Source: Thioalkalivibrio sp. ALJ12
GTDB lineage: Bacteria > Pseudomonadota > Gammaproteobacteria > Ectothiorhodospirales > Ectothiorhodospiraceae
Length of the DNA: 64,000 nt
Direction: 5' to 3'
Assembly: GCF_000378305.1 (NCBI RefSeq)
Contig: NZ_KB899540.1
Coordinates: 315,924-379,923, forward strand
A program made the translations under genes and the position numbers. Below, one piece after another: positions 1-64,000 of the stretch. Position 1 is the stretch's first letter. Each line of letters opens with the position of its first letter. Under the pieces are notes generated by a model. It saw only the letters and a list, made by a program, of their open reading frames with translations. It did not search any database and was not told the DNA's origin.

Positions 1-27
1 AAGGCACCGTAAACTCCAGAAGCCGAA

Positions 28-750
28 CTAGTCCCACCCTGAGGGCGCGGGACAACGCCCCAGCGCCAGAACCCGGACAAGCTCAGGCGGCAAAGAGGGT
101 TCATGCCTGATGCTCGCGACCGCGGCGGGAAACAGCTGTTCGGCTAGATGGGCGAGCAGTTGCTCGCGGACGCGGGTGGCGTCCACCGGGCCGAGCAGAT
201 GCTGCATGGAGGTCGCGGCGAGGCCGGGATAGCCACAGGGGTTCATGCGCTGAAACGGCGCCAGATCCGGGGCGATGTTCAGCGCCAGCCCATGGATGCT
301 GCGCCCGTGCCGGATGCGCAGCCCGAGCGCCGCAATCTTGGCCCCGTCCACATATACCCCTGGCGCCTTTTCCCGGCGCTGCGCGTGGATACCCCATTGC
401 GCGAGCGTATCGATCACCGCCTGCTCCAGGCCTTCGACCAGACGCCGGACCCCGATCCCCAGTCGCGGCAGATCCACCAGCGTGTAGATGACCAGTTGTC
501 CGGGGCCGTGCCAGGTCACCTGTCCCCCGCGATCGATCGCGATCACCGGCGTCGCGCCGGGGTCCAGCAGATGCTCGGGGCGGCCATTACGGCCCTGGGT
601 GAAGACGGGGGGGTGTTCAACGCACCAGAACGCGTCCGGCCGGGTCGCATCGCGCTCCCGGGCCTGGAGTTGCATCGCCTGCCAGACAGGTACGTAGGGC
701 TGCATACCCAGCAGGCGGGCCACGGGCCCGGGGACGAGCGGACCGGTCAC
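28..750 (-). CDS. lipB: Octanoyl-[acyl carrier protein]:protein N-octanoyltransferase LipB
   Basis: LipB moves the octanoyl group from ACP to the lipoyl domains of 2-oxoacid dehydrogenases and glycine cleavage H protein, the first step of endogenous lipoate synthesis in the cytoplasm. The 240-residue product has the family landmarks: [13 protein letters not shown] at about 74-86, the catalytic Lys in [10 protein letters not shown] (K138) and the acyl-binding Cys in MNPCGY (C172). Start is a GTG that overlaps the ybeD stop (GTGA), so translation is probably coupled. It ends the mrdA-rodA-mltB-rlpA-dacA-dat-ybeD run. Bases 1-27 contain GGAG followed by GTG on the minus strand, which could be the start of lipA just outside the window, but too little is visible to call it. 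Confidence 0.96.
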
Positions 751-1016
751 AGGATCATGCGGACCCGGTCGCAGCGCCCCAGGGCCCGGTAGAGGTCATC
801 GAGCTGGGCCTGACTGGTCGCGGTGAAGGTGATGGTGATGCCGACGAAACGCCCGCCACTGGAGGCGCGCTGCTGGATCACGGCGTCGTCCGGGTCCGGC
901 ACATGCTCGGCCACACAGGCCTCCACGGCCTCCAGGAGCTCCGGGTGCGAGTCGCCCATGACCTTGATCGGAAAACGACAGGGAAACTCGATCAGGCTTT
1001 CGCGCTCGTCTGTCAT
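747..1016 (-). CDS. ybeD: YbeD/DUF493 family protein
   Basis: A small cytoplasmic protein of 89 residues beginning [20 protein letters not shown] and ending in a basic/hydrophobic strand. The FPxxFPIKVMG start, the central VxQRxSSGGRFVxI block and the length match the YbeD/DUF493 family, a ferredoxin-like fold conserved beside lipB and dacA. The family's molecular role is not firmly established; an ACT-like regulatory fold has been described. The open frame runs 42 codons further upstream, but that part lies inside the aminotransferase gene. The ATG at 1016 overlaps the aminotransferase stop as ATGA and gives the family length. Confidence 0.9.
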
Positions 1017-1897
1017 GCGCACCCCTCGACTGGTGCCCGGGACGGGTGAGCGTCGCGCTTTGCCTGCTGATACGCGGCATGAACGGCCTGCCAGCCCGGG
1101 CCCGGGACCCCGGCTCCGACCGGATGGCCGTCGAGCCGACAAACCGGCAGGAGCTCCTTGGTGGAACTGGTCAGCCAGATCTCGTCGGCCGCACGCAACT
1201 GGGACTCGGACAGATCACGCTCCACAACATCGAGACCGCACTGGGCGGCCAAGCGCAGGACCAGGGCCCTTGTTACCCCCGGGAGCAGCGATGATGCCAG
1301 CGGAGGCGTAACCAGCGTGCCGTCGACGAGGGCGAACACATTGCTGGCCGCACCCTCCGTCACCTGACCGTCGCGCAACAGGATGGCCTCGACTGCATCC
1401 TGTTCGCGGGCCTCCTGACGCGCGAGCACGTTGGCCAGCAGCGTAGTGGCCTTGATGTCACAGCGGGACCAGCGCGTATCGGGCCCCGTCACCGCCGCGA
1501 CCCCGGCCTGGCGGATCGTGTCCGCCAGGGGCGCGATCGGATTCGCCATCGCAAAGACCGTGGGCGGCCCGCCGGCGGGAAAGGCGTGGTCGCGCGGGGC
1601 AACCCCGCGCGTGACCTGCAGGTACAGCCCGAGATCGATGGGCACATCCCCCTCGTTGCGCCGGACGAGCTCCTCCAGCATGCCCCGCCACTGGTCGAAC
1701 GACAGCGGCGATTCGAGGCGGATGGCGTCCAGCGAGCGCTGCAGCCGCTCAAGGTGTTCCGTCAGCAGAAACAGCTGCCCGGCGTAGCTGGGGATTACCT
1801 CGTAGACCGAGTCCCCGAACAGGAATCCGCGATCCAGCGGGGAGATACGCACCGATTCGAGCGGCATGAAGTCGCCATTGAAATACGCAACGCTCAC
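1013..1897 (-). CDS. dat: Class IV aminotransferase, probable D-amino acid (D-alanine) transaminase
   Basis: A PLP enzyme of fold type IV, 294 residues. The N-terminal YFNGDFMPLESVRISPLDRG block, the PLP lysine in RCDIKATTLLANV (K149) and the TEGAASNVF loop (Glu about 181) are visible. The class also contains branched-chain aminotransferase and aminodeoxychorismate lyase. The start pattern and the position between a D-Ala-D-Ala carboxypeptidase gene and ybeD favour D-amino acid transaminase, which would interconvert D-Ala, D-Glu and other D-amino acids for wall synthesis. It starts 12 bases after the dacA stop and overlaps ybeD by four bases, so it is part of the wall operon. Substrate is inferred, not shown. 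Confidence 0.82.
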   Translation of the reverse strand: MSVAYFNGDFMPLESVRISPLDRGFLFGDSVYEVIPSYAGQLFLLTEHLERLQRSLDAIRLESPLSFDQWRGMLEELVRRNEGDVPIDLGLYLQVTRGVAPRDHAFPAGGPPTVFAMANPIAPLADTIRQAGVAAVTGPDTRWSRCDIKATTLLANVLARQEAREQDAVEAILLRDGQVTEGAASNVFALVDGTLVTPPLASSLLPGVTRALVLRLAAQCGLDVVERDLSESQLRAADEIWLTSSTKELLPVCRLDGHPVGAGVPGPGWQAVHAAYQQAKRDAHPSRAPVEGCA

Positions 1898-1909
1898 ACT
1901 CGCCCCGAG

Positions 1910-3157
1910 TCAGAACGGCCAGACCGAGCGCAGCGACAAGGCAGCACCATCCCATAGGCGACGCACCAGCCCGCCCTCCTCGATCTCTTCAAGGGCGACG
2001 ACCGGCTGCTGCCCGATCAACTCGCCATTGAGACGGGCCTGCACCTCGCCCACGGCGGCCCCTGCGGCCAGCGGCGCTTCCAGCGGCTGGTTCAATTCCA
2101 TTGTGGCCTCAAGGTTGTCACCGCGGCCCGGGGGCACGATCACCCAGAAATCCTCGGCCAGCCCGACGGACACCTCGCTATCCGCACCACGATAGATGCG
2201 CGGGCTGCCCAGCTGCGTCCCCGCCTCGAACAGACGCTGGGGTTCGGTAAAACGCATGCCCCAGTTGACCAGGGCCTGCGACTCGTTGGCCCGACGCGTA
2301 CCACCCTCCTGGTGGTTGGAGGCCTCGATGCCCAGCACCACGGCGATCAGGCGGCGATCGCTGCGCTTCGCCGACGAGACCAGGTTGTAACCGGCCGCAG
2401 AGGTCCAGCCGGTCTTCAGGCCATCGAAACCGGCGTCACGCCAAAGGAGCATGTTGCGGTTACTCTGCGAGATATCGTTGAACTCGAACGAGCGCTCGCT
2501 GTAATAGCCGTAAAGGTCGGGGAACTCGCGAATCAGCGCCCGAGCCAGCAGCGCCATATCCTGAGCAGAGGTGGATTGCGGCTCATCGGAAGGCAGCCCG
2601 TGCGAGTTGGTGAAATACGAGTTCATCATCCCGAGTTCACGCGCCTGGCTGTTCATCATGTCGACGAACGCCCCCTCGGAACCGGCCACAGCCTCGGCGA
2701 GCGCGGTGGAGGCATCGTTTCCGGACTGGATGATCATCCCGCGCAGCAGGTCCTCGACCTTCACCTCGTCGCCGACCTCAATAAACATGCGCGACGCGCC
2801 CCGCATACCCGTGCGCCAGGCCCGCTCGCTGATGGTCACCGTGTCCTCGAGCCCCAGCCGCCCGTCGCGAATCTCGCCGAACACGACGTAGGCCGTCATC
2901 AGCTTGGTCAGGCTCGCGGGTTCGCGATCAACATCCGCCTCGCGCGAGGCCAGCACCAGACCGGAATCGAAGTCCATCAGCGCATAGCTCTTCGCCGTCA
3001 CGTCAGAGGGCGGGCTGGGGATCCCGCTTGGCATGGCCCCACCACTGCCCGGAACCGGCAGGGGCTCACCCGCCATCGCCGGCATGGCGGCAACGCACAC
3101 GGCCAGGGAGAGGGTCATCAGGGCGCGGCGGGCGACAGAATGGAGCGGGGGGATCAT
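1910..3157 (-). CDS. dacA: D-alanyl-D-alanine carboxypeptidase, PBP5/6 family
   Basis: A periplasmic DD-carboxypeptidase that trims the terminal D-Ala of peptidoglycan pentapeptides. The 415-residue product has a cleavable signal (about 1-29, ending AMPAMAG). All three serine-transferase motifs follow: SLTK (S82, K85), SGN about residue 145 and KTG about 250. Then comes the C-terminal beta domain and a final amphipathic stretch rich in Trp, Leu and Arg that anchors the family to the inner membrane. The ATG at 3157 is chosen because AGGAGG lies just upstream; the frame is open 28 codons further with no such site. It is followed 12 bases later by the aminotransferase. PBP5 and PBP6 cannot be told apart here. 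Confidence 0.95.
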   Translation of the reverse strand: MIPPLHSVARRALMTLSLAVCVAAMPAMAGEPLPVPGSGGAMPSGIPSPPSDVTAKSYALMDFDSGLVLASREADVDREPASLTKLMTAYVVFGEIRDGRLGLEDTVTISERAWRTGMRGASRMFIEVGDEVKVEDLLRGMIIQSGNDASTALAEAVAGSEGAFVDMMNSQARELGMMNSYFTNSHGLPSDEPQSTSAQDMALLARALIREFPDLYGYYSERSFEFNDISQSNRNMLLWRDAGFDGLKTGWTSAAGYNLVSSAKRSDRRLIAVVLGIEASNHQEGGTRRANESQALVNWGMRFTEPQRLFEAGTQLGSPRIYRGADSEVSVGLAEDFWVIVPPGRGDNLEATMELNQPLEAPLAAGAAVGEVQARLNGELIGQQPVVALEEIEEGGLVRRLWDGAALSLRSVWPF

Positions 3158-3261
3158 GGTGGTTCGAGGCCTCCTGTAGAGATGGCTAACGATAGCAGAC
3201 CGGCCCCGAGCAGATGAACGCAAACGGGCCCGGCGGCACAAAAACTGAGCGATACGCGATG

Positions 3262-4266
3262 TCAGTCGTCAACGATGCGGTAGTCGACGTGGGCGGCCTC
3301 CTGCAGGCGCTCGGTCGCCTCCTGCAGCTCGACCTCTTCCAGCGGGCCGATACGCACCCGATGCAGATCCGCCTGCTCGTCGCGTTCCAGCGTCGAGATC
3401 TCGATCGACTCGAAGCCCAGGGCCTCGAGATCGCGCCGGATCTCCTCCGCCGTTCGGCGTTCGGAAAACGCCCCGATCTGCACCCAGCGGCCGTTGTTCG
3501 CGACGGCCTCTGGGGCGTTCGCTTCGGTAGCAGCGCGCGCGTCATCAGACGATGTCGCGACCGGGCTGCTGCCGCCCCCCTGGCTGGCCTCGGCGAGCTC
3601 GATGGGTTCCGGCACCGGCGGGCGCGATTCGGCCACACGCGGCGAATCGACGTCTTCCGGCCCCACGGCACGAATGCGCACCGGGGCCACACCGGCATCG
3701 GTCATGTCCAGCCGATGCGCCGCCGCATAGGAGAGGTCGATGATGCGTTCATCCACAAAGGGCCCGCGATCATTGACCCGCACAATCACGCGGCGGTCAT
3801 TCTCCAGGTTCACGACCTCGACATAGGTCGGCAGCGGGAGCGTCTTGTGGGCTGCCGTCATCGCATACATGTCGTAGGGCTCGCCACTGGAGGTTCGCCG
3901 GCCGTGGAACTTGGTCCCGTACCACGAGGCCAGACCCTCTTCCTCGAAGCCGGTGCTGGTGCGCAGGGTACGGTAACGCTGCCCGAAGACCTCGTACTCG
4001 GGCGGGTTCCCGTAGCGACTCGGGGGCTCGTCGGTCGGCACTGCGTCGGGGATCAGCGCCAGATCCTGCGGGATGTCATCCGGGTCCGGGTAGGCGTCAT
4101 ACGCCGCATCGCCCAGCGGGCGATCCGGGTCTGCCTTGCGATCGGGGGCCGACGAGCAGCCGGCCAGCATCAGCGCGAACAACACCGCCGGCGCGGCGGC
4201 GGCCGCGCCAGGGCGGCACCGTTTACTCGGCAAAGGCCTCGGCCAGCTGGTGGACGGCCATCGCAT
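3262..4266 (-). CDS. rlpA: RlpA family septal ring lytic transglycosylase, SPOR-domain lipoprotein
   Basis: RlpA cleaves naked glycan strands at the division site. A lipoprotein signal ends in LMLAGC (Cys37 from the start used). The double-psi beta barrel runs from about 95 to 185 and carries the key patterns ASWYGTKFHGRRTSSG and VRVNDRGPF. A linker rich in Pro, Glu and Ala follows, then a C-terminal SPOR domain (about 260-334, starting GRWVQIGAF) that binds glycan lacking stem peptides. The start is uncertain: the ATG at 4266 overlaps the end of mltB by 44 bases, while an in-frame TTG 13 codons in gives a tighter lipoprotein signal. Its position after mltB and before dacA matches wall gene clusters of Gammaproteobacteria. 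Confidence 0.93.
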   Translation of the reverse strand: MRWPSTSWPRPLPSKRCRPGAAAAAPAVLFALMLAGCSSAPDRKADPDRPLGDAAYDAYPDPDDIPQDLALIPDAVPTDEPPSRYGNPPEYEVFGQRYRTLRTSTGFEEEGLASWYGTKFHGRRTSSGEPYDMYAMTAAHKTLPLPTYVEVVNLENDRRVIVRVNDRGPFVDERIIDLSYAAAHRLDMTDAGVAPVRIRAVGPEDVDSPRVAESRPPVPEPIELAEASQGGGSSPVATSSDDARAATEANAPEAVANNGRWVQIGAFSERRTAEEIRRDLEALGFESIEISTLERDEQADLHRVRIGPLEEVELQEATERLQEAAHVDYRIVDD

Positions 4267-5248
4267 ACAGCGGGCTCCGGTTGTAGCGGGTGATCACATA
4301 GAAATTGGGATAGCCAAGATAGTATTCATACCCGTCCTCGCCCTCGAGGCGAATGAACGAGTACTTCCCGTCCTCGGCCACGGACTCGTCGGGATAGATG
4401 CCGTGCTCGGCGAGTTCGTCGAGATCAAAGCGGGCCTGGTAATTGCGGCTGATCAGCTCCTCGTGGGCATCGCCCTCGACCCGGGCGCGTGCCACCACCG
4501 GCTCACCGGTCTGCCAGCCATGCTCGCGGAAGTAGTTGGCGACACTGCCGATCGCATCCGGCCAGGAGTTCAGCAGGTCCCGGCGACCATCGCCGTCGAA
4601 GTCCACCGCGTAGTGACGGTAGCTGGACGAGATGAACTGTCCGCGCCCCATCGCGCCGGCGTAGGAGCCCCGTGTCTCGCGGACATCCAGGTCCTCCTCC
4701 TGCACCAGGGTCAAAAACTCGCCCAGTTCGCGGCGGAAGAAGTCCGCGCGCGGCGGGTAGTCAAATCCCAGCGTGACCAGCGCATCGAACACTCGGAAGC
4801 CCCCGGTGTTGCGCCCGTAGTTGGTCTCCACGCCGATGATCGCCGTGATCATCGCCTGCTCGACGCCGAAGGTCTCCTCGGCGCGCGCGAGGGTCTCGGC
4901 CTGCTCTTCCATAAAGCGCTCGCCGCGCTCGATGCGCAGGTCGTTCACGAAGATCGGGCGATAGTCCTTCCAGGGGCGCGCCTCGGCAGGGGCCGAGATC
5001 AGGTCGAGGATGCGTTGCTGGGGATCGGCCTCGGCGAACATACTCTCCAGCTCGTCGCGATCCATGCCCGCCTCGACCTGCTCGTCGATAAAGGCCTGGA
5101 CCTCCTCGCGCTCCAGGTACGGCGGATCACCGGCGCGAAACTCGGACCCCGAGACGTTCGACAGGGAGCAGGCCCCCAGTGACAGGATCAACCCGGCCTG
5201 CAAGAGGACGGAACGAAGGGTGCCCAGCGGGCGGAGGTTGAGGGTCAT
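4223..5248 (-). CDS. mltB: Membrane-bound lytic murein transglycosylase B
   Basis: A family 3 lytic transglycosylase that cuts MurNAc-GlcNAc bonds with 1,6-anhydro product formation. The 341-residue protein has a lipobox LGAC (Cys27), then the catalytic glutamate in IIGVETNYGRNTGG (E141), the GAMGRGQFISSSYRHYAVD substrate-groove block and NSWPDAIGSVANYF. These are strong MltB signatures. The lipid anchor suggests the inner face of the outer membrane. The start overlaps the rodA stop by four bases (ATGA), placing it in translational coupling with the elongasome gene, and its end overlaps the likely rlpA start. Confidence 0.95.
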   Translation of the reverse strand: MTLNLRPLGTLRSVLLQAGLILSLGACSLSNVSGSEFRAGDPPYLEREEVQAFIDEQVEAGMDRDELESMFAEADPQQRILDLISAPAEARPWKDYRPIFVNDLRIERGERFMEEQAETLARAEETFGVEQAMITAIIGVETNYGRNTGGFRVFDALVTLGFDYPPRADFFRRELGEFLTLVQEEDLDVRETRGSYAGAMGRGQFISSSYRHYAVDFDGDGRRDLLNSWPDAIGSVANYFREHGWQTGEPVVARARVEGDAHEELISRNYQARFDLDELAEHGIYPDESVAEDGKYSFIRLEGEDGYEYYLGYPNFYVITRYNRSPLYAMAVHQLAEAFAE

Positions 5249-6363
5249 CGATTCACCAGGCGCTTTTGCGACGCAATGCTCATGAGAATACCGAAGGCGA
5301 CCATAAGCGTCACCAATGATGTGCCGCCGTAGCTCACCAGCGGAAGCGGCACGCCGACCACGGGCAGAAGCCCTGTCACCATCGCGATGTTGACCACCAT
5401 ATAGACGGCGAAGGTCAGCGCCAGGCTACCGCCCAGCAAACGGGCGAAGCGATCCTGAGCGAGGGCCGAGATCCACAGCCCGCGCGCCACGATCGCAAAA
5501 TACAGCAACAACAGGAGTGCGACACCGATAAACCCGAATTCCTCGGCGTATACCGCAAAAATGAAATCCGTGGAACGCTCGGGCAGAAAGTCGAGGTGCG
5601 ACTGCGTGCCATTCAGCCAGCCCTTGCCGTACAGCCCGCCGGAGCCGATCGCGATCTTCGACTGGATGATGTGATAACCGGTCCCCAGCGGATCCGACTC
5701 CGGATTGAACAGGGTCAGCACCCGCTGGCGCTGATAGTCATGCATCTGCAACCACAACGCCGGGATCGCGGCGGCCGCGGCCAGTCCCAGCCCGACGAAC
5801 CAGCGCCAGCTCAGCCCCGCCAGGAAAATCACCAGGAAACCAGCGGCACCCACCAGCATCGCGGTCCCCAGATCCGGCTGGCGCATGATCAGAAAAACGG
5901 GCACCAGGATCAGGGGCACCGTCACCAGCAGGTCGCGAAAACGCGGCCGATCGTTGCGAGTGGACAGGTACCAGGCGACCATCATCGGCACCGCCAGCTT
6001 CATGATCTCGGAGGGCTGGAAGCGCATGAAGCCGAGATCCAGCCAGCGTCGCGCCCCCTTGCCGATCTCGCCGGCGACCATGACCGCCAGCAGTAGCGCG
6101 ACACCAGCCACAAACAGCCAAGGCGCGAGGGACCGCAGGGTGCGCACCGGGATCTGCGCGACCAGCACCATCGCGGTCACGCCGAGTCCGATGCGCATGG
6201 CCTGACGCTCCAGGGCAATCATGCTCTCGCCGGAGGCACTGAACAGCACCGCCAGCCCCACCAGCAGCAAGATGCCGATCAGCACCAGCAGCACGCCATC
6301 CAGGCGCAGGCGCCCCAGCACCCACTGCCCTAGCGGCATCTCGCGCCCCGTCACGCTGATCAT
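5245..6363 (-). CDS. rodA: Peptidoglycan glycosyltransferase RodA (SEDS family)
   Basis: RodA polymerises lipid II during cell elongation, working with PBP2. The 372-residue product has about ten hydrophobic segments. SEDS motifs are visible: GKGARRWLDLGFMRFQPSE in the central extracellular loop, RQPDLGTAML, and the C-terminal GVPLPLVSYGGTSLV. The ATG at 6363 overlaps the mrdA stop as ATGA. The open frame extends 59 codons upstream but only as Arg/Gly-rich shadow coding inside mrdA. The mrdA-rodA pair with a four-base overlap is the standard order and implies fixed expression stoichiometry. Confidence 0.97.
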   Translation of the reverse strand: MISVTGREMPLGQWVLGRLRLDGVLLVLIGILLLVGLAVLFSASGESMIALERQAMRIGLGVTAMVLVAQIPVRTLRSLAPWLFVAGVALLLAVMVAGEIGKGARRWLDLGFMRFQPSEIMKLAVPMMVAWYLSTRNDRPRFRDLLVTVPLILVPVFLIMRQPDLGTAMLVGAAGFLVIFLAGLSWRWFVGLGLAAAAAIPALWLQMHDYQRQRVLTLFNPESDPLGTGYHIIQSKIAIGSGGLYGKGWLNGTQSHLDFLPERSTDFIFAVYAEEFGFIGVALLLLLYFAIVARGLWISALAQDRFARLLGGSLALTFAVYMVVNIAMVTGLLPVVGVPLPLVSYGGTSLVTLMVAFGILMSIASQKRLVNR

Positions 6364-8240
6364 TCGTCCTCCGCCACGTCGAGCGTCATTCCGGCGTCGC
6401 CTTTCAGGAAGGCGTCCATCACCTCGCGGGCCACCGGGGCCGCCACACGACCGCCCGAGCCGCCGTGCTCGACCAGCACGGCCACCGCGATCTGCGGATC
6501 GTCCGCGGGCGCATAGCCCACGAACAGGGCGTGATCCCACAGATGCCGGGGCAGCTCGTCCTCGTCGTACTCCTCGTCCTGGCCCAGCCCGAAGACCTGC
6601 GAAGTGCCGGTCTTGCCCGCGATGCGGTAGTTCGTCGGCGGGCGGCTGCCAATCGAACCCCAGGCGGTGCCGTGGCGCGTATGTACGGCCTCGATCAGTG
6701 ATTCGTGAATCGTGTCCCAGTGCTCCGGGGCCGCCTGCACCGGCTCGCGAGGCTGCGGCAGCAGCCGTTCGAGTTCGCCGTTGCCATTGTCCATCGACTG
6801 CAGCAGGCGCGGCTGGATGCGCTGCCCGCGCCCGGCCAGCGTCGCCGTGAAGTCCGCCATCTGCAGCGGTGTCGACAGCATGTAGCCCTGGCCAATCGCG
6901 GTGATCAGGGTCTCGCCGGGGAACCAGACCTGGTCGTGTGTCGCTCGCTTCCAGTCACGGCTGGGCAGGATACCTGCGCGCTCGCCCGTGGCGTCGATAC
7001 CGACGCGCTGCCCAAGCCCGAATGCCCCCAGCATCGGCACCATGCGGTCGATCCCCATCGTATGCGCAAGGTCGTAGAAATACACGTCGGAGGAGACCGC
7101 GATGGCGCGCGACATGTCGACCCAGCCATGCCCCTCCCGGCGCCAGTCACGATAGCGACGCTCATGGCCGGGGATCTGAAAATAGCCACGGGCGAACATC
7201 CGACGATCCGCGGTGGTAATCCCCTCGTCCAGCGCGGCCAGCCCCACCAGGGGTTTGACCGTGGAGCCCGGCGGATACTGCCCGGTCAGGGCGCGATTGA
7301 ACAACGGCCGCGCGGGGTCAGATTGAAGATCGGAAAAGGCGGCCTGGGAGATGCCGTGCACGAACATCTCGGGGTCGAATCCCGGGGCACTGACCAGCGC
7401 CAGCACCTCGCCGTTGTTCGGGTCCAGGGCGACAATCGCACCCCGCCGGCCCGCCAGCGACCGGTAAGCGGCACGCTGCAGGTCCGCGTCAATGGTGAGC
7501 GTAATGTCGGTACCGGCTTCCGGTGGTGTCACCGACAACTCGCGGATCACCCGTCCCTGGGCATTCACCTCTACCTGACGGTAGCCCGGGCGGCCGTGCA
7601 GCAGGTCCTCGTAGTAGCGCTCGATGCCGATCTTGCCGATATGCGAGCTGCCGGCATAGGCACGCGGGTCCACCCGCGCCAGGTCCTGCTCGTTGATCCG
7701 GCCCACGTACCCGACCACATGCGAGAACTTGTCACCGAGCGGATAGAAGCGCATCGGACGGGCCTCGATCTCCACCCCCGGCAACTCGTGCCGCGAGACC
7801 GCGATCCTGGCCACCGTGGTGTCGTCCAGGCCCGCCTTGAGCAGCACCGGCTGGAAGGGTCGGCGCTGGCGCACGCCGCGGCGGAAGCGTTCGATATCCG
7901 CGTCGGAGAGCTCGACAAAGTCATGCAGTCGTTCCAGGAGGTCATCGAGGTTGCCAGCCTGTTCAACCGTCACCTCCAGCTGGTAGGAGGCGCGGTTGCC
8001 CGCCAGCAACTGACCATTGCGATCCCGGATCACACCGCGACTGGGCGCAATCGGCTCCACCCGCAGCCGGTTGTTCTCCGACAGCGTGGTGAAATGGGTA
8101 TGCGCGCCGACCTGAAGCCCCGACAGGCGCCAGCCGATCAGGAGCAGGACCGCGGCGAGCAGGACCAGCGCCAGCAGGATGCGCACGGCATACCGCTGCT
8201 GGTCCTGTTGTTCCTGCCCGTAGTCATCGCGCCCGGCCAT
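6360..8240 (-). CDS. mrdA: Penicillin-binding protein 2 (elongation transpeptidase)
   Basis: The class B PBP that crosslinks new peptidoglycan along the side wall and activates RodA. In 626 residues it has a single N-terminal membrane anchor (about 19-38), a non-catalytic domain opening with APSRGVIRDRNG, and the transpeptidase domain. Its active-site motifs are STVK (S326, K329), SSD (383-385, where the E. coli enzyme has SCD) and KTGT (from 543). The ATG at 8240 is preferred; two TTG codons seven codons upstream are the only alternatives. It opens the wall-gene run. About 100 bases separate it from ppa, and no RlmH gene lies next to it here. Confidence 0.97.
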   Translation of the reverse strand: MAGRDDYGQEQQDQQRYAVRILLALVLLAAVLLLIGWRLSGLQVGAHTHFTTLSENNRLRVEPIAPSRGVIRDRNGQLLAGNRASYQLEVTVEQAGNLDDLLERLHDFVELSDADIERFRRGVRQRRPFQPVLLKAGLDDTTVARIAVSRHELPGVEIEARPMRFYPLGDKFSHVVGYVGRINEQDLARVDPRAYAGSSHIGKIGIERYYEDLLHGRPGYRQVEVNAQGRVIRELSVTPPEAGTDITLTIDADLQRAAYRSLAGRRGAIVALDPNNGEVLALVSAPGFDPEMFVHGISQAAFSDLQSDPARPLFNRALTGQYPPGSTVKPLVGLAALDEGITTADRRMFARGYFQIPGHERRYRDWRREGHGWVDMSRAIAVSSDVYFYDLAHTMGIDRMVPMLGAFGLGQRVGIDATGERAGILPSRDWKRATHDQVWFPGETLITAIGQGYMLSTPLQMADFTATLAGRGQRIQPRLLQSMDNGNGELERLLPQPREPVQAAPEHWDTIHESLIEAVHTRHGTAWGSIGSRPPTNYRIAGKTGTSQVFGLGQDEEYDEDELPRHLWDHALFVGYAPADDPQIAVAVLVEHGGSGGRVAAPVAREVMDAFLKGDAGMTLDVAEDE

Positions 8241-8344
8241 CTCAGCGGACCGCCACAACAACGAACGCCGCGCACCCGGCGACCCCCGACCCCGGGGATA
8301 CGGGGACGATCCACGCCACGCGCTGACGCCGGGCCGCTACCGGC

Positions 8345-8881
8345 TCAGATCTTGCTCTTCTGGTAACGCTTGTAGCTGGCAACAATCTCCGCCTTGGCCT
8401 CTTCGGCGCCTACCCAGCCCTCAACCTTGACCCACTTGCCCTTCTCCAGCTCCTTGTAGCGCTCAAAGAAGTGCTTGATCGAGTCCAGCAGTTCCTTCGG
8501 CACGTCTTCCGGGCCCTTGAATCGCTCGGACTGCGTGCACAGCTTGCTCACCGGAACCGCCAGGATCTTCGCGTCGACCCCGGCCTCGTCGGTCATTTTC
8601 AGCATGCCAATCGGGCGCGAGCGCACGACCGAGCCCGGCAACAGCGGCACCGGGGTGATCACCAGCACGTCCACCGGGTCGTTGTCTTCCGACTCCGTGT
8701 TCGGGATGAATCCGTAGTTGCACGGGTAGAACATTGCGACCGCCATAAAGCGATCGACCACCAGAGCCCCGCTGTCCTTGTCCATCTCGTACTTGACGGG
8801 CTGGCCCTGGGTGGGGATCTCGATCACCACGTTGATGTCGTTGGGGAGATCCTTGCCGGCTTCGATCTGGTTGAGGTCCAT
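8345..8881 (-). CDS. ppa: Inorganic pyrophosphatase (family I)
   Basis: The soluble family I enzyme hydrolyses pyrophosphate and so drives nucleotide and amino acid activation reactions. The 178-residue product has the metal-site signature [10 protein letters not shown] (aspartates about 66-71), the YGFIPNT strand and [13 protein letters not shown], all typical of bacterial hexameric PPases. The frame is open for 65 codons upstream, but [13 protein letters not shown] at 8881 is the family start and lies after the probable promoter. The gene is divergent from adk, with 262 bases between them that hold candidate promoters in both directions. Confidence 0.97.
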
Positions 8882-8917
8882 GCTTGAGTATATTCCGATT
8901 ATTTTGAAGAGCGGGGC

Positions 8918-8946
8918 ATTATACAGGGGAGAGCCTCCGCAATGGC
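8918..8946 (-). promoter_or_regulatory. Possible sigma-70 promoter of ppa
   Basis: A perfect TATAAT lies on the minus strand at 8918-8923, about 37 bases before the ppa ATG. The hexamer 17 bases upstream (GCCATT) is a poor -35. A second, weaker TATACT lies only a few bases before the ATG and is unlikely to be used. Only the -10 is convincing. Confidence 0.4.
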
Positions 8947-8990
8947 ACCCGTCGCCGTCAGGCCAGGGAGCCACGGGCTGTATTGAGCGG

Positions 8991-9020
8991 TTGCGGCCGA
9001 TTACCCTCAGGCGGTATAAG
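8991..9020 (+). promoter_or_regulatory. Possible sigma-70 promoter of adk
   Basis: TTGCGG at 8991 and TATAAG at 9015 are separated by 18 bases, an acceptable sigma-70 arrangement about 125 bases upstream of the adk ATG. It lies back to back with the ppa promoter candidate. Confidence 0.42.
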
Positions 9021-9143
9021 ACCGCGCTCGGGAAACGGTTTGCGCCGCACCGCCGCGGCCCTTTCACGATAGCCATTCACCGTGCCGCCTCGTACCCGGC
9101 TTGTGCTGCGGTTCGGCGTCGCACCCGGCAGCAGGAGTCAGCC

Positions 9144-9791
9144 ATGCGTATCGTCCTGATGGGCGCACCGGGGTCCGGCAAGGGCACCCAGGCCAAGAAG
9201 ATGGTCGCCACCTTCGGTATCCCCCAAATCTCCACCGGCGACCTGCTGCGCGCCGCAATGGCCGCCCAGACCGACCTGGGCAAGCAGGTCGAAAGCGCGA
9301 TGAACGCCGGCCAGCTCGTACCCGACGACCTGGTCCTGGGCCTGATCCGCGACCGGCTGCAGGAACCGGACGCACAAAAGGGCTTCATCCTCGACGGCTT
9401 TCCACGCAACGTCGCCCAGGCCGAGACCCTGGACACCATGCTCGAGAAGCTCGGCGCACCGCTGGACCAGGCGATCCAGATCGATGTGCCGTTCGATGAA
9501 CTGAAACAGCGCCTGACCGGACGCGTCTCCTGCGGCGATTGTGGCGCGGTATTCAACTCCCATACCTTCCCGCCCCAGCAGGAAGGGGTTTGTGATTTGT
9601 GCGGTGGTGAACTCGTCCACCGCGCCGATGACACCGAGAAGACGGTCGTCAATCGACTGAAGGTCTATGAAGAACAGACCCAGCCGCTGATCGAATACTA
9701 CGCCCGCCGCGGCCTGCTCAAGCATGTGAATGGCACCCGCGACATTGCACTGATCTTCGACGAAGTCCGCCAGCTGCTGGGGAAACACTGA
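9144..9791 (+). CDS. adk: Adenylate kinase with a four-cysteine (zinc-type) lid
   Basis: Catalyses ATP + AMP to 2 ADP in the cytoplasm. The 215-residue product has the P-loop GAPGSGKGT (7-15), the AMP-binding ISTGDLLRA and the ILDGFPRN motif. The lid (about 125-160) carries C130-x2-C133 and C150-x2-C153, the zinc-binding form common in Gram-positive bacteria, where E. coli has a hydrogen-bonded lid without cysteines. The start ATG is preceded by AGGAG at a good distance; the frame is open far upstream without coding character. It heads the plus-strand run into lptD. Confidence 0.97.
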   Translation: MRIVLMGAPGSGKGTQAKKMVATFGIPQISTGDLLRAAMAAQTDLGKQVESAMNAGQLVPDDLVLGLIRDRLQEPDAQKGFILDGFPRNVAQAETLDTMLEKLGAPLDQAIQIDVPFDELKQRLTGRVSCGDCGAVFNSHTFPPQQEGVCDLCGGELVHRADDTEKTVVNRLKVYEEQTQPLIEYYARRGLLKHVNGTRDIALIFDEVRQLLGKH

Positions 9792-9828
9792 TCCAGCATG
9801 ATCCGTGTTTCCCCAGACTGAAACCCGC

Positions 9829-12084
9829 ATGACGCCATCGCCTGACGGCTACGCACGCCCACTGTACCGCCGGGCCACGGCGCGGACCATCATTGCCTGC
9901 GTGCTCGGCGTCACGGCCACGGCGGCACAGGCCGGACTCGAGCGGATGGAGCGCCCCCCGGGCTGCGACTTCGCCCCCGGCATGGAGTGGCCCGAGATGC
10001 GCGAGCTCGCGGCCGAAATCACTGATATCGACGCCGATTACGTACGCCGAGAGGGTGAACTGATCAGCGCCCGCGGAAACGTCCAGCTCTTCGAACAAGG
10101 ACGTCGCCTGGATACCGAATTCCTCGAATACGACCGGGCGACGGGCGTGGCTCGCACCGAGGGTGACACCCGGCTGTTCGACGGCGACCTGCTGCTGCAC
10201 ACCGACGGTGGCGAGTACCGCCTGGACGAAGAAACCGGGGAATTCCGGCGCATCGACTACCTGGTGCAGTCCGTGCCGGCACGAGGCAGCGCCGGGGTGG
10301 GCATCCAGCTCGCGCCCCACCTGCACGAGTTCGAGGACGCCGAGTACACCACCTGCCCGATCGACAACGACAGCTGGTGGCTGCGCACACGAGATCTGGA
10401 ACTGGACCGCGAACGCGGCATCGGGGTTGCCCGCAACGCCCGCATTGACTTCAAGGGCGTGCCCATCGCCTACACGCCGTACATCCACTTCCCGCTGGAC
10501 GACCGCCGCCAGAGCGGCTTCCTGCTGCCCAGCGCCGGGGTCAGTTCACGCCACGGGCTCGACATCAGCACGCCCTGGTACTGGAACATCGCACCGAATT
10601 ACGACGCGACGTTCACCCCGCGAGTCATGTCGGACCGCGGGGTGAAGCTCGGCACCGAATTCCGCTACCTGCAGCCTCGCCACGAGGGCGTGGCCGATAT
10701 CCGCTACCTGCCGAGCGACCGCGTATTCGGCGACGACCGGCACTACGTGCAGTGGTTTCACCAGAGCCGCCTGACCTCGGACCTGCGCTTTCGCCTGGAC
10801 GCCGCCGACGCCTCCGACAGCGAGTATTTCCGCGACTTCGGTGGCGCGGACCGCTACTCCGGCAGCACCCCCTATCTGCGCCGCCGGGCGGACCTGACCT
10901 ACAACCAGCCGGCCTACCGCCTGCGCACCCGCATCGAGGACTACCAGATCATCGACCCCGAGTTGCGGGCCCAGCGCGAGCCCTACCAGCGCCTGCCGCA
11001 GATCACCCTGGAGGCGGGCGAGTATCTGGGGCGCGGACTGGCCTGGGACCTGGACACTGAACTGGTGCGCTTCGAGCGCAGCGAGAGCGACTCGCTGGAA
11101 CCCCTGGGCACGCGCTTCGACCTCAACCCCACGGCCTCCTGGCGTTTCGATACTGGGGGCTTCTTCTTTGAGCCCAGCGCCGGGGTGCGCTATACCCATT
11201 ACGAACTGGACCGCCGGGGCGAGCCAGGACCCGAGTCGATCAGCCGCACCGTGCCGCGGGCATCGATCGACACCGGTCTGGTCTTCGAACGTCCGATCCA
11301 GGACGGGCGTCGCCTGCAGACGCTGGAACCGCGGATCTTCTACGGCTATGTCCCGTTCGTCGACCAGACCGATATCCCGGTCTTCGACACCGGCGAGGCG
11401 GACTTCAGCTTCGACAACCTGTTCAGCCTCGACCGCTTCGTCGGCGCCGACCGGGTCGGCGACACGCACCAGCTGACCACCGCGCTGACCACCCGCATCT
11501 TCGACGAGCAGACCGGCCAGGAACGGATGAGCCTGTCCGCCGGCCAGATTCGCTATTTCGAAGATCGCGAGGTCCGCCGCGCTCCTGACGGCGATCCGCT
11601 GACGGAGTCCCGCTCGGATCTCGCCCTTGAGGGCCGCGTGCGCATCGGCGATGCCTGGAGCGGCCGGGGCTCCATCCTGTACAACCAGGACGAAGGCGAG
11701 ACCACCCTCACAGCACTGTCGGTCAGCTACAGCCCGAGCGCTCGCGCCCGCATCAACGTGGGGTATCGTCAGCGCGAGGCCGGCAACCGCTCCATCGACC
11801 AGACCGATGTCTCCGTGCTGTGGCCCGTGACCCCACGCATCGATGCGATCGGGCGCTGGAATTACAGCCTGCAGGAGGAGCGTGATCTCGAACTTCTGGC
11901 CGGCCTTCAGTATCGTAGTTGCTGCTATGGCATCCGAGTGGTCGCCCGCCGCGCCTACGACTTCGACGAGACCTACGACAACTCGATTTATTTCCAACTC
12001 ACGCTGGACGGACTCGGACGTTTCGACTCCGGCGTGGATTCGCTTTTGAGCGAGGGTATAGCCGGATATGACGCACTCCCCTGA
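9829..12084 (+). CDS. lptD: LPS-assembly outer membrane protein LptD
   Basis: LptD is the outer-membrane barrel that, with LptE, inserts lipopolysaccharide into the outer leaflet. The roughly 751-residue protein has an N-terminal signal (hydrophobic IIACVLGVTATAAQA). An OstA-type beta-jellyroll follows (about 65-190, including ADYVRREGELISARGNVQLF) and then a long barrel with alternating strands. Paired cysteines occur near the N-terminal domain and in RSCCYGIRV near the C-terminus, consistent with the inter-domain disulfides of the family. ATG at 9829 is used; an in-frame GTG lies at 9805. Its stop overlaps the surA start by 17 bases. The lptD-surA-pdxA-rsmA order is conserved in Gammaproteobacteria. 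Confidence 0.94.
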   Translation: MTPSPDGYARPLYRRATARTIIACVLGVTATAAQAGLERMERPPGCDFAPGMEWPEMRELAAEITDIDADYVRREGELISARGNVQLFEQGRRLDTEFLEYDRATGVARTEGDTRLFDGDLLLHTDGGEYRLDEETGEFRRIDYLVQSVPARGSAGVGIQLAPHLHEFEDAEYTTCPIDNDSWWLRTRDLELDRERGIGVARNARIDFKGVPIAYTPYIHFPLDDRRQSGFLLPSAGVSSRHGLDISTPWYWNIAPNYDATFTPRVMSDRGVKLGTEFRYLQPRHEGVADIRYLPSDRVFGDDRHYVQWFHQSRLTSDLRFRLDAADASDSEYFRDFGGADRYSGSTPYLRRRADLTYNQPAYRLRTRIEDYQIIDPELRAQREPYQRLPQITLEAGEYLGRGLAWDLDTELVRFERSESDSLEPLGTRFDLNPTASWRFDTGGFFFEPSAGVRYTHYELDRRGEPGPESISRTVPRASIDTGLVFERPIQDGRRLQTLEPRIFYGYVPFVDQTDIPVFDTGEADFSFDNLFSLDRFVGADRVGDTHQLTTALTTRIFDEQTGQERMSLSAGQIRYFEDREVRRAPDGDPLTESRSDLALEGRVRIGDAWSGRGSILYNQDEGETTLTALSVSYSPSARARINVGYRQREAGNRSIDQTDVSVLWPVTPRIDAIGRWNYSLQEERDLELLAGLQYRSCCYGIRVVARRAYDFDETYDNSIYFQLTLDGLGRFDSGVDSLLSEGIAGYDALP

Positions 12085-13495
12085 CCAACACCGCCGGGCC
12101 TCCTGGCTCCCGCTACTGGGCGCCGTGCTTATGAGCCTCGGCCTGTCCGCACAGGCGCAGGTTCCCGGCGGCGAACAGCCCGAGGACGCCGTCGAGGCCC
12201 CGGTCACCCCGGGGGCCGCCTCCGAGGCCGGTGCGCCGGCCGCGCCCATCACGCCACCGGAGGGGGATCAATTCACCGATCGCATCCTCGCCGTGGTCGG
12301 CGACGACGTGGTGACCCAGCGCGAACTGGTCGAGCGCATGAACCTGGTCGCCCAGCAAATGATGGAGCGCGGCACCCGCCCGCCGGATCGTGACACCCTC
12401 GCCCGGCAGGTCATGGAACGGCTAATCGTCGAGCGCGTTCAGCTGCAGGAGGCCGAGCGGGTCGGCATCAACATCGACGAGATGACCCTGAACCGGGCGA
12501 TGGAGAACATCGCGCGCGAAAACCGCATGAACCTGCCGCAGCTGCGTCAGGCCCTGCTGCAGGACGGCGTCGACTTCAACGCCTTCCGCGAACAGATTCG
12601 CAACGAACTGACCGTCAACCAGCTGCAGCGTCGCCAGGTCGACAACCAGATTCGCGTCAGCGACCAGGAAATCGCGGACCTGATCGCCTCGGAAAGCGGC
12701 GCCATCGACCGCGGCGTGCGCTATCGCATCGCGCACATCCAGGTCTCGCTGCCGCGCGGCGCGGACTCCAGCCAGATCGCCACTGCGCGCGAAAAGGCCC
12801 GCGAACTGCGCCAGCGGGTGCGCGAGGGTGAGGACTTCGCCAGTGTGGCCATCTCCGAATCCGATGCCCCGGATGCCCTGGAGGGCGGCGACCTCGGCTG
12901 GCGCACCGCCGGCGAAATCCCCTCCGTATTCGCCCGCGAGGCCGTGCTGATGCGCACCGGCGAGATCAGCGACGTGCTGCGCTCGCCGAATGGCTTCCAC
13001 GTCATGAAGCTGGTGGACCGCGAAGGGGGCGACCAGACCCGCGTCCGGCAGACGCAGGTACGCCACATTCTGATCAGCCCGGACCAGGTCCGCAGCGACG
13101 AGGAGGCCCGCCGCCAGGCCGAGTCCTTGTACAACCGCATCCGCGAGGGCAGCGACTTCGAGGCCCTGGCCCGCGCGAACTCCGACGACCCCGGCTCCGC
13201 TGCCCAGGGCGGCCAGCTCGGCTGGATCAGCCCCGGCGAGCTAGTGCCCGAGTTCGAGGAGGCGATGAACGCCCTGCAGCCGGGCGAGATCAGCGAGCCG
13301 GTGGAGAGCCAGTTCGGCTGGCACATCATCGAGGTCCTCGACCACCGCGAGGTCGACACCTCGCGCGAGCAGATCCGCGCCCGTGCCCGCGAGATCCTGC
13401 AAAACCGCAAGCGCGAGGAAGAGATCGAGCTGTGGATGCGGCGCCTGCGCGACGAGGCCTATGTCGAGTACCGCGTTGACGGCTTCGGCTCCTGA
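12068..13495 (+). CDS. surA: Periplasmic chaperone / peptidyl-prolyl isomerase SurA
   Basis: SurA escorts unfolded outer-membrane proteins, including LptD, across the periplasm. The 475-residue protein has a signal peptide ending near SAQAQ, then a low-complexity Pro/Ala/Glu stretch (about 32-70). The SurA N-domain begins FTDRILAVVGDDVVTQREL, and two parvulin domains follow (about 215-315 and 325-425, the second starting RQTQVRHILISP). A C-terminal helix closes the fold. It is longer than the 428-residue E. coli protein mainly because of the N-terminal low-complexity segment. The 17-base overlap with lptD couples chaperone and client. Confidence 0.95.
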   Translation: MTHSPDQHRRASWLPLLGAVLMSLGLSAQAQVPGGEQPEDAVEAPVTPGAASEAGAPAAPITPPEGDQFTDRILAVVGDDVVTQRELVERMNLVAQQMMERGTRPPDRDTLARQVMERLIVERVQLQEAERVGINIDEMTLNRAMENIARENRMNLPQLRQALLQDGVDFNAFREQIRNELTVNQLQRRQVDNQIRVSDQEIADLIASESGAIDRGVRYRIAHIQVSLPRGADSSQIATAREKARELRQRVREGEDFASVAISESDAPDALEGGDLGWRTAGEIPSVFAREAVLMRTGEISDVLRSPNGFHVMKLVDREGGDQTRVRQTQVRHILISPDQVRSDEEARRQAESLYNRIREGSDFEALARANSDDPGSAAQGGQLGWISPGELVPEFEEAMNALQPGEISEPVESQFGWHIIEVLDHREVDTSREQIRARAREILQNRKREEEIELWMRRLRDEAYVEYRVDGFGS

Positions 13496-14525
13496 CGCCC
13501 GGACGCCGGGTGCAATCCCGCGTCTGGCACTGACCGCCGGCGAGCCAGCCGGGATCGGGCCAGATCTGCTGATTGCCCTGGCCCACGAGCCTGGCGGTGG
13601 CGCCCAGCGCGTCGCCATCGGGGACCCAGATGTACTCGAGCAGCGGGCGCAGCAACTGGGCCGGTCGATCCAACTGATCCCCTTCGACCCCGAACGACCG
13701 CGCACCGCTACGCCGCGCGGGGCCCTGGAGATCGTCGCGGTCCCGGCCGGCGGCCCGGTGCAGACGGGCACCCTCGACCCCCGGCACGCCGAAGGCGTAC
13801 TGGCAATGCTCGCCGCCGCCGCCGATGGCTGTCTCGATGGCACCTTCGACGCGATGGTCACCGGCCCGGTGCACAAGGGCGTGATCAACCGTGCCGGCAT
13901 CCCGTTCAGTGGTCATACCGAGTGGCTGGCCGAACGCGCCGGCGCGCCCATGCCCGTGATGATGCTGGCCACCGAATCCCTGCGGGTCGCACTGGTGACT
14001 ACCCACCTGTCCCTGCGCGACGTCCCCGACGCGATCACGCCGGAGCGCATCGAGGCGGTCGCCCGCGTACTGCACCACGATCTGGCCGAGGACTTCGGAA
14101 TCGAACGCCCGCGCATCGGCGTGTGCGGACTGAACCCGCACGCCGGCGAGGACGGTGTACTGGGGCGCGAGGAGATCGAGGTCATCACCCCCACGCTCGA
14201 CCGGCTGCGCGCCGAGGGCCTGGACCTGCGCGGGCCGCTGCCCGCGGATACCGCCTTCACCCCGCGCGCCCTCGCCGAGGTCGATGCGGTACTGGCGATG
14301 TATCACGACCAGGGGCTCCCGGTACTCAAGCACGCAGGATTCGGGCACGCAGTCAACGTGACCCTGGGGCTGCCCTTCGTGCGCACCTCGGTCGATCACG
14401 GCACGGCCCTCGACCTGGCCGGCAGCGGCCGCGCAGAGGTCGGCAGCTTCCTCGCGGCCGAGGGCCTGGCTCGGGAACTGGCCCGCCATCGCCTGCAGGC
14501 ACAGGCCGCGCACGCCCATGGGTGA
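13461..14525 (+). CDS. pdxA: 4-hydroxythreonine-4-phosphate dehydrogenase PdxA
   Basis: PdxA oxidises 4-phosphooxy-threonine in the DXP-dependent route to pyridoxal phosphate. Metal-binding and substrate motifs are visible: FSGHTEWLAERAGA, VTTHLSLRDVPDAIT, NPHAGEDGVLGREE and AMYHDQGLPVLKHAGFG. The ATG at 13461 is preceded by GAGG and gives 354 residues, somewhat longer than the usual 330; it overlaps surA by 35 bases. A TTG at 13476 is an alternative. The stop overlaps the rsmA start by one base (TGATG), so the two are probably coupled. Confidence 0.95.
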   Translation: MSSTALTASAPDARTPGAIPRLALTAGEPAGIGPDLLIALAHEPGGGAQRVAIGDPDVLEQRAQQLGRSIQLIPFDPERPRTATPRGALEIVAVPAGGPVQTGTLDPRHAEGVLAMLAAAADGCLDGTFDAMVTGPVHKGVINRAGIPFSGHTEWLAERAGAPMPVMMLATESLRVALVTTHLSLRDVPDAITPERIEAVARVLHHDLAEDFGIERPRIGVCGLNPHAGEDGVLGREEIEVITPTLDRLRAEGLDLRGPLPADTAFTPRALAEVDAVLAMYHDQGLPVLKHAGFGHAVNVTLGLPFVRTSVDHGTALDLAGSGRAEVGSFLAAEGLARELARHRLQAQAAHAHG

Positions 14526-15325
14526 TGCCGCACATGGGTAGCGCGCTGCCGCCGATCCGCAAGCGGTTCGGCCAGAACTTCCTGCATGATCAGGCCGTGC
14601 TCGCGCGCATCGTCGGCGCGATCGCCCCGCACCCCGACGACCCGGTGCTGGAGATCGGCCCCGGCCGGGGGGCCCTGACGGGCGCCTTGCTGGAGCGCCT
14701 GAATCGTCTGGTCGCGGTGGAGATTGACCGTGACCTGGCGGCTGGTCTGCGCGCCGCCTTTGCCCCGGAGCGCCTGGAGCTCCATGTGGGCGACGCGCTG
14801 GATCTGGACCTGGCAAGCCTTGGCCCGACACCGGAGGGTGGCTGGCGGGTCGTGGGCAACCTGCCCTACAACATCTCGACCCCCCTGCTATTCCACCTGC
14901 TCGACCAGATGGAGGCCATCCGCGACATGCATTTCCTCCTGCAGCGCGAAGTGGTCGAGCGCATGACCGCCGCCCCCGGCAGCAAGACCTACGGCCGACT
15001 GACGGTCATGCTCGCGGCGCGCGCCCGGGCCCAGTCGCTGTTCGGGGTTCCCCCCGGCGCCTTCCACCCGCCGCCCAAGGTCCACTCCGCGGTCGTGCGC
15101 ATCACACCACTGGAGGCGCCGCTGGTGGACAGCGCACTGTATCCGGCGTTCGCAAAGGTCGTGAACCAGGCCTTCTCCAACCGCCGCAAGACCCTGCGGC
15201 GGGGGCTGTCCGGGCTGGTGGATGCCTCCCGGATCGAGGCCGCCGATCTGGACCCGGGCGCCCGCCCGGAGACCGTGGACGTCCACGGCTTCGCAGCGCT
15301 GGCGCGAATGGTCGCGCCCAGCTGA
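14525..15325 (+). CDS. rsmA: 16S rRNA dimethyladenosine transferase RsmA (KsgA)
   Basis: Dimethylates two adjacent adenines in the 3' terminal helix of 16S rRNA during late 30S assembly. The product (about 266 residues) opens with RKRFGQNFLHDQ, has the SAM-binding LEIGPGRGALTGALL, the catalytic NLPYNIS motif and the RRKTLRRGL helix near the C-terminus. The ATG at 14525 shares bases with the pdxA stop; a second ATG three codons later is equally possible. E. coli has apaG next, but here a glucokinase gene intervenes. Confidence 0.96.
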   Translation: MPHMGSALPPIRKRFGQNFLHDQAVLARIVGAIAPHPDDPVLEIGPGRGALTGALLERLNRLVAVEIDRDLAAGLRAAFAPERLELHVGDALDLDLASLGPTPEGGWRVVGNLPYNISTPLLFHLLDQMEAIRDMHFLLQREVVERMTAAPGSKTYGRLTVMLAARARAQSLFGVPPGAFHPPPKVHSAVVRITPLEAPLVDSALYPAFAKVVNQAFSNRRKTLRRGLSGLVDASRIEAADLDPGARPETVDVHGFAALARMVAPS

Positions 15326-15365
15326 CCGGCCCCGCCAGCGGACCGCGATCCGCTATGATGGACCC

Positions 15366-16352
15366 ATGGACTTCATGGTGGCCGACATCGGAGGTACCCG
15401 CACCCGGGTCGCACGTGCGCGCCGCAGCGGCGCGCACTGGTCGTTGCACGACATCCGCCGCTACCCCAGCCGCGACTTTCCCGACCTGGACCACATCCTC
15501 GAGGTCTGGCGCAACGAGGTCGAACCGGCCGAGCCGCTGGCCGCTGCCGGACTGGCCCTGGCCGGCCCCGTTCAGAGCGGTCGGGCCCGCGCGACCAACC
15601 TCGACTGGCCCGAACTGGATGCGTATGCCCTCGAACAGGCACTGGGTATCCCGGTCGCCCTGATCAACGATTTCGCCGCTGTCGGCGCCTGCCTGGATGC
15701 CCTGGAACCCGGAGACCGGATCACCCTGCAGAACGCAGCGGCCGATCCAGAGGGTTTGCGCCTGGTGGTCGGGGCCGGAACGGGTCTCGGGACCTGCCTG
15801 GTCGGCCCGCGCCAGCAGCCCGCCATCCATCCCGGCGAAGGGGGGCACGCACGCTTTTCCCCGGCCGACGCCAACGAGGCGGCACTCGCGGCGTTCGTCA
15901 GCGCCGAGGAAGGGCTTTGCACCCGCGAGCACCTGCTCAGCGGCCGCGGCATTGCACGCATTGCACGCTTTGAACTGGCACGCCGGGACGATGGCGAGCT
16001 GGCGCGGGCGCTGACCGCGGCCGACCCGGCCGCCGCCATCAGTGACCTGGCCGATGCCGGCCACGCGGCGGCCCTCGCGGTCGTCCAGCGTTTTGTAACG
16101 ATCTATGCGGGACAACTAGCCGACATGGCCCTGACTGCGCTGCCCACCGGTGGGCTATACCTGGCCGGCGGGATCGCCCCGCGCTGGGCCGATTACTTCC
16201 AGGACACGACGTTTCTGCGGGCCCTGCATAATCGCCCACCGATGACCCACTTGCTTGAGCGACTGCCCGTGTCCCTTATCATGCACCCTGAACCCGGCCT
16301 GCTGGGCGCTGCCGTCAGCGCCTGGTTCCAGACAGGAGCTGCAACCGAATGA
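15366..16352 (+). CDS. glk: Glucokinase (Glk, ROK-unrelated bacterial type)
   Basis: Phosphorylates glucose with ATP in the cytoplasm. The 328-residue protein shows the phosphate-1 motif VADIGGTRTR at the N-terminus, the INDFAAVG block, the VGAGTGLGTCLVG nucleotide loop and HPGEGGHARFSP, all of the E. coli Glk family. It lies 40 bases after rsmA and overlaps apaG by four bases (ATGA), so it has been taken into the rsmA-apaG operon. Other sugars cannot be excluded as substrates. Confidence 0.93.
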   Translation: MDFMVADIGGTRTRVARARRSGAHWSLHDIRRYPSRDFPDLDHILEVWRNEVEPAEPLAAAGLALAGPVQSGRARATNLDWPELDAYALEQALGIPVALINDFAAVGACLDALEPGDRITLQNAAADPEGLRLVVGAGTGLGTCLVGPRQQPAIHPGEGGHARFSPADANEAALAAFVSAEEGLCTREHLLSGRGIARIARFELARRDDGELARALTAADPAAAISDLADAGHAAALAVVQRFVTIYAGQLADMALTALPTGGLYLAGGIAPRWADYFQDTTFLRALHNRPPMTHLLERLPVSLIMHPEPGLLGAAVSAWFQTGAATE

Positions 16353-16741
16353 ATTCGCCCCGCGAAACCGAAGAACACGCCATCGAGATCGAGGTCGCCA
16401 CGGCCTATGTCGAGGACCAGTCGGAGCCCGACGACGACCGCTACGTGTTCGCCTACCACATCACGATCCGTAACTCCGGCGCGCTGACCGTGCAACTGCT
16501 GAACCGCCACTGGATCATCCGCGATGGCCGCGACCAGACGCAGGAGGTGCGCGGCGAGGGCGTGGTGGGCGAGCAGCCACGCATCGAGCCGGGGGACAGC
16601 TTCGAGTACACCAGCGGCACGGTAATCGAGACACCCGTCGGCACCATGGAGGGCAGCTACGGCATGCAGGACGAACGCGGCAACACCTTCGAGGCGCCGA
16701 TCCCGCCCTTCACCCTCTCCGTACCCCGTACGCTTCACTAG
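16349..16741 (+). CDS. apaG: ApaG domain protein
   Basis: A 130-residue immunoglobulin-like protein with the characteristic YVFAYHITIRN strand, LLNRHWIIRD, GEQPRIEPGDSFEYTSG and MEGSYGMQ motifs. ApaG binds nucleotides and pyrophosphate-containing compounds in some species; its physiological role is not settled. It overlaps glk by four bases and lies 8 bases before apaH, the conserved partner, so a link to diadenosine polyphosphate turnover is likely but inferred. Confidence 0.95.
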   Translation: MNSPRETEEHAIEIEVATAYVEDQSEPDDDRYVFAYHITIRNSGALTVQLLNRHWIIRDGRDQTQEVRGEGVVGEQPRIEPGDSFEYTSGTVIETPVGTMEGSYGMQDERGNTFEAPIPPFTLSVPRTLH

Positions 16742-16749
16742 GCCAGGGC

Positions 16750-17580
16750 ATGGCCCTTTACGCGGTTGGTGACCTCCAGGGCTGCCTGGACCCGCTGGAA
16801 CGCCTGCTGGAGCAGGTCCGTTTCGACCCCGCCACGGATCACCTGTGGCTGGTGGGTGACCTGGTCAACCGGGGACCAGACTCGCTTGGCTGCCTGCGCT
16901 ACGTACGCGCCCTGGGCGATGCCGCGACCGCCGTGCTGGGCAATCACGACCTGCACCTGCTGGCCACGGCCGAGGGTGTCCGCACCCCCGGCAACAAGGA
17001 CACCCTGCGCCCCGTGCTGGACGCCCCGGATGCCGCCGAGCTGCTGGATTGGCTGGCGCAGCGTCCCCTGTTGCACACGGATTCCGACGCTGGCTGGACC
17101 CTGGTGCATGCCGGCATTGCGCCGGGCTGGGATCTCGAAACCGCGCAGACCGAGGCCCGGCGGGTGGAGGCCGAGCTGCGCGACCCCGCGCGACGCCATG
17201 CCCTGTTCGAGGTGATGTACGGCGACGAGCCTGCCCACTGGGACCCGGAGCTGGCCGGATATGATCGCCTTCGCTTCACGATCAACTCCTTTACCCGCAT
17301 GCGCTACCTGATGCCCGATGGCGGACTGGAATTCTCAGGCAATGGGCCACCGGAAGATGCCCCGGAAACGCTGACACCGTGGTTTGCCTGGCCGGGCCGC
17401 CCAAGCGAAGGCTGGTCCCTGGTGTTCGGTCACTGGGCCGCGCTCGGTCACCGCCGAGGACCCGGCTGGCTGTCACTGGACAGTGGCTGCGTCTGGGGCA
17501 GGACAATGACGATCGCGCGCCTCGACGAGACCCGCGACCCCTTCCGGGTACGCACCTGGCAGACCGCCTGCAGCCAATAA
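16750..17580 (+). CDS. apaH: Symmetrical bis(5'-nucleosyl)-tetraphosphatase
   Basis: Cleaves diadenosine tetraphosphate and related alarmones into two nucleoside diphosphates, and also removes dinucleoside polyphosphate RNA caps in E. coli. The 276-residue protein has the metallophosphatase signature: the YAVGDLQGC start, the WLVGDLVNRGPDS block, AVLGNHDLHLL, and later FGHWAALG. It closes the adk-to-apaH plus-strand run. The next gene converges from the other strand. Confidence 0.97.
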   Translation: MALYAVGDLQGCLDPLERLLEQVRFDPATDHLWLVGDLVNRGPDSLGCLRYVRALGDAATAVLGNHDLHLLATAEGVRTPGNKDTLRPVLDAPDAAELLDWLAQRPLLHTDSDAGWTLVHAGIAPGWDLETAQTEARRVEAELRDPARRHALFEVMYGDEPAHWDPELAGYDRLRFTINSFTRMRYLMPDGGLEFSGNGPPEDAPETLTPWFAWPGRPSEGWSLVFGHWAALGHRRGPGWLSLDSGCVWGRTMTIARLDETRDPFRVRTWQTACSQ

Positions 17581-17834
17581 GGCGCAGCGTGGCCATCGGC
17601 GGCGCAAAGAGCGTCCGCCAGGGAAACACTGAGCAATGCACATGCTCGCACTTGAGTCGCTTTCGCGTGCGAACAAGGCGCGGTGACTACCGTGCAATCG
17701 ATCTGCACAAGGGAGCCGCAGCACCGTGCGCACACCCGTTTTTGATCAACAATGGGCGGGTAACGCGCTCCACGAGACGCCTTGCCTCGGAAAACCCGGG
17801 CACCGATGCGACTTGTACTTGGATCAGTGCTTCT
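17581..17834. other. 254-base convergent intergenic gap, nothing recognised
   Basis: This stretch lies between the stops of apaH and the large GGDEF/EAL gene. No open frame with coding character, no tRNA and no stem-loop followed by a T-run was seen. Its base composition looks slightly less GC-rich than the neighbours. Confidence 0.5.
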
Positions 17835-20800
17835 CTAACCCGCGTGGACCGAGTGCAGATACGCCGAGAGTTCGTCCAACAGACGATCGCGGGCCGCATG
17901 CAGTTCGTGCAGGCGCGCCAGAGCCCGGCTATCCTCACCGCGTTCACGCAGGGCGAACAGCTCGCCGGCCAGGTCATGGACCTCCTGGTGCCTCTGAAGC
18001 AGGGCCTCGGCCTCGTCCACCCGCCGCGAGCCCGCACGCTCGAGGCCGCGAACGAATCCGTCCCGATCCTCGGCCAATAACGGCGGCTGAGAAGTCTGCC
18101 CCTGCAGATAGGCCTCCGCACGCATGACCCAGGCCCGGTGGGCGACTGCGGCATACATCAGAGGCATGGCCTCGCGGTGGATCCGAGCCAGGTCCGTCCA
18201 GTGGGCCGGTGGCTGCCACTCGTTCACCCACGCCGGGATCCGGTCCGCCGGCATGGGATGCGCAATGCCGTAGCCCTGGGCCAGATCGCAACCGATGCCC
18301 AGCAGCATGTCGCCATGGGCAATGGTCTCCACCCCCTCTGCGATCACCTCCCGGCCGAAGGCGCCGGCCAGGCTCAGGACCCCGTCCAGAATCGCCAGAT
18401 CCTCGGGATCATCCAGAATATCGCCGATGAAGCTCTGATCGACCTTGACCATCCCCGCCGGCAGGCGCTTGAGATAGGTCAACGAGGCGTAGCCGGTGCC
18501 GAAGTCGTCCAGCGACACGCCCACCCCGAGGGCCCGGCAACCCTCCAGGCGGCGGGAGATCTCCACCATGTCGCCCAGCGCACTGGTCTCCAGGACCTCC
18601 AACTCCAGGCGCCCGGGCGCGAGATCCGGATGGTGCTGCAGCAGCCGCTCCAGGCGCTCGACGAAGTTCGGCTGGCGCAACTGGTAGGCCGCGATGTTGA
18701 CACTGACCTGTGTGGACAGCCCGACGGTCTCCCAGGCCCGCAGCTGCTGCAGGGTCCGGTCGATCACCCACTCGCCGAGATCAACGGCCAGCGGATGGTC
18801 CTCGATCTCGGGCAGGAAATCCCCGGGCGACAGCAGGCCATACTCCGGGTGCTGCCAGCGGATCAGGGCCTCGAACCCGATGACCGTGCCGCTGCGCATA
18901 TTCACCTTGGGCTGATAGAACAGGACGAATTCCTCGTTCCCCAGCGCGCGGCGGATGTCTTCGATGGTCTCGTGGTGGCTGCGCGCCGAGCGGTCGCGCT
19001 CGGCATCGAACACATGGAAGCGCCCTTTGCCCGACAGCTTCGCCTGATACATCGCCTGATCGGCCTGACGCAGAAGCTGGTCTGCATCCAGGTCCTGGTC
19101 CGCCTCCGGGTAGAAGGTCACCCCGAGGCTGGCGGAGACCTGCAACCGGTCGTCTTCCAGCAGCATGGGTTCCGCGGCCGCCTGCAGCAGCCGCTGCAGC
19201 AGGGCCTCGCAGCCGTGCAGATCGCCGACGTCGATCAGCACCGCGACGAACTCGTCCCCACCCAGGCGGGAGAGGGTGTCTTCCGAGCGCATGACCGCCT
19301 TCATGCGCGCAGCGACCTCCACCAGCATCCGGTCCCCGGCCGCATGCCCGAAGGTGTCGTTGATTCGTTTGAACCCGTCGAGGTCCAGATAGACGACCGC
19401 CAGGTGCTCGCCATGGCGCCGCGAGCGGGCCATGGCCTGCTGCAGGCGATCCGCCAGAAGCACCCTATTGGGCAGACCGGTCAGTGCATCGAAATGGGCG
19501 ATCCGTTCCAGCTGCCGCTCGTGCTCCTTGAGGGTGGTGATATCAGTCGAGATCCCCAGCAGGCCAATGATCTGGCCCGGCTCGTTGTCGTCCCGGATCG
19601 GGGTCTTGATCTCCAGATACACTCGGCGGCCGCCATCCTCCTCGATGACCTCGATCTCCTCGGTGGTCTGGTCACCGTCCAGCACACGGTGGTCGATCTT
19701 GCGCAACCGACGCACCGTGTCTGGAGGGAAGAAACGGCTGTCGGTGCTGCCGGGCAGATCCTCCTCCGTCGCGCCGAACAGGCGCAGGCAGGGCTTGTTG
19801 GCAAACGTGTATCGGCCCTGCGGGTCCTTCATGTAAATGTAGGAGGAGACATAGTCCAGCGCATCACGGAAGCGCTGTGACTCGGCATGGGCCGCGCGCA
19901 GGGCGAGCTCGTCGTTCTTGCGGTCGCTGATGTCGGTGCAGGTACCGATCATCCGCAACGGGCGGTCCTCCGCATCGCGACTGACGATCAGGCCGCGATC
20001 CTCGAGCCAGATCCAGTGACCATCCGCGTGCCGGACCCGGTACTCCTGGACGTAGCGTTCGCGCCGGCCCTCGAGATAGGCCCGCAGCGCGGCCTTCACC
20101 GACTCCTTTTCATCCGGATGGATGCGCCGTTCCCATTCCTCCAGGGAAGCCCCGAGTTCGGCCTCGACCACCCCCATGATTTCGCGCCAGCGGGGCGAGA
20201 AGTAGAGCGTGTCCCGCGCGATATCCCAGTCCCAGAGGCCACTGCGCGAACCCTCCAGGGCAAAGCGCCAGCGAAATTCGCTCTCGCGCAGCTGCTGCTC
20301 CTGCCCGCGGAGCTCGTCGGTCAGGCGCCGGGCGATCTCCTCGGCGCGCACCCGGGTGCCGGAGATCGACAGGATCAGCCCGAACAGCAGGCCGCTCAGC
20401 GCCAGCCCGGCCACCAGCGTGCCCCAGGCGCTGGTGTAGGCCACCGCCGCATCCGGGTCCTGGTGATCGAACTGCAGCCGCCAGATGCGGCCGTTGAACT
20501 CGATCTCGCGGGACTGGGCAAACCGGCTGGGGACCTCCGAGTCGATGCCGCTGTTGCTGAACAGCAGGCGGTCGTCATCCACCTGGGGCCCGTCATAGAT
20601 GCGCAGCCCAACGCCCTCGCCCTCCATCAGTTCCCAGTCACCAAGGATGCCGGTCATCAGGTCCGTCATGCGGTACGGACTGTAGGCCCAGCCCTTCAGG
20701 GCCTCGGCCCGTTGCCCCGGCGTATCGATGGGCATATCCATGCGATAGATGGGCACGTACATCAGCGTACCGGCCTGCACGTCCTCCTCGGTCTCCTGCA

Positions 20801-21386
20801 CCAGCTGCACACGCCCGGTCAGCGCCGCACGCCCGGTATCCCGGGCCTGGGTCATCGCCTCGCGGCGCACCGGCTCCGAGAACATGTCATAGCCGAAGGC
20901 CCGCTGATTGCGGGCGTCGAAAGGTTCGAGGTAGACGATCGAGGAGTAGGTCTCGCGCGGACCCGGCGGAAACACGGTGTAGTCCGGGAAGCCCTCGACC
21001 CGAATCTCCTCGATGTGTGCGGCCAACTCGTCGGGCCGCAACAGGCGTGAAAAACCGATCCCCTGCACGCGCTCGAGGGTGTCGGATACCCGGAGCTTGC
21101 GCACGTAGTCGCGCCACTCCTCGCGCGTGACCTCCTCGGAGGCATCGTACAATCCTGCGGCCCCGCGCAGCACCAGGGCGTAGGCATCCAGTCGCTCCTC
21201 GATCCGGATCGTCACCTGATCGGCGGCGAACGCAAAGCGATCAGTCGCCTCGGCATCCAGCACCTGCTTGACCTGAAGCGCCGCGAGCAGCGTCAGCACG
21301 CCGCCAAAAACCAGTACGATCACCGCGAACGAATAGCGTCCGGAAGCATGGGTACGCGGGTGAAAGAAGGGTATCAACGTCAACAA
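17835..21386 (-). CDS. CHASE-PAS-PAS-GGDEF-EAL cyclic-di-GMP signalling protein with a CZB-like tail
   Basis: A membrane sensor of about 1183 residues. One membrane helix lies at about 19-41. A periplasmic CHASE domain follows (about 70-270, with VQGIGFSRLLRPDEL) and a second helix at about 322-348. Two PAS domains with PAC tails come next (about 365-500 and 505-625). The GGDEF domain has an intact RLGGDEF motif (about 700-712) and an upstream RxxD (RSED), the usual product-inhibition site. The EAL domain (from about 836) keeps EALIRW, VNIAA, LDDFGTGY and the EGVET glutamate, so both cyclase and phosphodiesterase activity are possible. The last 110 residues resemble a chemoreceptor zinc-binding domain (HRAW, HQEVH) but lack the cysteine. 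No ATG precedes the first helix: TTG codons at 21386 and just after are the likely starts. Confidence 0.86.
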   Translation of the reverse strand: MLTLIPFFHPRTHASGRYSFAVIVLVFGGVLTLLAALQVKQVLDAEATDRFAFAADQVTIRIEERLDAYALVLRGAAGLYDASEEVTREEWRDYVRKLRVSDTLERVQGIGFSRLLRPDELAAHIEEIRVEGFPDYTVFPPGPRETYSSIVYLEPFDARNQRAFGYDMFSEPVRREAMTQARDTGRAALTGRVQLVQETEEDVQAGTLMYVPIYRMDMPIDTPGQRAEALKGWAYSPYRMTDLMTGILGDWELMEGEGVGLRIYDGPQVDDDRLLFSNSGIDSEVPSRFAQSREIEFNGRIWRLQFDHQDPDAAVAYTSAWGTLVAGLALSGLLFGLILSISGTRVRAEEIARRLTDELRGQEQQLRESEFRWRFALEGSRSGLWDWDIARDTLYFSPRWREIMGVVEAELGASLEEWERRIHPDEKESVKAALRAYLEGRRERYVQEYRVRHADGHWIWLEDRGLIVSRDAEDRPLRMIGTCTDISDRKNDELALRAAHAESQRFRDALDYVSSYIYMKDPQGRYTFANKPCLRLFGATEEDLPGSTDSRFFPPDTVRRLRKIDHRVLDGDQTTEEIEVIEEDGGRRVYLEIKTPIRDDNEPGQIIGLLGISTDITTLKEHERQLERIAHFDALTGLPNRVLLADRLQQAMARSRRHGEHLAVVYLDLDGFKRINDTFGHAAGDRMLVEVAARMKAVMRSEDTLSRLGGDEFVAVLIDVGDLHGCEALLQRLLQAAAEPMLLEDDRLQVSASLGVTFYPEADQDLDADQLLRQADQAMYQAKLSGKGRFHVFDAERDRSARSHHETIEDIRRALGNEEFVLFYQPKVNMRSGTVIGFEALIRWQHPEYGLLSPGDFLPEIEDHPLAVDLGEWVIDRTLQQLRAWETVGLSTQVSVNIAAYQLRQPNFVERLERLLQHHPDLAPGRLELEVLETSALGDMVEISRRLEGCRALGVGVSLDDFGTGYASLTYLKRLPAGMVKVDQSFIGDILDDPEDLAILDGVLSLAGAFGREVIAEGVETIAHGDMLLGIGCDLAQGYGIAHPMPADRIPAWVNEWQPPAHWTDLARIHREAMPLMYAAVAHRAWVMRAEAYLQGQTSQPPLLAEDRDGFVRGLERAGSRRVDEAEALLQRHQEVHDLAGELFALRERGEDSRALARLHELHAARDRLLDELSAYLHSVHAG

Positions 21387-21506
21387 AACGCCCTGGCCGT
21401 GAACAGAGCCAAGTTAACCACGAAAGAAATTCCGGTAACACCGGTCCCGGGCCGAGCCCGGGTCGCGGCCAGGCGAAGCAGAAAACGACAGGGCGCGCCG
21501 CTGTCG

Positions 21507-22880
21507 TCAGTCGCCGGCGACGGTCATCGATTCGACCAGGATCGAGCCGGTGTGGATGTTGCCCCGGCGATCGACGTCGGTCCCCACCGCGACGATGCGC
21601 TGGTAGATGTCCTTGAGATTGCCGGCGATGGTGATCTCTTCCACCGGGTACTGGATCTCGCCATTCTCCACCCAGAAGCCGGCCGCCCCGCGCGAATAGT
21701 CGCCGGTTACCGCGTTCACACCCTGGCCGATCAGTTCGGTCACCAGAAAGCCCGTGCCCATCTCGGCCAGCAGGGCGGCAAAGTCCCGCTCGCCCGGTTT
21801 GACGGTCACGTTGCGCGCCCCACCCGCGTTGCCAGTGCTCTCCAGCCCCAGGCGCCGGGCAGCGTAGCTGTCCAGGGTATAGCTCTGCAGTACGCCATCA
21901 GACACCAGAGGACGGTTGCGCGTACGCACGCCCTCGCCATCAAACGGGGCACTGCCGAGCGCGCGCGGCGTCAGCGGGCGTTCCTCGATCTGCATCCAGT
22001 CGGGAAACACGGACTCCCCGACCGCATTCAGCAGGAACGAGCTGTGGCGGTACTGTGCGGGGCCGGAGATCGCGCGGGTAAAGCTGCCGATCAGCGTGCG
22101 CGCCATCTCCGGGGCAAACAGCACCGGGCAGCTGCGCGTGGAAAGCTTGCGCCCGCCCAGGCGCCGCACGGTGCGCTCGGCGGCCTGACGCCCGATAGCC
22201 TCGCAGGCGTCGAGATCCGCCGCGTGGCGGGCCACGGTGTAGGCATAGTCGCGCTGCATGCCGGCATCGTCGCGCGCCACCAGGGCACAGGACATCGAGT
22301 GACGCGTACTGCGATACCCGCCCATGAAGCCCTGCGAGTCGCCGAGAAAGGCGATCGCCCGGCGGGTGCTGACGCTCGCGCCTTCGGAGTTCTCGATCCG
22401 CGAATCGGCGGCAAAGCCCGCGGCCTCGATCGCACGCGCAAGTTCGGTCGCCTGCTCGGCATCGCAGTCCCAGGGGTGGTCGAGGTCCAGGTCATCCCAC
22501 TCCCCGGCCTTGAGCGCGGGATCGGGCATCCCGGCATAGGGGTCCGGCTCGGTGTAGCGCGCGATGCGGCAGGCGGCCTCGACCGTATCCAGCAGGGCCT
22601 GCTCGCCGAAATCGGTGGTCGAGGCGGCCCCCTTCGACTGGCCGAAGTAGGCAATCAGCGACAGGCTCTGGTCGCGTTCGTACTCCAGCGTCTCGATCTC
22701 GCCCTTGCGCACGGAGAGCTCCAGACCGACGCTGTGGCTGACCACCGCCTGCACATCCGAAGCCCCCTGCGCGCGGGCCACGTCCAGGGTCCGCTGGACG
22801 CGATCCTGCAGGGAGTCGGCGGAATGGGACAGGGCCTGGATCTCGAGATCCGGCGCCATGCGTTCGGGGGATGTGCTCAT
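21507..22880 (-). CDS. pmbA: TldE/PmbA subunit of the TldD-TldE metalloprotease
   Basis: PmbA (TldE) is the non-metal-binding partner of TldD; the heterodimer degrades or matures unfolded peptides, such as the microcin B17 leader and CcdA in E. coli. The 457-residue protein matches the family throughout: VRKGEIETLEYERDQSLSL, FGQSKGAASTTDF, GFMGGYRSTRHS, and the C-terminal GAAGFWVENGEIQYPVEEIT. It lacks HExxxH, as expected. It lies about 90 bases downstream of a small unknown gene that itself follows tldD, so both subunits belong to one transcription unit here, unlike E. coli, where they are apart. Confidence 0.94.
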   Translation of the reverse strand: MSTSPERMAPDLEIQALSHSADSLQDRVQRTLDVARAQGASDVQAVVSHSVGLELSVRKGEIETLEYERDQSLSLIAYFGQSKGAASTTDFGEQALLDTVEAACRIARYTEPDPYAGMPDPALKAGEWDDLDLDHPWDCDAEQATELARAIEAAGFAADSRIENSEGASVSTRRAIAFLGDSQGFMGGYRSTRHSMSCALVARDDAGMQRDYAYTVARHAADLDACEAIGRQAAERTVRRLGGRKLSTRSCPVLFAPEMARTLIGSFTRAISGPAQYRHSSFLLNAVGESVFPDWMQIEERPLTPRALGSAPFDGEGVRTRNRPLVSDGVLQSYTLDSYAARRLGLESTGNAGGARNVTVKPGERDFAALLAEMGTGFLVTELIGQGVNAVTGDYSRGAAGFWVENGEIQYPVEEITIAGNLKDIYQRIVAVGTDVDRRGNIHTGSILVESMTVAGD

Positions 22881-22966
22881 ACAGACGTCCGTTTGCCTTC
22901 AGATCAACAGAATCGGCGGGCCGGGTTCATCCCGGCCCGCCGTGGTGTGCGAAGCCCCGCGGGGCT

Positions 22967-23230
22967 TCAGGAGGGGCGGCCCGTGTGCTTGTGTACGGCG
23001 CCAACGTTGCCCCAGCGTTCCAGGTCCTCGACGTGCACGCCGACCCAGTAGAGCTTGCCAACGCTGTCACGGGTCCAGCCACCAACCAATTCCTGGCCCT
23101 CGCCCAGCTCGACGTGATCGGCGAAATGCTCGGCCCGTTCGCGGTCGCGGAAGACATGCCACTGCACGATCTTGTCGTGGCCGTGTCCCTCGGGCAGGGA
23201 ATGTTCCTGATCCAGAAAATCCAGCTTCAT
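22967..23230 (-). CDS. Small histidine-rich protein of unknown function between tldD and pmbA
   Basis: An 87-residue protein beginning MKLDFLDQEHSLPEGHGHDK. It is acidic, has nine histidines and three tryptophans, and no membrane segment or signal peptide. A good ribosome site (AGGAGG) lies seven bases before the ATG, and the codons look like those of the neighbours, so it is very likely a real gene. I do not recognise the family. Alternating polar and hydrophobic residues around HVFRDRERAEHFADHVELG suggest a small alpha/beta fold. Position between the two subunits of the TldD-TldE protease suggests a related job or simple co-transcription. Confidence 0.72.
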   Translation of the reverse strand: MKLDFLDQEHSLPEGHGHDKIVQWHVFRDRERAEHFADHVELGEGQELVGGWTRDSVGKLYWVGVHVEDLERWGNVGAVHKHTGRPS

Positions 23231-23276
23231 CTAAGCCTCCTTGTCGCTGCTCGTCCGCGGGCACGCCGGGCCGGCG

Positions 23277-24719
23277 TCAGGCCGCCTGGGTGCCCCCCAC
23301 GGTCATGCCGTCGATACGCAGGGTGGGCTGCCCCACGCCTACCGGCACGCCTTGTCCTTCCTTGCCACAGGTCCCCACCCCGGGGTCCAGGCGCATGTCG
23401 TTGCCCACCATCGAGACGCGGGTGAGCACGTCCGGGCCGTTGCCGATCAGGGTCGCGCCCTTGACCGGGTAGGTCACCCTGCCCTTCTCGACGCGATAGG
23501 CCTCGGAGGCGGAGAAGACAAACTTGCCGGAGGTGATGTCCACCTGCCCGCCGCCGAAGTTGACCGCATACAGGCCGTCCTCCACCGAGGCGAGGATCTC
23601 CTCCGGGTCAGCCTCGCCCGCCAGCATGTAGGTATTGGTCATGCGCGGCATCGGCAGATGGGCGTAGGATTCGCGCCGGCCGTTGCCGGTCGACTGGACG
23701 CCCGTCAGTCGGGCATTCATCTCGTCCTGCATGTAGCCACGCAGAATACCGTCCTCGATCAGCACGGTCTGTTGCGTAGCAGTGCCCTCGTCGTCCACGT
23801 TCAGCGAACCGCGGCGCCCCTCCAGCGTGCCGTCGTCGACGATGGTGATGCCCTTTGCGGCCACCCGCTCGCCGATACGCCCGGAAAAGGCCGAGGTCCC
23901 CTTGCGGTTGAAGTCGCCCTCCAGGCCGTGGCCAATCGCCTCGTGCAGCAGCACACCGGGCCAACCGGGGCCCAGCACGACCTTCATCGTGCCGGCCGGC
24001 GCGTCACGCGCCTCCAGATTCACCAGGGCCTGGCGCACCGCCTCGCGGGCATAGCCAGCCGCGCGGTCATTCTCGAGGAAGTAGCGATAACCGAAGCGGC
24101 CGCCGCCCCCGGAGCTACCGGATTCGCGGCGATCCCCCTGCTGGGCGATCACCTGAACGCTCAGGCGGACCAGCGGGCGTACATCGGTGGTCAACTCGCC
24201 ACGCGCATTCAGTACCAGAACGACCTCGTGCACCCCGGCGAGGGAGCACATCACCTGGGTCACGCGCGGATCGGCGGCGCGTGCTGCGGCGTCCACTTCC
24301 TTGAGCAGGTCGATCTTGGACTGCTCGTCCAGCGAGTCCATCGGATTCTCGGGGGCGTACAGCGCCGGACGAGTCGGCATGCGGCTCGCGACCGCGACCC
24401 GCCCGCTCTGGCCCGCATCGGCGATGCTGCGCGCGGTGCGGGCCGCATCCAGCAGTGCCGGCATCGCGATGTCGTCCGAATAGGCAAAACCGGTCTGCTC
24501 GCCACGCACCACGCGGATACCCACGCCGCGCTCGATATTGAAGCTGGCCGATTTGACGATGCCGTCCTCCAGCGACCAGCCCTCCTGGCAGGCAAACTGG
24601 AAGTAGCAGTCGCCCCCGTCCACGCCGCGGCCAAAGGTCGTGCCGAGCAGGGTGGTCAGCTCGTGGTCGCCCAGACCGGCCGGGTCGAGCAGGGTTTGTT
24701 GGGCAAGGCTGTCGATCAT
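23277..24719 (-). CDS. tldD: Metalloprotease TldD
   Basis: The catalytic subunit of the TldD-TldE protease. The 480-residue product has the zinc motif HEAIGHGLEGD (H259, E260, H264) and the C-terminal GTCGKEGQGVPV cysteine loop that closes the metal site in the family. Other blocks, such as SFNIERGVGIRV and GYMQDEMNARLTGVQSTGNGRR, are typical. The ATG at 24719 fits the E. coli start (MIDSLAQQTLL is close to the usual N-terminus). The rng-yhdP-(nitrilase)-tldD order is the common gammaproteobacterial arrangement. Confidence 0.96.
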   Translation of the reverse strand: MIDSLAQQTLLDPAGLGDHELTTLLGTTFGRGVDGGDCYFQFACQEGWSLEDGIVKSASFNIERGVGIRVVRGEQTGFAYSDDIAMPALLDAARTARSIADAGQSGRVAVASRMPTRPALYAPENPMDSLDEQSKIDLLKEVDAAARAADPRVTQVMCSLAGVHEVVLVLNARGELTTDVRPLVRLSVQVIAQQGDRRESGSSGGGGRFGYRYFLENDRAAGYAREAVRQALVNLEARDAPAGTMKVVLGPGWPGVLLHEAIGHGLEGDFNRKGTSAFSGRIGERVAAKGITIVDDGTLEGRRGSLNVDDEGTATQQTVLIEDGILRGYMQDEMNARLTGVQSTGNGRRESYAHLPMPRMTNTYMLAGEADPEEILASVEDGLYAVNFGGGQVDITSGKFVFSASEAYRVEKGRVTYPVKGATLIGNGPDVLTRVSMVGNDMRLDPGVGTCGKEGQGVPVGVGQPTLRIDGMTVGGTQAA

Positions 24720-24822
24720 GGAATCCTCGGGGTTCAGGAATGCGTTCAGTATGGAGCTTGGGGCCCGCGCCGGGCTTTCAAGCCCGCGCGCCACGCGGTT
24801 ATGCCCGCCGCAGACATTCGGA

Positions 24823-25653
24823 CTAGACCGTCCCCGGGCAGGCCAGGCGCCGATGTTCGATGGTGGGGAACACGGTGCGGATGCGCTCGACCTGGGCATG
24901 ATCCAGATCGGCCAGCAGCACACCCGGGTTGCGCTGCAACTGATTCACGACCCGGCCCCAAGGGTCGACCAGGGCGCTGTGCCCATGGGTCTCGCGACCG
25001 TTCACGTGGAACCCGCCCTGGGCCGACGAAAGCATATAGCACTGGTTCTCGATCGCGCGGGCACGCAGCAGGACATCCCAGTGAGCCTGGCCGGTCTGCG
25101 CGGTAAACGCCGCCGGCAGCGCGACCCAGTCAGCCCCCTGGTCCAGCAGGGCCCGAAACAGCTCCGGGAAGCGCAGGTCATAGCAAATCGCGAGCCCCAT
25201 GCGCCCCACAGGGGTATCCACGACCACCACCTCGTCGCCCCGTTCGAATACTTTCGATTCCGTGTAGGCCTCGCTGCTGTCTGGTAACTGCACGTCGAAC
25301 AGGTGGATCTTGTCGTAACGTGCGACCTGCTGGCCCTGGTCGTCGAACACCAGGCAGGCGGAGCGCACGCGCCCCCCGTCCTCGGTCTGTAGCGGCACGG
25401 TGCCACCGACAATCCACAACCCCAGGCGACGGGCCTGCTCGGCGAGGAAGGCCTGCAGCGGCCCCGCCCCGTCGGCGACCTCGGCGATGCCCAGGATGTC
25501 CGACTCCTGCATCCCCATGAACGCGAAGTTCTCAGGCAGCACCGCCAGACGGGCCCCCTTGTCCGCGGCCTCCTGCAGCAGGCGCTTGGCCTCCAGCAGG
25601 TTTGCCTGGGGCTGAGGCCCGGAGGCCATCTGTATTGCCGCTACCTGTGTCAT
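24823..25653 (-). CDS. Carbon-nitrogen hydrolase, Nit-type (probable deaminated-glutathione amidase)
   Basis: A cytoplasmic nitrilase-superfamily amidase of 276 residues with the complete triad: Glu in VLPENFAF (E41), Lys in RYDKIHLFD (K115) and Cys in LAICYDLRFPELFR (C157). The sequence is closest in style to Nit1/YbeM proteins, which hydrolyse deaminated glutathione, a side product of transaminases, rather than to nitrile hydrolases. It starts 11 bases after the yhdP stop. Substrate assignment is by family resemblance only. Confidence 0.88.
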   Translation of the reverse strand: MTQVAAIQMASGPQPQANLLEAKRLLQEAADKGARLAVLPENFAFMGMQESDILGIAEVADGAGPLQAFLAEQARRLGLWIVGGTVPLQTEDGGRVRSACLVFDDQGQQVARYDKIHLFDVQLPDSSEAYTESKVFERGDEVVVVDTPVGRMGLAICYDLRFPELFRALLDQGADWVALPAAFTAQTGQAHWDVLLRARAIENQCYMLSSAQGGFHVNGRETHGHSALVDPWGRVVNQLQRNPGVLLADLDHAQVERIRTVFPTIEHRRLACPGTV

Positions 25654-25664
25654 CGGTACATCCG

Positions 25665-28600
25665 CTAGTCGTCGTTGTCAGTGGCGGGCTGAACCAGGGT
25701 CTGCACCTCCGGGTCGTCCCACGGACCGGTGACGCGATATTCCACGCGAGCGGCCTCTTCGATTTGATCCCCAATCCCCAGCACTCGTTCCGCCAACAGT
25801 ACCACCACCCCGGTTACCGGACCGCCGACCAGGGCCCCGACGATCGGCAGTGCGGTACGCAGACTCGGCACCACCACGATGTGGTGATCGTAATCGCGCG
25901 CGACCAGGCCGGTGCGACCGCTCAGTCGTACGCGCGCGGATGGGCCCCGCATCTCCAGATCGGGGACGTGCAGATTGCCATCTTGCAGCGTCGCGGTCGC
26001 CTCCAGCCGATCGAACGAAAGTCCTTCCGTGAACACGTCACGGAAATCGAGCCGCAGACGTCGCGGCAACACATCCAGACTCACCAGCCCCAGCAGGCGC
26101 CCTGCCCCCGGCTCGACATCCGCCAGGCGGCCATCTTCGAGTTCCAGCTCCATCGTCCCGACCAGTAACGCCAGGCGCGGTGCATACAGCGGACCAGGCC
26201 AGGACAGGTCCAGTCGACCCTCCCCCTCGCCCCCCACCAGTGCGCGGGAGAGCCGTGCCGATGACAGGGCCCCTCCCCAGTCATCACCAGACAGCCGGAC
26301 ATCCAGACGGCTGTCGGGCCGTCCGTCGGCGAGGACATGCCAATGGCCAGTCCCTTGCGCCCGCAAATCGCCGTCCGGGCCGCGGGCGCGCAGGCTCTCC
26401 ACCCGCAGACCCTGGTCCACGGGCTCCAGTGCCAGGTGGACATCGGCCAGGCGGTACTCGCCGACTTGCAGCCGGTCCAGGATCAGATCCACCCCCGGCC
26501 ACTCCCGCGGGTCCTCCAGCCCCCCTCCCTCGACAGCCCGAACGGTCGTATCGCTGTCCGGCTCGCCATCAAATTCCACGTCCTCGAGGATCAAATGACG
26601 CAGGCGCGCCTGCCAGCGGTCACGGCCATCGCCGGACGCACGCCAGGAGGCGCTTCCCGCCAGCCAGGCAGACTGGGCCTCCAGGTCCCAGCCCTCGTCA
26701 CGACGCTGCCCCTGCAGGCGCGTACCCGGGATCTCCAGCTCGCCCCAGCGGATACGATCGCGCACGTCCAGCTCGATCCGCTGCAGGCTGAGGCCGCCGC
26801 TGCCATCTGCGGCTTCCACATCCCCCAGATCCACATCCCGCGCCCAGGGCGCCTCGGCCAGCGCCTCCAGCCAGGGCTGGACCTCCAGCTCCGGCAACCG
26901 CGCCCGCACCGAGAGGCCCTCGCCCGGAAGCGAGAGCAGGGTTGCGGCCGGGATGCCTATCTCCAGCGCCATGGCCTGCACGTCCGTTCCGGCCGCAGCG
27001 GTCTGTGGATCCACCCCGCGCGCAGCCGGGTCGTCCGGTGCCTGACTTGGGCTCAGGCGCAGGTGGGCCCGCAAGGTCTCGCCCAGCCGCACATGCCCGA
27101 TGCCCGCCCGGCTGTGACCGAACGGGAGCGTTACCTCCAGTGGGCGCCGCTCATCGGGTTCCTTGCCAATCGGGCTGGGCCAGTCGATCCCGACGCCGAC
27201 CAGATCCGAGCTCAGGTCGAGACGCACGCCATCGATGGCATCCCCCAGCCGCAGGGTCGCATCCCAGGTCGCGCGCCCCTCCAGATATGGCTGCAGGGCG
27301 GGTATCTCCTCCAGCCACGGTTCCAGCGGCTGGGGGCCATGGGCGCGAATCGTGGCCTCCTCGCCGTTCAGCGGCCAGTCGGCGCTGACATTGATCCACT
27401 CTCCATGGACTCGTGCCTGCACATCATCGGCCCATACCCGGTCGTGGGTATCAAAATGCACCGCACCCTCCACGGCCTCGAAGCCGGTCGGCCAGCCGGC
27501 GACTTCGGCCCGCGTATGCAGCAGGTCCAGCCGTCCCTGCACACGGACATCCTGCAGGCGGTCCTCGTCGAGCGGCAGGGTAATGCCCAGGGCCAGACGC
27601 GTGGGCCCCTCGATCATGGCCGCATCGCGAATCTCGGCGGCGTCCTCCAGCAACCCGGCCTGACGCAGGTACAGCAGCAGGTCCTGTGCGGTGCCGTCGC
27701 CCGTCCCTTCGATTTCCAGGACCGGGGTGTCCATCATGTCGTCGATCCACACCTCGGTGCCGTGGACCGCCGTATCGAGGATGCGTCCCGAGACATCGGT
27801 CGCGCGGAAACTCGCGTTGTGGAACAGCAGGCGCCCGCGCAAGTCCTCCGCCACCGGCCAGCCGGGCTCGTAATCGAGCCGGCCTTCCTCGATATCCGCC
27901 CACAGGTCGAACACACCCGACTGATCCGTAAACGGGAAGTCGCGGCCACGGCCGCGATAGACCATACCGCCCCCGTCGGAGACCCCCGTCTGGATGCTCT
28001 CCGCCAGCCACTGGTAGGTATTGGACGGCAACAAATGAATGGGCAGATAACGCTGGGTGTAGTCGCCGTCGGCGCGCAGGATATCCAGCGCCAGGTCCAC
28101 GCGCGGGCCCGACTCGTGTCCGTCGAACAACAGCCGCATGCGTCCGCGCGCCGCCGCGTGCTCGTTCGCGACATCGAGCCCCTCCCCGGCGATGCGCCAG
28201 TCACCCGCCTCGCTGCGCTCGGCCCGCAGCCGCCCGCGCACCGTCTCGACCCACAGGGGGTCATCAAACAGGGTCGGCATCTCGAAGCGCACATTGCGGC
28301 TGTCGAGGTCGAGCTCCAACCCGCCCTCGCGCCAGGAGACCTCCCCGTCGACCCCCTGCACGCCCGGCCCGTAATCGCCCGCATGCCATTGCAGATCGCG
28401 CAGTTGCGCCAGCCCCTCTGCCGGCTCCAGGCGTTCCCCGTCATGCCGCGCCCGCACCCAGGCATCGCCGAGCCGTCCGCGCGGGCGCACCTCGCGCAGG
28501 GGGGCGGCCAGCTCGGGCGCGCGCTGCTCTACCAGGAACAACAGCGGCGCATAGGGCTCCACCTCCAGGTCCCGCGCCGCGAGTTCCAGCGCCTCGACGA

Positions 28601-29567
28601 TCAGGGCCTCGGGTTCCCCCCCGAGCGTATAGCGCAGGCGCAGATCGCCCGACCCCGGGCGCGTCGCGGTCCAGTTGGATTCATGGGCGGCGCCGCGCAC
28701 CCGCCAGTCGAAGCGATGACCAAAGGCGCCCCCCGGCTCGCCCCCGGCTCCGTCCAGCTGGGTGTCGTGCTCGCCGCGCAGCGCGACCACACGGCCATCG
28801 TCGATCTCGCCCCACAGGCGCAGAGCGGTCGTGCCAGGAGGCGGCTCCCAGCCCAGGCGCACCAGCCAGGGAGACCAGGCGCCCAGTGCCACCGGTTCGG
28901 TATCGAGGAAGAAACGCGCGTCGCGGGCGGTCGCGTCCGGCACCTCCACCCCCAGGATGAAGTCACCGTCGGCCGCCCCCTGCATGGCGCCGTCGAGAAA
29001 GACTCGCAGCCGGCCCCGGGCATCCGTCCGCACGGCCAGGCGCCGCACGTCCAGGACCGACTCCAGCGCCGCCCCGCGGTCCTCCCAGGTGACGCGCACC
29101 TCGCTCGCCTCGAGATCCGGCCAGCGCTCCACCGGGATCTCCAGCAAGGCGCCGTCGCCCAGCCCCACCTCGTAGCCGTGTACGTGAATCGCGCCATCGG
29201 CCTCGCGGACCACCCGGACCTCGGTGCCGGCCACTTCGATCTGCATCGACGGAAAACGGCTTCGCAGCGTCGCACCGGCGCTGAGTGACAGGCGCAGACG
29301 TTCGAGATGCAGCGGTTCCTCGCCGGACAGGTCGACACGCACGCCCCGGGCAACCAGCGCCGGCGACCAGCCGGACCAGCCCAGATCGATCTCGTCCGTG
29401 CGAACGGGGTAGCCCAGCTGTGCGCTGGCCGTGGTCTCCACCCACTCGTCCAGCCCGTCCCAGTGGGCCACCGTCAGGCGCAGAGACAGCAAGGCAAGCG
29501 CAGCCAGCGCAATCAGCAGCAGGAGGACGCCAACAGCGACACGAACGGAGTGTGACAGGGCTCTCAT
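25665..29567 (-). CDS. yhdP: YhdP family AsmA-like envelope protein
   Basis: A very large protein (about 1300 residues) with one N-terminal membrane helix (about 8-32, rich in Leu and Ala) and a long periplasmic part made of repeating beta strands. YhdP belongs with TamB and YdbH to the AsmA-like bridge proteins that move phospholipid to the outer membrane. Typical blocks are VQGRLDLLHTRAEVAGWP, PSPIGKEP and the C-terminal TGLVARDYDHHIVVVPSL followed by GGPVTGVVVLLAERVLG. E. coli YhdP is 1266 residues. ATG at 29567 is preferred over a GTG eight codons upstream. It sits between rng and tldD, as usual. Confidence 0.93.
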   Translation of the reverse strand: MRALSHSVRVAVGVLLLLIALAALALLSLRLTVAHWDGLDEWVETTASAQLGYPVRTDEIDLGWSGWSPALVARGVRVDLSGEEPLHLERLRLSLSAGATLRSRFPSMQIEVAGTEVRVVREADGAIHVHGYEVGLGDGALLEIPVERWPDLEASEVRVTWEDRGAALESVLDVRRLAVRTDARGRLRVFLDGAMQGAADGDFILGVEVPDATARDARFFLDTEPVALGAWSPWLVRLGWEPPPGTTALRLWGEIDDGRVVALRGEHDTQLDGAGGEPGGAFGHRFDWRVRGAAHESNWTATRPGSGDLRLRYTLGGEPEALIVEALELAARDLEVEPYAPLLFLVEQRAPELAAPLREVRPRGRLGDAWVRARHDGERLEPAEGLAQLRDLQWHAGDYGPGVQGVDGEVSWREGGLELDLDSRNVRFEMPTLFDDPLWVETVRGRLRAERSEAGDWRIAGEGLDVANEHAAARGRMRLLFDGHESGPRVDLALDILRADGDYTQRYLPIHLLPSNTYQWLAESIQTGVSDGGGMVYRGRGRDFPFTDQSGVFDLWADIEEGRLDYEPGWPVAEDLRGRLLFHNASFRATDVSGRILDTAVHGTEVWIDDMMDTPVLEIEGTGDGTAQDLLLYLRQAGLLEDAAEIRDAAMIEGPTRLALGITLPLDEDRLQDVRVQGRLDLLHTRAEVAGWPTGFEAVEGAVHFDTHDRVWADDVQARVHGEWINVSADWPLNGEEATIRAHGPQPLEPWLEEIPALQPYLEGRATWDATLRLGDAIDGVRLDLSSDLVGVGIDWPSPIGKEPDERRPLEVTLPFGHSRAGIGHVRLGETLRAHLRLSPSQAPDDPAARGVDPQTAAAGTDVQAMALEIGIPAATLLSLPGEGLSVRARLPELEVQPWLEALAEAPWARDVDLGDVEAADGSGGLSLQRIELDVRDRIRWGELEIPGTRLQGQRRDEGWDLEAQSAWLAGSASWRASGDGRDRWQARLRHLILEDVEFDGEPDSDTTVRAVEGGGLEDPREWPGVDLILDRLQVGEYRLADVHLALEPVDQGLRVESLRARGPDGDLRAQGTGHWHVLADGRPDSRLDVRLSGDDWGGALSSARLSRALVGGEGEGRLDLSWPGPLYAPRLALLVGTMELELEDGRLADVEPGAGRLLGLVSLDVLPRRLRLDFRDVFTEGLSFDRLEATATLQDGNLHVPDLEMRGPSARVRLSGRTGLVARDYDHHIVVVPSLRTALPIVGALVGGPVTGVVVLLAERVLGIGDQIEEAARVEYRVTGPWDDPEVQTLVQPATDNDD

Positions 29568-29720
29568 TTCAGCCCCGACCGGCCGCAACACCGCCGGCCC
29601 GGTGTGCCGGGACCCCTGCGCTGTCTGGGCCCGTGCATCGCTGTCACGCCGTCCGTTTCCTCCTCCGTTCCTGGCTGGGGGCTCGTTTACCCAGCGTTTT
29701 CCTGGCTAGAACAAAACCAC

Positions 29721-31247
29721 CTAGATGAAAACCACGTCGAACTGCTCCTGGGTATATAGCGTCTCCACCTGGAAACGGATCGGGATGCCGACAAAGCTCT
29801 GCAGCTCCGCCAGGCTCGCCGATTCCTCGTCCAGAAGCAGGTCGATCACGTTCTGCGAGGCGAGCACGCGCAGTTCGCGCGCGTCGTACTGACGTACCTC
29901 GCGCAGGATCTCGCGAAACAGCTCGTAGCAAACGGTCTCGGCCGACTTCAGATAGCCGCGCCCCGCACAGGTTGGACACGGTTCGCAGAGCTGGTGTTCC
30001 AGGCTCTCGCGCGTTCGCTTGCGCGTCATCTCCACCAGCCCCAGTGGCGAGACATCGCAGATCTGCGTCTTCACGTGATCGCGTTCGAGCGCCTTCTCCA
30101 GCGCGCGGATCACCTGGCGCTTGTGCTCGTCGTCCTGCATGTCGATGAAATCGATGATGATGATCCCGCCGAGATTGCGCAGGCGCAGCTGGCGCCCGAT
30201 CGCCTGGGCCGCCTCGAGGTTGGTCTTGAAGATCGTCTCTTCCAGCTTGCGATGCCCGACGAAACCGCCGGTATTGATATCCACCGTGGTCATCGCCTCG
30301 GTCTGGTCGAAGATCAGGTAGCCCCCGGACTTCAGCTCGACCTTGCGCTCCAGCGCCCGCTGAATCTCCTCCTCGACATTGAACAGATCGAAGATCGGGC
30401 GCTCGCCAGGGTAATGCTCGATCCGCCCGACCAGCTCCGGGAGGTACTGTGCGACGAACTCGCACACCTTCTGGTAGGTCTCGCGTGAATCGATACGGAT
30501 GCGCTCGATCTCGACCCCGACCATGTCGCGCAGGATGCGCAGTACCAGCGGCAGGTCGGCGTAGACCTCCTCCCCCGCACTGGCCTCGGCGGCGGCGAGC
30601 TGAATGCTGTCCCAGACCTTCTTCAGGAAGGCCGTGTCGTTTTCCAGGGCCTCGTCGTCCACCAGCTCCGCCGCGGTGCGCACGATAAAGCCATGCTGCG
30701 GGGCGATCTCGTCGCGCAGCGCCTCCACCTTCTCGCGCAGACGACTGCGCGAGCCCTCGTCCTCGATACGCGTGGATACGCCGACATTGCTCTGATTCGG
30801 CATCAGCACCAGATGGCGGGACGGCACGGTGATGTAGGTCGTCAGCCGGGCGCCCTTGGTGCCCAGGGGGTCCTTGATCACCTGCACCAGAACATCCTGG
30901 CCTTCGCGCAGCAACTCGCGGATGGTCTCGGCACGGCCGGAACCATTGCCGCCGCCGTTTCCGGCGCCATTGCCCGCCCCATTGCCCACTCCTGGGCCAT
31001 TAAGCTCTTCACGCTCCACCGGGGCCACGTCGGAGGCATGCAGAAAGGCCGTACGATCCAGGCCGATGTCCACGAAGGCCGCGTCCATGCCCGGGAGCAC
31101 GCGCACGACACGACCCTTGTAGATATTGCCGACGATCCCGCGCCGACGGGCCCGCTCCAGGTGCAGTTCGGTCAGAACGCCGTTGTCGACCAGGGCCACG
31201 CGGCTTTCCTGGGGGGTGACGTTCATCAGGATTTCGGTACCGGTCAT
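29721..31247 (-). CDS. rng: Ribonuclease G
   Basis: Endonuclease of the RNase E/G family that matures the 5' end of 16S rRNA and decays some mRNAs. The 508-residue protein begins like E. coli RNase G (NVTPQESRVALVDNG). It has an S1 domain interrupted by a Gly/Asn-rich insert at about 83-104, the catalytic aspartate region IIIIDFIDMQDDEHK and CDVSPLGLVEMTRKR, and the Zn-link CPTC. No long C-terminal scaffold is present, which separates it from RNase E. The maf gene that usually precedes it in E. coli is absent; a PerM-type permease is there instead. Confidence 0.95.
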   Translation of the reverse strand: MTGTEILMNVTPQESRVALVDNGVLTELHLERARRRGIVGNIYKGRVVRVLPGMDAAFVDIGLDRTAFLHASDVAPVEREELNGPGVGNGAGNGAGNGGGNGSGRAETIRELLREGQDVLVQVIKDPLGTKGARLTTYITVPSRHLVLMPNQSNVGVSTRIEDEGSRSRLREKVEALRDEIAPQHGFIVRTAAELVDDEALENDTAFLKKVWDSIQLAAAEASAGEEVYADLPLVLRILRDMVGVEIERIRIDSRETYQKVCEFVAQYLPELVGRIEHYPGERPIFDLFNVEEEIQRALERKVELKSGGYLIFDQTEAMTTVDINTGGFVGHRKLEETIFKTNLEAAQAIGRQLRLRNLGGIIIIDFIDMQDDEHKRQVIRALEKALERDHVKTQICDVSPLGLVEMTRKRTRESLEHQLCEPCPTCAGRGYLKSAETVCYELFREILREVRQYDARELRVLASQNVIDLLLDEESASLAELQSFVGIPIRFQVETLYTQEQFDVVFI

Positions 31248-31328
31248 GCTGGGTTTTTCTTCTTGTTGTTGTGAATGTGCAAGCCACGCCGGCCTCCCGC
31301 GCAGACGCGGAACGCCGGCCCGGCGGGG

Positions 31329-32447
31329 CTACTTGGAGTCGGCTTCGGCGGGCTCGGGCGTTGCGGCCTGCTGCTCCGCCTCGCGCCTGGCCTCGAGCTT
31401 GTCGGTGCGCGGCCAGGACTTGATCACCGCGTGCACAAGGGTCGCCAGCGGGATCGCGAAGAACACGCCCCACAGCCCCCAGATGCCACCGAACACGAAC
31501 ACCGCCGCGATGATCGCGACCGGGTGCAGATTGACCACCTCGGAGAACAGCAGCGGGACGAGCACATTGCCGTCCAGGAACTGGATCACCCCGTAGGCGA
31601 TCAGCAGCCACGCAAACTCGCTGGACAGCCCGAACTGGAAGTAGGCCACCGCGGCCACCGGGATCGTCACCACTGCCGCCCCGATATACGGGATGATCAC
31701 CGAGATGCCGACCATGAACGACAGCAGCACGGCGTATTCCAGCCCGAACCAGTTGAAGGTCAAAAAGCTCACTGCCCAGACGATCAGGATCTCGATGAAC
31801 TTGCCGCGCACGTAGCTGGCGATCTTCACGTTGACCTCGCGCCACACCTCGCTGGCCAGGTGCGAGTCGCGCGGCATGAAGCTGCGTACCCAGTCGAGGA
31901 TCAGGTCGCGGTCCTTCAGCATGAAGAAGACCATCAGCGGCACCACGATCAGGTAGATCACAACATCCACCAGATGCCGGGCGCTGGCCAGCGAGAACGA
32001 GACGACGCGCTGTCCCAGCATGGTGGCCTCGGCCTGGATGGCGCCCATCAGATCGCGCACCTGCTCGTCCGTAATCAGTTGCGGATATCGCTCGGGCAGC
32101 TGCAGGAGCAGCGCCTGCCCCTCGCGGATCATGCCCGGCAGTTCGCGCACCAGTTGCGTCACCTGGGCCGACATCAGCGGCACGACACTAAAGAGGGCAG
32201 CCACCGTCAGCGCCAGGAAAACGATCAGCACGATCGTGACCGCCAGCAGGCGTGGAACATGCAGGCGTATCAGCTTTTGCACCGCCCCCTCCAGCAGGTA
32301 GGCGATAATCAGCGAAGCGAGCAGCGGCGCGAGAATGCGCCCGGCGAAGACGATAATCAGGAACCCCGCCAGCAGCAGGAACGCCAGGATCACTACCTGA
32401 GGGTCGGTGAAGTGCCGCCGGTACCACTCGCGCAGGACGTCGATCAT
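31329..32447 (-). CDS. AI-2E (PerM) family transporter
   Basis: A 372-residue integral membrane protein with an N-terminal pair of helices (about 17-55), another at about 62-85, a long amphipathic region (about 90-145) and a C-terminal group of four or five helices. GVIQFLDGNVLVPLLFSEVVNLHPV and the GGIWGLWGVFFAIPLATL pattern identify the PerM/AI-2E exporter family. Members export diverse molecules and some act as sodium/proton antiporters in haloalkaliphiles, so the substrate is open. The start overlaps the preceding unknown gene by four bases (ATGA). Confidence 0.88.
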   Translation of the reverse strand: MIDVLREWYRRHFTDPQVVILAFLLLAGFLIIVFAGRILAPLLASLIIAYLLEGAVQKLIRLHVPRLLAVTIVLIVFLALTVAALFSVVPLMSAQVTQLVRELPGMIREGQALLLQLPERYPQLITDEQVRDLMGAIQAEATMLGQRVVSFSLASARHLVDVVIYLIVVPLMVFFMLKDRDLILDWVRSFMPRDSHLASEVWREVNVKIASYVRGKFIEILIVWAVSFLTFNWFGLEYAVLLSFMVGISVIIPYIGAAVVTIPVAAVAYFQFGLSSEFAWLLIAYGVIQFLDGNVLVPLLFSEVVNLHPVAIIAAVFVFGGIWGLWGVFFAIPLATLVHAVIKSWPRTDKLEARREAEQQAATPEPAEADSK

Positions 32448-32932
32448 CGCGACTCGTCCCCGTCAGCCGAACCACCGTTCGCCTGAGTATCCTCGCCCTG
32501 GCGCATCGGGTCCTCGGCCAGTACCTTTTCGTAGTGGGTCTGGAACACAACCTCCAGCTCGTCGATCACCTCCACCGCCGAACGCCCCTGCATCACATGC
32601 TGGGCCATCAGCGCCGAAGTCTCGTTGAGCAGCTTGGAGCGATCCAGCATGTGATAGGTCGCCGACAGCCGGCGCATCGCCTTGACCACCGACTCCTGCT
32701 CCGGGCGCGGAATCGGCTCCGGCTCGGGCACCGGTTCCGGTGCCGGGGCCGGCGACTCCTGTTCAAGGAATCGCGCGAATTTCAGCAGGCTGGCCTGATC
32801 CTCGGGCGACAAGCGTGACGCGATCTCGGCCAGCTCGCGCGCCGGGTCGTCCTTTTTCTTCTTGCCACGGGCCAGGGCGGAGGCGACATCGCCCCCGCCC
32901 AGCCCGCCGGGACTGCCCATCGGAGGGAGCAT
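32444..32932 (-). CDS. Uncharacterised protein with a Pro/Glu linker
   Basis: A 162-residue protein that I do not recognise. It has a Gly-rich and then Lys-rich start (residues 1-27), a helical segment about 30-60 (ELAEIASRLSPEDQASLLKF), a Pro/Ala/Glu linker (about 61-80) and a second helical part (about 81-140). The tail is acidic. No signal or membrane segment. It begins 2 bases after the upstream gene and overlaps the permease gene by four bases, so it is translationally coupled to both and probably serves the same process. Confidence 0.75.
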   Translation of the reverse strand: MLPPMGSPGGLGGGDVASALARGKKKKDDPARELAEIASRLSPEDQASLLKFARFLEQESPAPAPEPVPEPEPIPRPEQESVVKAMRRLSATYHMLDRSKLLNETSALMAQHVMQGRSAVEVIDELEVVFQTHYEKVLAEDPMRQGEDTQANGGSADGDESR

Positions 32933-32934
32933 GC

Positions 32935-33678
32935 CTACTCGTTCTCGATCTTCAGGCTGAACACGGGCATCTTGCGCCGCTCCTGCATCAGGCCGAGCTC
33001 CTTCACCAGGGCAACGATCACGTCCTCGGTGACCTTTTGCATGTCACCCCATTCCATGCGCGCCTCGCCCAGCAACTCGCCCATGTTCGGCGGCGGGTTG
33101 TGCTTGGCCTCCATGATGATGTCTTCCAGCATGCCCGGCTTCATTTCCGGCCGGAACAGCAGGCCGTAGGTCAGCTTGTCCGGCCGGACCGCCAGCCAGT
33201 CACCATCGTCGTCCACCAGGACCGGCTCCAGCCCCTCCGGCAGATCCACGCGGCCGTTGACCAGCTGCAGCACGCGACGCCCGTCCAGGGCCTCGGCCAG
33301 GTCGTCGCCCTCGCCGGCCGCGGTCTTGTGCGCAGTCACGAAACGGGCCCGGTACATCGGGTCCTCATGCGCGGTGCCGCCAGCCTGTTCGGCTACCAGC
33401 AGCCCGCCCATGCCCAGCCCCACGACCGGGCGCTGCGAACGGCGGAAGATATCAATCAGCGCCAGCTCGTCGGGGACCTGCGGGTTTTCTTCATGGTCCG
33501 CGGTCGGCCAGGCACCACCGAGCAGCCACAGGCCGTCAAACTGGGCCGCCGACCCGGGGAGGTCCTGGCCGACAAAAGGCCGGTAATAGGAAAAGCCGAT
33601 ATCGCGCTTTTCGAGCTGCGATTCGATCAGGCCGAGAAACTCGGAATAGCTATGCTGCACTACGCAGTAATTCTTCAT
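32935..33678 (-). CDS. Glutamine amidotransferase-like protein lacking catalytic Cys and His
   Basis: A 247-residue protein with a class I GATase fold: DGLWLLGGAWPTADHE resembles the loop after the first strands, then VVGLGMGGLLVAEQAGG occupies the nucleophile elbow, and YGLLFRPEM the His-Glu site. In active enzymes these read GxCxGxQ and FHPE; here the Cys is Gly (residue 89) and the His is Arg (176), while the Glu is kept. It therefore cannot use the normal mechanism and may be a regulator or binding protein. It overlaps the LysR gene stop by four bases and lies 2 bases before the next gene. Confidence 0.8.
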   Translation of the reverse strand: MKNYCVVQHSYSEFLGLIESQLEKRDIGFSYYRPFVGQDLPGSAAQFDGLWLLGGAWPTADHEENPQVPDELALIDIFRRSQRPVVGLGMGGLLVAEQAGGTAHEDPMYRARFVTAHKTAAGEGDDLAEALDGRRVLQLVNGRVDLPEGLEPVLVDDDGDWLAVRPDKLTYGLLFRPEMKPGMLEDIIMEAKHNPPPNMGELLGEARMEWGDMQKVTEDVIVALVKELGLMQERRKMPVFSLKIENE

Positions 33679-34634
33679 GTCGCGTCTTCTATTCGATTGG
33701 ATTCTGTGTTCGCGGGGTCACCCTCGGCAGCGCCGGGCCCCAGGCCCGTGCAGTAGCCGCGCAGGAACTGCATCAGCACCTCCAGCGTCGGCACGCGGAA
33801 CTGCTGGCGCGCATGCACCAGCGAGATCGGGCGTTCCAGCGGCGGGTCCAGCGGGATCGCCGCCAGCTCGCCCAGTGTCAGTTCCTTGGCGACCACGGCC
33901 TCGGACAGTACCGACACGCCCATGCCCGCCGCCACGGCGCCCTTGATGGCCTCCGGGCTGCCGAGTTCCATACACCCGCGCAGGGTATTGCGGTCGTAAC
34001 CGGACCGCCCAAGGTACTCCATGATGACCTCGCGGGTCCCGGAACCCTCCTCGCGGCATATGAATGGCTGCTCGACGAACTCCGCGACCCGCACACTCTT
34101 GCGGCTGGCCAGTTCGTGCTCCGGCGGCACAATCAGGCGCAACTGGTCCACCGTGCAGGGCTGTACCAGCAGGGTGCGATGGCTCACCGGCGCCTCGACG
34201 ATCCCCAGGTCAACACTGCCCTCTTCAACCATCGCGACGACATTCTCGGTGTTGCCGACACGCAGCCGGATACCGATATCCGGGTGTGCCCGACGGAAGG
34301 CGCCGAGCAGGGCCGGCAGCATGTACTCGGCCACCGTCATGCTCGCGCCGATCACGATCGCCCCGCCGTCAGCACCCTTCAGCTCGCGCAGCGCGGCCTC
34401 CAGCTCGCCGTAGGTATCGAAGATGCGCTCGGCATAGCGCTGCACCAGACGCCCGGCCTCGGTCAGGGTCACCCGATTGTGGTTACGGTCGAACAGCCGC
34501 GTCTCCAGCTGCTCCTCCAACTGGCGCACCTGGAAGGTGACTGCCGGCTGGGTCATATGCAGGACCTCGGCCGCCCTGGTAAAGGACAGGAGGCGCGCCA
34601 CCGTAAGAAAGACCTGCAAGCGTCTATCGGCCAT
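33675..34634 (-). CDS. LysR family transcriptional regulator
   Basis: A 319-residue regulator. The N-terminal winged helix-turn-helix is clear (FLTVARLLSFTRAAEVLHMTQPAVTFQVRQLEEQL, residues about 9-43) and is followed by a periplasmic-binding-like effector domain (about 90-300, with IVIGASMTVAEYMLPALL). The ATG at 34634 gives the usual LysR length; a longer frame upstream has no ribosome site. It is divergent from the GGDEF/EAL gene at 34817, so it may control that gene, itself, or the coupled genes downstream. Family members of this type often sense small anions or amino acid derivatives, but the ligand cannot be read from the sequence. Confidence 0.92.
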   Translation of the reverse strand: MADRRLQVFLTVARLLSFTRAAEVLHMTQPAVTFQVRQLEEQLETRLFDRNHNRVTLTEAGRLVQRYAERIFDTYGELEAALRELKGADGGAIVIGASMTVAEYMLPALLGAFRRAHPDIGIRLRVGNTENVVAMVEEGSVDLGIVEAPVSHRTLLVQPCTVDQLRLIVPPEHELASRKSVRVAEFVEQPFICREEGSGTREVIMEYLGRSGYDRNTLRGCMELGSPEAIKGAVAAGMGVSVLSEAVVAKELTLGELAAIPLDPPLERPISLVHARQQFRVPTLEVLMQFLRGYCTGLGPGAAEGDPANTESNRIEDAT

Positions 34635-34816
34635 GCACCACTCCGCAACCCGTACGATTCGGCATGCTACCAAGCCACTCGCAAGGGGGACAGCCAGACG
34701 CACACCCATGAGCGACTGGCACCCACCAGTGACCGGGGAATGAACTCACCAGTCTCACGGGAATCAATTTTTAAAGAGGGACAGGCTGACAAAACTCATT
34801 CCAGCAAGGAACGCGC

Positions 34817-36553
34817 ATGGAGCAGCTTTCGGAGTTTGACCGACCCTGGCGTCCCGAATCCTGGCTCGGGGTAACCGGCGCCTGGCGCCTGACCGGCGTG
34901 GGCCTGGTCCTGATCCTGATGGCCGGCATCACACTGCTGGTCTATCAGACTGGCGGCACCAGCACGGCCTATCTCAACTTCATCCTGATCCCGGTACTGC
35001 TGGGCGCCGCCCTGATGGGCCTGTGGGGCGGACTGGCCTTCGGCCTGCTCGCCGGGCTTCTGCTGGGGCCTCTCATGCCCCTGAACGTGGACGAAGGTAT
35101 TGCACAGCCGACCCTCAACTGGGCAACGCGGGCAGGGATCTATCTGGTGCTGGGCGGGTTCAGCGGCTGGCTGTTCTCCCAGCTGCGCCAGCACGCAGCG
35201 CGGCTGTTCGATCAGGCCTACCACAACCCCGTGACCGGCCTGCCCAATCGCGAGTCACTGGAACAGCATATCCGCCATTTGATGGCCCAGGCGGAGGGCT
35301 CGGAGCAGCCCGCGACCCGGGTATTCGTGATCAGCCTGCAAATGGACAATTATGCGGACACGATCAGCGCCCTGGGCTTCGCCGCGGAGAGACCCCTGCT
35401 GATGGGGATTGCCGAACGACTTCAGGCCGTCGCCGGGAGTTCGGACACGCTCGTCTACCATATCCACGACGACCACTTCGCCCTGCTGCTGCCCCACCGC
35501 AGCCGCCAGGAGTGCCTGGCCACCACACAGGAGGCCGTGGAAGAGTTGCAGGCGCCGTTCGAGGTGCTCGGGCTGCCGGTTTACGTCGGGGCCCACGCCG
35601 GGGTGTCCTCTTTTCCGTTCCACGAACAGGACGACCCGCAAAGCCTGCTGACCAAGGCCTGGATGGCGATGCACGAGGCCAGTCAGTCGGGCCGGCGCTA
35701 CCGCACCTACGACCGACGCAGCAACGACGCCGGCCGCCAGACCGTGGAGCTTCTGGGCGAGCTGCAAAGCGCCCTGGAGGACGACCAGTTCCAGCTGTAC
35801 TACCAGCCCAAGGTCACCCTGCGGCGTGACGAATTGTGCGGCTTCGAGGCCCTGTTACGCTGGCAGCACCCGCACCGAGGACAGGTACCGCCGGACCGGT
35901 TCATTGCACAAGCCGAACGCACCGGGCTCATCCACGCCCTGACGCTCAAGGTGCTGGACCTGGCGATCGCCGACCTCCTCGTGCTGCGCGAGCAAGGCAT
36001 CCAGGCCCCGGTCAGTATCAATGTCTCGGCGCGCAACTTCCTCGATCCCGACTTTGCACAAACCATTATCGAGCGCATAGAAGCCGCCGGTCTCCCGCCC
36101 TGCGCGCTGGAAATCGAGTTCACCGAGACGGCCCTGATGGCCGATCCTGATCAAGTCATCGAGGCCCTGCGGCGTCTGACAGAGCGCGGGCTCGCACTCT
36201 CCATCGACGACTTCGGCACCGGATATTCCTCTCTTGCCTACCTGAGGCGACTCCCGGTGACGACCCTCAAGGTCGATCAAACCTTCGTCTCCCACATGGC
36301 CACTCAGAGGGTGGACGAGCAGATCACCCGCGCGGCCGTGGGCCTCGCACACGACCTTGGCCTGAAGGTGATTGCCGAAGGCGCGGAAGACAGCCAGACC
36401 CTCGCCATGCTGCGCGAACTGGGCTGCGACGCCGTCCAGGGCTTCGGGGTCGCCCGCCCCATGCCCTTCGGCGAGGCACTGCAATGGGCACGCCATCAGA
36501 CGGTCGAGCCCTCGTTGCGGCGCGAGTGCGCACTGGAACAGGACGATCCGTGA
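34817..36553 (+). CDS. Membrane EAL phosphodiesterase with a degenerate GGDEF domain
   Basis: A 578-residue protein with four hydrophobic segments at the N-terminus (about 25-42, 52-68, 70-88 and 104-122), then a GGDEF-like domain and an EAL domain. The cyclase motif reads HDDHF (217-221) instead of GGDEF, so cyclase activity is not expected, though it may bind GTP as a regulatory domain. The EAL domain keeps EALLRW (about 343-348), [27 protein letters not shown] and LKVDQTF, with AEGAED near the end, so it should hydrolyse cyclic-di-GMP. AAGGAA lies before the ATG. The gene is divergent from the LysR regulator. Confidence 0.9.
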
Positions 36554-36558
36554 TGATC

Positions 36559-36587
36559 TTGCGCCCGGCCGCCGACTGGGCTAAGAT
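36559..36587 (+). promoter_or_regulatory. Sigma-70 promoter of rpmB-rpmG
   Basis: TTGCGC at 36559-36564 and TAAGAT at 36582-36587 with a 17-base spacer, about 40 bases upstream of the rpmB ATG. The -35 overlaps the sequence just after the preceding gene's stop. Confidence 0.65.
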
Positions 36588-36627
36588 CCGCCGTCTTTTG
36601 CTAGACCCAATTTCCGGAGTCCCCGAG

Positions 36628-36864
36628 ATGGCCCGAGTATGTCAGGTGACCGGCAAGCGCCCGGCGACTGGTAACAACGTATCCCACGCCCACCGCAAGA
36701 CGCGGCGGCGTTTCCTGCCCAATCTGCACACCCACCGCTTCTGGGTGGAGAGCGAGAACCGCTTCGTGCGGCTGCGCGTGAGCAGCAAGGGCATGCGGAT
36801 CATCGACAAGCTGGGCATCGATGCGGTGCTCGCGGACTGCCGCGCACGCGGCGAAAAGGTGTAA
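36628..36864 (+). CDS. rpmB: 50S ribosomal protein L28
   Basis: A 78-residue ribosomal protein starting [20 protein letters not shown], followed by the basic [16 protein letters not shown] block and the C-terminal [12 protein letters not shown]. It is the normal L28 length and lacks the zinc-cysteine pairs of some other bacteria. It is followed 10 bases later by rpmG, the standard pair. The longer open frame upstream is not used; the ATG at 36628 is the family start. Confidence 0.98.
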
Positions 36865-36874
36865 GGAGCTACCC

Positions 36875-37045
36875 ATGGCAGCGAAGAGCGCACGCGACAA
36901 GATCCGCCTGGTGTCCTCCGCCGGCACCGGTCACTTCTACACCACGTCGAAGAACAAGCGGAACATGCCCGAAAAGATGGAGATCAAGAAGTTCGATCCC
37001 GTCATCCGCAAGCACGTGATGTACAAGGAAGCCAAGATCAAGTAA
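36875..37045 (+). CDS. rpmG: 50S ribosomal protein L33
   Basis: A 56-residue ribosomal protein, [20 protein letters not shown] at the start and [11 protein letters not shown] at the end, the cysteine-free form of L33 that does not need zinc. The ribosome site AAGGAG lies upstream of the ATG. A strong rho-independent terminator follows 38 bases after the stop, so rpmB-rpmG forms a two-gene operon. Confidence 0.98.
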
Positions 37046-37083
37046 TCCCTGCCCGGCGCGAGAGCGCCTGATGGCAGAGCTAT

Positions 37084-37108
37084 AAGCCCGGCTTGGCCGG
37101 GCTTTTTT
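37084..37108 (+). terminator. Rho-independent terminator after rpmG
   Basis: Perfect 9-base stem AAGCCCGGC / GCCGGGCTT with a three-base loop (TTG), followed by T residues. It ends the ribosomal protein operon. Confidence 0.93.
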
Positions 37109-37161
37109 ATTTCCTGTGGCCTCGAGTGGGCGCACCATCACGGGCACCACTCATTCGGAGC

Positions 37162-37371
37162 CTATCCTTCCCCGGCCGCTCCCTGCTGTGCCGCCGTCTC
37201 TGCCCAGCGCATCATCATGCGTCCCCACTGATGGGCGGTTGCCGGATCCAGTTCGATCTTGGTGTAACGGCCGCCATCGCGGATAATAACCCTCAGGAGA
37301 GGGACTCCCGAGTCGTGCAGGATCTGCCGCAACTCCACGACCTCACCAAACGGCGCATCAATCGACTCCAT
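37162..37371 (-). CDS. Small protein of unknown function
   Basis: A 69-residue frame, MESIDAPFGEVVELRQILHD at the start, ending in a helix with AETAAQQGAAGEG. The middle has a beta-hairpin-like stretch (VPLLRVIIRDGGRYTKIELD) followed by HQWGRMMMRW. No signal or membrane segment, and no family recognised. A GGGAG lies upstream of the ATG but at a long distance. It is antisense-oriented between rpmG and the EAL-HDOD gene, close to the terminator. The regular amino acid use makes it plausible as a gene. Confidence 0.55.
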   Translation of the reverse strand: MESIDAPFGEVVELRQILHDSGVPLLRVIIRDGGRYTKIELDPATAHQWGRMMMRWAETAAQQGAAGEG

Positions 37372-37445
37372 GATGTGTTCGCTCTCTCCCGGGCCGGCCG
37401 CGCGCAGATCGAGCCGCCTCGTTCATCAACTGGCAAAGCGCAAGC

Positions 37446-38660
37446 ATGCACCCTATTTTTGTCGGCCGGCAACCCATCTTCGATGCGCACGAGCACCTGG
37501 TCGGCTTCGAACTCCTGTTTCGCGCCGGCCACCGTAGCGAAGCGGCGGTGACCAATGGCGACGAGGCCACCTCGGACCTGCTGCGAAGCGCGTTCGTGGA
37601 TATCGGCCTGCCCCATCTGGTCGGTCCGCATCTGGCCTTCGTCAACCTGACGCGGTCCTTTCTCGACGACGACATCATTACCAGCCTGCCGCCCGAACAG
37701 GTGGTCCTGGAGATCCTCGAGGACATCGAGATCGATTCCGAGGTCGTCGCCGCGGTACAAAGGCTGAAGCAACGCGGTTTTCGCATCGCGCTGGATGACT
37801 ACCAGTTTCAGGTCCACCACTCGCCGCTGGTGGCACTGGCAGACATCGTCAAGCTCGATGTGCTGGTTTTGTCCACCGAGGCACTGGCGCGCGAGGTCGA
37901 GACGCTGCGCGCATTCGGCGTAGAGCTGCTGGCAGAGAAGGTCGAAACCGCCGAGTGCTACCACCACTGCCAGCAACTGGGTTTTCGCTACTTCCAGGGC
38001 TACCACCTGTCACACCCGCACGTGATCGAAGGCCAGCGCCTGGAGAGCCTGGAAGTCGCGCTGTTGAAGCTGCTGAAGACACTGCAGGACCGCGATCCCG
38101 AACCGTCGGAACTGGAACGTCTCATTGGCGCTGAACCCGATCTAGCCGCCCAGATCCTGCGCATCGCCAACAGCCCCGCGTACCGGGCAGAACAGCCCAC
38201 GGTCGATCTGGCTTCGGCGATCGAGCGTCTGGGACAGGGGCGAATCCGCCGCATCGGGATGCTGCTGGTGCTCAACAATGCGGCCGGACCCTCGGCCGCG
38301 GTCGAACAGGTCATGATCCGCGCCCGCATGGGGATGCTGCTCGCCCGGGCGTGCAACCTGACAGCCCCGGAGTGCGAGTGCCACTTCTCGCTGGGGATGC
38401 TCTCGGGATTGGACCGCGTACTGGGCATCCCGCTGCGTCGCATCCTGAACGAACTGCATCTGGTGCCAGAGACGGAACAGGCGCTGATCGAACACAAAGG
38501 CCCGCTCGCCCCCTGGCTGGAGACCATCGAGGCGTTCGAGGGACCGGCAAACCCGCCCCCCGCCGGCGAATCCCCGGTGGCGCCACAGGTTGCCAGCCGG
38601 CTCTACCTGGAATCGGTACGCTGGACCGAGGACATACTCGACGCGCTGTCCAGGACCTGA
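37446..38660 (+). CDS. EAL-HDOD domain signalling protein (YuxH-like)
   Basis: A 404-residue cytoplasmic protein in two parts. The N-terminal EAL-like domain (about 1-200) begins HPIFVGRQPIFDAHEHLVGFE. Its motifs are altered: FELLFR in place of EALxR, LEILED, and LDDYQFQ where active enzymes have DDFGTG. The HDOD domain (about 215-360) has PDLAAQILRIANSPAYR and the AIERLGQGRIRRIGMLL helices. Proteins of this class usually bind rather than degrade cyclic-di-GMP and act in motility or other responses. The stop lies three bases before the chorismatase-like gene, so the two are probably one operon with mutM. Confidence 0.87.
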   Translation: MHPIFVGRQPIFDAHEHLVGFELLFRAGHRSEAAVTNGDEATSDLLRSAFVDIGLPHLVGPHLAFVNLTRSFLDDDIITSLPPEQVVLEILEDIEIDSEVVAAVQRLKQRGFRIALDDYQFQVHHSPLVALADIVKLDVLVLSTEALAREVETLRAFGVELLAEKVETAECYHHCQQLGFRYFQGYHLSHPHVIEGQRLESLEVALLKLLKTLQDRDPEPSELERLIGAEPDLAAQILRIANSPAYRAEQPTVDLASAIERLGQGRIRRIGMLLVLNNAAGPSAAVEQVMIRARMGMLLARACNLTAPECECHFSLGMLSGLDRVLGIPLRRILNELHLVPETEQALIEHKGPLAPWLETIEAFEGPANPPPAGESPVAPQVASRLYLESVRWTEDILDALSRT

Positions 38661-38663
38661 CTG

Positions 38664-39608
38664 ATGGCACCCCACCTGTACAACCGACTCGTCTCGCCCG
38701 GGACGACGCTCCAGGACGGCCTCCACGTGCGACTGGATGCCCCCGTGGGGATCCAGGCCGGGGCCGGCCGGATCGAGGTCGCCCCCGGCCTCGAGGCCCT
38801 GGCCCCGGATCTCTATATCGAGAGCTGGTGTGGAAACGGCCCAGCACGTTCAACGAACGCCACGCCCCTGCATCTGCTGGAGTTCGATGATGTTCTGTTC
38901 GCCGCCTGGCAGGGCCCGGACCGACCTTTGCGCGAACAAACCGAGCAGGCCTACCGTCAGCTCCTGAACGCCTGCAGGGAACGCGGCTTCGAGCACCCGG
39001 CACGCATCTGGAACTATTTTTCCGACATCCACGGTGACGAACAGGGCCAGGAACGCTACCAGGCCTTCTGTATCGGGCGCGCCGAGGCGCTGGGGGCGCT
39101 CGAAGTCCCGCTGGGCAGCATGCCTGCAGCCACCGCAATCGGCACCCGGCAACCGGGCCTGTTCGTCTACCTGCTTGCCACCCGTGCCCCGGCCCGTGCG
39201 ATCGAAAATCCGCGCCAGGTCAGCGCCTACCACTACCCCGAACGCTACAGCCCGAGAAGCCCGGCCTTCGCGCGCGCCACGCTGCTGCTGACCGCGACCG
39301 GGCCCATGCTGATGGTCTCCGGCACGGCGAGTATCGTCGGTCACGAAAGCCGCCACCCGGACGATGTGGTGGCCCAGGCGCGCGAGACGGTAACCAACCT
39401 CCAGGCCCTGCACGACACGGCAGGGCGCGAACTCCCCGGCCCCGCGTGGTTGCGGGTCTACCTGCGGCGTCCCAAAGATCGCACCGCCGTTGCAGGGGTG
39501 ATCGCGGACCACTACAAGGCAATGAAGCCGGGCCCCGTCATCCAGTGGGCCCGGGGCGACATCTGCCGGCCAGAACTCCTGCTGGAAATCGAGGGCGTTC
39601 ATGCCTGA
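38664..39608 (+). CDS. Chorismatase family protein (FkbO/Hyg5/XanB2-like)
   Basis: A 314-residue protein with hallmarks of the chorismatase family: RIWNYFSDIHGDEQGQERYQ, AFCIGRAEALG, MPAATAIGTRQPG, AYHYPERYSPRSPAFARA and the SGTASIVGHESRHPDD block. It ends in LLLEIEG, where the family has a catalytic Glu. Family enzymes convert chorismate to dihydroxycyclohexadiene carboxylate, 3-hydroxybenzoate or a mixture with 4-hydroxybenzoate. Which product is made here cannot be told. The gene follows the EAL-HDOD gene with a three-base gap and overlaps mutM by eight bases. It was once annotated as pteridine-dependent dioxygenase-like. Confidence 0.85.
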   Translation: MAPHLYNRLVSPGTTLQDGLHVRLDAPVGIQAGAGRIEVAPGLEALAPDLYIESWCGNGPARSTNATPLHLLEFDDVLFAAWQGPDRPLREQTEQAYRQLLNACRERGFEHPARIWNYFSDIHGDEQGQERYQAFCIGRAEALGALEVPLGSMPAATAIGTRQPGLFVYLLATRAPARAIENPRQVSAYHYPERYSPRSPAFARATLLLTATGPMLMVSGTASIVGHESRHPDDVVAQARETVTNLQALHDTAGRELPGPAWLRVYLRRPKDRTAVAGVIADHYKAMKPGPVIQWARGDICRPELLLEIEGVHA

Positions 39609-40416
39609 GCTCCCCGAGGTCGAGACCACCCGGCGGGGCCTGTCACCTCTTCTTGAAGGCCAGACCATCGAACGGCTCGAGGTACGCAATGGACGCCTGC
39701 GCTGGCCGGTGCCGGAGGAGCTGCCCGGGCGTCTGGCCGGGGCCCGCATCACGACATTGGCGCGACGAGCCAAATACCTGCTGCTGGACACCGACCGTGG
39801 CGGGGCACTATTGCATCTCGGTATGTCCGGCTCGCTGCGCCACTGCACGCCCGACGTCCCGCTGCGCACGCACGATCACCTGATCCTGCATCTGACGAAT
39901 GGCTCGCAGGTGCGCTTTCACGATCCTCGCCGCTTCGGGTGCTGTCTGCCGCTGCCGGAGACCGGTGAGGTGCACCCTCTGCTGGCCGCCCTGGGGCCGG
40001 AACCACTCGATGCCACATTCAACGGCGACTACCTGTTCCACCGCAGCCGCGGGCGCCGGGGCCCGGTCAAGGCCTTCATCATGGATCAGGATATCGTGGT
40101 CGGGGTGGGCAACATCTATGCGACCGAGGCGCTCTTCCTGGCCGGGATCCGTCCGGGGCGGGCCGCCGGGCGCGTAACCCGGGCGGAATACGAACGACTG
40201 GCCGGATTCATCCGCACCGTGCTGGGCGCGGCGATCGAACAGGGCGGCACAACCCTGCGCGACTTCCTGCGCGAGGACGGGACACACGGGTATTTTCGCC
40301 AATCACTGCGGGTCTACGGGCGCGCCGGAGAGCCGTGCCTGGAGTGTGCGACACCGCTGCGCAACCGGCGCATCGGGCAGCGCGCCTCGGCCTACTGCCC
40401 GACCTGCCAACGGTAG
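39601..40416 (+). CDS. mutM: Formamidopyrimidine-DNA glycosylase
   Basis: Removes 8-oxoguanine and formamidopyrimidines from DNA and nicks the abasic site. The 271-residue protein has the catalytic N-terminus MPELPEVETTRRGL (Pro2, Glu3), the conserved Lys in RRAKYLLL, the helix-two-turn-helix region QDIVVGVGNIYATEALF and the C-terminal zinc finger with CLEC and CPTC pairs. It overlaps the chorismatase-like gene by eight bases. It faces spoT, which converges from the other strand. Confidence 0.97.
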   Translation: MPELPEVETTRRGLSPLLEGQTIERLEVRNGRLRWPVPEELPGRLAGARITTLARRAKYLLLDTDRGGALLHLGMSGSLRHCTPDVPLRTHDHLILHLTNGSQVRFHDPRRFGCCLPLPETGEVHPLLAALGPEPLDATFNGDYLFHRSRGRRGPVKAFIMDQDIVVGVGNIYATEALFLAGIRPGRAAGRVTRAEYERLAGFIRTVLGAAIEQGGTTLRDFLREDGTHGYFRQSLRVYGRAGEPCLECATPLRNRRIGQRASAYCPTCQR

Positions 40417-40444
40417 CGAGCCGCGCACGCCCGGGAAACGCTAA

Positions 40445-42616
40445 CTAGCCGCGCTGACGCGCGATCCGCAGCACATCCGGAAGACGCCGCAGGCCGCGCA
40501 TGATCTGGGCCAGGTGCTGACGATCACTGACGGTCAACAGGAAGGTCATCGCGGTGGAGTGGCCATCCTGCTCGTTGAACGAGATGTGCTCGATATTCGA
40601 GCCGTGATCGGCGATCACGGCCGCCATGTCGGCCAACGCACCGCGCCGGTTGGCGGTGCGGGTGCGCACCGCCGCGGTGAATTGCAGTTCCGGCTCGTGC
40701 GACCACTCGAGCGCGATCGTCTTGTCCGCCCGGTCGCGGCTCTCGTGCAGCACGTTGCGGCAGCTCTCCCGGTGCACGACCAGCCCACGCCCCGCGCTCA
40801 ACTGGCCGATAATCGGGTCACCCGGGATCGGGTGGCAGCAGCGGGCGTAGTTCAGCACCAGCCCCTCGGTACCCTTGACCGCCAGGGTAGTCTGAGTCGT
40901 GTTGTCGGCGTCCGCGCTCTCCTTGCCCACCATCTGGCGCGCGACCAGCGAGGCCATGCGGTTGCCCAGCCCGATATCCACCAGCAGGCTGTCCAGGTCC
41001 TGTAGCTGCATCGCGTCCAGCAGCTGATCCAGACGCGCCGGCGAGATCTGCTTGAGCGAGGCGTCCAGCGCGCTCAGGGCCTTCTCCAACAGGCGCTCGC
41101 CGAGGGCCCGGGCCTCGTCCGACTGCATCGACTTCAGGCAATGCCGGATACCAGAGCGGGCCTTTCCGGTGACGACGAAGGACAGCCAGGCAGGGTTGGG
41201 GCGCGCGCCAGGCGCGGTGACAATCTCGACCGTCTGTCCACTCTGAAGGCGTACCGAAAGCGGCGCCAGCTGGCGATCGATCTTCGCGGCCACGCAGCGG
41301 TTGCCGACATCGGAATGCACCGCATATGCGAAGTCGATCGGGGTCGCATCGCGCGGTAGAACCAGAATGTCGCCCCCGGGGGTGAAGGTGTAGACCTCGT
41401 CCGGGAACAGATCGACCTTCACGTTCTCCAGGAACTCAATGGAGTTGCCGACGCTGTTCTGGATCTCCAGCACATCCTTAAGCCACTCGCGGGCCCGGCT
41501 CTGCGCGGTTCGCGCGGACTCGCCCCCGGCCTTGTACTGCCAGTGCGCGGCGATCCCGCTCTCGGCCACGCGATCCATCTCGGTGGAGCGGATCTGCACC
41601 TCGATCGGGATGGCCTGCGGCCCGAACAGGATGGTATGCAGCGACTGGTAGCCGTTCGACTTGGGGATCGCGATGTAGTCCTTGAAGCGCCCCGGCACCG
41701 GCTTGTAGAGGTTGTGCACCACGCCCAGCGAGCGATAGCAGGTGTCGACATCGTCGACGATGATGCGGATGGCGAAAACGTCGAACACCTCCTCGAACGA
41801 GTGGTGCTTGTCGCGCATCTTGCGATAGATGCTGTACAGGCTCTTTTCGCGCCCGGAGATGCGCCCGACGATCCCCGCCGCCTCCATGCGCGAGCAGATG
41901 GCCTGCTCGATGTTCTTCATTGGCTCGCGCCGGTTGCCCCCGGCCCGCTGCACGGCGCGCTCCAGCACGGCGGCGCGCCAGGGATGCTTGGCGGAAAAGC
42001 CGAGCTGCTCCAGCTCGCGGCGGATCGCGTTCATCCCCAGGCGCTGGGCGATCGGCGCATAGATCTCCAGGGTTTCCTTGGCGATGCGGCGGCGCTTGTC
42101 CGGGCGCATCACGCCCAGGGTGCGCATATTGTGCAGGCGGTCGGCCAGCTTGATCAGGATCACCCGGATGTCGCGGGTGATCGCCAGCATCATCTTGCGG
42201 AAGTTCTCCGCCTGCGCCTCGGCCTTGGACTGGAACTGCAGGTGGGTCAGCTTGGAGACACCATCGACCAGCTCGGCCACCTCCTCGCCGAACTCGGCGT
42301 GGATGCGGTCCTTGCTGGTGGCGGTGTCCTCCATGACGTCATGGAGGATCGCGGCGCAGATGGCCTTGTGGTCCATCCGCATCTCGGCCATGGTCCGGGC
42401 CACGGCCAGCGGGTGGTAGATATACGGCTCGCCGGTCTTGCGGGTCTGGCCTTCGTGGGCCTCCGCGCCCAGCAGATAGGCGCGATAGACCTCCTCGACT
42501 TCGTCCGGCTCGAGATAGGACTCGAGCTCGGAACACAGATCGCTGATCAGGAATCGGGTCGAGTCACCGGGAACCGGCGATGCGGCCCCGGGCGCGGCTG
42601 GCTGCCCAGCGGCCAT
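40445..42616 (-). CDS. spoT: Bifunctional (p)ppGpp synthetase/hydrolase SpoT
   Basis: Sets the level of the stringent alarmone (p)ppGpp. The 723-residue protein has an N-terminal HD hydrolase domain with intact residues (YHPLAVARTM, AAILHDVMEDT, LIKLADRLHNMRTL). The synthetase domain follows (YSIYRKMRDKHHSF, FKDYIAIPKSNGYQSLHT), then TGS (VYTFTPGGDILVLP), the zinc-finger/helical part with NYARCCHPIPGD, and a C-terminal ACT domain. An intact HD and the position next to rpoZ and gmk favour SpoT over RelA. Only 13 bases separate it from rpoZ. Confidence 0.95.
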   Translation of the reverse strand: MAAGQPAAPGAASPVPGDSTRFLISDLCSELESYLEPDEVEEVYRAYLLGAEAHEGQTRKTGEPYIYHPLAVARTMAEMRMDHKAICAAILHDVMEDTATSKDRIHAEFGEEVAELVDGVSKLTHLQFQSKAEAQAENFRKMMLAITRDIRVILIKLADRLHNMRTLGVMRPDKRRRIAKETLEIYAPIAQRLGMNAIRRELEQLGFSAKHPWRAAVLERAVQRAGGNRREPMKNIEQAICSRMEAAGIVGRISGREKSLYSIYRKMRDKHHSFEEVFDVFAIRIIVDDVDTCYRSLGVVHNLYKPVPGRFKDYIAIPKSNGYQSLHTILFGPQAIPIEVQIRSTEMDRVAESGIAAHWQYKAGGESARTAQSRAREWLKDVLEIQNSVGNSIEFLENVKVDLFPDEVYTFTPGGDILVLPRDATPIDFAYAVHSDVGNRCVAAKIDRQLAPLSVRLQSGQTVEIVTAPGARPNPAWLSFVVTGKARSGIRHCLKSMQSDEARALGERLLEKALSALDASLKQISPARLDQLLDAMQLQDLDSLLVDIGLGNRMASLVARQMVGKESADADNTTQTTLAVKGTEGLVLNYARCCHPIPGDPIIGQLSAGRGLVVHRESCRNVLHESRDRADKTIALEWSHEPELQFTAAVRTRTANRRGALADMAAVIADHGSNIEHISFNEQDGHSTAMTFLLTVSDRQHLAQIMRGLRRLPDVLRIARQRG

Positions 42617-42629
42617 GAGTTATCGATCC

Positions 42630-42905
42630 CTAGCGTTCGTCGGCTTCCAGCTGCTCCAGATGGCGGATCGTGCTGAAGTCCAGCATCTGGTTCTGGGGCC
42701 GTTCATCGTGCTCGTCGAACACCTCGGTGCCGACCAGCCCCTCGGCGATCTCGCGCAGGGCGATGACCGTGGGCTTGTCGTTGTCCTCGGATACACGGGG
42801 CTCCTTGCCGTGTGCGATGTGACGGGCCCGGCGGGCCGCCATCAGCACCAGTTCGAAGCGATTGTCCACTTTTTCGAGGCAGTCCTCGACGGTGACGCGT
42901 GCCAT
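42630..42905 (-). CDS. rpoZ: RNA polymerase omega subunit
   Basis: A 91-residue subunit that helps fold the beta' subunit and mediates ppGpp binding at one site on the polymerase. It starts [20 protein letters not shown] and has [12 protein letters not shown] and the [15 protein letters not shown] helix, the standard omega pattern. It lies between gmk and spoT, the conserved gammaproteobacterial order, which links ppGpp metabolism with its target. Confidence 0.97.
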
Positions 42906-42939
42906 GGGTACTCCGGTTATGAGTCGTTAATACTGCATG

Positions 42940-43623
<684 letters not shown>

Positions 43624-43675
43624 TCATCGGCTGGCTGCCGGCCAGATACGACCCGGCACACCAGGGAAATAGAGT

Positions 43676-43752
43676 TGGTCGGAGTGAAAGGATTCGAACC
43701 TTCGACCCCTGCCTCCCGAAGGCAGTGCTCTACCAAGCTGAGCTACACTCCG
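43676..43752 (-). tRNA. tRNA-Pro(CGG)
   Basis: A 77-base tRNA with encoded CCA. The acceptor stem CGGAGTG pairs with CACTCCG before ACCA. The anticodon stem CTGCC/GGCAG encloses the loop TTCGGGA, giving anticodon CGG, and the T loop reads GTTCGAATC. It reads CCG, probably a very common proline codon in this genome. Confidence 0.97.
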
Positions 43753-43765
43753 AACCGAGCCCGCT

Positions 43766-43794
43766 ATTATGCCGAGCCACTCCGGGCGTGTCCA
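43766..43794 (-). promoter_or_regulatory. Sigma-70 promoter of the tRNA-Pro gene
   Basis: TGGACA at 43789-43794 and CATAAT at 43766-43771 on the minus strand, spaced by 17 bases, each one base from consensus. The -10 ends 14 bases upstream of the mature tRNA 5' end. Confidence 0.75.
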
Positions 43795-43880
43795 TGCCCT
43801 CGGCCAACGGAATACGTGATCCGGGCAACGCCCGATGCGCTTGCGCGGCCGCGAGTGCACCGACCCGCGGCCGCGCCCGG

Positions 43881-44849
43881 TCAGTGATCGCGGCCCACCG
43901 CGAAGCGCGCGAGGTCGATCAGGGCCTGGCGGTGTGGCGACTCGGGGAGCACGGACACCGCGGCAATCGCTGCCTCGGTCTCCGCGGCCGCGCGTTCGCG
44001 GGCGTAGTCCAGGGCCCCGGTGGCGTGGACAACCTCGAGCACCGCATCCACCTGTTCGCGCCCGCCGTCTTCGATCGCCTGACGCACAACGGTCTGCTGC
44101 TCCGGCGTACCGACCCGGATCGCCTGGATCAGCGGCAGGGTCGGCTTGCCCTCGGCCAGGTCATCGCCCATGCGCTTGCCGGTCACGGCATCGTCGGAAG
44201 AGTAGTCGAGCACATCGTCGATCAGCTGGAAGGCGGTGCCCAGATGCATGCCATAGCGCGCGAGCGACTCTTCCTCGGCCCGCGGACGCTCGCCCAGGAT
44301 GGCGCCCAGCTGGCAGGCGGCCTCGAACAGCTTGGCCGTCTTCGACTGGATCACGTTCATGTAGCGGGCCTCGTCGACATCGGCATCGTGGCAGTTCATC
44401 AACTGCATCACCTCGCCCTCGGCGATCACGTTGGTCGCGTGGGCCAGGATCTCCATCACCCGCATCGAACCAACCTCGACCATCATTTCGAACGCGCGCG
44501 AGTAGAGAAAATCGCCGACCAGCACCGCGGCCTCGTTGCCAAAGATGTGGTTCGCGGTCTCGTTGCCCCGGCGCATCTCGGAGGCATCGACCACATCGTC
44601 ATGCAGCAGGGTCGCGGTGTGGATAAACTCCACCACCGCAGCCAGCACCACCGGCTCCTCACCCTCGACCGCGCAGGCGCGCGCCGACAGGGTCGCCAGC
44701 AGGGGCCGCAGGCGCTTGCCCCCGGAGTGGATAATGTAGTGACCCAGCTGGTTGATCAGCACCACCGGCGAACTGAGCCGGTCACGGATGCACTGGTCGA
44801 CCGCCTGCATGTCGTCTGCAGCCAGCTCTCGGATTGCGTTGATGGACAT
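43881..44849 (-). CDS. ispB: Octaprenyl (polyprenyl) diphosphate synthase
   Basis: Makes the all-trans polyprenyl tail of ubiquinone. The 322-residue protein carries both aspartate-rich motifs: LLHDDVVDASEMRRG (about 82-96) and LIDDVLDYSSDD. It also has GGKRLRPLL near the N-terminus and the KTAKLFEAACQLG helix. Chain length (likely C40) is inferred from the ispB-rplU-rpmA-obgE context rather than from the active-site floor. The gene is divergent from rplU, as in E. coli. Confidence 0.93.
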   Translation of the reverse strand: MSINAIRELAADDMQAVDQCIRDRLSSPVVLINQLGHYIIHSGGKRLRPLLATLSARACAVEGEEPVVLAAVVEFIHTATLLHDDVVDASEMRRGNETANHIFGNEAAVLVGDFLYSRAFEMMVEVGSMRVMEILAHATNVIAEGEVMQLMNCHDADVDEARYMNVIQSKTAKLFEAACQLGAILGERPRAEEESLARYGMHLGTAFQLIDDVLDYSSDDAVTGKRMGDDLAEGKPTLPLIQAIRVGTPEQQTVVRQAIEDGGREQVDAVLEVVHATGALDYARERAAAETEAAIAAVSVLPESPHRQALIDLARFAVGRDH

Positions 44850-44940
44850 GCGGGTAGGCGCGCCAGTATGAGGAAGTTGGTAGGCGCTGGCATGCTAGGA
44901 AGGCCCCGGTGGGGTGTCAAGCGCGCACCGCCGAATGGCA

Positions 44941-44969
44941 TTGACCCGAACGCGACTCGCTGCTAGCAT
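44941..44969 (+). promoter_or_regulatory. Sigma-70 promoter of rplU-rpmA
   Basis: TTGACC at 44941-44946 and TAGCAT at 44964-44969 with a 17-base spacer, leaving an untranslated leader of about 75 bases before rplU. The -35 matches five of six consensus bases. Confidence 0.7.
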
Positions 44970-45051
44970 TTCCGCCCTTTCGCGAGACCGGTCTTCAGTT
45001 CCAGACTTTACGGGCCGGTCCACACAGGTATCGCAACGGAGTCCCAGGGAA

Positions 45052-45363
45052 ATGTACGCGATCATCGCAACAGGTGGTAAACAGTACCGCGTCGCCGAAG
45101 GTGACGTGATCCGCATCGAAAAGCTTGAGGCCGAAGCCGGCTCCGAGGTCGAGTTCGACCAGGTGCTGATGGTCGGTTCGGGCGACGATGTTCGCGTCGG
45201 GGCCCCGCTGGTCGACGGCGGCAAGGTGACCGCGAAGGTCGAGGACCATGGCCGTGCCAAGAAGGTCCACATCATGAAATTCCGGCGCCGCAAGCATTCG
45301 CAGAAGCAGATGGGGCACCGCCAGCACTACACCACCGTGCGCATCACCGGCATCGCCGGCTGA
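45052..45363 (+). CDS. rplU: 50S ribosomal protein L21
   Basis: A 103-residue ribosomal protein starting [20 protein letters not shown], with the [20 protein letters not shown] basic block that contacts 23S rRNA. The upstream frame is open for 46 codons but precedes the promoter-leader region and is not coding. It is followed 33 bases later by rpmA. Confidence 0.98.
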
Positions 45364-45396
45364 CGCGCCGGCGCACTTTTTCAGGAGAACGAATCC

Positions 45397-45657
45397 ATGG
45401 CACATAAAAAGGCAGGCGGGAGTACCCGCAACGGGCGCGATTCCGAGAGCAAACGCCTGGGCGTAAAGCGCTTTGGCGGCCAGGTCGTGCGCGCCGGCAA
45501 CATCCTCGTCCGTCAGCGCGGGACGCAGTATCATCCCGGCGAGAACGTGGGTTGTGGCAAGGACCACACGCTGTTCGCGAAGGTGGACGGCCAGGTCGTG
45601 TTCAAGGTCGGTGGGCCGAACAACCGGCGCTTTGTGAGCGTGCAGCCGCAGCAGTAA
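45397..45657 (+). CDS. rpmA: 50S ribosomal protein L27
   Basis: An 86-residue ribosomal protein with the N-terminus [20 protein letters not shown], whose tail reaches the peptidyl transferase centre. It also has the [20 protein letters not shown] block. It has no N-terminal extension to be cleaved. AGGAGAAC precedes the ATG. A terminator follows the stop at 45683. Confidence 0.98.
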
Positions 45658-45676
45658 GCGGACACGCCACTGGTAG

Positions 45677-47940
<2,264 letters not shown>

Positions 47941-48025
47941 ATGCATTGCCCCGGCGATCCCACCGCCCGACGAATGCGGTAAGGTGCCCGCATCCCGAAT
48001 CACCGACCCGAGCCAAGGAGCCCGC

Positions 48026-48415
48026 ATGTCGCGCGAAATCATCCAGACCGAAAATGCCCCGGCCGCGATCGGCCCCTACTCCCAGGCCGTGCGTGCCGGC
48101 GACACCCTGTACCTGTCCGGCCAGATCCCGCTGGACCCGGCCACGATGGAGCTGGTCGACGGCGGCATCGAAGACCAGATCCGCCGCGTGTTCGACAACC
48201 TGAAGGCCGTGCTGGAGGCCGCCGGTGCGGATTTCTCCGACATCGCCAAGCTGAACATCTTCCTGATCGACCTGACCCACTTCCCGCTGGTCAACAAGAT
48301 CATGAGCGAGGTCTTCGCCGAGCCGTACCCGGCCCGCGCCGCAATCGGCGTAGCCGCCCTGCCCAAGGGTGCGCAGGTGGAGATGGACGCCATCGCCTGG
48401 TGCCCGCGCGGCTGA
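48026..48415 (+). CDS. ridA: RidA family enamine/imine deaminase
   Basis: Hydrolyses reactive enamines and imines such as 2-aminoacrylate made by PLP enzymes. The 129-residue protein has the family signatures [31 protein letters not shown] and [20 protein letters not shown], with the conserved Arg of the active site (PARAA). AAGGAG precedes the ATG. The gene is 85 bases after proB and 20 before recG. Confidence 0.96.
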
Positions 48416-48434
48416 TCCGCGCGCGGCGACCGCG

Positions 48435-50498
48435 GTGGACCTTCAGGCACCGCTGACGGGGTTCAAGGGCGTCGGCCCCGCAGTGGCCGAGCGTCTGGCC
48501 CGCCTGGGCCTGGAACAGGCCCGCGACCTCCTCCTGCACCTGCCGCTGCGCTTCGAGGACCGTACCCGGCTGACCCCGATCCGCGCCCTGCGCCCGGGAC
48601 TCCCCGCCCTGTTCGAGGGCCGGGTTACCCATGCCGAGGTCGTCCATCGCCGCCGACGCATGCTGGTGGTCACGCTGGAAGAGGACGGCGCGTCCATCCT
48701 GCTGCGATTCTTCCATTTCGGCAGTGGTCAGCAACGCCGCCTGAGCCCGGGCACGCGCATTCGCGCCTTTGGCGAGCCCCGCGGTATGCCCGGCGCAATG
48801 GAGTGCGTGCACCCGGAACTCCAGGTGGTGGGCACGAAACCGCCCGTGCTGGAGACCCACCTCACTCCGATCTATCCCACCACCGAGGGCATCTCGCAGA
48901 AGCTCCTGCGCCAGCTGGTAACCGAGGTCCTGCCGACGACCGGGCAGCTGCCCGACCTGCTCCCGGAGCTGAACCAGCGCCAGCTGCCCGGGCTGCACAC
49001 GGCCCTGCAGCAGCTGCACCACCCGCCGGCGCGGGCCGAGGCCCTGGATGCACTGGACACCGCCGAGCAGCGCGGGCCCGCACGCACCCGCCTGGCCCTG
49101 GAGGAGTTGACCGCCCACCAGCTCGCCCGCATGGAACAAAGCCGCGCCCCGCAGGATACGCGCCGCGCGCCGGTCATCCGCCCCGAGGGCGCACTGTGGC
49201 GACAACTGCGCGACCAGCTCCCGTTCGAGCCCACCGGCGCACAGGACCGCGTGATCCACGAGGTGCGCGAGGACCTGGCCCGCCCGGCTCCGATGAACCG
49301 GCTGGTGCAAGGCGACGTCGGCTCCGGCAAGACCCTGGTCGCAGTCGCGGCCGCCCTGGCGGCGGTGGAGGCGGGCCATCAGGTGGCATTCATGGCCCCC
49401 ACCGAGCTGCTCGCCCGTCAGCATGGGCGCAATCTCGCCATGTGGCTGGAACCGCTGGGCGTGTCGGTGGCGTGGCTGGGCGGACGCCAGGGCGCCAGCG
49501 AGCGGAGCCAGTTGCTTTCGGAACTGGCCAGTGGTCAGCGCCAGGTCGCGATCGGCACCCACGCCCTGTTCCAGGAGGAGGTCCGCTTCCAGCGCCTGGG
49601 GCTGGCGATCATTGACGAACAGCACCGCTTTGGCGTGCACCAGCGCATGGCCCTGCGCGACAAGGGCAACGGCCAGACGCCGCATCAACTGATCATGACC
49701 GCGACCCCGATCCCGCGCACCCTGGCCATGGCCCTGTACGCCGATCTGGACAGCTCGGTCATCGACGAGCGTCCACCGGGGCGCACACCCGTGCGCACCG
49801 CACTGATCAGCCACGAGCGCCGCGACGAGGTGATCGAGCGCATCCGCGCCGCCTGCGGCTCCGGCACCCAGGCCTACTGGGTATGCCCGCTGGTGGAGGA
49901 ATCGGAACAACTGGAGGCAGAGTCCGCGGAGGCGACCGCCGAACGCCTGCGCGAAGCGCTGCCGGAGCTGAACATCGGGCTGGCCCATGGGCGCATGAAG
50001 GGGCCCGAGCGCGATACGGTGATGGAACGCTTCCGCGCCGGCGCGCTCGATCTGCTGGTCGCGACCACGGTGATCGAGGTCGGCGTGGATGTCCCCAACG
50101 CCAGCCTGATGATCATCGAGAACGCCGAACGCATGGGGCTGTCGCAGCTGCACCAGTTGCGTGGACGTGTCGGGCGCGGCAACACCGCCTCCGCCTGCGT
50201 GCTGCTCTACCGCCCGCCGCTGGGCGAGACCGCCCGCGAGCGCCTCGAGGCGATGCGCCGCACCGACGACGGCTTCGAGATCGCGGAGGTGGACCTCCGG
50301 TTGCGCGGCCCTGGCGAGCTGCTGGGCACACGCCAGACGGGCGACCGCAGCTTCCGCGTGGCCGACTGGTCACGCGATCAGGACCTGCTGGAGGAGGCCA
50401 CGGAACTGGCCCTGCGCGTGCGCGAGGACCGGCCGCGTGCTGCGGCCCTGATCGAGCGCTGGCTGGGCAGCGCCACGCGCTATGCCACCGTCGGCTGA
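48435..50498 (+). CDS. recG: ATP-dependent DNA helicase RecG
   Basis: Remodels stalled replication forks and Holliday junctions. The 687-residue protein starts with a GTG (VDLQAPLTGFKGVGPAVAE), close to the E. coli length of 693. It has the N-terminal wedge/OB domain (about 60-150), Walker A GDVGSGKTLVAV, the DEQH box in IIDEQHRFGVHQR, the TATPIPRTLAM motif III and the GRVGRGNTAS motif VI. The open frame upstream overlaps ridA and does not look used. No SpoT coupling here, unlike E. coli. Confidence 0.95.
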   Translation: MDLQAPLTGFKGVGPAVAERLARLGLEQARDLLLHLPLRFEDRTRLTPIRALRPGLPALFEGRVTHAEVVHRRRRMLVVTLEEDGASILLRFFHFGSGQQRRLSPGTRIRAFGEPRGMPGAMECVHPELQVVGTKPPVLETHLTPIYPTTEGISQKLLRQLVTEVLPTTGQLPDLLPELNQRQLPGLHTALQQLHHPPARAEALDALDTAEQRGPARTRLALEELTAHQLARMEQSRAPQDTRRAPVIRPEGALWRQLRDQLPFEPTGAQDRVIHEVREDLARPAPMNRLVQGDVGSGKTLVAVAAALAAVEAGHQVAFMAPTELLARQHGRNLAMWLEPLGVSVAWLGGRQGASERSQLLSELASGQRQVAIGTHALFQEEVRFQRLGLAIIDEQHRFGVHQRMALRDKGNGQTPHQLIMTATPIPRTLAMALYADLDSSVIDERPPGRTPVRTALISHERRDEVIERIRAACGSGTQAYWVCPLVEESEQLEAESAEATAERLREALPELNIGLAHGRMKGPERDTVMERFRAGALDLLVATTVIEVGVDVPNASLMIIENAERMGLSQLHQLRGRVGRGNTASACVLLYRPPLGETARERLEAMRRTDDGFEIAEVDLRLRGPGELLGTRQTGDRSFRVADWSRDQDLLEEATELALRVREDRPRAAALIERWLGSATRYATVG

Positions 50499-50561
50499 AT
50501 CCGGGCCGCACGGAACACCCGTCCGCGTCATCCATCAGACAAGAGAGCAAAGGAGTACTCA

Positions 50562-50819
50562 ATGCCCGTTGAATCACTGTTATTGCTGCTGCTGGTCGGC
50601 GGCATCGCCGGCTGGCTCGCGGGTTTGCTGGTCCACGGCGCCGGCCAGGGCATCCTGCTGAACATCGTGATCGGGGTCATTGGGGCGGTGCTGGGTGGCT
50701 GGCTGTTCACCCAGCTGGGGGTACCGACGGCCGGCCTGATCGGGACCCTGGTGGCGGCCACCGTCGGGGCGATTCTGCTGCTGGCGCTGCTGCGCCTGAT
50801 CGCACCACGCAAGTGGTAA
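50562..50819 (+). CDS. GlsB/YeaQ/YmgE family small membrane protein
   Basis: An 85-residue protein with three hydrophobic helices and the glycine-rich GGIAGWLAGLLVHGAGQGIL pattern of the transglycosylase-associated (GlsB/YeaQ/YmgE) family. Members are stress-induced inner-membrane proteins with no enzymatic domain. AAAGGAG precedes the ATG. A second small membrane protein follows 24 bases later, so the two likely form an envelope-stress pair. Confidence 0.87.
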   Translation: MPVESLLLLLLVGGIAGWLAGLLVHGAGQGILLNIVIGVIGAVLGGWLFTQLGVPTAGLIGTLVAATVGAILLLALLRLIAPRKW

Positions 50820-50843
50820 ACGAACCGCATGGAGGGAGACGCG

Positions 50844-51032
50844 ATGATCCAGATCCTCGGCATTGTCCTGCTGGTCGGTGGCCTGATCGCGGCCATCGTC
50901 GGACTGCAGGACAGCTTCGGCCTGCGTGAACGGGCCGCCCGCCTGTTCTTCGGCCGCTTCACCCGGCGCACGCTTGCCCTGCTGATCGGGGGCGTCACCG
51001 CCGCGGTCGTGGGGCTTGCCCTCCTGATCTGA
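50844..51032 (+). CDS. Small two-helix membrane protein, DUF3185-like
   Basis: A 62-residue protein with one helix at about 3-19 (ILGIVLLVGGLIAAIVGL), a basic loop rich in Arg (LRERAARLFFGRFTRRT) and a second helix near the end. Length and pattern fit DUF3185-type small proteins. The ATG at 50844 is chosen because GGAGGGAGA precedes it; an earlier in-frame ATG lies at 50829. The function is unknown; it probably accompanies the GlsB-like protein. Confidence 0.75.
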   Translation: MIQILGIVLLVGGLIAAIVGLQDSFGLRERAARLFFGRFTRRTLALLIGGVTAAVVGLALLI

Positions 51033-51050
51033 TTTCCCGGCAGTCATCGC

Positions 51051-51078
51051 TCTGAGCATGACTTTTCTCATGCTCAGA
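51051..51078. repeat. Perfect 11-base inverted repeat
   Basis: TCTGAGCATGA and its reverse complement TCATGCTCAGA, separated by six bases. No T-run follows on either strand, so it is not a standard terminator. It lies 19 bases after the small membrane protein and about 120 bases before the FadL-type gene. Confidence 0.8.
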
Positions 51079-51195
51079 CACCGCAAACAGGTTGGCGAAT
51101 ATCGTCCGACCCGGTAGGGTCCGAACCGGGAGCAGACGATCACCCCGGACGGGGGGCAAGCCCTGCCCCGCCCATAACAAGACCGGGGGGACCGC

Positions 51196-52500
51196 ATGAC
51201 GCACCATTCCACGCACCGACTGGCGCTCAGTGTCGCCGTCGCCGGCGCCATGTTCGCCGCACCAACCACCCTGCTCGCGGCGGGGTTCTACATCCAGGAA
51301 CAGGGCGTTGCGGGCCTTGGCCGGGCCTATGCCGGCGAGGCCGCCGCCGCCAATGACGCCAGCACCATCTACTTCAACCCGGCCGGCATGACGCGTCTGC
51401 AAAGCGGCGAGTTTCAGGCCAACGTGCACCTGCTGATGCCGCGCACACGCATGAGCGACCGGGGCTCCTCGGCCACCGGCGCCTTCGGCGAACAGGCCAC
51501 CGACGGTGGCAACGGCGGCAACCCGTACGAGCCGACCCCCGTCCCGAACCTCTACTGGGCCGAGCGCTATGGCGAGCGCCTGTGGCTGGGCGTGGGGCTG
51601 ACCGCACCCTATGGCCTGGCCAACGACTACGACGACGACTTCTTCGGCCGCTACGACTCCACCGAGACCGACCTGAAGGTGATCAACCTGCACCCGTCGA
51701 TGGCCTTCGAGTTGAGCGAGCGCGTCTCCATCGGCGGCGGCCTGGACCTGCACTACGCGAACGCCACGCTGCGCAGCGCCATCCCCTCGCCCGCGGGACC
51801 GGATCCGGACACCGATGGCGAATTCAAGCTGGAGGGCGACAGCTGGGATGTCGGTTTCAACCTGGGCCTGCAGGCCGACCTGACCGACGCGACCCGGCTG
51901 GGCCTGCACTACCGCCACGGGGTCAGCCAGAACCTGCGTGGCACCGCGACGATCACGCCCCCGGCCGGGACCGGTGCGGATACCAACACCATGTCCGCGC
52001 AGGCCGAACTGAAACTGCCGGATATCGCGAGCGTCGCCCTGTCGCACGAGTTCGATGCCCGCTGGACCGGGCTTGTGCAGTACACCTGGTTTCGCTGGTC
52101 GAACTTCGACGAGATCGATGTTCGCGGCAGCGGTGGCGGTTCCATCCAGACCCTGGATCAGAACTATCGCGACAGCTATGCGATCGCCCTGGGCGCAGAA
52201 TATCAGGCCAACCCGCAGTGGACGCTGCGCGCCGGAATCCAGTACGACCGCACACCGACCCGCGACGGATTTCGCAGCACGCGCACACCGGATGGCGACC
52301 GCACCTGGTACACGGTCGGCGCCAGCTACCGCGCCAGCGATCGCTTCAGTTTCGACTTCGGCTATGCCTATATCGACGTTGGCAGCGAGTCGATCGAGCT
52401 CGAATCGGAGTTTGCCAATGTCGGGGTAACCACCGAGACTCGCGGGCGCACGCGGGGCGATGTACACGTCCTGTCGGCCGGATTGCGCTACCGCTTCTGA
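51196..52500 (+). CDS. OmpP1/FadL family outer-membrane transporter
   Basis: A 14-stranded outer-membrane barrel for hydrophobic compounds. The 434-residue protein has a signal peptide (about 1-28), then the mature start AGFYIQEQGVAGLGRAYAGE with the FNPAGMTRL motif of FadL. Long-chain fatty acids are the usual substrate, but aromatic hydrocarbons are also used by relatives. The last residues, LSAGLRYRF, fit a BAM signal. It has its own leader of about 160 bases that includes an 11-base inverted repeat. Confidence 0.9.
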   Translation: MTHHSTHRLALSVAVAGAMFAAPTTLLAAGFYIQEQGVAGLGRAYAGEAAAANDASTIYFNPAGMTRLQSGEFQANVHLLMPRTRMSDRGSSATGAFGEQATDGGNGGNPYEPTPVPNLYWAERYGERLWLGVGLTAPYGLANDYDDDFFGRYDSTETDLKVINLHPSMAFELSERVSIGGGLDLHYANATLRSAIPSPAGPDPDTDGEFKLEGDSWDVGFNLGLQADLTDATRLGLHYRHGVSQNLRGTATITPPAGTGADTNTMSAQAELKLPDIASVALSHEFDARWTGLVQYTWFRWSNFDEIDVRGSGGGSIQTLDQNYRDSYAIALGAEYQANPQWTLRAGIQYDRTPTRDGFRSTRTPDGDRTWYTVGASYRASDRFSFDFGYAYIDVGSESIELESEFANVGVTTETRGRTRGDVHVLSAGLRYRF

Positions 52501-52505
52501 TGCCT

Positions 52506-52531
52506 GCCGGGGCGAGGGATCGCGCCCCGGC
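52506..52531. terminator. GC-rich hairpin between convergent genes
   Basis: Nine-base stem GCCGGGGCG / CGCCCCGGC with an eight-base loop directly after the FadL-type stop and before the converging metalloprotease stop. No T-run, so strength as a terminator is uncertain. Confidence 0.45.
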
Positions 52532-52534
52532 CCT

Positions 52535-53494
52535 TCACGGCTTCACCAGCTCCACCCCGCACGACTCCACCAGCGCGGCACGATCCGCCGCGGCCAGGTC
52601 CTCGCGGCCCGCGTTCGCGGGGCCCAGCTCCGCGTGCATGACCGCGGCGGGGTCATCGACGTGCCCGATCCCCAGCGCATGGCCGAGCTCGTGTGCCAGC
52701 GTCAGGCGCAGTTCGTCAAAGTCGCTCGCCTTGTAGACCGTGATGCTGCGACGGTTGCCCTGCTGCTGGTAGATCGCCATGTCGAAACCGCTGCCCGCAG
52801 CCGCTGTCCGGTTGAACTGATCGACCTGCTCATTGAAGGCGGCGATCTCGCGTTCCAGGTCGCGACCGGCCGCGTTCAGATCCGACCGGCGATCCTCCAG
52901 CCCGCGGCGGCGCTCTTCCAGTCGTTCGTGCTCCTCGCGCAGCTCTCGCGCTTCCCGTTCCAGACGCTCGCGGGCCTGCGCACTGCGCTCCCCGCGCCCC
53001 GCATTCCAGTCGGCGACCCGGCCTTCGTGCGCACGGCGGCGCTCGTCGAACCCGCGCACACCGCGTTCGTACAGCTCGACGTCGGCGTTCAGCGCCGAGC
53101 GATGGCGGTCCAGGCGCTCCCGGGCATCGTCGATATCCTCCTGTGCCTGATCCAGCTGCGCACGCGAGCGCTCCCGCGCCATGGCGCCGGCCTGACGTTC
53201 GTCGAACACCAGCCGCACGGCCATCCCTTCACCGTCGCGGGCGGTGAACAGCCGCTCTTCGGTATGGGTCTCCCACATCGCCACCGCGGCATCGAGTGCG
53301 CGGCGCACTTCGTCGGGCTCCAGCTCGAAGCGCGGGTCGATCTCGCCCAGATGCATCTCCACCGGAATCGCACAGCCGGGAGCGGCCGGATGCCCGCCGC
53401 CCGCCAGGAAATCGCGCGGATCCCCGTCCAGCAGCACGGCGCCGCCCAGCACCACGGCACCCGCACCGCCCAACACCCATAATGGTATGGCCAT
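52535..53494 (-). CDS. Matrixin-like metzincin metalloprotease with a long coiled coil
   Basis: A 319-residue protein with an N-terminal hydrophobic segment (about 5-22), likely a membrane anchor or uncleaved signal. A short strand region follows (about 40-100), then a charged coiled coil (about 104-230, dense in Arg and Glu) and the protease end. The zinc motif HELGHALGIGH (268-278) and a Met-turn (AVMHAEL, M286) define a metzincin, closest in style to matrixins. Active-site residues are intact. Start at 53494 has GGAGG upstream. The substrate is unknown; the helix between the N-terminal strands and the catalytic end is unusual for the family. Confidence 0.82.
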   Translation of the reverse strand: MAIPLWVLGGAGAVVLGGAVLLDGDPRDFLAGGGHPAAPGCAIPVEMHLGEIDPRFELEPDEVRRALDAAVAMWETHTEERLFTARDGEGMAVRLVFDERQAGAMARERSRAQLDQAQEDIDDARERLDRHRSALNADVELYERGVRGFDERRRAHEGRVADWNAGRGERSAQARERLEREARELREEHERLEERRRGLEDRRSDLNAAGRDLEREIAAFNEQVDQFNRTAAAGSGFDMAIYQQQGNRRSITVYKASDFDELRLTLAHELGHALGIGHVDDPAAVMHAELGPANAGREDLAAADRAALVESCGVELVKP

Positions 53495-53613
53495 GCATCC
53501 CCTCCGAGACCCCCAACCGCAACATGCCACCGATCAGAGACATTCGCCAATTTGCTCCCCTGCAAGCGCCAAGGCACCATGAACCGCACACATTTCGCAG
53601 GGAGAGCCCCATC

Positions 53614-54054
53614 ATGATGCCTCGTTCCAGCCTTTACAGCCTGCTGGCCGCCGTCCCGTTCGCGTTCCTGCCACTGGTGGCCCAGGCCGAAACACCGAAT
53701 ATCCAGCCGGGCGAGTGGGAGTACACGAACACCACCACCATGGACGGCGCGCACCAGATGCCGGAGCAGACCGAGACCTACACCGAGTGCGTGACCGAGG
53801 ACGACCTCGCGCGCGGCGAGGAGATGATCGAGGCACCGGACGGCTGCAGCGTGGACAGCATGGACATGCGCGCGGACGGTGTGGACTACACCATGACCTG
53901 CACCGATCCCGACGGCACCAGCATGGACATGCAGGGCTCAATGCAGTTCATGGGGGATCGAGCGGAGGGAGAGATGACCAGCGAGATCGACTCGCCGATG
54001 GGTCCCATGTCCGTGCGAATCTCGGTTGAAGGCCAGCGCATCGGCGACTGCTAG
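53614..54054 (+). CDS. DUF3617 family periplasmic protein
   Basis: A 146-residue protein with a signal peptide (about 1-25, ending VAQA) and mature sequence beginning ETPNIQPGEWEYTNTT, the opening of DUF3617 proteins. Cysteines in TECVTED, PDGCSVD, MTCTDPD and GDC suggest disulfides. It is rich in Met and in acidic residues. No function is established. AGGGAGAG precedes a double ATG; the first is used. It is divergent from the metalloprotease gene. Confidence 0.83.
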   Translation: MMPRSSLYSLLAAVPFAFLPLVAQAETPNIQPGEWEYTNTTTMDGAHQMPEQTETYTECVTEDDLARGEEMIEAPDGCSVDSMDMRADGVDYTMTCTDPDGTSMDMQGSMQFMGDRAEGEMTSEIDSPMGPMSVRISVEGQRIGDC

Positions 54055-54080
54055 GGGGGCGCCTGCTGACCGTATCTGAC

Positions 54081-54104
54081 CGGCCCAGGCGATACCGGGC
54101 CGGC
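54081..54104. terminator. Hairpin between DUF3617 gene and ruvA
   Basis: Seven-base stem CCGGCCC / GGGCCGG with a ten-base loop between two convergent stops. No clear T-run on either strand. Confidence 0.4.
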
Positions 54105-54108
54105 ATTC

Positions 54109-54714
54109 TCAGCGCCTGACGGTCGCGCGCAATGCCAGGCGCACCAGCGTCTCTACCGAATCGGCCTGATCGCGCACGGCGGCGACCATCTTCTCCGCGC
54201 TGGCGCGCTGATAACCCAGCGACTCGAGCGCCGCCAGGGCCTCGCCGTCCATCGCGGCGGCCGGGGCATCGACCCCTGCGCCGGCGACACCCGGCGTGGC
54301 CGCGAATCCCATCTCGGCCAGTCGCTCGCCGAGCTCCAGCACCACCCGTTCGGCCGTGCGCTTGCCGATCCCCGGGACCTTGGCCAGTCCGGTCACGTCA
54401 CCGCCGCTGATCAGGCTGGCCAGTTCATCGCCCGCGTAGGTCGAGAGCATCGCCAGCGCGAGCTTGGCCCCGATCCCGTTGACCCGGATCAGACGCCGGA
54501 ACAGATCGCGGTCGCGCTTGTGCATGAACCCGAACAGCTGGTGCGCATCCTCGCGTACCACGAGGTGCGTGGTCAGCACGACACTGCCGCCCGGCTCCGG
54601 CAGGGCCGCCAGCGTGGAGAGCGGAACCTCGACCTCGTAGCCCACGCCACCCGCATCAATGACCACGCCATTCACCTCGCGGCTGATCAGCGTCCCCTCC
54701 AGCCGGGCAATCAT
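54109..54714 (-). CDS. ruvA: Holliday junction helicase subunit RuvA
   Basis: Tetrameric junction-binding subunit that loads RuvB. The 201-residue protein has the OB domain start MIARLEGTLISREVNGVVID, two helix-hairpin-helix segments (FRRLIRVNGIGAKLALAML and GLAKVPGIGKRTAERVVLEL) and the C-terminal RuvB-binding helices. The start overlaps the ruvC stop by four bases (ATGA). ruvB is not in the window; it would normally lie downstream, but here the DUF3617 gene converges. Confidence 0.96.
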   Translation of the reverse strand: MIARLEGTLISREVNGVVIDAGGVGYEVEVPLSTLAALPEPGGSVVLTTHLVVREDAHQLFGFMHKRDRDLFRRLIRVNGIGAKLALAMLSTYAGDELASLISGGDVTGLAKVPGIGKRTAERVVLELGERLAEMGFAATPGVAGAGVDAPAAAMDGEALAALESLGYQRASAEKMVAAVRDQADSVETLVRLALRATVRR

Positions 54715-55226
54715 GGGCGCCCCCCGATCACGGCCGAGGCGGCCCCTGCCAGACGCGCCTGGTGCTGGGCGGTATGGGCATGGCACAGCGCGACGGCCAG
54801 GGCATCGGCGGCATCGCTGCTGGCCGGTTCGGTCAGACGTAACAGTTGCTGCATCATGTGCTGGACCTGCTCCTTGTCCGCGCTGCCCACGCCGACCACC
54901 GCCATCTTGATCGCACGCGGCGCATATTCATGTACCGGGAGCCCGGCCTGGGTCGCCGCGCAGATGGCGGCCCCCCGGGCGTGCCCCAGCTTGATCGCCG
55001 ACTGCGCATTGCGCGCGACGAACACCGTTTCGATCGCCAGTACGTCGGGCTTGAGTTCGCTGATCACCTCAACGACACCGGCGAAGATCTCGCCCAGGCG
55101 CTCGGGAAACCCCTTGGATCTGGGCCGGATCACGCCATGGCCGCGGGAACGGCCCTGGCCTTTGGCATACTCGATCACCGCAAAGCCGGTAATCCGCGAG
55201 CCGGGATCGATACCAAGGATACGCAT
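54711..55226 (-). CDS. ruvC: Holliday junction endonuclease RuvC
   Basis: Resolves Holliday junctions made during recombination. The 171-residue protein has the catalytic aspartate in ILGIDPGSRITGFAV (Asp7) and the other acidic residues in LAIETVFVARN and in SSDAADALAVALCHAH. It precedes ruvA with a four-base overlap and follows yebC by about 50 bases, the standard yebC-ruvC-ruvA order. Confidence 0.97.
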   Translation of the reverse strand: MRILGIDPGSRITGFAVIEYAKGQGRSRGHGVIRPRSKGFPERLGEIFAGVVEVISELKPDVLAIETVFVARNAQSAIKLGHARGAAICAATQAGLPVHEYAPRAIKMAVVGVGSADKEQVQHMMQQLLRLTEPASSDAADALAVALCHAHTAQHQARLAGAASAVIGGRP

Positions 55227-55274
55227 CGTTGTTTGTCCAGAGAGGCGCGGATTACGGCGCGCAGCAGCGCGGCA

Positions 55275-56012
55275 TCACTGCCCCACGCCTTCCGGGAAAT
55301 CGGCGTTGGTAAAGACGTTCTGCACGTCGTCCAGGTCGTCCAGCATCTCCAGGAGCTTCAGCACGGACTCGGCGGTCTCCGCATCCAGTGGCGACAGGGT
55401 CTCCGGGCGCCAGGTGACCTCGGAGCTCTCCGGCTCCAGTCCGCGGTCCAGCAGCGCCTGGCGCACGTCCTGATAGGCATCGGGCTCGGTAATCACCTCG
55501 ATTGCGCCGTCGTCCTCGACCTGCACATCCTCGGCGCCGCCCTCCAGCGCGGCCTCCATGACCGTCTCGTCGTCCAGACCGGGCGCAAAGCGGACCACGC
55601 CCTTGTTCTGGAACAGATAGGCCACCGAGCCATCGGTCCCCAGGTTGCCACCCATCTTGGAGAAGGCGTGGCGGACCTCGGCCACTGTCCGGTTGCGATT
55701 GTCGGTCATGCAGTCGACCAGGATCGCCGCACCGCCCGGGCCATAACCCTCGTAGCGGATCTCCTCCATCGCGGCCCCGTCGGACTCACCGGCGCCGCGC
55801 TTGGCCGCGCGCTCGATGGTATCCCGCGTCATGTTGGCGCCAAGCGCCTTGTCGATCGCCAGGCGCAGGCGCGGATTGGTCTCGGGGTCGGACCCGCCCT
55901 GCCGGGCAGCGACGGTGATCTCGCGGATCAGCTTGGTAAAGAGTTTGCCGCGCTTGGCGTCCTGGGCGTTCTTGCGATGCTGGATGTTCGCCCACTTGCT
56001 GTGGCCTGCCAT
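55275..56012 (-). CDS. yebC: YebC/TACO1 family protein
   Basis: A 245-residue protein beginning [20 protein letters not shown], with [18 protein letters not shown] in the middle and SEVTWRPE near the end, all diagnostic of YebC. Members were named transcriptional regulators, but recent work shows a role in translation of proline-rich stretches, complementing EF-P. It stands just before ruvC, the usual place. RuvC and RuvA follow on the same strand. Confidence 0.95.
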
Positions 56013-56173
56013 TCGGTCACGACTCCTTGGGTTGGGTTCGTTGGGCGCGGCCAGGCGACCGCGAGACCCGCACAGTCTAATCGACTGGGGCCGTCGGGTT
56101 CATGCCAGGATGCAAAGGGACGCTGGATGGAGCCGCGCAGGGTTTGCACGGGGAGCAGGAAAGGTCTGCCTTG

Positions 56174-56728
56174 CTAAGGACGCAGCAACGGTCCCTCGAC
56201 GGCCTCGCGGGCCTCGCGCCCGGCCAGCTGCTCGATCAGCGTCAGGGCAAAGTCCATCGCCGCCCCCGGACCACGTCCGGTGATGATGCGCTCGTCGACT
56301 TCCACGAGCCCCCCGGTAGAGGGGATACCCGATTCGTCCAGTGCCCCGGTAAACGAGGTCACGCGGCGACCTTCAAGCACACCCGCCTGCGCCAGCGCCT
56401 TGGGCCCGGCGCAGATCGCGCCCAGCCAGCCGTCGCGCTCGGCCTGTGCCCGCAGCATTGCCTGTACCCGTGGATCGTCGCGCAGGTGATCGGCGCCCGG
56501 TAGCCCACCGGGCAGCACGATCAGGTCGAAGGCATCGTCCTGAACTGCTTCCAGCGTGGCGTCCGGCTGGATCACCGTCCCGCGGGAACAGCGCACGGGG
56601 CCCTGCTCGAGCCCCGCGACCGTGACCTCGAAGCGCGCGCGGCGCAACAAGTCGATGATGGTGACGGCCTCCAGCTCCTCGGCCCCGGCCGCCAGCGGCA
56701 CCAGGACACGCGGTGTTTCCTGCGTCAT
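56174..56728 (-). CDS. DJ-1/PfpI family protein (YajL-like)
   Basis: A 184-residue protein of the DJ-1/ThiJ group. It has AAGAEELEAVTIIDLLRRA at the N-terminus with the conserved Glu, the nucleophile elbow GAICAGPKAL, and GRGPGAAMDFALTLIEQL at the end. These match YajL, an oxidative-stress chaperone with reported deglycase activity (disputed). The ATG at 56728 follows GGAGGTGG; a GTG two codons upstream is possible. It is 12 bases after ctpA on the same strand. Confidence 0.87.
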   Translation of the reverse strand: MTQETPRVLVPLAAGAEELEAVTIIDLLRRARFEVTVAGLEQGPVRCSRGTVIQPDATLEAVQDDAFDLIVLPGGLPGADHLRDDPRVQAMLRAQAERDGWLGAICAGPKALAQAGVLEGRRVTSFTGALDESGIPSTGGLVEVDERIITGRGPGAAMDFALTLIEQLAGREAREAVEGPLLRP

Positions 56729-56740
56729 GGCCACCTCCGA

Positions 56741-58027
56741 TCAGCGCTGGCTGTAGATGTTCAGCCCCTTGAGCAGATTCAGGGCCTCGCTCAGGCCGTA
56801 GTCGCGCTCGGCCAGGCTCTCGCCATTGTCGTCATCATCCTCCGGCACGTCCTCGCCCTGCAGCTCCCGCTGCATGCGCACCTGGGCGTCGCGGCCATTG
56901 CCGTCATCGGCACGCGAGACCGTCAGGTTCTCCAGCCGGATATCGGGCTCTACGCCGTCTTCCTCGATGTTGCGGCCGTCCGGCGTGAAGTAACGCGCGG
57001 TGGTCAGCTTGATACCGGTGTTCTCGGTCAGCGGCAGGATCGTCTGCACCGAACCCTTGCCAAAGGTGTTCTGGCCCATGACCACCGCACGCTTGTGGTC
57101 CTGCAGGGCGCCGGCCACGATCTCGGAAGCCGAGGCCGAACCCCGGTTCACCAGTACCACCATCGGGGCACCGCCGAGCACATCACCCGGCGAGGCCTGG
57201 TAGCGGAACTGCGAGTCCTCCAGCCGGCCCTCGGTGTAGACAATCAGCCCTTCCTCCAGGAACGCATCGGACACACCGACCGCGCCGTTCAGAATGCCGC
57301 CCGGGTTGTTGCGCAGGTCCAGCACCAGGCCGCGCAGATCACCCTCTTCCTTCAGCTCTTCGACGGCTCGCACGACGTCACGCGCGGTGCGCTGCTGGAA
57401 GTTGCTGATACGCAGGTAGCCATACCCGTCTTCGAGGATCTCGGATCGCACGCTCTGGACCTGGATACGGTCACGGGTCAGCGTGATCTCCTTCGGCTGA
57501 TCCTCGCCCTCGCGGACGATCGTCAGGGTAATGTCCGAGCCCTTCTCTCCACGCATCTTGGAGACGGCATCGGACAGCGTCATGCCCTGCACCGATTCAC
57601 CGTCCAGGCGAATAATCAGGTCACCCGCCTGGATGCCGGCCTTGCTCGCCGGGGTGTCGTCGATCGGGGCAATGACCTTGACGAAGCCATCCTCCATGCC
57701 GACCTCGATCCCCAGACCACCGAACTCGCCGGAGGTCCCGACCTGCATGTCCTCGAAGTCCTGCTCGTCGAGATAGGCCGAATGCGGGTCCAGCCCGGAG
57801 AGCATCCCCTGGATGGCGTTATCCAGCAGTTCCTTGTCGTCCACCTCGGTGACGTAGTTGCGCTTGATGCGCATATACACCTCGGTGAACCGCTGCAGGT
57901 CCTCCACCGGCAAGGCATTCTGTGCGCCATTCTCGCGATCGGCATACACCGCCACCGACACGCTGAGCATGACACCGACAACCAAACCCACCACCAGGGC
58001 GTACCCAGTGCGACAAGACTTCTTCAT
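56741..58027 (-). CDS. ctpA: C-terminal processing peptidase (S41 family)
   Basis: A periplasmic serine protease of 428 residues. It has a signal/anchor (about 8-29), a PDZ domain (about 90-175, GLGIEVGMEDGFVKVIAP) and the S41 protease with a Ser-Lys-Gln site: GSASASEI (S299), TFGKGSVQ (K324, Q328). CtpA-type enzymes degrade peptidoglycan hydrolases with the help of lipoprotein adaptors in Pseudomonas. The neighbour upstream is envC, an activator of amidases, which fits control of wall hydrolysis. GAGGA precedes the ATG. Confidence 0.94.
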   Translation of the reverse strand: MKKSCRTGYALVVGLVVGVMLSVSVAVYADRENGAQNALPVEDLQRFTEVYMRIKRNYVTEVDDKELLDNAIQGMLSGLDPHSAYLDEQDFEDMQVGTSGEFGGLGIEVGMEDGFVKVIAPIDDTPASKAGIQAGDLIIRLDGESVQGMTLSDAVSKMRGEKGSDITLTIVREGEDQPKEITLTRDRIQVQSVRSEILEDGYGYLRISNFQQRTARDVVRAVEELKEEGDLRGLVLDLRNNPGGILNGAVGVSDAFLEEGLIVYTEGRLEDSQFRYQASPGDVLGGAPMVVLVNRGSASASEIVAGALQDHKRAVVMGQNTFGKGSVQTILPLTENTGIKLTTARYFTPDGRNIEEDGVEPDIRLENLTVSRADDGNGRDAQVRMQRELQGEDVPEDDDDNGESLAERDYGLSEALNLLKGLNIYSQR

Positions 58028-58144
58028 TACCGATCCTCTAGAAACGGAGGTATTTACCGGACCGATGGTAGCACCGGGAATCTGACCCATGCCTGAACGC
58101 CCGACTGCGTCTGCTGTTTTCGCCCGACAAATCCTTCAAACACG

Positions 58145-58163
58145 GTCACGATTATTTCGTGAC
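58145..58163. repeat. Perfect inverted repeat after envC
   Basis: GTCACGA and TCGTGAC separated by TTATT, five bases downstream of the envC stop and about 120 bases upstream of ctpA. No T-run, so a protein-binding site is as likely as an mRNA end. Confidence 0.7.
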
Positions 58164-58168
58164 GCTCG

Positions 58169-59368
58169 TCATTGAGATAGCCACCAGTCCTCAGGGTTCA
58201 ACGGATCGCCATTTCGCCGAATCTCGAAGTAGAGTCCCGGTGCGATCGCCTCGCGCCCGGCGCCGGCCAGGGCCATCCGCGTGCCGCCCTCGACCTCCTC
58301 GCCCTCGGCGACCAGGATTTCCTCCAGGTTGCTGTACAGCGTCAGGTAACCGCTCCCGTGGTCGAGGATCACCAGAAAACCGTAGCCCTGCATCCAGTCG
58401 GCGTAGACCACACGACCAAAATGGACGGCGTGCACCGACTCGCCGTTGTCAACCTCCAGCACGGTTCCGCGCCAGCGTGACTGCAGACGACTGCCGCGCG
58501 GCTCGTTGAAGCGCCGAACGACCGAGCCGTCCGCCGGCATCGGAAGCTCGCCCTGGAGGTCAGCAAAGGCGACATCGGAACGAACGGGCGCACGCTCGGG
58601 TGGGGGATCGCCCCGCGCGGCACGCTCTTCGCGTTCAGCCGCATCGCGCTCCACCTCGCGAATCAGGTCTTCCAGCGTCTCGGCATTGCGCTCCAGCCGC
58701 GCCAGCTCCAGCGCCTCGTCCTCGATCGCGCGTTCCAGCTCGTCCATCGCCACACGCTGCCGCTCCTCCTCGCGTTCGAGATCCGCCAGCACCTCGCGCA
58801 GCGCCGCCTCCTGCTCGGCCAGCACCGCCTGCTCGCGTTCCAGGTCGTCGCGCGCGGCGCGCAGCACCTCGAGCTGTTCACCCAGGGCCGCCAGCGCCTC
58901 GGCCCGCGCCTCGCGCAGGCGCGCGGCGATCTCCGGGTGCAACCGGCTCAGCTCGCCCTCACCCCCGGTGCCCGGTACGCGTCCCGGGTGCCGGTCGCGC
59001 TGCCACTGGTCGCGCAGCAGGCGCCCCGCCTGCACGCGTTCCTCGCGCAGCCGTTCCTCTTCCTGCTCAACGCGCGCCTCGTGCTCGGCGATCACCTCGG
59101 ATTGTTGCTCGCGCTGGGCCTCCAGTTCGCGCAGTTCGCGCCGCGACTCGCTGCTGCCCCGCGCCGCGCGCTCGAGCTCATCCTCCAGACGTTCGAGCGC
59201 GGCCTGGCGCTCCTCCTGACTACGCTCCAGGTCACGGATCGCCTCCAGCGTCTCCTCCAGTTCGGCCTCCGGTTCAAACGCCGACAGGCTGCCTGCGGGC
59301 GCCAGCAAAAATGCCGCCAGAACAAGCAGTAAGGGGTATCGGGAAGTCAAGATTGCGCAAATTCGCAT
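58169..59368 (-). CDS. envC: EnvC-like murein hydrolase activator
   Basis: Activates cell-separation amidases from the periplasm. The 399-residue protein has a signal peptide (about 1-30), a long coiled coil (about 31-255) and a C-terminal LytM domain (about 280-399). The LytM site is degenerate: YLTLYSN stands where active enzymes have a His (YxxYxH), and LYFEIR where they have HxHFEIR, as in E. coli EnvC, which activates rather than cuts. The upstream gene is divergent. It lies next to ctpA and near the yibN-grxC-secB-gpsA homologues, matching E. coli. Confidence 0.92.
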   Translation of the reverse strand: MRICAILTSRYPLLLVLAAFLLAPAGSLSAFEPEAELEETLEAIRDLERSQEERQAALERLEDELERAARGSSESRRELRELEAQREQQSEVIAEHEARVEQEEERLREERVQAGRLLRDQWQRDRHPGRVPGTGGEGELSRLHPEIAARLREARAEALAALGEQLEVLRAARDDLEREQAVLAEQEAALREVLADLEREEERQRVAMDELERAIEDEALELARLERNAETLEDLIREVERDAAEREERAARGDPPPERAPVRSDVAFADLQGELPMPADGSVVRRFNEPRGSRLQSRWRGTVLEVDNGESVHAVHFGRVVYADWMQGYGFLVILDHGSGYLTLYSNLEEILVAEGEEVEGGTRMALAGAGREAIAPGLYFEIRRNGDPLNPEDWWLSQ

Positions 59369-59446
59369 ATCGGGGTACGTTTAGGTACTTATATTCTCAC
59401 CCGGTTACGGGCTTGCTGTTTCGCAAAAACAATAAAGAGGCATGCC

Positions 59447-59782
59447 GTGAGCAACGAAGCGGTCGAAGAAGAAAAGATGGTCGAAGAAGAACTGATGTCT
59501 CAGGACGAGGACATTGAACGGGCCTCGCGCTCGCTCAAGGCCATGTCCCACCCCCTGCGGCTCAAGATCCTCTGCATTCTCGGCGATCGCGAGATCAGCG
59601 TACAGGAAATCGTCGATCAGGTCGGGACCTCGCAGAGCAACATTTCGCAGCACCTGGGCATCCTGCGCGACAAGGGCATCCTGGCGACCCGCAAGGATGC
59701 GAACCGTGTCTACTACCGAGTGGGGGACTCCCGCACGCTGCGCCTGATCGGTATGATGCAGGACGTTTTCTGCAGCTCCTGA
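59447..59782 (+). CDS. ArsR/SmtB family regulator with a SqrR/BigR-like cysteine pair
   Basis: A 111-residue winged-helix repressor: SHPLRLKILCILGD, then the recognition helix TSQSNISQHLGILRDKG and the wing ATRKDANRVYYRV. Two cysteines lie at 43 (ILCIL) and 109 (VFCSS), 66 residues apart, the spacing I recall for the persulfide sensor SqrR. The metal-binding CxC motif of ArsR and the zinc site of SmtB are absent. The GTG start has AGAGG before it. It precedes a rhodanese and a glutaredoxin gene by about 30 bases, so persulfide-controlled expression of these genes is plausible. Confidence 0.88.
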   Translation: MSNEAVEEEKMVEEELMSQDEDIERASRSLKAMSHPLRLKILCILGDREISVQEIVDQVGTSQSNISQHLGILRDKGILATRKDANRVYYRVGDSRTLRLIGMMQDVFCSS

Positions 59783-59810
59783 CATCTCCCTGACCGACGC
59801 GGCGGCCTGA

Positions 59811-60239
59811 ATGCTCGAAAGACTCCCTGAATTCCTGTCCAATCATCCGATCCTGACCGGTGCCCTGCTGGCGGTTGTCGGGATGATCCTGTTCACCGAG
59901 TTCCGCCGCCTGACCCGCAAGTACCGCACCCTCTCGCCGAGCGAGGCCGTGCGCGTGATCAATCAGGACGACAGCCTGGTGCTGGATGTGCGCGAGGACA
60001 ACGAGATCGCCTCCGGCCGCATTGGTGGGGCCAAGCACATCCCGGTGGGCAGCCTGCAAAAGCGCATGGACGACATCGCCAAGTACAAGGACAAGCCCGT
60101 AGTGGTGTACTGCCGCAGCGGTAACCGCTCCGCGATGGCCGCCTCACAGCTGACCGCTGCGGGGTTCCAGGATGTCGTGAACCTCCAGGGCGGCATCCAG
60201 GCCTGGCAATCCGCGGGCATGCCGATCAAGAAGAAGTAA
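59811..60239 (+). CDS. Membrane-anchored rhodanese domain protein (YibN-like)
   Basis: A 142-residue protein with one N-terminal helix (about 14-29) and a rhodanese domain carrying the active-site CRSGNRS loop (C101) and the DVRE motif. It transfers sulfane sulfur through a persulfide on the cysteine. It matches YibN, which lies before grxC-secB in E. coli and other Gammaproteobacteria. The stop overlaps the glutaredoxin start (TAATG), so the two proteins are made together. Confidence 0.94.
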   Translation: MLERLPEFLSNHPILTGALLAVVGMILFTEFRRLTRKYRTLSPSEAVRVINQDDSLVLDVREDNEIASGRIGGAKHIPVGSLQKRMDDIAKYKDKPVVVYCRSGNRSAMAASQLTAAGFQDVVNLQGGIQAWQSAGMPIKKK

Positions 60240-60517
60240 TGCGCTTCGAGGTCTATGGCACGGTCCGCTGCCCGTTCTGTCTGCTGGCCCGCCGGCTGCT
60301 GATCCACCACGGTTACCCCTTCGACGACCACCCGGTGGATCGCGAACCCGGGGCGCGCGCGGAGATGGAACAGCGGGCCGGCCGCAGCTCGGTGCCGCAG
60401 ATTTTCCTGGGTGACACCCATATCGGCGGATACGACGAGCTGCAGGCGCTGGATCGCTCCGGTGAACTGCAACGCATGGCCGAAGCGGCCGGCATCGCGC
60501 GCACCAGCGACGCCTGA
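60239..60517 (+). CDS. grxC: Glutaredoxin (GrxC type)
   Basis: A 92-residue dithiol glutaredoxin with active site CPFC (C11-C14), the RSSVPQIFLGDTHIGGYDEL block (TVP-like cis-Pro and GG) and a single domain. It reduces glutathione-protein disulfides. It starts on the rhodanese stop and lies upstream of secB. Compared with E. coli GrxC (CPYC), the Tyr is Phe. Confidence 0.95.
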   Translation: MRFEVYGTVRCPFCLLARRLLIHHGYPFDDHPVDREPGARAEMEQRAGRSSVPQIFLGDTHIGGYDELQALDRSGELQRMAEAAGIARTSDA

Positions 60518-60626
60518 GCCCCCAGGACGACGGGAAAACTCACCCGCCTCTTGACTCCTATCCGGCGCCACATTCCTTTACGATTCCCGCACACAAATCC
60601 CATTCTCCACGACTCGGAACAACATC

Positions 60627-61163
60627 ATGGCTGAAGAAACCTCCAACACCAGCGGTAACGGCGCGGGCGCGCAGGGCAACTCCCAGGACAACCCCGGCTT
60701 CTCCATCCAGAAGGTGTTCATCAAGGACATCTCGTTCGAGTCGCCGGACGCCCCCGAGATCTTTCTGAACGAGTGGAAGGGCGACACCAACATTCAGCTG
60801 AACACCAACGCCCGCCCGATTCGCGAAGAAGAAGGCGTGTTCGAGGTCGAGCTGAAACTGACCGTGACCACCGAGTCCAACGGCAAGACCGCCTACCTGG
60901 TCGAGATCAACCAGGCCGGGGTCTTCATCGTCCGCGGCTTCCCCCGCGACCAGCTCAACCAGCTGCTGGGCTCCTACTGCCCGAACCTGCTGTTCCCGTT
61001 CGCCCGCGAAACGGTCGCGGACCTGGTACTCAAGGGCGGCTTCCCGCAGCTGCTGCTGCAGCCGGTCAACTTCGAGGCGCTGTACCAGCAACACCTGGAA
61101 GACCAGAAAAAGGCATCCGGCGACTCGCAGGCGGCCGCGCCGGAGTCGACCTCCCAGGCCTGA
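60627..61163 (+). CDS. secB: Protein-export chaperone SecB
   Basis: Tetrameric chaperone that keeps presecretory proteins unfolded and passes them to SecA. The 178-residue protein has a Gly/Asn-rich start, then the FSIQKVFIKDISFESPDAPE signature, LKLTVTTESNGKTAYLVEI and GGFPQLLLQPVNFEALY. The tail is longer than in E. coli (155 residues). It lies between grxC and gpsA, the classical order. Confidence 0.97.
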   Translation: MAEETSNTSGNGAGAQGNSQDNPGFSIQKVFIKDISFESPDAPEIFLNEWKGDTNIQLNTNARPIREEEGVFEVELKLTVTTESNGKTAYLVEINQAGVFIVRGFPRDQLNQLLGSYCPNLLFPFARETVADLVLKGGFPQLLLQPVNFEALYQQHLEDQKKASGDSQAAAPESTSQA

Positions 61164-61179
61164 TCCGGGGCTCGCACCC

Positions 61180-62178
61180 GTGCGCATCGCACTCCTGGGT
61201 GGCGGTTCCTGGGGCACCGCGCTGGCGATCCACGCCGCGCGTCTGCACCAGGACGTCGTACTCTGGGTCCGCAAGGACGAGGCCGCCGAGCGGCTGAGCC
61301 GCGCGCGCGAGAACGCCCGCTATCTGCCCGGCATCCCCTTCCCGGAAACCCTCTCCATCAGCGCCGCCCCCGGTGTGATCGACGATGTCGACCTGGTGCT
61401 GATCGCAGTCCCGTCCGGGGCCTTTCGCGAGACCCTGCGCTGGATGCAGCCGCGCCTGCGTGAAGGGCAGACGGTCGCCTGGGCCACCAAGGGACTGGAG
61501 ACATCCAGCGGGGCCTGGCTGCACGAGATCGCCGAGGAAGAACTGGGCTCCGGCTTCCCGCCCGCGCTGATCTCCGGACCCTCCTTCGCCGCAGAGGTGG
61601 CCCGCGGCCAGCCCACCGCACTGACGGCGGCCTCGCAGAGCGAACACAGCCTGGACCGCCTGACTGGCGCACTGCATGGCAACGCCCTGCGCATCTATCG
61701 CAATCACGACGTGATTGGTGTGGAGCTGGGCGGAGCCCTGAAGAACGTCCTCGCGGTCGCGACCGGGATCGCCGACGGCGCGGGCTACGGCGGCAATGCC
61801 CGCGCCGCGCTGATGACGCGCGGTCTGGCCGAGATGCAGCGCCTGGGCGAGGCGGTCGGGGCCCAGCCGGGCACGCTGACCGGGCTTTCCGGTCTCGGCG
61901 ATCTGATCCTCACCTGCACCGATGACCAGTCGCGCAACCGGCGCCTGGGGCGCCTGCTGGGTCAGGGCTATGACCTGGAGACGGCCCGCGCCCGTATCGG
62001 CCAGTCGGTCGAGGGGGTCGAGACCGCGCGCCAGATCAGCACGCGCGCCGAGGCCCTGTCGGTGGACATGCCCATCTCCGCGGAGGTCCACGCCGTGCTT
62101 TACCAGGGGCGACCGGTACGCGAGGCCGCCCGCCGCCTGCTGGAACGCGATCCGACCCACGAGAACCCGACCGGGTAA
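61180..62178 (+). CDS. gpsA: Glycerol-3-phosphate dehydrogenase [NAD(P)+]
   Basis: Makes sn-glycerol-3-phosphate from dihydroxyacetone phosphate for phospholipids. The 332-residue enzyme has the NAD-binding ALLGGGSWGTALAIH, the ATKGLE block, VELGGALKNVLAVATGIADG with the catalytic Lys, and LSGLGDLILTCTDDQSRNRR. A GTG start follows 16 bases after secB. In E. coli cysE comes next; here a TM2-domain gene does. Confidence 0.96.
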   Translation: MRIALLGGGSWGTALAIHAARLHQDVVLWVRKDEAAERLSRARENARYLPGIPFPETLSISAAPGVIDDVDLVLIAVPSGAFRETLRWMQPRLREGQTVAWATKGLETSSGAWLHEIAEEELGSGFPPALISGPSFAAEVARGQPTALTAASQSEHSLDRLTGALHGNALRIYRNHDVIGVELGGALKNVLAVATGIADGAGYGGNARAALMTRGLAEMQRLGEAVGAQPGTLTGLSGLGDLILTCTDDQSRNRRLGRLLGQGYDLETARARIGQSVEGVETARQISTRAEALSVDMPISAEVHAVLYQGRPVREAARRLLERDPTHENPTG

Positions 62179-62261
62179 CCCCGAGCCGAACCCGAACAAT
62201 CGCGCATGCCGGCACAGTTCGTTACCGTGCACGGACGATTGTCCACAGCTGGGAGGCACCC

Positions 62262-62840
62262 ATGCGCAAGGCGTGGAAGGAACTGGATCTCGAGGGCGGC
62301 GGCCTGCAGGCGATCAACGCGAAACTCGCGGCCGAGATGCGCGCGCGCCCGCCCGCCTACGTCGCCTGGGTCCTGTTTCCGCTGGGACTGCACCGTTTCT
62401 ATCTGCGCGAACCTTTGGGGGGCGCGGGCTACATTGGCCTGAGTGCGGCAATCCTGATCGTGGCCTGGCTAGTGGCTGGCTGGTGGTGGCTGATCCCGAC
62501 GGGTGCCATGGTGGCCTGGGCGGCGTTTGATCTGATCTGGATCGACCGCCGCGTGACCGACTACAACAAGGAACTGCGCAAGCAGGTGTTCCTGCGCAAG
62601 GGCCACAAGCCGCCGCAGGATTATCGCGGCCGCTACACCAGCGACGAGGACGCCCAGCGCGAACTGACTGAATACCAGTCGATCAAGGAAGGCGAGCGCG
62701 CCGGGCACCCGGGCCCCGCCGGGGCGAATGAGCGCGATCGCGACGTGGGCGGCAAGCGCCGCATGCCAAGCTTCAACGAGCAGGAAGCCATGCTGCGCCA
62801 GATGCGCTCACGCAAGAAGGGCGAGGCCGAGGACGACTGA
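62262..62840 (+). CDS. TM2 domain-containing protein
   Basis: A 192-residue protein with two or three hydrophobic segments in the first half (about 33-48, 55-72 and 77-95) around the TM2 signature FPLGLHRFYL with a Gly-Gly turn. It has a hydrophilic, charged C-terminal half (about 105-192) rich in Lys, Arg, Glu and Asp. The function of TM2 proteins in bacteria is unknown. GGGAGG precedes the ATG. It follows gpsA by 83 bases. Confidence 0.8.
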   Translation: MRKAWKELDLEGGGLQAINAKLAAEMRARPPAYVAWVLFPLGLHRFYLREPLGGAGYIGLSAAILIVAWLVAGWWWLIPTGAMVAWAAFDLIWIDRRVTDYNKELRKQVFLRKGHKPPQDYRGRYTSDEDAQRELTEYQSIKEGERAGHPGPAGANERDRDVGGKRRMPSFNEQEAMLRQMRSRKKGEAEDD

Positions 62841-62859
62841 GCCCCAGCCTCCGGCTTCA

Positions 62860-62879
62860 TGCCCGCAATCAGGCGGGCA
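62860..62879. terminator. Hairpin between convergent genes
   Basis: TGCCCGC / GCGGGCA with a six-base loop lies between the TM2 gene and the small unknown gene that converges on it. No clear T-run. Confidence 0.45.
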
Positions 62880-62887
62880 AACGGACT

Positions 62888-63175
62888 TTAGTTATCGCCC
62901 GGGCGCCAGACGCCACTGGCCTCCTGCGGCGGCGGGGCGGCCTGCTTGCGGCTCTCCATATCCACGAACACCGACTCGGTGAACTGCGAGAGCTGCTTCA
63001 GATACTCCTTGCGCTCGTTCACCGACTCCGGCATCTGCGCCACCAGAAAACCAGTGATCGCGCTCAGATACTGCACGGCCACGATGGGCTGCTGGGCCTT
63101 GGGATCGGTCTCGACCAGAACGTCCTGGATCTTCTGGATCAGGTCGCCGGACAGCTGCAGGGTATCGTCGCTCAT
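62888..63175 (-). CDS. Small uncharacterised helical protein
   Basis: A 95-residue protein starting MSDDTLQLSGDLIQKIQDVL, then VAVQYLSAITGFLVAQM and a helix (NERKEYLKQLSQFTESVFVDM), ending in a Pro/Glu-rich tail. It looks like an all-helical soluble protein with an amphipathic middle. No family recognised. GAGAGAG lies before the ATG. It stands about 110 bases downstream of the BCCT gene on the same strand, so it may be co-transcribed. Confidence 0.68.
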   Translation of the reverse strand: MSDDTLQLSGDLIQKIQDVLVETDPKAQQPIVAVQYLSAITGFLVAQMPESVNERKEYLKQLSQFTESVFVDMESRKQAAPPPQEASGVWRPGDN

Positions 63176-63287
63176 GGTGCTCTCTCGGTTATCGAATGTG
63201 TGAACAGGCTAAGGCAAGGTCGCCGCGTCCAAAAGTGAACGCAAAGCCGGCGGGACTTTCCACCACGATCGGCGAATCGCCCGACCC

Positions 63288-64000
63288 TCACCACGGCCGC
63301 GGCGGTGGCTCCCGATCTTCCGGATTATCGTCGTCCGGACCGGATTCTGGGGCATCATCCTCGGTGTCATAATCCTCGCTAACGCGATCCGCCGGCACCT
63401 GCCAGGGCTCGCTGGGCAGGATCGACCGCTCGCCCGGGCGCGGTGCCCAGCGCTCCTGCTCCAGCCCCCGGATCAGCCCCACGATCATCATCAGGATCAC
63501 CAGCGAAAATGGCAGGGCCGCCAGGATCACTGCGCTTTGCAGGACCTCCAGGCCGCCCGCCAGCAGCAACACCGCAGTGATCAGGCCGATCAACGCACCC
63601 CAGATCGTCAGATGCCGCTTGCGGTGGACGGTGGAACCGTGGGCCAGCAGGGTATTGATCACGACGATCCCGGCGTTGGCGGAGGTCAGCAGGTAGGTCG
63701 CAATCAGGATCGTGATCAGCCCGCCCCCGACCTTGGCCACCAGCCAGGGCTCCAGCGTATCCATGGTCGCGAAGGTGGCCATGGTCAGGTCTTCGGAGAC
63801 CTTGTCGGCAATATCCGCGATCCCCTCGACCTCGGCATGCAGCGCGGTACCGCCCAGCATCGCGAGCCAGAAAAAGGTGATGACCGTAGGCACCAGCAGC
63901 ACGCCCAGGACAAATTCGCGCAGCGTGCGCCCGCGCGAGATGCGCGCAATGAACAGCCCGACAAACGGCGCCCAGGCCAGCCACCAACCCCAGTAGAACA
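63288..64000 (-). CDS. BCCT family transporter, C-terminal part (partial)
   Basis: The 3' portion of a gene that starts outside the window. The visible product begins FYWGWWLAWAPFVGLFIARI and continues SRGRTLREFVLGVLLVPTVI, classic BCCT (betaine/choline/carnitine) transporter sequence, followed by four more hydrophobic segments and an acidic tail with many Asp, Glu and Pro. It likely imports glycine betaine or a related osmolyte with Na+ or H+. The tail is hydrophilic, as in osmosensing members. The 5' end, and therefore the substrate motif, are not visible. Confidence 0.9.
   Translation of the reverse strand, partial: FYWGWWLAWAPFVGLFIARISRGRTLREFVLGVLLVPTVITFFWLAMLGGTALHAEVEGIADIADKVSEDLTMATFATMDTLEPWLVAKVGGGLITILIATYLLTSANAGIVVINTLLAHGSTVHRKRHLTIWGALIGLITAVLLLAGGLEVLQSAVILAALPFSLVILMMIVGLIRGLEQERWAPRPGERSILPSEPWQVPADRVSEDYDTEDDAPESGPDDDNPEDREPPPRPW

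Follow-up and report, generated by a model that had tools for sequence, protein, structure and literature searches.

What does a chorismatase-like enzyme supply in Thioalkalivibrio when its gene overlaps mutM? A preliminary description of the locus had offered two answers, that the enzyme feeds an aryl-polyene (APE) pigment or that it replaces the chorismate lyase UbiC. We analyzed a stretch of 64,000 nucleotides (the window) together with its source genome (G000; 2.78 Mb, 99.97% complete), a set of 47 genomes from the same family, 38 of them of good quality, and 232 genomes from the same class. We put the probability at roughly 0.77 that the mutM-linked chorismatase mainly makes 4-hydroxybenzoate for UbiA in a genome without UbiC, and that the pigment head group comes more likely from a second chorismatase encoded elsewhere. 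The features of the window that matter here are the following.

36628..36864, + strand: rpmB, encoding ribosomal protein L28 (name read from the sequence), upstream of the chorismatase gene
37084..37104, + strand: terminator-like hairpin downstream of rpmB and ahead of the EAL-HDOD gene, a consensus match only
37446..38660, + strand: gene for an EAL-HDOD protein, ending 3 bases upstream of the chorismatase gene
38664..39608, + strand: FkbO/Hyg5/XanB2-family chorismatase gene, whose product is proposed to supply 4-hydroxybenzoate for ubiquinone
39601..40416, + strand: mutM (formamidopyrimidine-DNA glycosylase), its start overlapping the chorismatase stop by 8 bases

A predicted chorismatase of the Hyg5/XanB2 kind

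The chorismatase reading frame is intact between exactly the coordinates first proposed for it, starts with ATG and encodes 314 amino acids. The motifs RIWNYF, AYHYPERY and SGTASIVGHESRH, from which the preliminary description had called an FkbO/Hyg5/XanB2-type chorismatase, are all found in the translation, and many of their residues are invariant among 21 aligned relatives. This call is borne out by a match to the Pfam profile PF21168 (FkbO_Hyg5-like_N; E 1.1e-30; 106.6 bits, cut-off 27) and by phmmer matches to PDB sequences of Hyg5 (5ag3, 4.7e-45) and FkbO (4bps, 2.5e-34). The NCBIfam model for FkbO/Hyg5 chorismatases, TIGR04444, matches residues 27-312 with an E-value of 1.3e-58 and 198.7 bits, below its curated cut-off of 325, a value reached by no match among the 47 family genomes or the 232 class genomes. 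An AlphaFold2 model built from the 21 relatives has a mean pLDDT of 93. The top seven Foldseek matches of this model are Hyg5 and FkbO chains (TM-score by query length 0.85-0.90), with 5a3k, 5ag3 and 4bps matching best, and they are followed mostly by YjgF-family chains. Judged by its sequence and modeled fold, the product is a predicted chorismatase of the Hyg5/XanB2 kind.

A candidate 4-hydroxybenzoate source in genomes without UbiC

The source genome contains a UbiA match over the cut-off. A search for UbiC (PF04345) that detects the E. coli control returned no match in this genome, and none was found there for an Rv2949c-type lyase or for MqnA; MenD gave only two matches, both sub-threshold. 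The suggestion that the chorismatase replaces UbiC is thus well supported. The mutM-linked enzyme would convert chorismate to 4-hydroxybenzoate, the substrate of UbiA, and would so allow ubiquinone to be made without UbiC. Some 4-hydroxybenzoate also forms from chorismate spontaneously (PMC7170507). The enzyme would do the same job as UbiC with a protein of a different family, and the copy whose reading frame overlaps mutM is the one kept throughout the family. In this way a specific gene would fill the hole in the ubiquinone pathway of Thioalkalivibrio and its relatives.

There is precedent in XanB2, which is described as making 4-hydroxybenzoate for ubiquinone (PMC5069965). XanB2 (Xanthomonas) and ArcB (Azoarcus BH72), both of the CH-III type, belong to the same family and have the same key residues as the mutM-linked enzyme, as compared via a stand-in from Azoarcus sp. 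Aa7 (L145), and the likeness to XanB2 extends to the proposed replacement of a UbiC that the genome lacks (PMC5069965, PMC3949708). Unlike its counterparts, the mutM-linked gene lies outside a polyene cluster and is apparently co-translated with mutM, and the Thioalkalivibrio genome has a second chorismatase.

Chorismatase is present in 42 of the 47 family genomes, including all 38 good-quality ones. UbiA is matched in 46, over the cut-off in 42, and one 96% complete genome (G038) has a chorismatase with no UbiA match. UbiC occurs in two of the 47 genomes (G014 and G037); both also have the mutM-linked chorismatase, which would be retained in them through recency or for a different reason. The only Rv2949c-type match among the 47 genomes is the UbiC of G014 itself. 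The region around this UbiC gene (L024, G014:C1:902426-902950) also holds halogenase-type matches to PF04820 and an acyltransferase-like gene (G014:C1:897150-903709), as if UbiC had arrived with another cluster.

UbiC and chorismatase avoid each other across the 232 class genomes, where chorismatase is found in 48, UbiC in 145 and neither in 52; the 13 genomes with both compare with about 30 expected (Fisher p 2.7e-8, uncorrected for kinship). By analogy with XanB2, this distribution fits a chorismatase that has taken over 4-hydroxybenzoate supply where UbiC is missing. The class genomes with both enzymes and those with neither count against such a role, as do G014, G037 and G038 in the family. 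We examined 41 of the 48 class loci, having dropped the weakest matches (G139, G148, G171 and G258) as well as G000, G007 and G020, which were already in the family set; a scan of genome contigs kept the best 80 of 527 relatives. Polyene genes neighbor the chorismatase in 9 of 10 class loci with UbiC and in 12 of 31 without it. A locus was scored in this way if tblastn matched one or more core cluster proteins at over 55 bits, and some loci qualify through one match alone, to an exporter, a ketosynthase or an ACP. mutM is found directly beside the chorismatase in none of the 10 loci with UbiC and in 6 of the 31 without it.

An aryl-polyene cluster and a second chorismatase

The preliminary description had named an intact ubiC together with a complete absence of polyene genes as a finding that would weaken its proposal. 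The genome shows the reverse, ubiC being absent and polyene genes present, and the proposal is therefore not weakened on this account. Two features outside the window are concerned.

G000:C1, about 958.5-968.9 kb: APE cluster, on a contig other than that of the mutM-linked chorismatase
G000:C2:222539-223540: second chorismatase, beside a gene for a UbiE-like methyltransferase

The cluster encodes an ACP, an AMP-ligase, a FabA-like dehydratase, an acyltransferase, a LolA-like protein, an RND-like exporter, two ketosynthases, a weakly matching ApeP-like dehydratase, FabG and a glycosyltransferase. This content resembles aryl-polyene gene lists given in two publications (PMC3949708, PMC8253772) and is like that of the xanthomonadin, arcuflavin and E. 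coli APE clusters. In contrast to the known clusters, the second chorismatase and the methyltransferase of the source genome are located on another contig. The ApeP-like profile PF22817, matched in 9 of 47 genomes and nowhere over its cut-off, was too weak as a cluster marker, and we therefore replaced it by PF13723. The latter is present in 15 of the 47 family genomes, namely the 12 genomes with two chorismatases, G012, G022 and G032, the last of which is 66% complete and has no chorismatase that we could find.

The mutM-linked gene lies outside the cluster and, rather than occurring only together with it as a gene of the APE pathway would, is found in every one of the 24 good-quality family genomes without PF13723. 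For these reasons, and because the second copy is found only with APE, a pigment role is unsupported for the mutM-linked gene. The genome thus does carry an APE cluster, as the pigment proposal would have it, but the proposal is probably wrong for this particular gene.

The second copy behaves differently. Both chorismatases occur together in 12 of the 47 family genomes, all from the genus of the source genome, and all 12 genomes bearing the second copy have PF13723; G016, for example, has the APE cluster and both chorismatases, and G043 has neither the marker nor the second copy. At the second locus relA-like and hydrolase-like genes are followed by the chorismatase, the UbiE-like methyltransferase and a pyrC-like gene, the names relA, hydrolase and pyrC being read from sequence. 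Close orthologues of the methyltransferase (at least 72% identity, the next best match having 37%) are found in 14 genomes, which are exactly the 14 good-quality genomes bearing the APE marker. Two of these, G012 and G022, have the APE cluster and the methyltransferase with only the mutM-linked chorismatase; here the methyltransferase is again found next to pyrC, with no chorismatase at that site. In three Competibacteraceae loci (L129, L130 and L143) a chorismatase is directly followed by a relative of the methyltransferase within a polyene cluster. The Competibacteraceae arrangement, the co-distribution of methyltransferase and marker, and the restriction of the second copy to cluster-bearing genomes together support the view that second chorismatase and methyltransferase are the head-group module of the polyene pathway, detached from its cluster. 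The polyene head group would then more likely be made by the second chorismatase, proposed to work with the APE cluster on C1, and second chorismatase and cluster are better candidates for the yellow pigment than the mutM-linked gene. The gene or genes responsible for natronochrome were still to be identified according to a 2011 publication (PMC3368412), and our analysis provides concrete candidates for natronochrome and chloronatronochrome. In a literature search whose coverage mostly excludes subscription journals, we found no publication joining Thioalkalivibrio with an aryl polyene or with a halogenase.

A halogenase-like gene near the cluster

As a further difference from known aryl-polyene clusters, a flavin halogenase-like gene is located near the cluster in 8 of the 15 marker-bearing genomes (G017, G018, G020, G021, G023, G026, G032 and G040), not including the source genome. 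In all eight genomes it shares a contig with the ketosynthase marker, at a distance of about 8-9 kb. Two examples are placed at the ACP end of the polyene cluster.

L189:3264-4622 (G018): flavin halogenase-like gene
L190:15056-16504 (G020): flavin halogenase-like gene

WxWxIP is a motif that marks flavin halogenases, and the proteins from G018 and G020 contain GGGPAG and WIWMIP; the model that fits them best is the CmlS halogenase, at scores far below its cut-off. PF04820 is loose as a marker, with matches in 26 of 47 family genomes (20 over the cut-off) and in 5 of 14 control genomes including E. coli, and we counted only the eight genomes with a match pair near the polyene cluster (best E 5.5e-14 to 4.1e-17). 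In the source genome PF04820 finds nothing at the APE cluster, and its two weak matches are to other parts of C1. The halogenase-like gene would fit as a candidate for chloronatronochrome.

Origin and co-distribution of the second copy

Chorismatase trees were built on subsets of 88 and 57 rows, and each copy forms one clade among the 88 rows sampled. Quick trees join the two Thioalkalivibrio clades with an SH-aLRT of 91, together with one long outside row, for the 88 rows and of 93 for the 57 rows. Joined clades would suggest duplication as the origin of the second copy; an AU test on the 57 rows (p 0.435) does not reject a clade that holds the mutM-linked genes and leaves the second copy out, and the second copy may have arisen by either duplication or transfer. 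In a tree of MutM from 42 genomes, second copy and cluster need two changes each and yield only one or two independent pairs; one genome, G025, has neither. The co-distribution of second copy and cluster rests on few evolutionary events. Its Fisher p values of 3.4e-8 (38 genomes) and 6.7e-5 (23 genomes of the genus) are therefore unreliable if taken at face value.

Product type and a proposed division of labor

We infer both the products of the two chorismatases and the division of labor between them. In its most complete form our proposal would have the XanB2-type jobs divided, with the mutM-linked copy as a dedicated 4-hydroxybenzoate synthase, and with the second copy, the methyltransferase, the APE cluster and, in eight genomes, the halogenase forming the natronochrome/chloronatronochrome pathway; this is tentative, and we give it slightly less than even odds.

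The mutM-linked enzyme might instead be bifunctional like XanB2, producing 3- and 4-hydroxybenzoate for ubiquinone and pigment, while the second copy adds flux or another head-group acid. In Xanthomonas a single XanB2 is reported to make both hydroxybenzoates, and ArcB likewise yields both acids (PMC3949708). In addition, residues A158, G220 and C301 are identical in the mutM-linked copy, the second copy and nearly all polyene-linked relatives. As XanB2 is bifunctional, and as the mutM-linked chorismatase is the only one that accompanies cluster and methyltransferase in G012 and G022, the mutM-linked clade may serve the pigment too; these two genomes offer a natural comparison with relatives that have two chorismatases. 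Two observations speak against a bifunctional enzyme: the second copy is found in 12 genomes, always with the cluster and beside a methyltransferase that tracks it, and the mutM-linked gene is kept in genomes without the cluster. Both are compatible with dual use. We regard the bifunctional enzyme as rather unlikely, at something under one chance in three.

The mutM-linked enzyme was further compared with the CH-II enzyme Hyg5, a 3-hydroxybenzoate synthase (5ag3, 5a3k). Its predicted fold is that of Hyg5, and E308, C301 and G220 correspond to Hyg5 E334, C327 and G240 in the phmmer/PDB alignment. Glu-334 is described as the catalytic residue of Hyg5 (PMC7170507), and E308 at its position is kept in 54 of 54 family chorismatase genes. 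When the CH-II residue list (PMC7170507) is transferred by a constant numbering offset and that alignment, the third CH-II glycine falls on Ala158, where Hyg5 has Gly; the CH-II set of Gly/Gly/Cys is thus incomplete, its first site being Ala158, with G220 and C301 present. Ala158 is common to all 54 family chorismatase genes and to 24 of 25 polyene-linked relatives. At the positions of Hyg5 G240 and C327 the mutM-linked enzyme has Gly and Cys, in contrast to two Ala residues in the aligned FkbO. This residue pattern makes a strict Hyg5 or FkbO type less likely, with the proviso, stated in one account of XanB2 (PMC3949708), that the reaction of a chorismatase is not accurately predictable from alignment alone. 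The two proteins also differ in that identity to Hyg5 is 32-33% in structural alignments and that no polyketide cluster lies beside the mutM-linked gene. We therefore consider it very improbable that the enzyme is a strict Hyg5 forming only 3-hydroxybenzoate for a pigment or a diffusible signal: Hyg5 is its best PDB match, but such an enzyme would leave UbiA without a recognizable 4-hydroxybenzoate source, and genomes that have no polyene genes still carry the gene. Least probable of all is an FkbO-like (CH-I) enzyme whose product, a dihydroxycyclohexadiene acid, would go into a secondary metabolite, because in spite of the similar predicted fold (4bps, TM 0.89 by query length) the residues differ as outlined and UbiA would again be left without 4-hydroxybenzoate.

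Three positions separate the 42 mutM-linked genes from the 12 second copies, 133 (Q/R), 143 (L/F) and 246 (L/I), and at these the second-copy residue is the commonest among the 25 polyene-linked relatives (56, 64 and 60%, respectively). Q133 is found in 0 of 10 class loci with UbiC and in 13 of 31 without it (Fisher p 0.017, for a position picked after looking), and the pattern at 143 is not clean across the 41 class loci. We tried these residues as a signature of product type and set them aside as evidence.

mutM as constant partner of the chorismatase

The arrangement of EAL-HDOD gene, chorismatase and mutM in the preliminary description is confirmed, and the spacing is tight on both sides. 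The hairpin downstream of rpmB suggests that these three genes may form a unit transcribed apart from rpmB; a scan of 36400-40600 for sigma-70-type promoters found nothing. The overlap between chorismatase and mutM is kept in all 42 family genomes with a mutM-linked chorismatase, and in the 41 genomes other than the source it measures 8 bases (28 genomes), 17 bases (12) or 22 bases (1). An EAL-HDOD gene is found directly upstream in 17 of the 42; among the other 41 it lies within 70 bases in 16 and more than 2 kb away in 3, and none was found in 22. mutM is thus the constant partner of the chorismatase and the EAL-HDOD gene an optional neighbor. An upstream rpmB is seen in 36 of the other 41 genomes, the exceptions being G023, G031 and G042, with less than 1.5 kb of upstream sequence, and G011 and G046, with more than 5 kb.

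The EAL-HDOD neighbor had raised the question of pigment synthesis regulated by cyclic di-GMP. Such a link is unsupported, because adjacency is limited to the 17 genomes and includes three without APE (G005, G006 and G025). In favor of the idea, each of the 14 good-quality APE-bearing genomes has the EAL-HDOD gene immediately before the chorismatase. The start of the Pfam EAL profile is unmatched in the EAL-HDOD protein and one conserved loop diverges; some of its EAL residues align with those of a neighboring GGDEF-EAL protein. The GGDEF-EAL gene (34817-36553), which has a strong EAL domain (2e-70), is located just upstream of rpmB, and rpmB is therefore flanked by two cyclic-di-GMP-type genes. 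A GGDEF-EAL gene is found at the same place in 11 of the other family loci fetched.

A chorismatase directly upstream of mutM is also seen in two Thiotrichaceae loci (L126 and L138), and the pairing is thus wider than the family of the source genome. In four class relatives (L197, L198, L230 and L228, from G084, G113, G123 and G235) polyene genes, chorismatase and mutM share one neighborhood, with mutM 0.8-1.7 kb downstream and, in two of the four, a UbiE-like methyltransferase. The mutM link may have been left behind by a polyene cluster that once lay here, or the opposite may hold.
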